DNA from: Candidatus Levybacteria bacterium RIFCSPLOWO2_01_FULL_38_21
GTDB lineage: Bacteria; Patescibacteriota; Microgenomatia; Levybacterales; UBA12049
Assembly (NCBI GenBank): GCA_001782475.1
Contig: MFOT01000026.1
Coordinates: forward strand, 1 to 39,997
Direction: 5' to 3'
DNA: 39,997 bases
Made by a program: the position numbers and the translations under genes. Within the stretch, counting starts at the first letter, position 1, and the number at the start of each line of letters is the position of its first letter. This document shows positions 1 through 39,997 of the stretch, piece by piece. The notes under the pieces are model-generated. The model ran no database searches. It worked only from the letters and a program-made list of their open reading frames with translations, and was not told the DNA's origin.

Positions 1-118
1 ATACTCAAAATATGCATTAAGAAGTGGGACGGTTGACGAAAAAAGGGAGATAATTAAGGCTCTTGGAGGCCTCCTTTACATCCACCAGCGATTCGTTTGC
101 TCCTCTCCTGTCAATTAG

Positions 119-189
119 CTGCCGGACTACGATTCGAACGTAGATAGACGGATCCAGAATCCGTCGTCCTACCATTAGACGATCCGGCA
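119..189 (-). tRNA. tRNA-Gln (anticodon CTG), no encoded CCA
   Basis: Reverse complement TGCCGGA-TC-GTCTAATGGTAGGAC-G-ACGGA-TTCTGGA-TCCGT-CTAT-CTACG-TTCGAAT-CGTAG-TCCGGCA-G folds as a cloverleaf. U1-A72 and G73 fit Gln identity. Confidence 0.88.
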
Positions 190-358
190 ATAAGTCTCCC
201 TATTTTACTAAAAAGACAAGCCTAAGTCATTTATTCAGTCCCATAATGTCTCTTTTACTGGATAGCGAGCGTACGGTACGAATGTTTGAGCAAAAATTTC
301 AAGTTTAGCAAGCCAAATCAATCCATTTCGAGACGTTGGTCAGTCAGGGTGCACTAAG

Positions 359-432
359 TGGCTGCTGGGTTTGGATTCGAACCAAAATAAACGGATTCAG
401 AGTCCGTTGTCCTACCATTAGACGACCCAGCA
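359..432 (-). tRNA. tRNA-Gln (anticodon CTG), CCA encoded
   Basis: Reverse complement TGCTGGG-TC-GTCTAATGGTAGGAC-A-ACGGA-CTCTGAA-TCCGT-TTAT-TTTGG-TTCGAAT-CCAAA-CCCAGCA-G-CCA folds as a cloverleaf. Confidence 0.9.
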
Positions 433-575
433 ATAACACTGCAATTTTATCAGATTTTAGATGTAAGAACAAACTTATTCCTGCTCCATGAGCGTGGGGA
501 GTTTTTGGGTAGTGTTGTAACTCCACATAATCATATACTCATATATTTTTTGCTGATTAGTCTCTGAATCTACTT

Positions 576-1394
576 TTAATCTATAATCTTTTTGACGTAT
601 TTTGCGATGTATTTCAAAAAGAATCTTTTCAAAAGTGTTTTTATTTTTTTATTTTTGATTTCTCCAATTTTGATTATCAAACCCTCAAAAGTATCGACAT
701 GTACAAGATTTTCTAGCTGTTTTAGGTCGCTTATTGAGTTGATTTCAATTCGTCCTGATTCCTGAAGTACGCCAATGACGGAAAGTAAACCTTGTTTTAG
801 AGCAAGAGATGAAGGCCATTTACTTCCTTTGAACGGCTTTTTTAATCCTATTAATGGAACAATTTTTATTTCTTTTCTTCTAAATAAAGTGTTTAGATAA
901 ACTTCACTGCCTCCTGCCCCCTTGGTCCTGGAAAGTTTTGAGACGTGAGGGAGTAAAGCGTCTCTCGGATAAATTCTTTCACCGGCAAGAAATACTTCAT
1001 GTCTCCAATATTTCCCGGTTTTATTTTGAGTGGGGACGGCAAAGACAACACGTGCTTCTCCTTCCAAGATTGGACTGAGCATTTTTTCGATATGCTCAGA
1101 TGTAAAGTTTATTAAATCGCTGTCACAAAAGAATAAAAAATCTCCTCTTGCTTCTTTAATTCCCTCTGCGACCGCTGTACCCTTACCTTTATTTGTTTTA
1201 AAATTTATCAACTTTATCTTTTTACCGAATTTCTTTAAAATTTCAAGACTCTTATCAGATGAGCCATCGTTGATACAGATCACTTCGTCTATTAATTCAG
1301 ATCCGAGTATTGTTTTGACAACTTTCTTAACTGCTCTTTCTTCATTGTAAACGGGGACAATTGCGGATACGTGTGGTTTTTTATTATTTTTCAT
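576..1394 (-). CDS. Glycosyltransferase family 2
   Basis: N-terminal VSAIVPVYNEERAV...INDGSSDKS...GKGTAVAEGI...FFCDSDL, a GT-A fold GT2 signature. Confidence 0.85.
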   Translation of the reverse strand: MKNNKKPHVSAIVPVYNEERAVKKVVKTILGSELIDEVICINDGSSDKSLEILKKFGKKIKLINFKTNKGKGTAVAEGIKEARGDFLFFCDSDLINFTSEHIEKMLSPILEGEARVVFAVPTQNKTGKYWRHEVFLAGERIYPRDALLPHVSKLSRTKGAGGSEVYLNTLFRRKEIKIVPLIGLKKPFKGSKWPSSLALKQGLLSVIGVLQESGRIEINSISDLKQLENLVHVDTFEGLIIKIGEIKNKKIKTLLKRFFLKYIAKYVKKIID

Positions 1395-1449
1395 GAGTAA
1401 TCCCGCTGATGTAAAACAGTTTTATATTATATCATTTTGGAATTTAATT

Positions 1450-1818
1450 TTATCTAAGCATTCTTACTATATGAGGAACAAATATTAGAATTCCCACAAT
1501 TACCGATCCTATTGATGCAACCAAAACCATCCCCGCTGATACATCTTTTGCTATCTTTGCCTGCTGTCTATGCTCCCGAATTATTAAATCAACCATCTCC
1601 TCAATTGCCGAATTTATCATCTCAAGACAAATTACAAGAAGAATCATTATTCCCAATATTCCCATCTCAAATGCATTTACTCTAAAAAAAATGCTTGCGG
1701 CAACAACCAAAATAGCAGCTCCTATATGAATTCTTAAATTCCTGTTGTGTCTTACCGAAAACAAAATTCCTTCGAAAGCGTATTTAAATGATTTTATTAA
1801 AGACCGCTGCGTTTCCAT
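1450..1818 (-). CDS. dgkA: Prokaryotic diacylglycerol kinase / undecaprenol kinase (DgkA family)
   Basis: SFKYAFEGILFSVRHNRNLRIHIGAAI...EMINSAIEEMVDL...AKDVSAGMVLVASI, the DAGK_prokar pattern. Confidence 0.92.
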   Translation of the reverse strand: METQRSLIKSFKYAFEGILFSVRHNRNLRIHIGAAILVVAASIFFRVNAFEMGILGIMILLVICLEMINSAIEEMVDLIIREHRQQAKIAKDVSAGMVLVASIGSVIVGILIFVPHIVRMLR

Positions 1819-2402
1819 TAAAAAATAAATCTCCCTATTGTATAAACAATTATAGTTAATATGATACCCAAAAATCCACCTGAAATTGCTTCCAAAATTG
1901 TGTGTTTTTTAATCTTAACTCTTGCCCATGCCATTACCGGAATCAAAATCAATATAGGAAGAAAATTATATCCAAAAAGAATTACAAGGGAAAGGGTAAA
2001 CGCAGAAACCGTAGCTGTGTGAATACTTACCTTAATCCAATTATTCACAACGCTGATTACTAAAACTCCTAAAATTATCCCAAAAATCAAAAAATATAGA
2101 ATTTTTGGACCATTTAAAAGGATTAAAGACCCCAGATATAAAAAGGTAATTATTCCTCCAAAAGCAAAAAGCTTTGGCCGTTCTTCTTTTTTAGATACAT
2201 CATAGTCCGAGAAAAAACCAATCAGCATCCCTAAAAGAACAAAAAAAACAACAGAAAATAAAAATATATAAGAAAAAAGCGCCCACTTCAATGAATAGAA
2301 GATGTTCTCCGTCTCTTTGTAAACTAAAATAAACGGGGTCGGTAAAAGAAGGATAAATGGACTTGATGAAAAAGATATAAATCTTGCTAAATTTTTAACC
2401 AT
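1818..2402 (-). CDS. Membrane protein, PAP2-like phosphatase family
   Basis: Multi-TM; SIHTATVSAF and WARVKIKKHTILEAISGGFLG resemble the C-terminal PAP2 motifs. Overlaps the flanking genes. Confidence 0.55.
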   Translation of the reverse strand: MVKNLARFISFSSSPFILLLPTPFILVYKETENIFYSLKWALFSYIFLFSVVFFVLLGMLIGFFSDYDVSKKEERPKLFAFGGIITFLYLGSLILLNGPKILYFLIFGIILGVLVISVVNNWIKVSIHTATVSAFTLSLVILFGYNFLPILILIPVMAWARVKIKKHTILEAISGGFLGIILTIIVYTIGRFIF

Positions 2403-3627
2403 TATCTTTTAAGTTCTTTATAAAAAATTCCTTGCCATAAATTTTATTAAGCTCTAAAATTCCAATTCCTTGCTCTTTGCCTGTCATAAAAAAGTAAATT
2501 TCGGCAAAGGAAATTCTTTCCTTTACCGAAAAATCCTTAATAGTCAAAAGCAGTTTTTCTCCTTCCCAATCTTCTCCTAATTTTTTATCAAGGAGCTCTA
2601 ATAATTTTTTTGCTCTTTCTTTTTCTTTTTTGGAATATTTTCTTTGCTTTTTAGCATCAACTAGTTTCTTAAAATCTTTTAGGATTTTCATTCTGGATTT
2701 TGCTGCGTTAACCCAGATCTCTGATTTATCAGAGTTTAGGATATTCTTAACTTTCTTGTCTTTTTGATAAAAATCCACCAACCTCTTTTTAAGATCTTTT
2801 ATGGTTCTTATCCAAGCACCGTTGAACCACTCAAGTTTTTGAGTATCAAAAATTGGATTTGCCGAATTTACATCTTTAAGATCAAAAAGTTCTATCATTT
2901 TTTCAATACTCATCTGCTCTTGTCCATCCGGAGGTGTCCAGCCAACAAGCGCCATATAATTTAATACTGCTTCTCTTATATATCCCTCGTCTCGATATTC
3001 CAAAGCAGATTTTGCTCCTTCTCTTTTTGAGAGCTTGCCTTTGTCTTTTCCTAAAATAACCGGAAGATGTGCAAAGACAGGCTGATTCCATCGAAAAATT
3101 TTATATAATTGAACATGTTTTGGTGTCGAGGAAACAAATTCCTCACCTCTAATCACATGGGTTATTCCCATAAGACAATCGTCAACTACATTTGCAAAAT
3201 TGTATGTTGGATATCCATCGGATTTTAAAATTACAAAATCTTCCTGGGTTTCATTTTTAAAAGATATTTCTTTTTGCCCGATTGCATCAATCCACTTTGT
3301 TTCTCCTTTTTTTGGCATTTTAAATTTAAGCGCGCCATCGCTTTCATAAACCGCTCCCCTTTTCTTTAATATTTGCGCATATTGCCTATATATCGAAAGT
3401 CTTTCGGATTGAACAAATTTTTCATCCCAAGAAAGTCCCAGCCATTCAAGAATTTCATAAATAGCTTTTTCTGCCTCTTTTACAAATCTTTTCCTGTCTG
3501 TGTCCTCAATTCTCAAAATAAATTTACCCTTATTTTTTTTTGCAAATAAGAAATTAAAAAGAGCTGTTCTCGTATTTCCTATATGAGGAACTCCTGTTGG
3601 GCTTGGGGCAAATCTAACCTTAATCAT
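2395..3627 (-). CDS. gltX: Glutamyl-tRNA synthetase
   Basis: VRFAPSPTGVPHIGNTRTALFNFLFA and the KLSKREGA (KMSKS-type) motif; class I aaRS. Confidence 0.95.
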   Translation of the reverse strand: MIKVRFAPSPTGVPHIGNTRTALFNFLFAKKNKGKFILRIEDTDRKRFVKEAEKAIYEILEWLGLSWDEKFVQSERLSIYRQYAQILKKRGAVYESDGALKFKMPKKGETKWIDAIGQKEISFKNETQEDFVILKSDGYPTYNFANVVDDCLMGITHVIRGEEFVSSTPKHVQLYKIFRWNQPVFAHLPVILGKDKGKLSKREGAKSALEYRDEGYIREAVLNYMALVGWTPPDGQEQMSIEKMIELFDLKDVNSANPIFDTQKLEWFNGAWIRTIKDLKKRLVDFYQKDKKVKNILNSDKSEIWVNAAKSRMKILKDFKKLVDAKKQRKYSKKEKERAKKLLELLDKKLGEDWEGEKLLLTIKDFSVKERISFAEIYFFMTGKEQGIGILELNKIYGKEFFIKNLKDNG

Positions 3628-3629
3628 AC

Positions 3630-3659
3630 TTGCATTGTACCTTAAGATTCTCCTATACT
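3630..3659 (+). promoter_or_regulatory. Putative sigma70 promoter (TTGCAT-N18-TATACT)
   Basis: TTGCAT at 3630-3635 and TATACT at 3654-3659, upstream of the + gene at 3693. Confidence 0.4.
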
Positions 3660-3662
3660 CAA

Positions 3663-3687
3663 GATACGTTCATTTAATGAACGTATC
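3663..3687. repeat. Perfect 12-1-12 inverted repeat in a divergent promoter region
   Basis: GATACGTTCATT-T-AATGAACGTATC. Confidence 0.9.
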
Positions 3688-3692
3688 AAGAC

Positions 3693-4739
3693 ATGCTAAC
3701 CTTAAGCCAGGCAACTTCTTTAACAAAGAGAATTGCCAAATGGTCGGCAATTATTGCTCTCTCAATAATTCTTCTTATAATTTTTGTAAGAGTAGGAAAA
3801 ACACTTAAGGAAATCATAGCTCCAACGCCTCCGCCTCCTCCAACTGTTTCTTTTGGCAAATTGCCTGCTATTGAATTTCCAAATAACTCTTTTCCTCAGA
3901 AGATCACCTACACTATAGATACCGTTACGGGAGCCTTGCCAAAACTTCCAGATAGAGCCAATGTTTTTAAGATGGGAGAGCCAAACCCTGATCTTCTTGC
4001 ACTTAAAAAAGCAGAACAAAAAGTAACCGGGGAGGGATTCTCACAACCCGCAATCCGGATCTCGGGAAATACTTATCAGTGGACAGATTCCAAAAGTCCA
4101 ATTTTAAGAAAATTAAATATAGACATATTTACTTTAGACTTTACCGTGTCTTCTTCTTTTTTGTCTAATCAGGCGGTTACCTTGGGAACTAATTTACCCA
4201 ACCCGGATAACGCAAAGGGGGTTGCCCAAAGTTTTCTTTCGAATATGTCATTTTTGTATGAAGACTTGAATTTGGAAAAAACAAAAACAAATTTACTTTC
4301 TATAAAAAACTCTAATTTACAACCTGCAACAAGTATTTCAACTGCGCAAATAATAGAGGTTGATTTTTTCCAAAAAGATGTAGATAAAATGCCAATACTC
4401 TATTCAAAAAACAACAGTTCGACTATGAATATTTTTGTGGGAGGAGGAGAAAATCAAGCTCAAGTTGTAAAATCAGAGTTTTTTCATCAAACAATTTCCA
4501 GTCAATCTTCTACTTACCCAATAAAAACAGCTTCCGATGCTTTTCTACAACTAAGGAGGGGAGAAGCTTATATTCTATCAAGCCAAAAAGATGAAGATGT
4601 TTCTGTTAGAAACATTTATCTTGGATATTTTATGGCAAATAAAAAACAGGACTTCTTAATGCCAATTATAGTTCTTGAAGGTGATAACGGCTTTGTTGCT
4701 TATGTTTCTGCGGTTAAGGATGAATGGATAAATAAGTAA
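3693..4739 (+). CDS. Hypothetical membrane-anchored extracytoplasmic protein
   Basis: Long ORF with an N-terminal TM segment (WSAIIALSIILLIIFVRV); no family recognised. Confidence 0.75.
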   Translation: MLTLSQATSLTKRIAKWSAIIALSIILLIIFVRVGKTLKEIIAPTPPPPPTVSFGKLPAIEFPNNSFPQKITYTIDTVTGALPKLPDRANVFKMGEPNPDLLALKKAEQKVTGEGFSQPAIRISGNTYQWTDSKSPILRKLNIDIFTLDFTVSSSFLSNQAVTLGTNLPNPDNAKGVAQSFLSNMSFLYEDLNLEKTKTNLLSIKNSNLQPATSISTAQIIEVDFFQKDVDKMPILYSKNNSSTMNIFVGGGENQAQVVKSEFFHQTISSQSSTYPIKTASDAFLQLRRGEAYILSSQKDEDVSVRNIYLGYFMANKKQDFLMPIIVLEGDNGFVAYVSAVKDEWINK

Positions 4740-5655
4740 GGTTGTCCGACAAAAGATTAATAATCTTGAGTGTGTCTTCAAATCTATCCTCGCTTCTCAT
4801 TACAACTATTATCAGAGTGTGGCCGTTTTCTGCTTTTGAAACTACCAACACTTCCCCTGCCTCGTCTGTAAAACCTGTTTTTATTCCATTTATCCCATCT
4901 GTTCCCAACAGTTTATTTCTGTTAAACACCAAATAAGTATTTTCGCCGTAAATATCGGAAATAAATTTGTACTTTGTGGAAACGATTTGCGAAAAAATCT
5001 TATTGTTCAAGGAGTATGAAGCAAGTCTTCCAAGCTCAAGAGGTGTTGTATAGTCATCCTTATCAAAGAGCCCTGCGGGATCCTGAAAATGAGTATTATT
5101 AAAATTAAGAAGTTTTGCCTTCTGATTCATTTTTTTTACAAATCCTTCTGTTCCCCCCGGATAGTTTTGCGAAACTGCAAAAGCAGCATCGTTTGCCGAA
5201 GGCAAAAGTAATGCATAAAGCAAATCTAAAAACGTTATTTTTTCACCCAGAACAAGCCCAAGAATAGATCCTTCATTTATTGCTTTCTTAACTTCTAAAA
5301 TATCCGTAGGCTTGAAATAATCAAGCGCAGTTAATGCTGTCATAATTTTTGTTGTAGAGGCAGGAGAGAACCGAAAATTCTCATTTTTTGCATAAATAAC
5401 AACACTTGAGTCCTTATCTATTACAACTGCAGCTTTTGCCGAGATATCTGGGTTGATTTTATTTTTTAAAAAGGGATAGTTTAGACTATGATAATTAGGA
5501 AATGGAGAAATTAAGGTTGATCTTAGGATAATTTCTCCCTTTTGATAGATATCAAAAGCAGCTAAAATAAACAGAACGATAACAAGGGTTACTGGCAGTA
5601 AAAACGGGTCTGGTTCTAAAAAACGTTTTTTAACCGATCGAAGAAAACCTTTCAT
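4714..5655 (-). CDS. D-alanyl-D-alanine carboxypeptidase (peptidase S11)
   Basis: SxxK (SPASTTK), SxN (PSANDAAF) and KTG (GIKTGFT) motifs in the right order; N-terminal TM. Confidence 0.93.
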   Translation of the reverse strand: MKGFLRSVKKRFLEPDPFLLPVTLVIVLFILAAFDIYQKGEIILRSTLISPFPNYHSLNYPFLKNKINPDISAKAAVVIDKDSSVVIYAKNENFRFSPASTTKIMTALTALDYFKPTDILEVKKAINEGSILGLVLGEKITFLDLLYALLLPSANDAAFAVSQNYPGGTEGFVKKMNQKAKLLNFNNTHFQDPAGLFDKDDYTTPLELGRLASYSLNNKIFSQIVSTKYKFISDIYGENTYLVFNRNKLLGTDGINGIKTGFTDEAGEVLVVSKAENGHTLIIVVMRSEDRFEDTLKIINLLSDNLTYLSIHP

Positions 5656-6985
5656 CTACTCGCTCCATATCTCTTGGAAAAAGACTTGCTTCCCGAATAT
5701 TTTTAAGATCCAGAGTTTTCATCGTAACTCTCTCCAAGCCAAAAGAAAATCCACCCTCCGGAGGCATACCATATTTAAAAGCCTGAAGGTACATCTCAAA
5801 CTTTTTAAGATTTAATTTTCTCTTCTTGAGACTCTCGATCAATTGTTGGTAATCATGTATTCTTTGGCTACCACTCATAATCTCAATACCTCTAAACAAC
5901 ATATCATAGCTTAAACTATATTCAGGATTCCGAGGATCAGGCATGGTGTAAAATGGTTTTGCCATTGTCGGAAAATGAGTAATCGTAACAAGATCACTCT
6001 TGTGTTTTTCTTTGGCCCACTTGCAAATATCAACTTCATCTTGAGGGGCTAAGTCCTTTTCTTTTCTATTGTCTCGTCCAAATTCTTTAAGGATAATTTC
6101 TTGTGTTTCTCTTACGGTAAGTCTTGGAATTTTACCAAAAGCAATCTTTTCCATTTTAAACTTTTTTAAGATATTTCCGCAGCTTTCCTCAACGTGTTTT
6201 AGCATTGATACTGCAATTTCCTCAAACATATCCAGAAGCTCTCTAAAATCAACGAACCCGATTTCGCAATCCATTTGGGTTGTCTCGGTTAGATGTCGTG
6301 TGGTTACCGATGGTTCAGCTCTATATGCATGAGCAATCGTCCAGACTCGCTCAAATACCGTAACCATCATTTGCTTGTACAATTGAGGACTTTGTGCCAA
6401 AAATGCTTTATGATCGTAATATTCGATTTCAAAAAGTCCGGAACCTCCCTCGGTGGCGCTGGCAACTATGGTAGGGACAACGATTTCCCTACATCCTAAT
6501 TTCTTACTGGCATTTCTAAATCCCTCAACTAATGCCTCTTGGACTTCAAAGATTGAGGAGATTTTTGGATGACGAAGTGTAAGCGCACGGTAATCAAGAA
6601 GCGTAGGTAATTCTAACTTTAATTCTTCTACTCCCATATCAAAGGGTAAGGGTTGCGCCTTTGACAAAACAATAATTGAGCTAACCCCAACTTCCACAGC
6701 TCCTGTTTCTAAATCTTTGTTTATCGTGCTCTCCGATCTATTTTTTACAACTCCTGTTGCCTCAACAACAAATTCAGGTCTAATCTCTTGCGCTACTTTA
6801 TAACCATCTTCCGATACCTTTGGATTTACTACTAACTGGACTAAGCCCGAGCGGTCCCTTAAATCAAGAAAAATTAATTTTCCGTGATCCCGGCGTGCCT
6901 TAACCCAGCCTTTAAGAAGTACTTTTTTACCTATAAATTCTGGAGTTTCTTTTGATAAAATTCTTTTTGATTTATCATTTATCAT
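5630..6985 (-). CDS. aspS: Aspartyl-tRNA synthetase, archaeal/non-discriminating type
   Basis: N-terminal OB fold (KVLLKGWVKARRDHGKLIFLDLRDRSGLVQLVV), class II motifs (FRAEPS-like YRAEPSVTTRHLTE; GGFSFGLERVTM). The short form lacks the bacterial GAD insertion. Confidence 0.9.
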   Translation of the reverse strand: MINDKSKRILSKETPEFIGKKVLLKGWVKARRDHGKLIFLDLRDRSGLVQLVVNPKVSEDGYKVAQEIRPEFVVEATGVVKNRSESTINKDLETGAVEVGVSSIIVLSKAQPLPFDMGVEELKLELPTLLDYRALTLRHPKISSIFEVQEALVEGFRNASKKLGCREIVVPTIVASATEGGSGLFEIEYYDHKAFLAQSPQLYKQMMVTVFERVWTIAHAYRAEPSVTTRHLTETTQMDCEIGFVDFRELLDMFEEIAVSMLKHVEESCGNILKKFKMEKIAFGKIPRLTVRETQEIILKEFGRDNRKEKDLAPQDEVDICKWAKEKHKSDLVTITHFPTMAKPFYTMPDPRNPEYSLSYDMLFRGIEIMSGSQRIHDYQQLIESLKKRKLNLKKFEMYLQAFKYGMPPEGGFSFGLERVTMKTLDLKNIREASLFPRDMERVDERFSSIG

Positions 6986-6998
6986 TTATCATTTATCA
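6971..6998. repeat. Heptanucleotide tandem repeat (TTTATCA)x4
   Basis: Four perfect copies spanning the aspS start region. Confidence 0.95.
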
Positions 6999-7019
6999 TT
7001 TTAGTTTAATTTTTCCCTC

Positions 7020-7050
7020 TTGACAAGATGTTTTACACTTGATATATACT
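7020..7050 (+). promoter_or_regulatory. Strong putative sigma70 promoter (TTGACA-N17-TATATA)
   Basis: TTGACA at 7020-7025 and TATATACT at 7043-7050. Confidence 0.75.
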
Positions 7051-7054
7051 GATA

Positions 7055-7192
7055 TACATATGAGTCTTTCTTTCAATCTTATAAAACCCGCTATCCTCTC
7101 TATTAAATAAGAGGGGGGCTTGTTGGAGAGAAAGACAGTTCTCCCAATTTCAATTGAAAAAGGGAGTTTTTATTTTTAGGGAGGTGATTAAC
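7055..7192 (+). promoter_or_regulatory. Structured 5' leader / candidate attenuator or small RNA
   Basis: 11-bp helix 7064-7074/7126-7136 and a terminator-like hairpin at 7141-7166 with TTTTTATTTTT just before the Shine-Dalgarno. Confidence 0.6.
7141..7177 (+). terminator. Intrinsic terminator-like hairpin in the leader
   Basis: CTCCC-AA-TTTC-AATT-GAAA-AA-GGGAG followed by TTTTTATTTTT. Confidence 0.65.
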
Positions 7193-7420
7193 TTGAGGAG
7201 AGTCGAAGCAGCAGAAATGTTTGGAGGACACCCACCGTCAAGGGGTGCGTTAAACGTAGTCCAAGAAGCTATGAGATTTGGAATGAATCCGACACCTTAT
7301 GTTGAAGCAACTGTAAAAACTGCAGAGAAAAATGGCAGGCGAAAAATAATAGTAAAACCAGGCAATCCCTTGGGGATACTAAGAGATGCCGTAATATCAA
7401 AACAAGCAACAGGAAGATAA
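7193..7420 (+). CDS. Unrecognised small basic protein (75 aa, TTG start)
   Basis: AGGGAGGTGA Shine-Dalgarno (7178-7187) lies 5 nt upstream of TTG at 7193; product MRRVEAAEMFGGHPPSRGALNVVQEAMRFGMNPTPYVEATVKTAEKNGRRKIIVKPGNPLGILRDAVISKQATGR. Confidence 0.75.
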   Translation: MRRVEAAEMFGGHPPSRGALNVVQEAMRFGMNPTPYVEATVKTAEKNGRRKIIVKPGNPLGILRDAVISKQATGR

Positions 7421-7427
7421 GGAAAAT

Positions 7428-9167
7428 CTAAATTTCTGAACTTGAACTAATCTTAAAATCTTTTATCTTAAGCTGAATTCTGTTATTTCCATTCCATCGG
7501 TCCTCCTCGATCGTATAAACTAAATCGATCTTGTCCCCGATTCTGATTTCATCTGCTCTATCTCCCAGACCAAACCCAATTGCATCAAAATATTTTCCAT
7601 CTTTTTGAACTCTTAATTTTAAGTGCAGTCCATCATTACCAACTAGTCTCATATCATCAATCGTTAGATTTTTTGACAAAAAAACTGGGGTAGGATTCCC
7701 AATCCCAAACGGAGCAAGTTTTTGGAGCTTTTTATAAAATTCAAAATTTATATCAGACAACAGAACTTCAAGATCAATATTTAAAATTCTCTTAAGTTTT
7801 TCTGTATCCAAAAGTTTTACTGCCAACTCTTCGAATTTCTTCTCAAGAACAGAAATTTTATCTGTCTCAACAGTAAATCCCGCTGCCATTGGATGCCCTC
7901 CTGCATCAACCAAAAGATCCGATGCTGTCCTTATAAACTCGATAATATTAAAACCCTTAATCGATCTTGCCGATGCCTTACTGTATTTCTCTCCTATAGA
8001 TAGAACTATTGCCGGGCGATAAAATTCTTCAACCAATCTTCCTGCAACAAGACCAATAACTCCCTGCTGATAAGTTTCATCTCCTAAGAAAATTAAACTT
8101 TTGACTTTTGACTTCTTGTCTTGAGCTTGCCGAATTGATTGACTTTTGACTTTTTCTTTAGCATGTTCAAATGCCTCAATTGTTAATTCCTGCCTCCTTT
8201 TATTTGTACTGCTGAGTTTTTCCGAAAGAACCTCAGCTTTTTTTGGATCTTTCGTACATAATAGTCTTAGACTATCCATAGCATACTCAAGTCTTCCCAT
8301 TGCATTAAGACGGGGCGCAATAATGTGTCCTATTTCAAAAACATCTATTAATTCTTTTTCGATCCCTGCTTCTTTAATAAGAGCTAGAAGCCCGGGTCTT
8401 TTAGTAGTTCTAAGTTTTTCGATTCCAAATTTTACAAGCGTTCTATTTGCCTCTGTTAGAGGAACTAGATCAGCCACAGTTGCCAACGCAACTAGCTCTA
8501 GATGTGTATCTCGTATTTTGTATTTAGTATTTTGATTTTGTGATTTGTTTAGGATTTCGAATTTCGAGTTTAGGATTTCCTGGCTCAAGAGCCAGGCAAC
8601 TCCTGCTCCGCAAAGCTTGGTCGTATGAACAATAGCGTAAGCTTTAGGAAGATTTTTTGAAGGAACATGATGGTCGGTTATAACCACATCAATCCCCTGT
8701 TTGTTTGCATAATTAACTGCCTTATTCGCAACTATTCCATTATCAACTGTTATTATCAAAGAACAATTTTTAATTTTAAATTTTAAATTTTTAATTCCTG
8801 TCTCCGACAGGCCGTATCCCTCATCTAATCTATGCGGAATGTAGGGTAGAACTTCTGCTCCAAGAAAAGTTAGAGTTTCCCATAAAATTGCTGACCCGCA
8901 AATCCCATCCACATCATAGTCTCCAAAAATTATTATTTCCTCTTTATTTCTGATTGCCTTGTTTATTCTTTTAATTGCTTCTTCTAATTGATTTTTGTTT
9001 ATACCTACGCTTTTGGCTGTTACATCTGAAAGCTTTGGATTTAAGAATTCCTCAATTTCTTTTTTAGACTTAACTCCCCTGTTCTCAAGCAATATTTTTA
9101 TTAACTTATCAATTCTGAATTCTGAATTCTGAATTCTGAATTTATTTTGAATTTTCCATTTCTTCAT
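7428..9167 (-). CDS. recJ: Single-stranded-DNA-specific exonuclease RecJ
   Basis: DHH motifs (IFGDYDVDG; VVITDHH), DHHA1 GGHPMAAGF, C-terminal OB domain. Confidence 0.95.
   Translation of the reverse strand: MKKWKIQNKFRIQNSEFRIDKLIKILLENRGVKSKKEIEEFLNPKLSDVTAKSVGINKNQLEEAIKRINKAIRNKEEIIIFGDYDVDGICGSAILWETLTFLGAEVLPYIPHRLDEGYGLSETGIKNLKFKIKNCSLIITVDNGIVANKAVNYANKQGIDVVITDHHVPSKNLPKAYAIVHTTKLCGAGVAWLLSQEILNSKFEILNKSQNQNTKYKIRDTHLELVALATVADLVPLTEANRTLVKFGIEKLRTTKRPGLLALIKEAGIEKELIDVFEIGHIIAPRLNAMGRLEYAMDSLRLLCTKDPKKAEVLSEKLSSTNKRRQELTIEAFEHAKEKVKSQSIRQAQDKKSKVKSLIFLGDETYQQGVIGLVAGRLVEEFYRPAIVLSIGEKYSKASARSIKGFNIIEFIRTASDLLVDAGGHPMAAGFTVETDKISVLEKKFEELAVKLLDTEKLKRILNIDLEVLLSDINFEFYKKLQKLAPFGIGNPTPVFLSKNLTIDDMRLVGNDGLHLKLRVQKDGKYFDAIGFGLGDRADEIRIGDKIDLVYTIEEDRWNGNNRIQLKIKDFKISSSSEI
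8101..8152. repeat. Palindromic-repeat fragment inside recJ, flanked by 14-bp direct repeats
   Basis: TTGACTTTTGACTT at 8101-8114 and 8139-8152 flank ...CTTGTCTTGAGCTTGCCGAATTGA.... Confidence 0.7.
8514..8580. repeat. Degenerate period-7 repeat array inside recJ
   Basis: gtatttt/gtattta/gtatttt/gattttg/tgatttg/tttagga/tttcgaa/tttcgag/tttagga; encodes low-complexity EILNSKFEILNKSQNQNTKYKIRD. Confidence 0.65.
9111..9142. repeat. Heptanucleotide tandem repeat (AATTCTG)x4 plus AATT
   Basis: Four perfect copies in the 5' end of the recJ ORF. Confidence 0.95.
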
Positions 9168-9221
9168 AGCAAAAATTGTTTCTGCTATACTATATCAAAT
9201 CCCACCACAGCGGAACAAGGT

Positions 9222-10586
9222 ATGAAGCTCAATATTCCAAATGAAGTTCTTGCTACATATAAAAAGCTCGAAAATTCTGGATTCGAAGTGTATTTGGTTG
9301 GAGGCTGTGTAAGAAATCTTCTTCTTAAAAAAGGGGTTAATGACTGGGATCTAACAACCACTGCAACTCCGCAGCAAATTCTCAAAAATTTTCCTTCAGG
9401 TTTTTACGATAATCAATTTGGAACCGTCGGTGTGCCCCTGAAAAACAAGCAGATAATTGAAATAACAACGTACAGAACCGAGCATGGATATATAGACAGA
9501 AGACATCCTAAAAAAGTTTCTTGGGGAAAAACGATTGAAGAAGATTTATCGCGCCGGGATTTTACTATTAATTCCATCGCCCTAAAAATCAAGGCTCAAC
9601 CCCAGGGGTTGACGCACGAAATTGTTGATCCGTTCAAAGGGCAGGAGGATATTAAAAATAAAATTATTAAAGCAGTCGGTAATCCAAAAAAAAGATTTAA
9701 AGAGGACGCCTTAAGATTAATAAGAGCGATTAGATTTGCTACAGAACTTTTATTTACAATTGAGGATAAAACCTGGGAAGAAATTGTTAATGATTCAAGG
9801 CTCATCGAAAAAATATCAAAAGAAAGAATAAAGGACGAGCTTTTAAGAATCCTTGAAAGTGATTATCCTTATGAGGGGATAATGCTTCTTAAAAACAGCG
9901 GCCTTCTGGAACATATTCTGCCCGAACTTTTAAAAGGCGAGGGTATTTCGCAGGAGAGGCCGGGAAGACATCATAAAAGTGATGTTTTTACACATAACAT
10001 TTTGTCTTTAAAATTTTGTCCTTCTAGGGACCCGATTGTTCGTTTTGCAACCCTTCTTCACGATATCGGAAAACCTTATGTTGCGTCAAAGGATGAGAAA
10101 GGGCTTGTCATTTTTCATAATCATGAGATCTCGGGAGCAAAAATTGCTCATCAAATTTGCGAAAGATTAAAATTCTCAAAAAAAGACAGGGAAAAGATTG
10201 TAAATCTTATAAGATGGCATATGTTTACGGTTGATGAAAAAATTACTGATGCAGCTGTTAGAAGATTTATAAGACGGGTTGGAGTTGAAAATGTTAAAGA
10301 TATGATGGATCTTAGAATTGGAGACAGGCTTGGGGGAGGCACACAGCAAGCAGAAAGCTGGAGACTTAAGCTTTTTAAAAAAAGGGTCGAAGAACAGCTT
10401 TCGCCCGCCCCGTTTTCAATTAATGATCTTGCAATTGATGGGAATGATGTAATGAAAATTTTAGGAATTAAACCTGGACCCAAAGTTGGGGAAATCCTCC
10501 AAAAACTTTTTGAAGAAGTCGACGAAGATCTGTCGAAAAACACTAAAGAATATTTAACAAAAAGGGTAAAGAAACTAAATGAATAA
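9222..10586 (+). CDS. cca: CCA tRNA nucleotidyltransferase with HD domain
   Basis: YLVGGCVRNLLLKKGVNDWDLTT, RRDFTINSIAL, KEDALRLIRAIRFA, HD motif LLHDIGKP. Start chosen at Met 9222 after AAGG. Confidence 0.93.
   Translation: MKLNIPNEVLATYKKLENSGFEVYLVGGCVRNLLLKKGVNDWDLTTTATPQQILKNFPSGFYDNQFGTVGVPLKNKQIIEITTYRTEHGYIDRRHPKKVSWGKTIEEDLSRRDFTINSIALKIKAQPQGLTHEIVDPFKGQEDIKNKIIKAVGNPKKRFKEDALRLIRAIRFATELLFTIEDKTWEEIVNDSRLIEKISKERIKDELLRILESDYPYEGIMLLKNSGLLEHILPELLKGEGISQERPGRHHKSDVFTHNILSLKFCPSRDPIVRFATLLHDIGKPYVASKDEKGLVIFHNHEISGAKIAHQICERLKFSKKDREKIVNLIRWHMFTVDEKITDAAVRRFIRRVGVENVKDMMDLRIGDRLGGGTQQAESWRLKLFKKRVEEQLSPAPFSINDLAIDGNDVMKILGIKPGPKVGEILQKLFEEVDEDLSKNTKEYLTKRVKKLNE
9596..9612. repeat. 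Perfect palindrome inside cca
   Basis: TCAACCCC-A-GGGGTTGA. Confidence 0.8.
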
Positions 10587-11514
10587 AGTTTTGGAAGTAA
10601 AAAACCTCACAAAGAAATATGATCATTTTACTGCCGTGGATGATATTTCTTTTTTTGTAAATGAAGGCGAAGCGGTTGGTTTTCTTGGTCCAAACGGAGC
10701 CGGAAAAACTACTACTATTCAAATACTTTTGGGGATTACTTCTTCCACGGCGGGCACAATTAAATTTTTTGGCAAAGATTTTAATAAACATAAGAAAGAA
10801 TGCTTACAAAGAATAAACTTTGCCTCTGCATTTAATACTCTTCAGGGAAGAATTACTGTGTGGGAAAATTTATTAGTTTTTGCTCACCTTTATAAAGTAA
10901 AAAATCCAAAGAAAAAAATAATGGAATTCATAAATTATTTTGAAGGCGAAGCACTTCTTAAACAACGTTATTGGGATTTATCGGCAGGACAGAAAACAAA
11001 AATTAATCTTATAAAATCTCTTATAAATGATCCTGAAATTATACTTATGGATGAACCTACTGCATCTTTGGATCCTGATGTAGTTGATAAAACATTGTCT
11101 TTTATTGAAGAACTTAAAAAATCACGAAAAATTACACTTTTATATACAAGTCACAATATGGATGAGATTACTAGGGTTTGCGATAAAATAATTTTTTTGG
11201 ATCACGGAAAAATTGTAGCGCAAGATTCTCCCCTTAATCTTACAAAACAAATCAAAACGTCGACTCTAAAACTTACGTTTGACGGCAAAAAAGAAGAAAT
11301 GGAGAAATATTTAAAAAGTCAAAAATTAAAATATGAATTCCTCAATGAATATACTGTAAAAATAGCTATTGAGGAAAAACTAATACCTAGTGTAATTTTT
11401 GGAATAAGCAAAACTGCTCTATGGATAACTGACATAGAAGTTCAAAAACCAACGCTTGAAGATTTCTTTCTGCATATTGTCAGAGGAAAAAACTATGTCA
11501 ATTCAAAGAATTAA
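10579..11514 (+). CDS. ABC transporter ATP-binding protein
   Basis: Walker A GPNGAGKTT, signature LSAGQKTK, Walker B IILMDEPT. Confidence 0.95.
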   Translation: MNKVLEVKNLTKKYDHFTAVDDISFFVNEGEAVGFLGPNGAGKTTTIQILLGITSSTAGTIKFFGKDFNKHKKECLQRINFASAFNTLQGRITVWENLLVFAHLYKVKNPKKKIMEFINYFEGEALLKQRYWDLSAGQKTKINLIKSLINDPEIILMDEPTASLDPDVVDKTLSFIEELKKSRKITLLYTSHNMDEITRVCDKIIFLDHGKIVAQDSPLNLTKQIKTSTLKLTFDGKKEEMEKYLKSQKLKYEFLNEYTVKIAIEEKLIPSVIFGISKTALWITDIEVQKPTLEDFFLHIVRGKNYVNSKN

Positions 11515-12283
11515 AGCAATTTTACTTCAGGAATTGTATATCACCAGACACTCTCTTGAAGTTATTATGGATCTTTTTTATTTTTCAATTGTTAATATTA
11601 TAGTGTTTGGTTTTGTTTCGATTTATCTAGCAGGGTCAAATAACCCACTAGCAGCACACTACATTCTCCTTGGGATGATCCTTTGGGAAATCATAAGAGT
11701 AACTCAGTATTCAATTTCTGTCGGAAGTCTTTGGAACATCTGGTCGCGAAATCTAAGCAATATGTTTGTTGCACCATTAGATTTAAAGGAATATATGGCA
11801 GCTGAAATGCTTGCAGGTGCTGTAAAAACTATCATTATTTTAGTTTTAATCGGTACGATTTCTCATTTTATTTTTAATTTCAACATTCTTAATCTTGGGA
11901 TGCTAAATTTATTTTTGTTTTTTATCAATTTAACAGTCTTTGCCTGGTCAGTAGGAATAATCATATTGGGTATTATATTTCGTTATGGAACTAGAATTCA
12001 GGCCTTGGCATGGGGAATAATATTTTTATTTCAGCCGCTCACCGCTGTATTCTTTCCGGTGCGCATACTTCCTGATTTCATGCAGAAAATAGCATATGCC
12101 CTCCCTCCTACATTTATATTTGAGGCTGCGCGTGCAAATATTGTTAATCCCTCCACGAATTGGCACTACATCTTCATATCTCTTGCACAAAATGTTTTCT
12201 ATTTTATTATTGCTATTTGGTTCTTTAATATAATGTTTAACAAATCAAAAGAGACAGGACAGTTTGCAAGAAACGAAGGATAA
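11495..12283 (+). CDS. ABC-2 type transporter permease
   Basis: Six-TM ABC-2 membrane pattern, immediately downstream of the ATPase; start at MSIQRIKAILLQ. Confidence 0.88.
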   Translation: MSIQRIKAILLQELYITRHSLEVIMDLFYFSIVNIIVFGFVSIYLAGSNNPLAAHYILLGMILWEIIRVTQYSISVGSLWNIWSRNLSNMFVAPLDLKEYMAAEMLAGAVKTIIILVLIGTISHFIFNFNILNLGMLNLFLFFINLTVFAWSVGIIILGIIFRYGTRIQALAWGIIFLFQPLTAVFFPVRILPDFMQKIAYALPPTFIFEAARANIVNPSTNWHYIFISLAQNVFYFIIAIWFFNIMFNKSKETGQFARNEG

Positions 12284-12291
12284 AGTATAAT
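12264..12291 (+). promoter_or_regulatory. Putative promoter TTGCAA-N16-TATAAT
   Basis: TATAAT at 12286-12291, only 6 nt before the ATG at 12298. Confidence 0.55.
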
Positions 12292-12297
12292 TCATAT

Positions 12298-12780
12298 ATG
12301 CAAAAGAAAGATTTACAGGAGGAATTGAAGCAATCGATGTTGGCAAAGGATAGAATGAAAACTTCTGTTTTGCGAATGCTTTTGTCTGCGATTAATTATT
12401 ACGAAATACAAAAGGGCCTGCCTCGCCGTACGCAAGTCAAAGTGGGCGGCGCAGGATACGAGGCGAATGACGAGGATGTAACGGCAGTAATCCAAAAAGA
12501 GATAAAACAGCATAATGACTCCATTGAGCAGTTTAAAAAAGCAGGACGGCAGGATTTAACGGATAAGGAAACGAAAGAATTGGAAATTTTGAAGAACTAC
12601 CTTCCGCAGCAAATGGGAGAAGCTGAAATAAAATCTCTTGTTGAGCAAACAATTTCTCAAACCAGGGCATCTTCGATACAAGATATGGGAAAAGTTATGG
12701 GGGTCTTAATGCCAAAACTAAAAGGGGCAGCAGACGGAAATTTAGTAAGTGAAATTGTAAAAGAAGAACTCAGTTCTTAA
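12298..12780 (+). CDS. GatB/YqeY domain-containing protein
   Basis: LKQSMLAKDRMKTSVLRMLLSAI...VIQKEIKQHNDSIEQFKKAGRQDL...ELEILKNYLPQQM...DMGKVMGVLMPKLKGAADGNLVSEIVKEEL. Confidence 0.93.
   Translation: MQKKDLQEELKQSMLAKDRMKTSVLRMLLSAINYYEIQKGLPRRTQVKVGGAGYEANDEDVTAVIQKEIKQHNDSIEQFKKAGRQDLTDKETKELEILKNYLPQQMGEAEIKSLVEQTISQTRASSIQDMGKVMGVLMPKLKGAADGNLVSEIVKEELSS
12417..12464. repeat. GC-rich imperfect palindrome inside the yqeY-like gene
   Basis: GCCTCG (12420-12425)/CGAGGC (12459-12464) and CGCCG (12424-12428)/CGGCG (12447-12451). Confidence 0.55.
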
Positions 12781-12820
12781 GCTTTTTTCCTCTTATCACT
12801 CCATTCTTGCCAGAACGTAA

Positions 12821-12835
12821 TCCGCCACAGGCGGA
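12821..12835. repeat. Short GC-rich palindrome 3' of secF
   Basis: TCCGCC-ACA-GGCGGA. Confidence 0.7.
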
Positions 12836-12841
12836 AACATT

Positions 12842-13762
12842 CTAGGCACGTTTAGCTGCTTTTTTAGCAGCTATTTCGTGCCAAACAACTAAAATCGGCG
12901 AGGCATTGAAAATTGAAGAATAAGTTCCGCTTGCAATTCCAATAAGAAGTGCCACTACAAACCACCTAATGCTTTCTCCTCCAAATAGAAGAAGAGCAAA
13001 TAAAACGAGAATAACGGTTAAAGAAGTATTTAGCGATCTGTCAAGAGTCTGAAGAATAGAATCATTTACAATTTGAGAAAAAGACCCTTGAGATCTTCTT
13101 AAATTCTCTCTAATTCTGTCAAAAACAACAATTGTATCATGAACAGAAAAACCAATAACAGTAAGAAGTGCTGTCACGAAAAGAGAGTCAACCTCAACTT
13201 TAAAGAAATGCCCTAAGATCGCAAAAATTCCTACAACAACCAGGACGTCATGAATCAAGGCAATTATCGCACTAACCCCAAACCTAAGACTGCTTGCGGG
13301 TTTTGGAACTTTTCTAAACGACCAAGTTATATAAATAATGACGAGCAGAGACGCGAGCAAAACTCCCTTTACTGCATTTGCTGTGGTCTCTTTACCAATT
13401 GTGGGGCCTATGGTTTCAAACTCTGTTTCCTTAGCATCTTTAAAGTTTTTAGAAAGTTCGCTTATAAATTTATTATTTTGGCTTTGATCAATCGGGCTTG
13501 TCCTAACCAAAACCTGATTCTTTGATTGCTCTATAGTGTAAACTCTTATGTTTTCTTGATTAAAAATTTGCTTGATCTTATCTATCTCTTGTTTTTCTAC
13601 TTTATTTTTAAAGTTAATTGTTAGCCTAGATCCACCGGTAAAATCAATAGAAAGATTAAGTCCATAAAGCAAAAGAGCTACCAAACCCGGAATAACAACT
13701 ATTAAAGACAGAGCAAAATACAAATTCTTTTTTCCGATAATATCTAGGCTTTTATCTTTCAT
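12842..13762 (-). CDS. secF: Protein translocase subunit SecF
   Basis: LSIDFTGGSRLTINF, TVIGFSVHDTIVVFDRIRENLRR, SLNTSLTVI. Confidence 0.96.
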   Translation of the reverse strand: MKDKSLDIIGKKNLYFALSLIVVIPGLVALLLYGLNLSIDFTGGSRLTINFKNKVEKQEIDKIKQIFNQENIRVYTIEQSKNQVLVRTSPIDQSQNNKFISELSKNFKDAKETEFETIGPTIGKETTANAVKGVLLASLLVIIYITWSFRKVPKPASSLRFGVSAIIALIHDVLVVVGIFAILGHFFKVEVDSLFVTALLTVIGFSVHDTIVVFDRIRENLRRSQGSFSQIVNDSILQTLDRSLNTSLTVILVLFALLLFGGESIRWFVVALLIGIASGTYSSIFNASPILVVWHEIAAKKAAKRA

Positions 13763-15107
13763 AAAAGAATCTTAAAAATGTCCTTGTAACGACGATTGCA
13801 GAAAACATCGAAACCAAAACTCCTATTGCCAAAACCAAAGCAAATCCCTTAACAACTCCTGTTCCGAATTGATAAAGAATAGTACTTGTTATAAGAGTTG
13901 AAATATTTGAATCTCTTATTGACGGCCACGCTCTTGAAAAACCAATTTCCATTGACTCTTCTTTCTTTCTGCCAATACGCTTTTCTTCCTTCACTCTTTC
14001 AAAAATCAGAATATTTGCATCAACTGCCATTCCGATCGAGAGAATAAAACCAGCTATTCCAGACAGAGTCAAAGTAATTCCGTAAGGAGTGACATTGCTA
14101 ATTTTAAATATTGAAAGCACCAGAAGTGCATAAACAACCAGTGCAATGCTTGCGATAATACCCAATCTCCCATAAAGAATACTCATAAAAGCTACTATTA
14201 TCACAAAGCCGATAACTCCAGCTAGAAGGCTTTTTTTAAGGGACTCTATCCCAAGCGTTGGGCCGATTACCCGCTGCTCCAGAACAGACAGTGGCACGGG
14301 CAGCACTCCTGCATTAAGCTCGGTACTTAAAATCTTTGCCTGCGCAAGCGTAAAGCCCCCTGTAATAACTGCATTTCCTGTTAGGATCGGCTGATTAACC
14401 CTTGGCGCCTCAATGACCTGATTATCCAAAACAATCGCTACGATTTTGTTAACGTTTCTTTTTGTAATATCTGCAAATTTCTCACTTCCTTTAGTTGTAA
14501 AAGCTAGCTGGACTTGAGGTTTTCCGGTATTTTGGTCAAAAGTAACACTTGAACGCTGAAGGTCACCACCTGACAGATCTGTTTTTTTGGCATTTTGTCC
14601 TAAAACTTCAACTATTCCCAACGGATACGCTGATGGCGATGCTTGTCTTGCTGCCTCACTTGCTCCCTGTTCCCAAAAAGAAAGTTGTGCGGTTGTACCA
14701 ATCAAATTTATTGCCTGACTTATATCTGTTACTCCTGGTAACTCTACGATAATTCTTGAATCTCCATTAACAGCTGCTGTTTGAATAACCGGCTCGGATA
14801 CTCCAAAAAGATTTATTCTTCTTTCAATTACAGTTTGGGCAGAATTTAATGCATCGGATTTTTGATTATCGGGAACATTTGACATATCTGCCTTAAAAGT
14901 TATAGATGTTCCGCCTTCCAAATCAAGACCTCTTCTAAATTCTAAATTTTTCGCAACTTTAAATGTCTTTAAAACCGAAGACGGATTAATATCTAAATTC
15001 CTTATTGGTCCAATAGAAACTTTCTGAAGATTTGGCAAATTTATAAACACAGAAACCAGAGTCAATAAAATTATAAACCAAAATAAATAACGGGGGTTCC
15101 CTCTCAT
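13752..15107 (-). CDS. secD: Protein translocase subunit SecD
   Basis: RRGLDLEGGTSITFKAD, VERRINLFGVSEPVIQ, GMAVDANILIFERVKEE. Confidence 0.96.
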   Translation of the reverse strand: MRGNPRYLFWFIILLTLVSVFINLPNLQKVSIGPIRNLDINPSSVLKTFKVAKNLEFRRGLDLEGGTSITFKADMSNVPDNQKSDALNSAQTVIERRINLFGVSEPVIQTAAVNGDSRIIVELPGVTDISQAINLIGTTAQLSFWEQGASEAARQASPSAYPLGIVEVLGQNAKKTDLSGGDLQRSSVTFDQNTGKPQVQLAFTTKGSEKFADITKRNVNKIVAIVLDNQVIEAPRVNQPILTGNAVITGGFTLAQAKILSTELNAGVLPVPLSVLEQRVIGPTLGIESLKKSLLAGVIGFVIIVAFMSILYGRLGIIASIALVVYALLVLSIFKISNVTPYGITLTLSGIAGFILSIGMAVDANILIFERVKEEKRIGRKKEESMEIGFSRAWPSIRDSNISTLITSTILYQFGTGVVKGFALVLAIGVLVSMFSAIVVTRTFLRFFYER

Positions 15108-15679
15108 TCCAGCATACTCTCCTCATCGCCGATTAGCATGATCCTAGAACCCGAAAGGATGGAAAGGATAAAAGGATCTCTTCTCTTTTTTCTAAAATCA
15201 AACTCCTCCTCCGACATAACCGTATAATTTATCTCGGTATTTAATCTTTTTTCTTCTGCTCTTATTAAAAGAGTAAGTTCTGGTAAAACCACGGTCCCAA
15301 CTAAAAGCAGATTTATCTCATCCGGCTCAACTTTCATTTTTCTTGCAAATTTGCCAGAAAACATTGCATATTTTATTTTCCCAAGTTTTGCTTTATTTCT
15401 TAGAATATCTGCTCCAAGCCCCACGGTTTTTACTCCAATTCTTAAAAGATCAAAGTAAAAAGGATAATTTTTAGAAAGCGAGTAATAGATTCTGTTTGCT
15501 CGCGGTTCTTTTCCTAAAATACCTTTTTTCTCAAGAAATGAGAGCTCTCTTCTAACAGCGTTTATTTCATCTCCTGTTCTTCTTACAAGCTCTCTAACAT
15601 GGAACATTTCCGATGAATTTCCAAAAAATATATTAAGAAGTTTTACCCGAGATTTTGATGTAATTAAATCAGCGAACAT
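15104..15679 (-). CDS. Winged-helix regulator fused to a degenerate nucleotidyltransferase-like domain
   Basis: N-terminal wHTH (SKSRVKLLNIFFGNSSEMFHVRELVRRTGDEINAVRRELSFLEKKGIL), then FSGKFARKMKVEPDEINLLLVG resembling GSxAR...SDIDLLVV. Confidence 0.7.
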   Translation of the reverse strand: MFADLITSKSRVKLLNIFFGNSSEMFHVRELVRRTGDEINAVRRELSFLEKKGILGKEPRANRIYYSLSKNYPFYFDLLRIGVKTVGLGADILRNKAKLGKIKYAMFSGKFARKMKVEPDEINLLLVGTVVLPELTLLIRAEEKRLNTEINYTVMSEEEFDFRKKRRDPFILSILSGSRIMLIGDEESMLE

Positions 15680-16841
15680 TGACCACTCCATCCGTGGGCA
15701 GGATTTCAAACCAAATAAGTCCTCTGTTAAACTCGATAGGCGCTCCGGCTAAGTCAGATATTTGCGTTCTGCCCGTTTTGCTATCTTTTTTCCATGTGCC
15801 TTTTATTTGTTTGCCATCCATGAAAATTGTCGCCTTTCCGATCCCTTTTGTTCTGTACAAAAGATGTATATTATCTTCGTATCCGTCGTTAGCACTTAAT
15901 TCCTGCATAAATAATACTACAATATTTTTCGAAGTCAATTGTTTGTTTGTATTTTTATCAAGATAAGTTTCTTTTCCGCTATTTCTATTATAAAGATTTG
16001 TTGTAGGATCATAAATCCAATCCACGAAATACTCAGGCATTGTGGCCCAAAACTTAAGATGAATAGATTGAGCTGTTCCTCTGTTGGAAGAGACCGCATC
16101 TTCTTTAAAGGAATAGGGAAGAAAATCTTTGCTCCAAAGAGCACCTTTTTTATCAACATCGGATAGGGAGCGGGATGATCTTGCATACTCCCATAACTTA
16201 TCTGCTGTTGAATACATGGTATGCTCTGTTGAAACAGGGCGGCCAAGCCTGTCATAGTCCCTCCAGAAAACCGGGAATCCTATCGAAAATTGATTCAAGT
16301 CGTTATAAGCAGTCCATCCGTAATCATCAAGTTGCGAGAGAGCATCTGCCGGTCCGGGCTGATTTGCTCCCCCAACGTGCGCATACAAAGGGTAGTTTCC
16401 GTATTCCGAAAGAAAATCGATAAAATATGTCCTTGCCGAACGAATAGGCCCTATTTGTCCTGCGTCCTGACAGTAAAAAATTGCAAGAAATCTTGTAATT
16501 CCGCCTTCTGCAACAGCCTCATAAATAACATCTGCGGATGAAAGACCCGATTGAGGCATTGCCTCTTTATGATTTTCTACCATAACCCCTAATGGCCTAT
16601 GCTGTTCCCACCACTTACGCTGTTGTTTTGAATAGAAAGCACCGTTTAAAGGGCAGCTTTCTGTTTTGGGAAGATTAGGATCAAAAACTAATTTGCCTTC
16701 CGATCCCTTAACTGGAAGACCTACGGGGGAGATTACAGATTGCGAAGAGGCAGACTTTGAAAATAGAATGTAAGAAATTCCAGTTGATACAATATAAACT
16801 AAAACAATTAAAATTATGGTTAATAATTTTCTTTTTTTCAT
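15669..16841 (-). CDS. DUF3048 domain protein (YerB-like, membrane-anchored)
   Basis: LGVMVENHKEAMPQSGLSSADVIYEAVAEGGITRFLAIF...GPIRSARTYFIDFLSEY. Confidence 0.88.
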   Translation of the reverse strand: MKKRKLLTIILIVLVYIVSTGISYILFSKSASSQSVISPVGLPVKGSEGKLVFDPNLPKTESCPLNGAFYSKQQRKWWEQHRPLGVMVENHKEAMPQSGLSSADVIYEAVAEGGITRFLAIFYCQDAGQIGPIRSARTYFIDFLSEYGNYPLYAHVGGANQPGPADALSQLDDYGWTAYNDLNQFSIGFPVFWRDYDRLGRPVSTEHTMYSTADKLWEYARSSRSLSDVDKKGALWSKDFLPYSFKEDAVSSNRGTAQSIHLKFWATMPEYFVDWIYDPTTNLYNRNSGKETYLDKNTNKQLTSKNIVVLFMQELSANDGYEDNIHLLYRTKGIGKATIFMDGKQIKGTWKKDSKTGRTQISDLAGAPIEFNRGLIWFEILPTDGVVNVR

Positions 16842-17305
16842 CAGTCCTCTTTTTTAGCTGCTCTTAAAACTTTTTTCTCTTCATCCGTAAGTTCATACTC
16901 TGCTCCTTTTCCGTTTACTACTCTTTTTGCATACCATCTGGTTCCCGAACGTGAGTAAAGAGCAGAAATAATTATGCCTGTATCATTGGCATCAACCAGA
17001 GAAAGAACAAAGCTCTGGTCTCCTCCCGTATCTTTAAATGGATTAAATCTATGAAGTCCAATTTTTTGAATATGTAAAAGTCCTTCTTTTTCTAGATTAT
17101 CACAGTATTCCTTAATAATCTTGATCTCTTTACTATGAAGATCAATTTTAGAAAGAGTATCTTCAAGAATTGCTTTTAAGTTTTTATTATTTGCGCCTTT
17201 TGTTAGCCTTGAGTAATGGGAAAACATCTGCCAAAAAAATATTGTGAGGATCAAAAGCCAAATAAAAAATACACCAGCTATAACCAGGGTTAAATTGGGT
17301 ACCAT
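16841..17305 (-). CDS. DUF4446 family membrane protein
   Basis: HIQKIGLHRFNPFKDTGGDQSFVLSLVDANDTGIIISALYSRSGTRWYAKRV. Confidence 0.8.
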   Translation of the reverse strand: MVPNLTLVIAGVFFIWLLILTIFFWQMFSHYSRLTKGANNKNLKAILEDTLSKIDLHSKEIKIIKEYCDNLEKEGLLHIQKIGLHRFNPFKDTGGDQSFVLSLVDANDTGIIISALYSRSGTRWYAKRVVNGKGAEYELTDEEKKVLRAAKKED

Positions 17306-17328
17306 ATATATTCATCTATATTAGCCTC

Positions 17329-17358
17329 TTGACAGGCTCCCTGTCAATAGTGTAATCT
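17329..17358 (+). promoter_or_regulatory. Putative promoter with a dyad over the -35 element
   Basis: TTGACA at 17329-17334, TAATCT at 17353-17358; dyad TTGACAGG-CTC-CCTGTCAA at 17329-17347. Confidence 0.5.
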
Positions 17359-17371
17359 AGGCTCTATCTCA

Positions 17372-17644
17372 ATGAGGAAAACGCGGAAACAAAAAATAAT
17401 CGCAGATCTTCATCGCCAGCTCTATACGCTAAAGAGTCGGGAAGCTTCCTCTCTTAAGTCAGAAGAAGCTCCAAAGAGGCAGGAGATTCCCTCAATATCC
17501 TCTGCGGATACAAAAGTATATAGCTACTTAATAAAAGATATTTCAAAAACTGCGGTTGTTACGACAGCAATAATCATTGGTCAGTTTATTTTTTTCTTTT
17601 TACTAAAAAATCATCTAGTAAAAATCCCAGGACTAAATTACTGA
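17372..17644 (+). CDS. Hypothetical small membrane protein
   Basis: Basic N-terminus and a C-terminal TM (VVTTAIIIGQFIFFFLL); promoter-like sequence upstream. Confidence 0.65.
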   Translation: MRKTRKQKIIADLHRQLYTLKSREASSLKSEEAPKRQEIPSISSADTKVYSYLIKDISKTAVVTTAIIIGQFIFFFLLKNHLVKIPGLNY

Positions 17645-17666
17645 TGAAAGGGGGTGAATTATAAAT

Positions 17667-17807
17667 ATGGCATCAATGTACTGCGTAAAATGCAGAGCAA
17701 AAAGAGATGATCCAAATGCTCAAAAAGTTACCATGAAAAACGGTAAGCCAGCTCTTAAGGGCAAATGCCCGGTCTGTGGTACTGGAATGTACAGAATAGG
17801 CGGTTAA
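17667..17807 (+). CDS. DUF5679-like small zinc-ribbon protein (46 aa, not in the ORF track)
   Basis: MASMYCVKCRAKRDDPNAQKVTMKNGKPALKGKCPVCGTGMYRIGG with CxxC...CxxC; AGGGGGTGA Shine-Dalgarno upstream. Confidence 0.88.
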   Translation: MASMYCVKCRAKRDDPNAQKVTMKNGKPALKGKCPVCGTGMYRIGG

Positions 17808-17856
17808 TCTTTCTTGAAGGTCCTATCGATAGGAATAATTTTAATCTTCAAGAAAC

Positions 17857-17895
17857 AATAGAAAACCCCTCGATTCTTCTAGGGGTTTTTCTATT
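17857..17895. terminator. Rho-independent (bidirectional-looking) terminator, copy 1
   Basis: AATAGAAAACCCCTCGATTCTTCTAGGGGTTTTTCTATT. Confidence 0.85.
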
Positions 17896-17923
17896 CTATT
17901 GAGGCTTTAGAATCAATCTTTAT

Positions 17924-17965
17924 AATGTACGAGTTTGTAGACTTTGACGACGGAGACGTCCCGTT
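17924..17965 (-). pseudogene. Remnant of a GT39-like gene 3' end
   Basis: Minus strand reads *RDVSVVKVYKLVHYKD*, matching the C-terminus (PVSVVKVYKLVHYK*) of the CDS ending at 19249. Confidence 0.65.
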
Positions 17966-17974
17966 ATTCTAAAA

Positions 17975-18403
17975 CTAATTGTATTCCCTAAAATTAACTT
18001 CAAGTTGACTTTTGTATCCTTCGAAGGTAATTTTTGCTCGCTGGAATAAATCTTTTTGCCCAAGAATACATTTGTATAGAGAGATTGCTTCAATTATGCT
18101 CACGCTTAGGGCAAATTCATGATCTGCCATAAGCTTAGTATCGTAAATAATTGCTTTTAGATCAGTAAACCGGTAAAAGCGAAATGATCCTCCTACAGAA
18201 AACCCTTGAGTTACAGGGATTTTTTCCCATTTTATATTGAGGGCTTCTGCGATAACTGTTGAAATAACTGCTCCAGAAGCACCAGAATCAACAAGCGCAA
18301 ATGTAGAAAATTCAAAATTTTTATTTCTGAAGGTTACTGGAATTAGCGGAGCAAGTATAATTTTATCCTTAAAATCTGGCAGAGGACTACATGGGAATAT
18401 CAT
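17975..18403 (-). CDS. Retropepsin-like aspartic protease
   Basis: ALVDSGASGAVIS (DTGAS-type) and CILGQKDLF (ILG flap-partner motif). Confidence 0.85.
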   Translation of the reverse strand: MIFPCSPLPDFKDKIILAPLIPVTFRNKNFEFSTFALVDSGASGAVISTVIAEALNIKWEKIPVTQGFSVGGSFRFYRFTDLKAIIYDTKLMADHEFALSVSIIEAISLYKCILGQKDLFQRAKITFEGYKSQLEVNFREYN

Positions 18404-18408
18404 TAGAT

Positions 18409-18600
18409 TTAACCAACAAAATTAGAATAGGATTCGCCTGCGGGAAAATAATAAACTTTTTCTTTCGTATTTTTTGCTTTTTTCATTGCCTCTTTTAGAT
18501 TTTTACCATGAAAAAGTACATGATTAAAATCGTGAGAAATAGCTATCCATCCACTCTTATAACCCTTAAGTAATTTAATAAAATCAATCTTATTCTGTTT
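18409..18600 (-). CDS. DUF5678-like small protein
   Basis: GYKSGWIAISHDFNHVLFHGKNLKEAMKKAKNTKEKVYYFPAG. Probable start at the second Met of the ORF (MKQNKID...). Confidence 0.65.
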   Translation of the reverse strand, partial: KQNKIDFIKLLKGYKSGWIAISHDFNHVLFHGKNLKEAMKKAKNTKEKVYYFPAGESYSNFVG

Positions 18601-18661
18601 CATGAACTTATTATACCATCTTGTCAAGAAACTTCAAGATTTAATGCGCACTCAAGAAAAC

Positions 18662-18700
18662 AATAGAAAACCCCTTGATTCTTCTCGGGGTTTTTCTATT
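18662..18700. terminator. Rho-independent terminator, copy 2
   Basis: AATAGAAAACCCCTTGATTCTTCTCGGGGTTTTTCTATT, nearly identical to 17857-17895. Confidence 0.85.
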
Positions 18701-18712
18701 TTAAAATTAACC

Positions 18713-19216
18713 TTAAATCTTTTTTACAAAACCGATATTTCTCTTAAGCATTTGGGGAGCTGATTTATGAAGCTTTTCTTGCGATGTTGACCGAGTAAGA
18801 TTTTCTAGCACCACTGGTTTTATACCCGCATCAAATAAATCATAGGCCGTAGCCAGTACACAACAATCAGTGTCAAAACCGCATAAATCAACCTCTGAAA
18901 CGTCATGCTCCTTTAAACCTTTTTCTATTTCAGGCACTTTATAAGCAGAAAGGATGTTTTTATAAAATAAACTCTTATCATTTGTAAACTCTTTTATTTC
19001 ATCACATACATCTGCTGCTGGGAAATCTGTGCAATCTTCCCATTCGGAAATTCGCCATAAAGGAGAGGAAGGATCATTCTTGAATACGGTAAAGTATATG
19101 ACTGAGTATTGATCTGCTTTTCCTTTAAGAAACTTTTGTATTCTCCCAACAATAGGTTTTGTTTCTTCATTAAGAAAATATTTTTGTACATCAATAACTA
19201 TAAGTGCTTTTTTCAT
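18713..19216 (-). CDS. Isochorismatase-family cysteine hydrolase
   Basis: KALIVIDVQKYFL and CGFDTDCCVLATAYDLFDAGI (D/K/C triad context). Confidence 0.88.
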   Translation of the reverse strand: MKKALIVIDVQKYFLNEETKPIVGRIQKFLKGKADQYSVIYFTVFKNDPSSPLWRISEWEDCTDFPAADVCDEIKEFTNDKSLFYKNILSAYKVPEIEKGLKEHDVSEVDLCGFDTDCCVLATAYDLFDAGIKPVVLENLTRSTSQEKLHKSAPQMLKRNIGFVKKI

Positions 19217-19248
19217 ATTTGAATTATACACCTAACGGCACTTTTTAT

Positions 19249-20847
19249 TCACTTATAATGAACGAGTTTGTAGACTTTGACAACGGAGACGGGCCACTCA
19301 CCGGCAATTTCTGCTCTGCCGAATCCTGCAACTTCCCAAAGAGAATTACCAAGCGGATGACAGGGGTTTTGCTCACATACTACAAGAAGTTGATCGGTAA
19401 CGGATTTTCTTTCCGGGTCAACTTGGGAATTTTGAATTATCATTGGAGATTTAGTTTCAAGTGTAAAGAAATATCTGTAAGCATGGTCAGAGTTACCGCC
19501 TGTTATGAGGGCAAAATTAAAGGGTTTATCATCTGCTTTTTCCAAAACAAACTTTGAGATCTTCTTAACCTGCGCAAGTTGTCTATTTGGTTCATGTCTA
19601 AAAGGAACTCCAGTTAAGTTTATATAAACAACAGCTATAAGACCTGCTACTCCGGCAATTTTAAAAATGTTCTTTTTATTAAAAATAAAAAAATCAAAAG
19701 CAACTCCTGTAAGAATAAAAGGCAGAGGAAACATAAATCCCAAATAGTAATCGTATATGGGTTTTTTGTAAAAACCAAAAAGGCCGATCCCCACAACCAG
19801 CCAGATAACCAAAAGCAATAGCCTTAAGAATTCCGGACTTTCCTTAGTTTTTTGTCTCAAACTTGGAAAAGCCTGGACAAACTTATACAAAAGTACAGAA
19901 ACGCAAACAATAGTAAGAAGCAAAGTCAAATAATACCAGACTGCCATATCAAGATGTGCTCTTATGGCAACTTGCTCGGGAGGCGGGAAATTTGTAATTA
20001 GTCTTCCGAAAAGCCGGAAAAAGACATTTGAGATATTATCGAAAAATCTTATCCCAACACCTGTATCTCCTGAGTGAAGAATGAAATTAAAGATACTTAT
20101 TACATTGGGGAATTCATGTCTTACTTCAAAAGCTAAAAACGGAGAAAGTCCGATTATAAAGCCTAAAAAAATAGCCAGGTAGTTTTTTATTAAAATTAAA
20201 ATATTTCTTGAAGATTCAAAAAGATACCTAATTACAAAAGTCGATAAAACATAAATTGCAATTATAAAACCTAAGAATAATGCTAAATAATGAAGCTGCA
20301 TCGATATTCCAAGAAGTACCCCGCCTAAAATAAATAGTTTTACGTTGTTTTTTATTAAAGCTCTATAAATAACATAGAGGGTTAGAAGAGAGAAAAAGGG
20401 AAAGATATTTGGATTCCAGGAAGATCTTGAGTGTGCAATAACAAGTGGAGAGATTGCATAAAGCAAGGAGGAAATTAATGCAACCCTTTGGTTAAAAATT
20501 TCTTTGGCAAATTTATAAACCAACCAAACCGTGGCAATCCCAAAAAGAGCAACCATGACTGCCGGGCCAACCGGGTTATAATTGAATATCAATAGAAAGG
20601 GCGCCATAAAGTAGTAGTAAATAGGGCCTAAAAAGAATCCTCCGACAGATGCTGTAGGACCAAGAAGAGTTAATTTTCCGTGTAAGATATTATAGACCAC
20701 CAAAACATCTCTTCCCTCGTCTCCTAAGAAAGTCATATAGTCCTGGATTCTATATAACCTCAAGAAAGCAGCAAAAACCAAAATACCCAAAAGCAGTAAC
20801 TTTGGTCTCAATATTTGAGATTTGAGATTTGAGATTTGAGATTTCAT
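19249..20847 (-). CDS. ArnT/PMT-like (GT39-type) membrane glycosyltransferase
   Basis: Polytopic; N-terminal FLRLYRIQDYMTFLGDEGRDVLVVYNIL with the catalytic-loop Asp/Glu pattern. Confidence 0.8.
   Translation of the reverse strand: MKSQISNLKSQILRPKLLLLGILVFAAFLRLYRIQDYMTFLGDEGRDVLVVYNILHGKLTLLGPTASVGGFFLGPIYYYFMAPFLLIFNYNPVGPAVMVALFGIATVWLVYKFAKEIFNQRVALISSLLYAISPLVIAHSRSSWNPNIFPFFSLLTLYVIYRALIKNNVKLFILGGVLLGISMQLHYLALFLGFIIAIYVLSTFVIRYLFESSRNILILIKNYLAIFLGFIIGLSPFLAFEVRHEFPNVISIFNFILHSGDTGVGIRFFDNISNVFFRLFGRLITNFPPPEQVAIRAHLDMAVWYYLTLLLTIVCVSVLLYKFVQAFPSLRQKTKESPEFLRLLLLVIWLVVGIGLFGFYKKPIYDYYLGFMFPLPFILTGVAFDFFIFNKKNIFKIAGVAGLIAVVYINLTGVPFRHEPNRQLAQVKKISKFVLEKADDKPFNFALITGGNSDHAYRYFFTLETKSPMIIQNSQVDPERKSVTDQLLVVCEQNPCHPLGNSLWEVAGFGRAEIAGEWPVSVVKVYKLVHYK
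20813..20844. repeat. Heptanucleotide tandem repeat (ATTTGAG)x4 plus ATTT
   Basis: Four perfect copies in the first codons of the GT39-like gene (MKSQISNLKSQI). Confidence 0.95.
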
Positions 20848-21986
20848 CCCTGAGGTTCTTTGCGCCAGATGATCTTATTATAAACGGTGAAATTCCAAAT
20901 TAAAAGAAGACCAGTTCCAATAATAAAATAAAGATTAATTAAAAGTCTATTTTCGCGACCAAATATACTCCCTAAAATAAAAATAGTGCCGGTCTGAATA
21001 AAGATAACCCCAAATGATGAAGTTGCATAGAACTGAAGCATCTTAAGAAGATAAGATCCTAGATTATTAGCTTTTCTTTCTTCGAATGTCCAAAGATTGT
21101 TAAGATTATAATTTGAAAAAATAGCAAGAGCGGCTCCTGCAAGATTTGCAATTTCAGGACGAAAATTAAATTTTGTAAACAATAAATTAAGCACTGCCCA
21201 GTTTATAATAAATCCGGTCCCTCCTACAACCAGGAACTTACCAAATTTTCCGAAAAGTATTTCTTGAATACGAGTAATAATTACAAATTTAAACACTTCA
21301 AGAATATAGCCAATAGGTGCGATCTTTGATCTTCCTAAAGCTCTGTCTGAGAAGTGGAATGGAACTTCCCCAATCTTAAATCCGTCCCTAATTGCTTTTT
21401 GCAAAAAGGATATTTGAAAAATATATCCTTTATAATTTGTAAGCTCTTCTCTCTCTTTTAGAAACACTTCTTTTTTAAGCGCTCTAAAGCCCCCAGTCCA
21501 GTCGTGAATTGAAAACTTCATAAATATAGTTCTCACAAAAAGATTTGCAACAATTGAAAATAATTTTCTAAGTAAAGGCCAGTTTTTAGGAATTGATCCT
21601 CCGTTGCTATATCTATTTCCGATTACCATATCGTATCCTTCGTCTATTTTTTTTATAAATTCCGGAATTTTCTCAGGATCATGCTGAAAGTCAGCATCCA
21701 TTTCAAACATTACATCTGCCTTCAGTTTTTCTACTGCATATGTCATTGCCCTAACATATGCTGCGCCTAGTCCATGTCTTTCTCCCGAGCTGACATCAAG
21801 ATTTTTCCATTCCTGCATAAGTTTTTTTACTTCATTTGCCGTTCCGTCTGGGGAATTATCATCTGCAACCAAAATATTCATATCGTGATTTTTAATCTTG
21901 GGGAAAATTTCGTTTTCTAAAATGGGAATTAGTCTATCTATATTTCCCTTCTCATTGTAAGTAGGGGTAATAATAACTACCTTCAT
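20844..21986 (-). CDS. Polyprenol-phosphate mannosyltransferase-like GT2 fused to a GtrA-like domain
   Basis: VVIITPTYNEKGNIDRLI...VADDNSPDGTANEV...MDADFQHDPEKIP; C-terminal GKFLVVGGTGFIINWAVLNLL TM domain. Confidence 0.9.
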   Translation of the reverse strand: MKVVIITPTYNEKGNIDRLIPILENEIFPKIKNHDMNILVADDNSPDGTANEVKKLMQEWKNLDVSSGERHGLGAAYVRAMTYAVEKLKADVMFEMDADFQHDPEKIPEFIKKIDEGYDMVIGNRYSNGGSIPKNWPLLRKLFSIVANLFVRTIFMKFSIHDWTGGFRALKKEVFLKEREELTNYKGYIFQISFLQKAIRDGFKIGEVPFHFSDRALGRSKIAPIGYILEVFKFVIITRIQEILFGKFGKFLVVGGTGFIINWAVLNLLFTKFNFRPEIANLAGAALAIFSNYNLNNLWTFEERKANNLGSYLLKMLQFYATSSFGVIFIQTGTIFILGSIFGRENRLLINLYFIIGTGLLLIWNFTVYNKIIWRKEPQG

Positions 21987-21989
21987 TAT

Positions 21990-22949
21990 TTATAAGCTCT
22001 TAAAGTATTGTATGGTTTTTGCAAGACCTTGGTCAATACTCACTTTAGGAGTCCATCCGATAAGATTTTTCGCTTTGTTTATATCGGGTCTTCTTACTTT
22101 TGGATCATCTTCCGGCAAAGGTTCAAATATTATCTCTGATGAAGAGTTGGTCATTTTTTTTATAATATTTGCAAGATCTAATATTGTTTTCTCGTTTGGA
22201 TTTCCTAAATTTAACACTTCCCCTTTTGTCCTATCGGAGAAAATCGCCCTAATTAATCCATCTAGCAAATCATCAATATAACATATACTTCTTGTTTGAC
22301 TACCGTTTCCATAAACTGTTAAAGGCTTGTTTGAAATTGCCTGATTTATAAAATTTGAAATTACTCTTCCGTCATCTGCCCTCATATTGGATCCATAAGT
22401 ATTAAATATTCTTATAATCCGGGTATCTGTATTAAATTTTCTAAAATAAGCCATTGTAATTGCCTCTCCGAACCGTTTTCCTTCATCATAAACTGATCGT
22501 ATTCCGACAGAATTTACATTCCCAAAATAATCTTCTCTCTGCGGTGAAACTTTAGGATCTCCATAGACCTCAGAGGATGAGGCGTAAAGAAATTTAGAAT
22601 TAAATTTTCTAGCAATTTTTAAAAGATTATAGGTACCGACTGAGTTAACAAGAAGAGTTTCTGTTGGAAAATTTATGTAGCTTATCGGACTCTTTTTATT
22701 TGGCGAGGCAGGAGAAGCAAGGTGAAAAATGTAATCTATTTTAGGCAGTTTTATATTTCGAAAAGAAGGATCAATAAGATCTGCACTTAAAAAAGTAAAG
22801 TTCTTGTTTTTGATAAAATCCTCTATGTTCTTTTTATTTCCGGTAATTAAATTGTCTATACAAATTAGTCTATAATTCTTGTCAAGCAGTCTCTCGCAAA
22901 GATTTGACCCAATAAATCCTGCTCCTCCTGCAACAAGTATTGTCTGCAT
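21990..22949 (-). CDS. UDP-glucuronate decarboxylase (UXS)-like SDR
   Basis: GGAGFIGSNLCERLL, HLASPASP, SSSEVYGDP, YDEGKRFGEA, NTYGSNMRADDGRVISNFI. Confidence 0.85.
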   Translation of the reverse strand: MQTILVAGGAGFIGSNLCERLLDKNYRLICIDNLITGNKKNIEDFIKNKNFTFLSADLIDPSFRNIKLPKIDYIFHLASPASPNKKSPISYINFPTETLLVNSVGTYNLLKIARKFNSKFLYASSSEVYGDPKVSPQREDYFGNVNSVGIRSVYDEGKRFGEAITMAYFRKFNTDTRIIRIFNTYGSNMRADDGRVISNFINQAISNKPLTVYGNGSQTRSICYIDDLLDGLIRAIFSDRTKGEVLNLGNPNEKTILDLANIIKKMTNSSSEIIFEPLPEDDPKVRRPDINKAKNLIGWTPKVSIDQGLAKTIQYFKSL

Positions 22950-22952
22950 AAA

Positions 22953-23927
22953 CTATTTAGCTTTCTTTTCTCTCTTTAAGTCTGTTTCAACCATCAATTC
23001 CACCAGCTGCTTAAAACTTGTCTTAGGTTTCCAACCTAATATTTTTTTAGCTTTACTCGCATCTCCAATTAAATAATCAACCTCTGCCGGTCGCATATGA
23101 GCTTCCATATTTGAGACGACGTACTTTTGCCAATCTTTAATTCCAACGTAGTTGAATGCAAGCTCCACAAAGTCCTTAACGCTATGATTTTCTCCTGTTG
23201 CTATTACATAATCGTCTGGTTTATTCTGCGCAAGCATTAACCAAATTGCCTCAACATAATCTCCTGCATATCCCCAATCTCTCTTGGGCTCAAGAGAACC
23301 AAGTTCTAATTTTTTCTGTTTTCCAAGGCTAATTCGAGCAACCGCATGACTTATCTTACGTGTAACAAACTCGAGTCCTCTTCTTGGAGACTCATGGTTA
23401 AAAAGCATTCCGGAGCATGCAAAAATTCCGTAACTTTCTCTATAGTTTACAGTAATGTAGTGACCGTAAACTTTGGCAACTCCGTAAGGGCTTCTTGGAT
23501 GAAACCTGGTCGTTTCCTTTTGCGGCGTTTCCGTAACTTTACCAAACATCTCAGATGATGACGCTTGGTAAAACTTAATTTTTGGATTTACTGTTCTTAT
23601 CGCTTCTAGTACTCTGGTAACTCCCAAGGCGGTAAACTCACCCGTTAGGACGGGCTGATTCCATGAAGTTTTTACATAAGATTGCGCTGCTAAGTTATAA
23701 ACCTCATCAGGCTGTGCTTCCAAAAGAGCTGAGGCAAGAGAACTCTGATCTAAAAGATCTCCCTGAATAAGATTAACTTTATCTTCGATCTCTTTTATTC
23801 TTTCAAAATTGATAGTGCTGGTTCTTCTGGTTAATCCGTATACGTTGTATCCTTTTTTAAGCAGGAACTCTGCAAGATATGATCCGTCTTGTCCGGTAAT
23901 TCCGGTTATAAGCGCTTTTTTTGCCAT
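22953..23927 (-). CDS. gmd: GDP-mannose 4,6-dehydratase
   Basis: [74 protein letters not shown]. Confidence 0.95.
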
Positions 23928-23937
23928 ATTTTAGATT

Positions 23938-24897
23938 TTAAATTATATTTCTCCAATAGTCTAGGGTATCTTTTAATGTTTTATCTATGGGTATCTTGGG
24001 TTCCCAGCCGGTAAGATTAGTAAATTTTGTTCTGTTGCAAAGAAGATCGGGGTTATCGCTTGGGCGAAGCAGCGATTTATCCAATTTGACTTTTATTTTT
24101 GTTTTCGACAACGACAGAATCTTATTAAGAATCCCGAAGATTGTGTAAGATTTTCCAGAGCCGATGTTATAAACATCTCCCTTCTTACCTTTTTCTATGG
24201 CAAGTACATATGCCTGCATCATATCTCTTACATCGGTAAAGTCGCGCTTACTTTCCAAATTGCCAGTCAATAGGATGGGTTCTGTCTTCTTCTTTTCAAT
24301 CTCTGCTATCTTTTTAGCAAAAGACGCTACTACAAAATGTGAAGATTGCCTCGGTCCTATATGATTAAATGGCCGGACTCTTATTATTTTAAGACTATGA
24401 GATAAAAAATACTGAAGCCCCAAGAAATCTTGTGTTATTTTTGAGACCGCATAAGGACTAGCAGGCATTAATTTTGTATCCTCATCTATAGGCAGGTCTT
24501 TTTTTTCGACAATTCCATAAACTTCAGCTGATGAGACAATAAGAATACGAGTATTTAAGTACTTAAGTTTTCTTACTGCTTCCAAAAGATTAAGCTGCGC
24601 CCTAACATTATTTTTAATAGTTTCAAATGGATTATCAAAACTCGCCTTAGGAGAAGTCAATGCCGCTAAGTGGAAGATGAAGTCTGGCTTAGTTTCTCTT
24701 ACGATATCCAAAACTTTTTTTTCATCAATTAGATTAAGTTTAAACAAATCAATTTTTGTTTTTATTTTTTCTACATTTTTTAAACTCTGCTCTTCAAGAT
24801 AAGTTCCCGAAATTTTTCCTTTATTCTGTAAAACTAAATATTCGGCAAGAAAACTCCCTGCAAAACCCGAGATCCCTGTTATTAAAATATTCTTCAT
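23938..24897 (-). CDS. NAD-dependent epimerase/dehydratase, GDP-6-deoxy-4-keto-mannose reductase-like
   Basis: ILITGISGFAGSFLAEYL, HLAALTSPKASFDNPFETIKNN, RPFNHIGPRQSSHFVVASFAKKIAEIE. Next to gmd. Confidence 0.78.
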   Translation of the reverse strand: MKNILITGISGFAGSFLAEYLVLQNKGKISGTYLEEQSLKNVEKIKTKIDLFKLNLIDEKKVLDIVRETKPDFIFHLAALTSPKASFDNPFETIKNNVRAQLNLLEAVRKLKYLNTRILIVSSAEVYGIVEKKDLPIDEDTKLMPASPYAVSKITQDFLGLQYFLSHSLKIIRVRPFNHIGPRQSSHFVVASFAKKIAEIEKKKTEPILLTGNLESKRDFTDVRDMMQAYVLAIEKGKKGDVYNIGSGKSYTIFGILNKILSLSKTKIKVKLDKSLLRPSDNPDLLCNRTKFTNLTGWEPKIPIDKTLKDTLDYWRNII

Positions 24898-24970
24898 GCC
24901 CCTTCGTCTCCTTGTTCTCTAGTATTTTTAAAAAAGAGAAACTTTGTGTGAAAATCAGGCCAAGGACTAC

Positions 24971-25018
24971 GGAAGCATGAATCCATCCGAAATTTTAATG
25001 AAGGAGGATTCATCTTCC
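24971..25018. repeat. Imperfect inverted repeat at the 3' end of ugd
   Basis: GGAAG-c-ATGAATCC ... GGATTCAT-CTTCC. Confidence 0.6.
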
Positions 25019-26302
25019 AACTCCTAAGTAAACAAATCCCAATTTTCTCGTTTCCTTGGGATCATAGATATTTCTTCCGTCAACAATGTTTGGTTTTCTC
25101 ATAAGTTTTTTTATTTTTTTAAGATCGAGTTGCCTGAATTCATTCCATTCTGTAAGTACTATCAACAAATCGGCATCCTCCACAACTTGATAGCAATCTT
25201 TAGAAAAAGTTATTCCTTTTAATATTTTTTTTGCATTTTCCATTGCCACCGGATCATATACTTTTATCTTGGCTCCTCCTTTTTTAAGACCGCCTATTAT
25301 TTCAATTGAGGGCGCATCTCTCATATCATCTGTGTTTGGTTTAAACGATAGCCCTAAAACTGCAATAGTCTTATTGTCTAAACTTCCTTTAAGAAGGCGT
25401 TTTGATTTACTAACGATTTCCTTCATTGCCTGATTATTTACCTTATCTACTTCTTTCAATAGACCGAAATCGTAACCCTTTGTTTTTGCAATATTAAGTA
25501 AAGCTTTTATATCCTTAGGAAGACAGCTTCCTCCAAATCCCGCTCCCGGAGAAAGAAAGTAGCTCCCAATTCTTTTATCAAGGCCGACTGCTTCCAAAAC
25601 CTTAAGTCCATCTGCTCCAATTAGTCCGCTTAAGTAAGCTATGGAATTTGCAAATGATATTTTTGTAGCTAAAAATGCATTTGCGGCATATTTAATCATC
25701 TCAGCTGTTTCAATATTGGTTAGGACATAATTTCCATCAATGGGTTTATGCAGTTCAACTAATAAATTTTCTGCTTGTTTAGATTCTGTGCCAATAACAA
25801 TTCTATCCGGATGAAAAGTATCTGAAATTGCCTGTCCCTCTCGTAAAAATTCCGGAACAGATGCAATATCAAATTCTGCTTTTTGAGGTTTTAGCTGATT
25901 TATAATCTCCTTTATTTTCCTGTTTGTGCCAACAGGAACAGTGCTTTTTGTAGCAACTACTGTATATCCTGTTAAATATGGCGCAATTTTTTTTGCAACT
26001 TCAAAAACAGCAGAAAGATCTGCTTCTCCGTTGTCTTTCGGAGGAGTACCAACTGCTATAAAAACCACTGAGGATTCCGGTATCGCATCTTTATAATCCA
26101 AGGTAAAAAATATTCTTTTCGCTTTAACATTTTTCCTTACGATCTCCTCAAGTCCCGGCTCGTAAATCGGAATAATCCCCTTTTTTAAATTTTCTATCTT
26201 CTCTTTTGTATGTCCTATTACCCAAACAGTGTTCCCTAAATCAGCAAATACAGATGCGCTAACAAGTCCTACATATCCATGTCCTATAAAAGTAATTGTC
26301 AT
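25010..26302 (-). CDS. ugd: UDP-glucose 6-dehydrogenase family
   Basis: ITFIGHGYVGLVSASVFADLG, PEFLREGQAISDTFHPDRIVIG, GAGFGGSCLPKDIKAL, LGLSFKPNTDDMRDAPS. Confidence 0.94.
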   Translation of the reverse strand: MTITFIGHGYVGLVSASVFADLGNTVWVIGHTKEKIENLKKGIIPIYEPGLEEIVRKNVKAKRIFFTLDYKDAIPESSVVFIAVGTPPKDNGEADLSAVFEVAKKIAPYLTGYTVVATKSTVPVGTNRKIKEIINQLKPQKAEFDIASVPEFLREGQAISDTFHPDRIVIGTESKQAENLLVELHKPIDGNYVLTNIETAEMIKYAANAFLATKISFANSIAYLSGLIGADGLKVLEAVGLDKRIGSYFLSPGAGFGGSCLPKDIKALLNIAKTKGYDFGLLKEVDKVNNQAMKEIVSKSKRLLKGSLDNKTIAVLGLSFKPNTDDMRDAPSIEIIGGLKKGGAKIKVYDPVAMENAKKILKGITFSKDCYQVVEDADLLIVLTEWNEFRQLDLKKIKKLMRKPNIVDGRNIYDPKETRKLGFVYLGVGR

Positions 26303-27171
26303 AAGTTAAGTTGTTTTTTAATTTCTAAAATGCCTTCCTCAAAGGTCTTCATCTTAAGTCCTAATTTTTGTATTTTATCATTTTTAAGAGCCAGATAAAA
26401 AGGTCTAGGTGCCCTGTTTCTGAAATATTCTTCTCTGGTGGTTTTTTGAACTAATGATTTATCAAAGCCAAAAGTATCTGCAATGGATAAGGCTGTATCG
26501 AATGGACTTATGTATTGACTTCCAACAACATGAAATATTCCCAATGCTTCATTTTTCATAAGAACATCCAGCGCTTTTGCAATATCATCAATAAACGTAG
26601 GGGTCATTATGCGATCAGAAACCGCAATGATAGGTTGCCTACTCATTAATCTTTGTAAAATTGTTCTAGCGAAATCTGGCTTCTTCTCAAAAATTGCCCT
26701 GTAGGGATATGCTATTCTTGCAATTATATAGGAAGTTGTGCAGTTTTTGACTATTTTTTCTCCTTCAAGTTTTGTTCTGGCGTACCAGTTTACCGGAGCG
26801 GGCTTATCTTCTTCTTCGTAGGCTTTTTGACTGTCTCCATTAAAAACATAATCTGTTGAAATATAGATTATTTTTTTTCCACTCTTACAACAAGCATCAA
26901 CTATGTTTCTCGTCCCCTCAACATTTATCTTCCATGCATCTCCATTTGTACCCTGCTCTTTATCTTTCTCGCAACCATCAACGTCCGTTTTTGCAGCCAA
27001 GTGTAAAACCAAAGAAGCATTTGATGAAGTTACTAAAGAAATAATTTTCTCAGAATCGGTAATGTCAACACCCGTTGCAAGACTTAGATCTTCAAATTGA
27101 TATTTATCTCTTAAAAGCTCCTCGATTCTTGATCCAACAAGACCAGACAAGCCAGTTCCCAAAATTTTCAT
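26299..27171 (-). CDS. rmlD: dTDP-4-dehydrorhamnose reductase-like
   Basis: MKILGTGLSGLVGSRIEELL...HLAAKTDVDGCEKD...YISTDYVFNGDSQKAYEEEDKPAPVNWYARTKLEGE. Start set at the internal Met. Confidence 0.85.
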   Translation of the reverse strand: MKILGTGLSGLVGSRIEELLRDKYQFEDLSLATGVDITDSEKIISLVTSSNASLVLHLAAKTDVDGCEKDKEQGTNGDAWKINVEGTRNIVDACCKSGKKIIYISTDYVFNGDSQKAYEEEDKPAPVNWYARTKLEGEKIVKNCTTSYIIARIAYPYRAIFEKKPDFARTILQRLMSRQPIIAVSDRIMTPTFIDDIAKALDVLMKNEALGIFHVVGSQYISPFDTALSIADTFGFDKSLVQKTTREEYFRNRAPRPFYLALKNDKIQKLGLKMKTFEEGILEIKKQLNL

Positions 27172-28181
27172 ATGCTTCCATATTGTTTTTTGTAATACTT
27201 GATATATTCCTTGTTTTTCACTCTCTTCCACCAATCCTGATTTTCTTTGTACCAATTTATTGTATAGGCAAGCCATTCGTCAAAACTATGAAGGGGACTC
27301 CATCCAAGTTCATTTTTTATTTTTGACCAATCAATAGAGTATTTCCTATCATGGCCCGGCCTGTCTTTAACGTATTCAATAACGCTTTCATCTTTACCAA
27401 GTATGTTTAAAATTTTCTTAATAACAGATAAGTTATTTATGTCCTCTGTTAATCCCCCTATACAATAAGTCTCTCCGATTTTTCCTTTTTTAATAATAAG
27501 ATCGATTGCCCTGCAGTGATCTTCCACATAAAGCCAGTCTCTAACATATAATCCGTCTCCGTAAACCGGAACTTTTTTCCCTTCTAAAATATTTGTTATG
27601 ACAAGAGGAATCAATTTTTCCGGAAATTGATAGGGTCCGAAGTTATTAGAACAGTTTGAAATGTTTATTGGTAGTCCATACGTAAAGTAATAACTTCTAA
27701 CCAAATGGTCTGATCCGGCTTTACTTGCCGAATATGGACTTGTGGGATTATAATTTGTTCGTTCATTAAATTTACTCTTATCTTTAAGTTTTAGGCTTCC
27801 AAATACCTCATCCGTTGAGATGTGCATAAATCTTTTTATTTTAAACTTCAAAGCAGCATCCAAAAGCACTTGAGTCCCTACTATATTTGTCATAACAAAT
27901 GGGGCAGGTTCTAATATCGACCGATCTACATGGCTTTCGGCAGCAAAATTTACTATTACATCAACTCCGTCTATTGCTTTTTTAACTTTATCCGGATTAC
28001 TTATGTCTCCCTTGATAAAAGTGTATTTTGGATTTTTCTCTACATCTTTTAGATTTTCCAAATTTCCGGCATAAGTTAGTTTGTCAAAGTTAAATATTTC
28101 ATCATCCGGATGATTTACAGTCCAATAACGTATAAAATTAGACCCAATAAATCCCGCCCCTCCTGTAACAAGCAGTTTCAT
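27168..28181 (-). CDS. rmlB: dTDP-glucose 4,6-dehydratase
   Basis: KLLVTGGAGFIGSNFIRYW, FAAESHVDRSI, HISTDEVFGSL, PTSPYSASKAGSDHLVRSY, SNNFGPYQFPEKLIPL. Confidence 0.96.
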   Translation of the reverse strand: MKLLVTGGAGFIGSNFIRYWTVNHPDDEIFNFDKLTYAGNLENLKDVEKNPKYTFIKGDISNPDKVKKAIDGVDVIVNFAAESHVDRSILEPAPFVMTNIVGTQVLLDAALKFKIKRFMHISTDEVFGSLKLKDKSKFNERTNYNPTSPYSASKAGSDHLVRSYYFTYGLPINISNCSNNFGPYQFPEKLIPLVITNILEGKKVPVYGDGLYVRDWLYVEDHCRAIDLIIKKGKIGETYCIGGLTEDINNLSVIKKILNILGKDESVIEYVKDRPGHDRKYSIDWSKIKNELGWSPLHSFDEWLAYTINWYKENQDWWKRVKNKEYIKYYKKQYGSI

Positions 28182-28720
28182 AATTTCCCTTCCTTATTCA
28201 GCTTATCAAGCAAAAAAACTCCAATAATGGTTGAGGCTGTTCTAATTTCGCCGTCCATTATTTTTTTTATAGCTTCTTCAATAGACATTTTAACCAATTC
28301 AATCTCTTCTCCTTCTTCTGGATTTGAAACACCAAGCTCAATTCCTTTTGCCAGAAACATATGAATATTAGATTTTATTACGCTTGCAGACGTTTCAAAT
28401 TCGAGAATCTCCCTCCAACTTGAAGCTGTTATCCCTGTCTCTTCTTTTAACTCTCTCCTTGCTGCCCCAAGAGGTGTTTCTTTTGTATCTATATGTCCTG
28501 CTACCGCTTCAAGAATTTTTTTATTAAACAAATGTCGAAATTGACTAATCAGGTAAAGTTCGAGTTTATCGGAGGCAGGAAAAATTACAGATATTGGCCG
28601 CCTCTCAACAATACTATATTTCCGTTTTTTCCCATTCGGTAATAAGATCTCTTGCGTTTTAACTTTGAAAAATCGCTGGATAAAGATAGTCTTTTGAGAT
28701 TTTATTTTCCATTTATTCAT
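28178..28720 (-). CDS. NUDIX hydrolase (ADP-ribose pyrophosphatase-like)
   Basis: Nudix box GHIDTKETPLGAARRELKEETGI. Confidence 0.93.
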   Translation of the reverse strand: MNKWKIKSQKTIFIQRFFKVKTQEILLPNGKKRKYSIVERRPISVIFPASDKLELYLISQFRHLFNKKILEAVAGHIDTKETPLGAARRELKEETGITASSWREILEFETSASVIKSNIHMFLAKGIELGVSNPEEGEEIELVKMSIEEAIKKIMDGEIRTASTIIGVFLLDKLNKEGKL

Positions 28721-29457
28721 TAGAGTTCGTTGTTTCTCACTTTTTCTGCAACCATATTATTTGCCCTAAGTAGCTCATCATATGATGTTCCGGCATCAAT
28801 CCACCAATCTATTATCTGACACTCAAGCGTTCCCTCCTTTAGATAAAAATTGTTAAGATCTGTAACCTCCAACTGACCTCTTACGGAAGGCTTAATTTTT
28901 TTAATAAATTCAAAAACTCTATTGTCATACATATAGATTCCGGTCTGGGCTATATTGGATTTTGGAGTTTCTGGTTTTTCCTCAATTGATATGACTTTTC
29001 CATTTTTTTCTATTTCTATAACACCGTATTGTTTTGAATCTGTATTTATCTTAATTCCGAAAACCATTGCTCCTTTTTGCTTTTTTTCAAATTTTTCTGC
29101 AATTATTTTTAAATTAAATTTAAAAATATTATCTCCTAGAATCACTAGTATTTTTTCATCCTTTGCAAATTCTTCGGCAAAAGAAATCGCATCGGCGATC
29201 CCTCCTTTTGGATTTTTTTGAATTGCATAGTAAAGTCTTAAATTGAACTCTTCGCCTGAACCAAGCAAGTTTGCAAAATGTCCTGAATGATCCGGAGAGC
29301 TTGTTAAAAGAACTTCTTTGATTCCTGCCTGTTGCATAGCCTCAAGTGGATAAAAAATCATTGGCTTATTAAATACGGGAAGCAGATGTTTATTTGTAAC
29401 CTGCGTTAACGGCCTAAGTCTTGTGGCAAGGCCTCCTGCTAAAATTACACCTTTCAT
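28720..29457 (-). CDS. rmlA: Glucose-1-phosphate thymidylyltransferase
   Basis: MKGVILAGGLATRLRPLTQVTNKHLLPVFNKPMIFYPLEAMQQAGI. Confidence 0.94.
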   Translation of the reverse strand: MKGVILAGGLATRLRPLTQVTNKHLLPVFNKPMIFYPLEAMQQAGIKEVLLTSSPDHSGHFANLLGSGEEFNLRLYYAIQKNPKGGIADAISFAEEFAKDEKILVILGDNIFKFNLKIIAEKFEKKQKGAMVFGIKINTDSKQYGVIEIEKNGKVISIEEKPETPKSNIAQTGIYMYDNRVFEFIKKIKPSVRGQLEVTDLNNFYLKEGTLECQIIDWWIDAGTSYDELLRANNMVAEKVRNNEL

Positions 29458-29473
29458 ATTTCGAATTCCCCTC

Positions 29474-29532
29474 TCGGCCATGAGCTCGAGGCCGAATGGT
29501 CAATATGACCCTGAGCTTGCCGAAGGATCATA
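29474..29532. repeat. Clustered palindromic repeats upstream of rmlA
   Basis: TCGGCC...GGCCGA (29474-29495), GGTCA-ATA-TGACC (29498-29510), TATGACCCTGAGCTTGCCGAAGGATCATA (29504-29532). Confidence 0.75.
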
Positions 29533-29803
29533 GTCCAAGTCCTCCTTTTAAGAAGAAAAAAATAACTGTGACGCCCAAAGCGCCAATGATTACGTATTGT
29601 ACCACAACTTTAATATTTAAATCATGGTTTATCAAATGGTGAGCTAAGCCGAAAACTATGTAAAAAAGGGTTGTTAATAAAACAAGTATTAATTGAAGGT
29701 TTTTATTTGGTGAGGCTAAAATAATAAAAAATAGACCAAGGGATAGTATAAATATAAGAGAAATATAATATTCAAGATCTATATTGTTACTTTTAATATA
29801 CAT
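29528..29803 (-). CDS. Hypothetical small membrane protein
   Basis: Three hydrophobic segments; start codon overlaps the end of the upstream CAP gene. Confidence 0.65.
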   Translation of the reverse strand: MYIKSNNIDLEYYISLIFILSLGLFFIILASPNKNLQLILVLLTTLFYIVFGLAHHLINHDLNIKVVVQYVIIGALGVTVIFFFLKGGLGL

Positions 29804-30720
29804 TACAATATAACTCCTCTCCCTAAAATAACGATCATCAATAGAACAGATATTAAAAAGAGTATATGGTCTGGATTATGCTCTGCAAAGCTGACAATTT
29901 TGCGCCTTTCCAAAATTATTGTTTCTGAAATCAAAGCAAGAATAAACATTAAAATAATAAAGTTTACTATATTAGTCGTAAGATGCAGGCTATCGACAAG
30001 CGGCAAGTTTTTAACTCCAGAAGGAGGACTTGCTTTAAGGGAAGATTGAACAGATCTGTTTGGATTTACAGCTACTTCTTTTTTTAACGTAATTTCCTGA
30101 GAATTATTTGAGCTACTAGATAACGACCTGCTCTCACCTTGTGGGGATAAAGCTGCTAAGGCCCTATTTCCAAACTCTTCTACCACAAGAACAGTTTCCT
30201 CTCCGCTTAAGTTGCCTGTAACAACTGCAAATCCAACATCTGAATAATTCGAAGATAGCATATTTGCTCGGTGGGTTGGGCTTGCCATCCAGGCATTTGT
30301 AACATCCAAGCTCGTATTAAATCCCCTTGCTAAATTTTCTCCTGCATAAACATAGTTGTATCCAGCCTCTTTAAAGAACTCCCAAGGGGTTTTTCCATCA
30401 GGGGAGTTATGTGCCCAGTAGTTTTTTGAAAGCATATCATTGGCTTTATCTCGAGCTGCTACTGCAAGTTCTGGGCTAAATGATAAAGGAGGGAGTCCGT
30501 TTTCCTGTCTTTTTTGATTTACTAATGTTATTAGTTGCTCCGAGGTTACATTTGTTGAAATACCAAGCACAGAGGGATATTTGGTTTTTGTTAAATTCAG
30601 CAATAAACCCCCTATAATAAAAAATACTATAAACAGTAATAATGTTGTTTGATGCAGTAGTTTTACTCTGTAATTGTTGGATTCCCGCGGTATAAAAAGA
30701 TGATGTAAGATTTCTTTCAT
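29803..30720 (-). CDS. CAP/SCP-domain (YkwD-like) protein with TM segments
   Basis: LVNQKRQENGLPPLSFSPELAVAARDKANDML...HNSPDGKTPWEFFKEAGYNYVYAGENLARGF...NAWMASPTHRANMLSSNYSDVGFAV. Confidence 0.93.
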   Translation of the reverse strand: MKEILHHLFIPRESNNYRVKLLHQTTLLLFIVFFIIGGLLLNLTKTKYPSVLGISTNVTSEQLITLVNQKRQENGLPPLSFSPELAVAARDKANDMLSKNYWAHNSPDGKTPWEFFKEAGYNYVYAGENLARGFNTSLDVTNAWMASPTHRANMLSSNYSDVGFAVVTGNLSGEETVLVVEEFGNRALAALSPQGESRSLSSSSNNSQEITLKKEVAVNPNRSVQSSLKASPPSGVKNLPLVDSLHLTTNIVNFIILMFILALISETIILERRKIVSFAEHNPDHILFLISVLLMIVILGRGVIL

Positions 30721-30733
30721 CTATATTAGTATA

Positions 30734-31042
30734 TCATTTGTATTTTGGGTGAGCTAATTCCCCAACTTTTTTTCCATTTATAGGAATTTTTAGAAAAAAC
30801 CCCAGGGCATTGGCAATTGAAATACTAACTCGAAGTCCCGTAAAAGAGCCTGGCCCGGTATTTACTTTTATTTTATTGAGGTCATAAATACTGAGTTTAT
30901 GTTTTGTTAAAAGTTTATCTATAAGCCTTAGAACAACTTGAGCCCTTTTCATCTTCTGATTTATTTTGTATTCTTGATTATTGACTCTTAGTCCTACTTT
31001 TATATTTGAACTGTCTGACGTATCAATGACTAATATATTCAT
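30734..31042 (-). CDS. tsaB: TsaB, N-terminal domain only
   Basis: MNILVIDTSDSSNIKVGL...INKIKVNTGPGSFTGLRVSISIANALGFFLKIPI-type motif; 102 aa; adjacent to tsaC and tsaE. Confidence 0.85.
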   Translation of the reverse strand: MNILVIDTSDSSNIKVGLRVNNQEYKINQKMKRAQVVLRLIDKLLTKHKLSIYDLNKIKVNTGPGSFTGLRVSISIANALGFFLKIPINGKKVGELAHPKYK

Positions 31043-31623
31043 AAATCTAATTTAACCGCTCCCTGTCTTAAAATTTTCCAAGGCTTGACCGAACAGTCAA
31101 TAATCGTAGAGGGTTTTTTATAACTTCCTGTATTCCCCGATAAAAGAAGATCCACCTGCGAAATTAAATCAGGATTTAAATCCTCGAATCTAAAAGGTGT
31201 TTTTTTTCCCTGGAAATTTGCAGAAGGCCCCAAAAGAGGAACTCCAACCTCTTTTATTAAAAGCAGTGCAGTCTTATGATTTGGAACTCTTATTCCCAAA
31301 GTTGTCCCACCTCCCCTAACCAGAGAGCTTACTTTTTGTAGATTGGCTTTTAGTACAATTGTTAAAGGCCCGTGCCAGAATTTTTTAATAAGTTTGTTCT
31401 TAACATCTTTACTAATCGGCCATGCATATTTCTGTGCCATTTTAAGACTATCAGCCAAAACCAAGACTGCTTTGTTTTTTGATCTTTTTTTAATCTTGAA
31501 TAACTTTCTTACTGCTTTATTATTATCCATCCTGCAACTAATAACAAAGGTCGTGTCAGAGGGAAAAATAACAATACCACCCTGTTTTAATATTTTTATT
31601 GCTTGTTTTATGTTGTCTTTCAT
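31039..31623 (-). CDS. tsaC: L-threonylcarbamoyladenylate synthase (Sua5/YrdC/TsaC)
   Basis: KQGGIVIFPSDTTFVISC, KIKKRSKNKAVLVL, GPLTIVLKA, LGIRVPNH, LLGPSANFQGKKTP. Confidence 0.93.
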   Translation of the reverse strand: MKDNIKQAIKILKQGGIVIFPSDTTFVISCRMDNNKAVRKLFKIKKRSKNKAVLVLADSLKMAQKYAWPISKDVKNKLIKKFWHGPLTIVLKANLQKVSSLVRGGGTTLGIRVPNHKTALLLIKEVGVPLLGPSANFQGKKTPFRFEDLNPDLISQVDLLLSGNTGSYKKPSTIIDCSVKPWKILRQGAVKLDL

Positions 31624-32156
31624 AATTTTTGATTGATTGTTATTTTTCTTCTATTCCTTCCCAAATCTTCGAATTTTATATCCCAACTTTTTTTTGGCAA
31701 CAGACTTTTCATTTTCTCTGCCCATTCAATCGCAACAACACTGTTTTGATCCTCCAAAATTTCTCTTAATCCCAGTCCTTCAATTTCTCGTTGATTTTCA
31801 ATTCGATAGAGATCGACATGATAAAAAGTGTTACACCTTGGAGGAGTCGAAGGTCTGATGCCTTCGCCACCTCCGAGGTGGCCGAATGGACTCCTCAGAG
31901 GTGAAACTTTATATTGACGGACAATAATAAAAGTTGGGGAAATAATTCTTTTTTTGATGCCAAATCCTCTCGCCAGCCCTTGCACAAAAGTTGTTTTTCC
32001 GCTGCCAAGATTTCCATAAAGAGCAACAACTCCGCTTCTTGACAAAGATACTCCTTGCACGAGGCTGGCAAGGATACTCCTTGCAAAATTCTCACCTAGG
32101 TTTTGAGTTTCTCCAGAATTATTTGTAATGAAAATGTTCTGTTTTGTTTTATTCAT
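31620..32156 (-). CDS. tsaE: tRNA threonylcarbamoyladenosine biosynthesis ATPase TsaE
   Basis: ALYGNLGSGKTTFVQGLARGFGIKKRIISPTFIIVRQY ... FYHVDLYRIENQREIEGLGLREIL...VAIEWAEKM. Confidence 0.92.
   Translation of the reverse strand: MNKTKQNIFITNNSGETQNLGENFARSILASLVQGVSLSRSGVVALYGNLGSGKTTFVQGLARGFGIKKRIISPTFIIVRQYKVSPLRSPFGHLGGGEGIRPSTPPRCNTFYHVDLYRIENQREIEGLGLREILEDQNSVVAIEWAEKMKSLLPKKSWDIKFEDLGRNRRKITINQKL
31834..31903. repeat. RPE-like palindromic element inserted in tsaE
   Basis: Outer arms CACCTTGGAGGAGTC/GACTCCTCAGAGGTG (13 of 15 paired); inner hairpins GAAGG/CCTTC and GCCACCT-CCG-AGGTGGC. Confidence 0.85.
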
Positions 32157-33003
32157 TACCGATCTTTTTATTCTTAAAATACCGAAAGAGAAGTATACCA
32201 CAAGCAAGAATAAAAATGCTTCCTACCCCGATAAGAATCTTGAAAATATTATTTTGATTGCTCTCTAGTATTTTTACTTCCTTATTTGAGTTAGTAGCGC
32301 CAGCAGATGGTGTTGCAGTTGCGCTTTTCGTACTCTGTCCGAGAACCGAAGTTGGAATATTTACCTTAGTGCTCGCTGTCGTGCTTAAAATTTTTCCCTG
32401 GGAAGGACTTGAAAGAGGAATTTTCTGCGTAGACGTTGGCGAAACTACTGTTTTTGCTGAAGACTTTGTAGAAGGTGGTTTAGATGTAGGAATAGAAGTT
32501 GGGCTGGGCAAAGGAGTTGGTGTTGGAGCAGAAGTAGACGTCGGAACAGACATTGGAGCTGACAAATTATTTGTACTGCCTTTTGTTGGATTATTGAAAA
32601 TGGCCCACTCTCCAACCCCGTCGATATCACGTCCGTAAGATTTATTCGAACCTGGTCCAGTTGTATAGGAGTAACTGTCTTCAAGTGATGTTCCATTAAG
32701 TAATTGAACTGTATCGGCGGTTGTTCTGTTTAGATTAAAAAAACCACTCTCAAAAATTTTATATTCAGAAGGATTAATCAATGTTCCGCTTGGTATCGTA
32801 AATTTCTGTGATCCTCCATTGTCATCAATAAACCAACTACCTATATCGATTGGGGTTGTCCCCTTGTTGTATAGCTCCACCCATTGACTTGAATCAGGAT
32901 CCACCAGGAATTCATTTATTACTACATCTCCAGCTAAAACTTTTTGAGGCAAAAAAATAAAAAGAAATAAAAAAAAATAAATAAAGATAACTGAAATTTT
33001 CAT
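32149..33003 (-). CDS. Lamin-tail-domain surface protein with S/T/P-rich linker and C-terminal TM
   Basis: Signal peptide; GDVVINEFLVDPDSSQWVELYNKGTTPIDIGSWFIDDNGG; PTSTSAPTPTPLPSPTSIPT linker; C-terminal TM plus basic tail. Confidence 0.85.
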   Translation of the reverse strand: MKISVIFIYFFLFLFIFLPQKVLAGDVVINEFLVDPDSSQWVELYNKGTTPIDIGSWFIDDNGGSQKFTIPSGTLINPSEYKIFESGFFNLNRTTADTVQLLNGTSLEDSYSYTTGPGSNKSYGRDIDGVGEWAIFNNPTKGSTNNLSAPMSVPTSTSAPTPTPLPSPTSIPTSKPPSTKSSAKTVVSPTSTQKIPLSSPSQGKILSTTASTKVNIPTSVLGQSTKSATATPSAGATNSNKEVKILESNQNNIFKILIGVGSIFILACGILLFRYFKNKKIGNE

Positions 33004-34230
33004 TTAAGGAAGCGCATGCAGATAAAATGTTTGTATTCCGTCGCTTTGGTCTACTCTTGCAAATAGAAGGCTTCCTCCTCCGCACGCAATACTCCCGCGG
33101 AATAATTCTCCGTCTTTTACCGCTCTAACTGCCAAAGAAGAGCTTGAATACATATCTACTCCGGTATGTGGTCCTCCGCCATACCATCCAATTCTTGCCC
33201 AATACGTCATTCCATAACCCTGCTCTATATAAATAGGATCTGAGATTGGCCAGCTCCATGATCCCCCAAAAGAAAAAGATCCATCTGGAGAGTTTTCAAA
33301 AGTAACACTTTTATTTGAAAGAAACTGGCTCGGATCTTGTAATCCTCCGTCTTTTCGAACTTCGAAATGAAGATGAGTACCAGAAGAGCACGAAGATCTG
33401 CCGCTAATGACATATGCTATCACATCACCTTCCTTGACTTGTCCTACACTTATTACATTTCCTCCGCCGGCACCAATTTGCTGAATCGCTCTCTGTTCTG
33501 CAAGTGCCGCCGCAAGCCTCTGCTGATAGATAGATTCGCTATTCTGGGTAATAGCAAGCAATGCCTGTTTATCTTTCTTTTCCTGATCAAGCTCTGTAGT
33601 ATAAGCCTCAAGCTTTGCCTTAAGAGCTTCAACCTGACGTTTCTTATCCTCAAAAATTGATTTTTGATTTGCGTAATCATTTTTTGCCTGAGTTGTGTCA
33701 TAAATAAGTCTCTTATCGTGTTCTTGGGCTATCTTTAGGTAGTTAAGTCTTGAGAAAAAATTGGAAACATTATTGGAAGATAGAAGTATATGAAATGGCT
33801 GAACGGCACCAACCTCATAGGTCGCAACAATTCTATTTATGAGAACTCCTGTTAGTTTTACCAAGGAATTTTGAAGAGTTGAAATTTTCTTATTAGCAGT
33901 ATCTATATCAAGAGTAATGTCTGTTATTCTCTGTTTGGTTGAATCTATTCTAAGTTGAGTCAATTTAATTTGGCTGTCCATTACTGCTATTTGGGACGAA
34001 AGAGTTTTTCCTTGCTTTTGCAAATCGGTGATTTTATTCTGTAAATCGTTGATTTGATTCTGTAAATCCCTTACAGCCTGCGAATTATCTTGTGAGGGTG
34101 TAGGGGTTGGGGTTGGGGTTGGTGTTGAGGTTTCGGTTTGGGAAGTTGCAATTTCTTTAAATTGAAAAATGAAAACCAAAAGCGAAAGTAAAAATACCAA
34201 CATTACAAGATTTTTTCTTCCAATTACCAT
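33004..34230 (-). CDS. Coiled-coil murein hydrolase activator-like protein with M23 motifs in permuted order
   Basis: EnvC/PcsB-like coiled coil, then SGTHLHFEVRKDGG preceding WPISDPIYIEQGYG...GPHTGVDMYSSSSLAVRAVKDGE...TFYLHALP. Confidence 0.85.
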   Translation of the reverse strand: MVIGRKNLVMLVFLLSLLVFIFQFKEIATSQTETSTPTPTPTPTPSQDNSQAVRDLQNQINDLQNKITDLQKQGKTLSSQIAVMDSQIKLTQLRIDSTKQRITDITLDIDTANKKISTLQNSLVKLTGVLINRIVATYEVGAVQPFHILLSSNNVSNFFSRLNYLKIAQEHDKRLIYDTTQAKNDYANQKSIFEDKKRQVEALKAKLEAYTTELDQEKKDKQALLAITQNSESIYQQRLAAALAEQRAIQQIGAGGGNVISVGQVKEGDVIAYVISGRSSCSSGTHLHFEVRKDGGLQDPSQFLSNKSVTFENSPDGSFSFGGSWSWPISDPIYIEQGYGMTYWARIGWYGGGPHTGVDMYSSSSLAVRAVKDGELFRGSIACGGGSLLFARVDQSDGIQTFYLHALP

Positions 34231-34238
34231 AAGTCATA

Positions 34239-35105
34239 TTACCTAAGATATCTAAGAACTGCCAAAAAGCTTGAAAGAAAACCTAATATTATGGCAAGAA
34301 TCAGCTCTGCCAATAATACCCTAAGAAGAAAGACGGGAGAAATAGGCAGGATTGGGATTCCTTTTAGAAAAGACGATAAAAACGGCGTTGAATACCAAAG
34401 CGCAAAAGAGGCTATCATCCATCCAATTACAGCTCCTAAAGCCGCATAGAACATTCCTTCAAAAAGAAACGGCCATCTTATATACCAATTAGATGCTCCG
34501 ATAAGACGCATTATTTCTATATCTTCTTTCCTTTGAGAGATTTTTATTCCTATAATTGTCACCATTATAAAAATTGAAACCAAAGAAAGAACAGCTATCA
34601 AGCCGATTCCGATTTTTCGAACAGCACTTGTCCAAGAAACAAGAGTAGCTACAATATCTTTTTGGAAAATAACCTCTTGAACAACCAACGATTCTTTAAG
34701 CATCTCAGATATTCCGGAGAGATCATTTATTCTATAAGCAGAAATCTCAAGCGAGGCAGGTAAAATATCTGCTGTTACCAAATCCAAAAGAAGGGGGTCG
34801 TCTTTATTTTGCTGCCTATAAATTTTAAGCGCCTCTTGTTTTGAAACAAATTTCAAAGAGGCAACCTTTCCGGTATTTTTAACCTGTTTTTCAAGTGCAT
34901 TTATATCACTTTGCTTTGCTTCATTTTTGAAAAAAGCTGTAACCTGGGGTTTTGATTCAAAAAAATTGATGACCCGCGATGACCCTGAAAGAAGAAAAGT
35001 GAAAAAAGATATGGTCAAAAAAGTAAGCATCATTATAAGTACCGCGGCCATTGCCTGATATGGAGAGCGCCTGATATTTCGAAGACTTGATTTTATAAAT
35101 TTCAT
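34239..35105 (-). CDS. ftsX: Cell division protein FtsX
   Basis: SLRNIRRSPYQAMAAVLIMMLTFL; FtsX extracellular and FtsX/MacB permease pattern (KISQRKEDIEIMRLIGASNWYIRWPFLFEG). Confidence 0.94.
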   Translation of the reverse strand: MKFIKSSLRNIRRSPYQAMAAVLIMMLTFLTISFFTFLLSGSSRVINFFESKPQVTAFFKNEAKQSDINALEKQVKNTGKVASLKFVSKQEALKIYRQQNKDDPLLLDLVTADILPASLEISAYRINDLSGISEMLKESLVVQEVIFQKDIVATLVSWTSAVRKIGIGLIAVLSLVSIFIMVTIIGIKISQRKEDIEIMRLIGASNWYIRWPFLFEGMFYAALGAVIGWMIASFALWYSTPFLSSFLKGIPILPISPVFLLRVLLAELILAIILGFLSSFLAVLRYLR

Positions 35106-35123
35106 ACTTCAATTCTATTCAGC

Positions 35124-35178
35124 ATGACCCTGAGCTTGGGCTTCGACTGAGCTCAGCCGAATGTCCCGAATGGGTCAT
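35124..35178. repeat. Palindromic repeat element between ftsE and ftsX
   Basis: Outer arms ATGACCC/GGGTCAT; inner TGAGCT/AGCTCA; shares TGAGCTTG and GCCGAA with the 29474-29532 and recJ elements. Confidence 0.8.
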
Positions 35179-35852
35179 TTATTATCCTTCTTTTTATCAT
35201 CTCTTACTAATTTGCCTTTTTCAAGACCAATTACTCTTTTTGAAAGGTTTTTCACAATATCGACATTGTGAGTAGCCATTATTACGGTGGTACCTTCCTC
35301 GTTTATGTCTGACAAGAGCTTTACAATCTCCCAGGAAGTCGCAGAATCCAAATTTCCTGTCGGCTCATCGGCCAAAAGTATTTCAGGAGAAAGAGCAAGG
35401 GCTCTTGCAATAGCAGTCCTTTGAAGCTCGCCGCCTGAGAGCTGAATAGGAAATTTATCTTTATGTTCTATTATCCCAACCTGGGTTAAGACTTCTTCAA
35501 CTTTTTGTCTTGCTTCTTCCATCTTTACTCCCGTAACTTCCAAAGGCATTACTACATTTTCAAAAACAGTTCTATCAAATAAAAGTTTTAAATCCTGGAA
35601 GACCACACCTATTTTTTTTCTTAGGTGGGAAACCTGATGTTTTGGAAGCCTAGTTAAATCCCAATCATTAACTATGACTGTTCCCTCACTCGGAAGAATT
35701 TCTCTTATTAAGAGTCTAAAGATTGTTGTTTTTCCACTACCTGTTGGGCCAACCAAAAAAACGAATTCCTTCTTATCAACCGACAAGTTTATATCGATAA
35801 GTCCAAAATCTCCGGTACCGAATTTTTTAGAAACTTTATCTAATTTGATCAT
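35175..35852 (-). CDS. ftsE: Cell division ATP-binding protein FtsE
   Basis: Walker A GPTGSGKTT, LSGGELQRTAIARALALSPEILLADEPTGNLD. Start set at MIKLDKVSKKFG. Confidence 0.95.
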   Translation of the reverse strand: MIKLDKVSKKFGTGDFGLIDINLSVDKKEFVFLVGPTGSGKTTIFRLLIREILPSEGTVIVNDWDLTRLPKHQVSHLRKKIGVVFQDLKLLFDRTVFENVVMPLEVTGVKMEEARQKVEEVLTQVGIIEHKDKFPIQLSGGELQRTAIARALALSPEILLADEPTGNLDSATSWEIVKLLSDINEEGTTVIMATHNVDIVKNLSKRVIGLEKGKLVRDDKKKDNK

Positions 35853-35875
35853 AAATCCGAAGATATATTGGCAGA

Positions 35876-36394
35876 TTATAGAACTTCTAGTCTGCCAACA
35901 TCCATGAGCCAACCTGCGCGTTGTGCTTTATGAGTTTCTCCCCAAACCTTAACTTTTTTGCCTATGTATTGAGATAAGTCCACAATAGAGGACGTAAGAT
36001 ACACATTTTGACTCTCGCCTCCAGGCCTTTGAAGATGGAACTGCCCCTCTCCGTCAATTCCTCCTATTTTTAAAACTCCTTCTGCTGTGTCCCTGAAGGT
36101 TTTAGTGTCGCTTGATCCCACAGTTGTTCCCTTTGAGACACTTGAGGAAGTTTTACCTCCCTTTAGATTAACCTCCGAAATACTTCCCTTTTTAGACAAA
36201 AGATAACCGCTCCCAACACCCAAAATAGCAATTAATAATAAAGCGACTAATAATTTCGCAGTTAAAAAAGAACCTTCTTTATTGTCGAAGGTGTTCATTA
36301 AAGGCTGTTTTTCCGATTCTGATTTTTGTTCTTCTTCCACTAAACTAACCTCACCTCCTATCCATAGTAAAGCACATTTCCTTCGTTTTGGCAA
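35876..36394 (-). CDS. Membrane-anchored hypothetical protein, possible OB-fold
   Basis: N-terminal TM, then VYLTSSIVDLSQYIGKKVKVWGETHKAQRAGWLMDVGRLEVL. The 5' end is uncertain. Confidence 0.6.
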   Translation of the reverse strand: MPKRRKCALLWIGGEVSLVEEEQKSESEKQPLMNTFDNKEGSFLTAKLLVALLLIAILGVGSGYLLSKKGSISEVNLKGGKTSSSVSKGTTVGSSDTKTFRDTAEGVLKIGGIDGEGQFHLQRPGGESQNVYLTSSIVDLSQYIGKKVKVWGETHKAQRAGWLMDVGRLEVL

Positions 36395-36397
36395 ATC

Positions 36398-37402
36398 TTA
36401 AAACTTTCTTAACTCCTCTTCTATAAATCCGTCTATTTCGCCGTTTAAGACCGCATCCGTATTCGAGGTTTCAAAACCGGTCCTTAAATCTTTCACCATA
36501 TGGTAAGGATGTAAAACATAAGACCGGATCTGATTTCCCCAGCCGGGAGTTTTATATCCGCCTTTTAATTTTTGCTCTTCCTTTTTTCTTTCTTCTTCTT
36601 TTAAAAGCCAAAGCTTTGCTTTTAAGAGTTTTAGCGCATATTCTCTGTTCTGCGCCTGATATCTTTGACTTTGCGCAGTTACCACAATTCCCGAAGGCTT
36701 ATGCCTTAACCTCACTGCTGTTGAAACTTTCTGAACATTTTGCCCGCCTTTACTGCTTGCCCTATAAAATTCCCAGTTAAGATCTTCTTCTTTTATATCA
36801 AGTTTTTCCTCTTCTCCTAAATCCGGCATAACCTCAACTAAGGCAAAGGAAGTGTGTCTTAACTTATCTGCGTTAAAAGGAGAAAGTCTAACTAATCTAT
36901 GAACTCCTGCCTCGCCTTTTAAATATCCGTATGCATATTTGCCATTTACAGAAAGCGTCGTGCTTTTAATTCCTACCTCTTCGCCTAAAGTCTCGTCAAG
37001 TTTTTCAAAACTCCAGTTTTTTCGCTCAAAATATCTTGTATACATTCTAAATAAAATTTGAGCCCAGTCCATTGCTTCAACGCCGCCTTGGCCTGCATGA
37101 ATAGAGACAATCGCAGGACGCAAGTCATATAGATCGGACAAATATATTAGAACTTCAAGCTCCTCAATAAGTTTTTTTGCTTGCCTAAGATTATTATTTG
37201 AAATAAGTTCCTTAAGTTTTTCCACATCACTTATTTCTTTTTGAAGACCCGCTAACTCTTTCATTTTTAATGCAGCCGATTTTTGATCTTGCCAAAAAGA
37301 AGGATCAGAACTTTGAGCCTCGATTAATCGCACTCCTTTTCTTTTTTCTTCTATATTGAGACTACCTAGGAGTTTTTTTGCTCTCTGCCTTAACTCATCC
37401 AT
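36398..37402 (-). CDS. prfB: Peptide chain release factor 2
   Basis: GQGGVEAMDWAQIL, GEAGVHRLVRLSPFNADKLRHTSFA, SSKGGQNVQKVSTAVRL (GGQ). Confidence 0.95.
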   Translation of the reverse strand: MDELRQRAKKLLGSLNIEEKRKGVRLIEAQSSDPSFWQDQKSAALKMKELAGLQKEISDVEKLKELISNNNLRQAKKLIEELEVLIYLSDLYDLRPAIVSIHAGQGGVEAMDWAQILFRMYTRYFERKNWSFEKLDETLGEEVGIKSTTLSVNGKYAYGYLKGEAGVHRLVRLSPFNADKLRHTSFALVEVMPDLGEEEKLDIKEEDLNWEFYRASSKGGQNVQKVSTAVRLRHKPSGIVVTAQSQRYQAQNREYALKLLKAKLWLLKEEERKKEEQKLKGGYKTPGWGNQIRSYVLHPYHMVKDLRTGFETSNTDAVLNGEIDGFIEEELRKF

Positions 37403-37405
37403 AAT

Positions 37406-38671
37406 TTATTTAATAAAAAAGCTAAAAACTAGAATTATTGTAGATAATCCCATAATAAAAGCTGTAATTACCCCTAAGATATTAAGAAAAGGACTATTCG
37501 TTCGCTCTCCCATAATTTTTTTATTATTTGCAATAAAAAGAATCATTATAATAAGAGGAGAAGCTATTATACCATTTATTACCGCGGTGTAATAAAGCAC
37601 CACGATCGGATCGATTCCAATAAAATTGATCAAAAGTCCAACTAAAGTTGCTATTGTTATAACCCCATAAAATCCATGAGCTCTTTTGAGTTTTTGATAC
37701 AGACCTTCTCTCCATCCAAAAGACTCAGAAACCGCATAAGAGGCAGAACCTGCAAGAATTGGTAATGCCAAAAGTCCTGTTGCGATAATTCCCAAAGCAA
37801 AAAGAAGAAAAGCATAATCGCCTGCTAATGGTCTTAAAGCAAGAGCCGCATCAGATGCGCTATTGATTTTAGTTATACCATGAGTAAAAAGTGTTGCGCC
37901 TGTTGTTATTATTATAAAAAGCATTACCAGGTTTGAAAAAAACATTCCTACTACAGTATCAAGGCGCAGTCTTGATATATCTTTAGGGGTTATTCTAGGC
38001 TGCCCTGCTCCCATTCTTCGCAGTTTATGATGCGAAACTTCTTCTTCTACCTCCTCATCTGCCTGCCAGAAAAAAAGATAAGGAGAAATTGTTGTTCCCA
38101 AAATCGCAACAACATTAAAGATATAAGTTTTGCTAAATTCTATATGGGGAATAATCAAAGAAATAAAAACTTCCTTCAAGTCAATCTTTATTGCAAAAGC
38201 AGCGACAATATAAGATAAAAGGGCAAAAGCTAAATATTTAAGATATTTGGAATAAGTTTTGTAAGAAACAAAAATTTCAAGAACCAACGTTAAAACAGCC
38301 ATGCCAATCAACCAAAAGATGAAAGGAAAACCAAATACAAGCTGGGCCGAGGCAGCCATTGCTCCAAGATCTGCTCCAATATTTATAGTATTTGCAAAAA
38401 GAAGAAGAAAAACAGTAAGATAAAGAACCTTTTTAGGATAATGAAGTCTTATTACGCCGGCAAGACCTTTTCCGGTAACAAGACCGATTCTTCCGCACAT
38501 TTCTTGGATTGCTGCCATAAGGGGAAAAGAAAAAAGAGCTGTCCATGCTTGGGCAAACCCAAACAAAGCTCCTGTTTGGGAATAAGTAGCAATACCGGAT
38601 GGATCGTCATCTGATGCACCTGTAATAAATCCCGGACCTAAAACAGAAAAAATTTTTTTAATCTTTTTCAT
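37406..38671 (-). CDS. NRAMP-superfamily divalent metal transporter-like protein
   Basis: LGPGFITGASDDDPSGIATYSQTGALFGFAQAW; multi-TM; ILGTTISPYLFFWQADEEVEEE. Confidence 0.87.
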   Translation of the reverse strand: MKKIKKIFSVLGPGFITGASDDDPSGIATYSQTGALFGFAQAWTALFSFPLMAAIQEMCGRIGLVTGKGLAGVIRLHYPKKVLYLTVFLLLFANTINIGADLGAMAASAQLVFGFPFIFWLIGMAVLTLVLEIFVSYKTYSKYLKYLAFALLSYIVAAFAIKIDLKEVFISLIIPHIEFSKTYIFNVVAILGTTISPYLFFWQADEEVEEEVSHHKLRRMGAGQPRITPKDISRLRLDTVVGMFFSNLVMLFIIITTGATLFTHGITKINSASDAALALRPLAGDYAFLLFALGIIATGLLALPILAGSASYAVSESFGWREGLYQKLKRAHGFYGVITIATLVGLLINFIGIDPIVVLYYTAVINGIIASPLIIMILFIANNKKIMGERTNSPFLNILGVITAFIMGLSTIILVFSFFIK

Positions 38672-38672
38672 T

Positions 38673-39029
38673 TTATAATCCGCTGCAAATTTTAAAGCAT
38701 GCTTCTTTTACTTTGCTGCTTGGTAAGTTTTGCAGAGCCTTAAGATCGTTTATTAAGTTTTGAATCTGAGGTGATGAAGACGCTATCTCCTCAACATTTA
38801 TATTTGCCGCTTGCTGTTTTATTGCCTGGACTTGTCTTTGGATAATGTCTTCAAGACTTTGATCAGACGCCGATAAAACCTTTTGATTTTGAGCTCGTTC
38901 GGATTTGGTATCAAAGAAGAGGCTGTTTCTTAATAAATAAACTGCGCTCCCTACCAAAAGTAGAAGAATTATAAGCGTAATGCCTACTTTCTTCTTATTC
39001 CAGGACTCTTCAAACTTTACCTCTTTCAT
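38673..39029 (-). CDS. Hypothetical single-TM protein
   Basis: N-terminal TM VGITLIILLLLVGSAVYLL; short soluble region. Confidence 0.65.
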   Translation of the reverse strand: MKEVKFEESWNKKKVGITLIILLLLVGSAVYLLRNSLFFDTKSERAQNQKVLSASDQSLEDIIQRQVQAIKQQAANINVEEIASSSPQIQNLINDLKALQNLPSSKVKEACFKICSGL

Positions 39030-39084
39030 GAACTTATTGTAGGTTATGAAAATTTCTTTTGCAATAAAATAGGAATTAAAATGG

Positions 39085-39090
39085 TATAAT
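39085..39090 (+). promoter_or_regulatory. Putative -10 element TATAAT
   Basis: TATAAT ends 6 nt before the ATG at 39097. Confidence 0.5.
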
Positions 39091-39096
39091 TGAATT

Positions 39097-39429
39097 ATGA
39101 ATCTTAAAAATCTTCAGGCGAAAATAAGAGTTTTAAACGAAAAAACAAGACCTCATTATAGACTTTATTCACAGACGGAAAAAGAAATTCTGACAAAGAC
39201 AGTAAAACTTAACGAAGAAGTCGGAGAATTATGTAATGATATTTTATCTATTTTAAAACTTCAAAGAAGATCAAAGCTTGAAAAATTTGATAAGAGAAAC
39301 ATTTACGAAGAATTTGCCGATGTTATAATAACAACAATCCAGCTTGCCCAAGCAGCAGGAGTAAATATAGAAAGAGCAGTTGGTGATAAGTTGAAAAAAA
39401 TCGAAGAGAAATATATTAAAAAAAGATGA
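39097..39429 (+). CDS. MazG-like nucleotide pyrophosphohydrolase
   Basis: KTVKLNEEVGELCNDIL...YEEFADVIITTIQLAQAAGVN: E-x2-E and E-x3-D metal-binding pattern. Confidence 0.85.
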   Translation: MNLKNLQAKIRVLNEKTRPHYRLYSQTEKEILTKTVKLNEEVGELCNDILSILKLQRRSKLEKFDKRNIYEEFADVIITTIQLAQAAGVNIERAVGDKLKKIEEKYIKKR

Positions 39430-39615
39430 AAGAGCCTAATAACATTTATTCAGCTTCATCTTCTTATAATGATTGGGCAAAACATTCAAGGCAAGCATGC
39501 CGAACTTCGGGCAGAACATGATTTTGAAACCGACAGTAAAGCCGAGAAGGAAATAGAAACTATATTAACTCATCTTGAAAATCAGCAAAAATTAATTCTC
39601 AAAATAATCGTATAC
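39430..39615 (+). pseudogene. Truncated DUF1003-like fragment after the mazG-like stop
   Basis: In frame after the TGA at 39427: KSLITFIQLHLLIMIGQNIQGKHAELRAEHDFETDSKAEKEIETILTHLENQQKLILKI resembles the DUF1003 C-terminus. Confidence 0.5.
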
Positions 39616-39997
39616 TTTTTTAGATATATCTGCTATTCGTTCTTCAGAAGCGGCGGGCAAATCACTTTTGGATAAAGCCACGATAATGTAATCGCTCTTT
39701 GGCCCATAAACAATACCTCCGTCATGTGTAAAAAAGCCTATCTCGCCTGTTTTATGAGCAACTATAGCTTCGGACGGTAAGTATTTAGGCAATTTATCGT
39801 TAAGTTTTTGTTTGCTTAAAAGATCTAACATTTTACTTGTATCTTGCGGATTTGCAAGTTTTCCTTTATATAATTTCTCAAAAAAAAGTGCTATGTCATA
39901 TGGGGTAGACGTAGGAGAACTGCCGTCTTCTCCTACTGTTGATTCATTAAATCCTTCTCTTTGTAAAAACGCTTTAACACTCGATAGTTTTATTTTT
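39592..39997 (-). CDS. Serine hydrolase, class A beta-lactamase-like (partial, 5' end outside window)
   Basis: Frame open to the window edge; VAHKTGEIGFFTHDGGIVYGPKSDYIIVALSKS contains the KTG box and C-terminal beta-lactamase pattern. Confidence 0.85.
   Translation of the reverse strand, partial: KIKLSSVKAFLQREGFNESTVGEDGSSPTSTPYDIALFFEKLYKGKLANPQDTSKMLDLLSKQKLNDKLPKYLPSEAIVAHKTGEIGFFTHDGGIVYGPKSDYIIVALSKSDLPAASEERIADISKKVYDYFEN

Follow-up and report, generated by a model that had tools for sequence, protein, structure and literature searches.

An in-frame palindromic repeat in tsaE of a Levybacteria genome belongs to a family whose palindrome also flanks RAYT transposase genes

The window (the whole stretch of 39,997 nucleotides of Candidatus Levybacteria DNA that was analysed) contains tsaE, an essential tRNA-modification gene, with a palindromic insert visible on inspection of the sequence (Table 1). 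The open reading frame has 195 aa and matches Pfam TsaE in two stretches (E = 1.4e-32). The preliminary description of this DNA, made from the sequence, placed the palindrome at these coordinates and reported 15-nt outer arms enclosing two hairpins in a three-way-junction layout. The coordinates and the letters agree with the sequence, 13 of the 15 arm positions pair, both inner hairpins are exact, and the junction is predicted by RNA folding on both strands (-43.7 and -40.7 kcal/mol; z = -5.9 and -5.4), with equal stability in none of 200 shuffles. The minus-strand reading frame stays open across the element, so the insertion is in frame as had been claimed. The anti-Shine-Dalgarno heptamer CACCTCC occurs, together with its complement GGAGGTG, in the core palindrome (e.g., at 31868-31880); this may be a coincidence.

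Table 1. Features of the tsaE locus in the window and copies of the element in the source genome
Feature	Coordinates	Strand	Remarks
tsaE, host of the insert	31620..32156	-	178 aa from ATG; ORF, Pfam TsaE, fold kept in the model
Palindromic element	31834..31903	.	70 nt; read in TsaE as VSPLRSPFGHLGGGEGIRPSTPPRCNT including its edges; absent from 22 relatives
Left outer arm, CACCTTGGAGGAGTC	31834..31848	+	degenerate core CACCTTGGAGGAG at 31834-31846
Inner hairpin 1	31849..31865	+	GAAGG-TCTGATG-CCTTC
Inner hairpin 2	31866..31882	+	GCCACCT-CCG-AGGTGGC; contains exact core CACCTCCGAGGTG at 31868-31880
Right outer arm, GACTCCTCAGAGGTG	31889..31903	+	near-core CTCCTCAGAGGTG at 31891-31903
Element copy in tsaE			source genome; read through in frame
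Element copy in a membrane ORF of at least 575 aa (L009)			source genome; read through in frame
Element copy in proS (L010)			source genome; read through in frame
Element copy in an ATP-dependent DNA ligase gene (L011)			source genome; read through in frame

The alignment with TsaE of 22 family members confirms the place of the segment between SPTFIIVRxYK and FYHxDLYR: the relatives have a loop without it, and the gap lies between the invariant SPTF...RxY and YHxDLYR. Considering this loop, the element amounts to about 22-24 inserted codons. The structure model with the insert retains the TsaE fold (best Foldseek match 5np9, TM 0.70/0.81), and the insert maps to residues 84-109, a lower-confidence stretch between two strands. 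The length of this loop varies among other family members. Unrelated palindromic repeats lie in frame at the same loop in TsaE of four other genomes (L191, L193, L195 and L204 of G005, G056, G032 and G013, respectively); one of them, CTGCCTGCCGGCAAGGCAGG, is read as LPAGKAG, and another is CCCGCTTCGCAGCGAGGCGAGC. Since such unrelated repeats occupy the same loops of TsaE and TopA elsewhere, we consider these loops to be general tolerance sites. The window also contains a likely second in-frame insert in tsaE (32045-32090, minus strand), a GCAAGGAGTATCCTTGC hairpin followed by the direct repeat TGCAAGGAGTATC; it adds residues near 32-43, which most relatives do not have.

The search for copies in the source genome (787,844 bp, 98% complete) found further ones, likewise in frame within long ORFs. 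Four elements built on CACCTCNGAGGTG are present there in unrelated genes (Table 1; the names of L009-L011 come from reading the translations and not from a family search), and a second site matches the tsaE element over 38 nt at 92% (E = 8e-10). All five exact copies of CACCTCNGAGGTG in this genome lie inside the four elements; ACCTCNGAGGT cores number seven. The linker of the proS copy (around 1055-1090 of L010) contains a further repeat-like stretch, CGCCCGGCGAAGCCTTGGCGAAGCGAGG, as though elements were nested.

Judging from these copies and from those in other genomes, the tsaE insert can be assigned to a repeat family based on a paired 13-bp palindrome, CACCTCNGAGGTG. The family scan (one genome per species; the pattern was two nearby cores) gave at least 102 stretches. 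The matches listed are mostly from Microgenomates (including Daviesbacteria, Curtissbacteria, Woesebacteria, Gottesmanbacteria, Roizmanbacteria and Beckwithbacteria), plus some Omnitrophota and scattered others. At least about 80 further copies belong to Microgenomates/Patescibacteria, and most of them run in frame through ordinary genes. The hosts placed by Pfam are SecA, UvrD, UvrA, TopA, DNA polymerase IV, PurL, the CCA-adding enzyme, TsaD (in two genomes), a MurD-like ligase, TatD, a RadA-like protein, a P-type ATPase and tRNA synthetases. The elements are 34-72 bp long and consist of two or three 13-bp palindromes with a variable linker; in most pairs one core has C as its central base and its partner has G. 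Across 19 genomes there are 2-44 ACCTCNGAGGT cores per genome, compared with 0-3 for the reversed control; exact pairs reach 19 in G076, the maximum, and 10 in G073 (control 0). Many family members hold no elements at all. In Omnitrophota the paired palindromes (L060, L061, L068, L100, L105, L143, L147) are in open ORFs in 4 of 10 cases, less often than in Patescibacteria.

Rfam has no match for the element. Six matching stretches were found in viral contigs, and those read bear no sign of phage origin. An open-licence, incomplete literature collection yielded nothing on Patescibacteria together with RAYT/REPIN or palindromic elements. The in-gene elements have no unpaired GTAG or CGTC tag at the hairpin foot and no conserved tetranucleotide guide beside them, positions -8 to -1 and +1 to +8 being unconserved except for a terminal preference; no target-site duplication above 1 nt was observed.

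Among the matches listed, 58 of the 77 classifiable copies in Patescibacteria are enclosed by an ORF that the element does not interrupt (random positions, 84.5%), and in seven the same strand is coding on both sides but out of frame. Among copies in ORFs of 150 aa or longer, 52 of 60 have a core-to-core length equal to 1 modulo 3; for copies elsewhere the figure is 12 of 21 (p = 0.01). The prevailing reading frames are TSEV and HLRG/HLGG; the third codon phase is rare (4/56). The frame in use is free of stops, which is partly conditional on the choice of the ORF; of the 112 alternative sense frames, 49 are interrupted by stops. Empty and filled sites can be compared in TopA of the Daviesbacteria family: at two loops the element is present in some genomes and nothing is present in most others, which gives each site a patchy distribution among relatives. 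At the second TopA site the size of the insert is the core-to-core length plus 2 nt, which fits the excess of 1 modulo 3 lengths in long ORFs. In UvrD, the same site in L122 (3254-5263) and L151 has the linker in opposite orientations in the two genomes (reverse complement); this suggests inversion in place or independent insertion.

At orthologous sites the linkers diverge more than the cores. In the tRNA synthetase pair L104/L106, 26 of 26 core positions, 12 of 23 linker positions and 90 of 120 flank positions are identical; at TopA site 1 (L278/L294) the figures are 25/26 for the cores and 12/23 for the linker. The TopA copy in L294 was not found by the pattern; all other compared pairs are biased because they were found through exact-core patterns. 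Of the 44 cores in G076, 38 belong to exact pairs and another two flank a RAYT, so few partners have decayed, and the linkers of the 49-nt class have a mean mutual identity of 56%. Continuing recognition, gene conversion or a young age are possible causes of the core fixity.

RAYTs are Y1 HUH transposases. Y1_Tnp genes are present in all 18 element-bearing genomes, hence their mere presence says little. A matched 13-bp palindrome is found on both flanks of 14 of 73 RAYT ORFs; among 262 control ORFs there are three such cases. Two of the 14 (L130, L138) were found by the pattern, and the same loci supply two of the three control matches. The ACCTCNGAGGT palindrome stands on both flanks of eight RAYT genes and on one flank only of none; for six of the eight, the genomes were chosen for the element and the RAYTs were not chosen by their flanks. 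Five of the eight, taken from five element-bearing genomes, group in a single clade (SH-aLRT 97). The palindrome common to the elements and to these flanks points to REPIN/RAYT biology. The RAYT flanks have an additional CACSTAGGG-like motif near the core, which the in-gene copies do not have. The source genome has five RAYTs, and ACCTC flanks are absent from all of them. This genome also contains eleven CACCCCNGGGGTG palindromes outside long ORFs; four of them flank two RAYT genes (C20:4411-5191 and C2:27841-28609). These palindromes make up a REP-like family of the classical kind alongside the in-gene one. Among 45 genomes of the Daviesbacteria family, paired elements occur in 13, the exact ACCTC-RAYT upstream signature in 9, and both in 5 (Fisher p = 0.09); this co-presence is a weak association, suggestive only.

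We presume that the element is probably a non-autonomous, REPIN-like element of the RAYT type, whose insertions survive when they are in frame and in surface loops; we consider this the best explanation. The family, the insertion of its members in frame in conserved genes, the empty sites and the palindromes around RAYTs can all be read from the sequences compared. The basic unit is two CACCTCNGAGGTG palindromes (or the half-variant CTCCTCNGAGGTG) in inverted register with a short linker between them; the tsaE copy has three. This REPIN- or BIME-like unit would be moved in trans by transposases of the RAYT type (Y1, HUH), and palindromes of the same class stand on both sides of the genes for these enzymes. 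The enzyme would recognise the hairpins in single-stranded form, and the insertion would proceed into single-stranded DNA without target duplication, striking genes about in proportion to gene density. The survivors would be those inserts that add a multiple of three (core-to-core plus 2 nt), have a stop-free frame and fall in tolerant surface loops; these would be translated as an additional peptide of 12-25 residues. From the data above we infer the catalysis by RAYT, the single-stranded intermediate and the translation of the peptide.

The most serious competitor, which we find rather unlikely, is a selfish palindromic element spread in frame as in Rickettsia independently of RAYTs (by template switching at hairpins, gene conversion or another transposase), its likeness to RAYT flanks being that of the same simple palindrome. 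It agrees with the absence of an ACCTC-flanked RAYT from the source genome and from several element-rich genomes, e.g., G073, and with the CGTC REPs, including Rickettsia RPE-4 and RPE-6, which have no dedicated transposase (PMC3733652). Against it, exactly this palindrome is on both flanks of eight RAYTs, far above chance, and five of them are a clade.

The core fixity can also be expected of a functional DNA or RNA signal under selection (a recombination, uptake or regulatory site), in which the cores are fixed and the linker drifts; the paired cores and dissimilar linkers of G076 and the TopA copy in L294 speak for such a signal. The patchy presence among relatives, the many family members having none and the low counts per genome make it improbable. 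DNA uptake sequences have copy numbers far above 2-44 per genome; a sequence of this kind is ruled out by copy number and patchiness. The strong hairpin within an essential gene could suggest an intervening element that is translationally bypassed or spliced from the RNA and never enters the protein; lengths biased towards keeping the frame are not needed for bypass, and the stop-free frame (subject to the ORF choice mentioned) is a further argument against it. Bypass or splicing is thus disfavoured by frame and length, and we give it very little credence. Least credible of all is an ordinary lineage-specific extension of the TsaE loop that is palindromic by chance: the loop is indeed variable in length in other family members, but three further genes of the source genome and many genes of relatives carry this element, which refutes the reading, and the fold z-score opposes it as well.

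The preliminary description called the element RPE-like. The name correctly describes its mode of action (in frame, absent from orthologues, in several unrelated genes); the description missed the paired 13-bp palindromes and the RAYT flanks. The likeness to Rickettsia elements drawn here is one of behaviour. Rickettsia palindromic elements are described as about 150 bp long and encoding a conserved peptide (Ogata 2000 and 2002, via PMC10969869); they share with the present element the palindromic repeats in frame in unrelated housekeeping genes, the tolerated extra peptide and the absence from orthologues, whereas the Patescibacteria element is shorter, built of 13-bp palindromes with a variable linker, and has its palindrome at RAYT flanks. 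The REPs of the GTAG and CGTC superfamilies that lie within genes are short palindromes, mostly inverted dimers, encoding 20-30 aa, and Rickettsia RPE-4 and RPE-6 are CGTC REPs with no known transposase (PMC3733652). Many hosts in both cases are replication and repair genes (uvrA and uvrB for REPs; uvrA, uvrD and topA for the Patescibacteria element); REPs are mainly intergenic and tagged with GTAG or CGTC, whereas our element is mainly intragenic with no tag beside the stem, and its palindrome flanks RAYTs, unlike that of the CGTC REPs without a transposase (PMC3733652). REPINs, which are linked to RAYTs, consist of two REPs in inverted orientation (PMC3116915). They resemble our element in the inverted palindrome doublet, the hairpin or clover folds and the same palindrome at RAYT gene flanks, but are extragenic, while the Patescibacteria elements are in frame in coding sequence and have fewer copies (PMC3116915, PMC6006769). 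Thus, the family has the repeated short palindrome, mostly in inverted doublets, that defines REPs and REPINs, and shares it with the flanks of eight RAYTs outside the source genome; its location is not mainly extragenic, considering the 58 of 77 copies in open ORFs. With no tag and no extragenic habit, the element is placed outside the defined REP families, though it behaves like intragenic REPs and REPINs.

To our knowledge, in-frame palindromes have been known for 25 years mainly from Rickettsia, and no enzyme has been shown to move them. An equivalent family is now found in a very large bacterial radiation, and its palindrome is common with a defined clade of transposases, which brings the origin of protein-coding palindromes within reach of a test; a transposase gene beside the same repeat in relatives may be what moves it. 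Streamlined genomes evidently tolerate repeated insertions in core proteins. It is tempting to propose, although we hold this only as a tentative and rather doubtful extension, that a RAYT lineage of Patescibacteria keeps a population of protein-coding REPINs with invariant cores and hypervariable hydrophilic linkers, mainly in essential genes; new peptide loops would then be steadily written into housekeeping proteins, and the cores would stay intact through continuing recognition.
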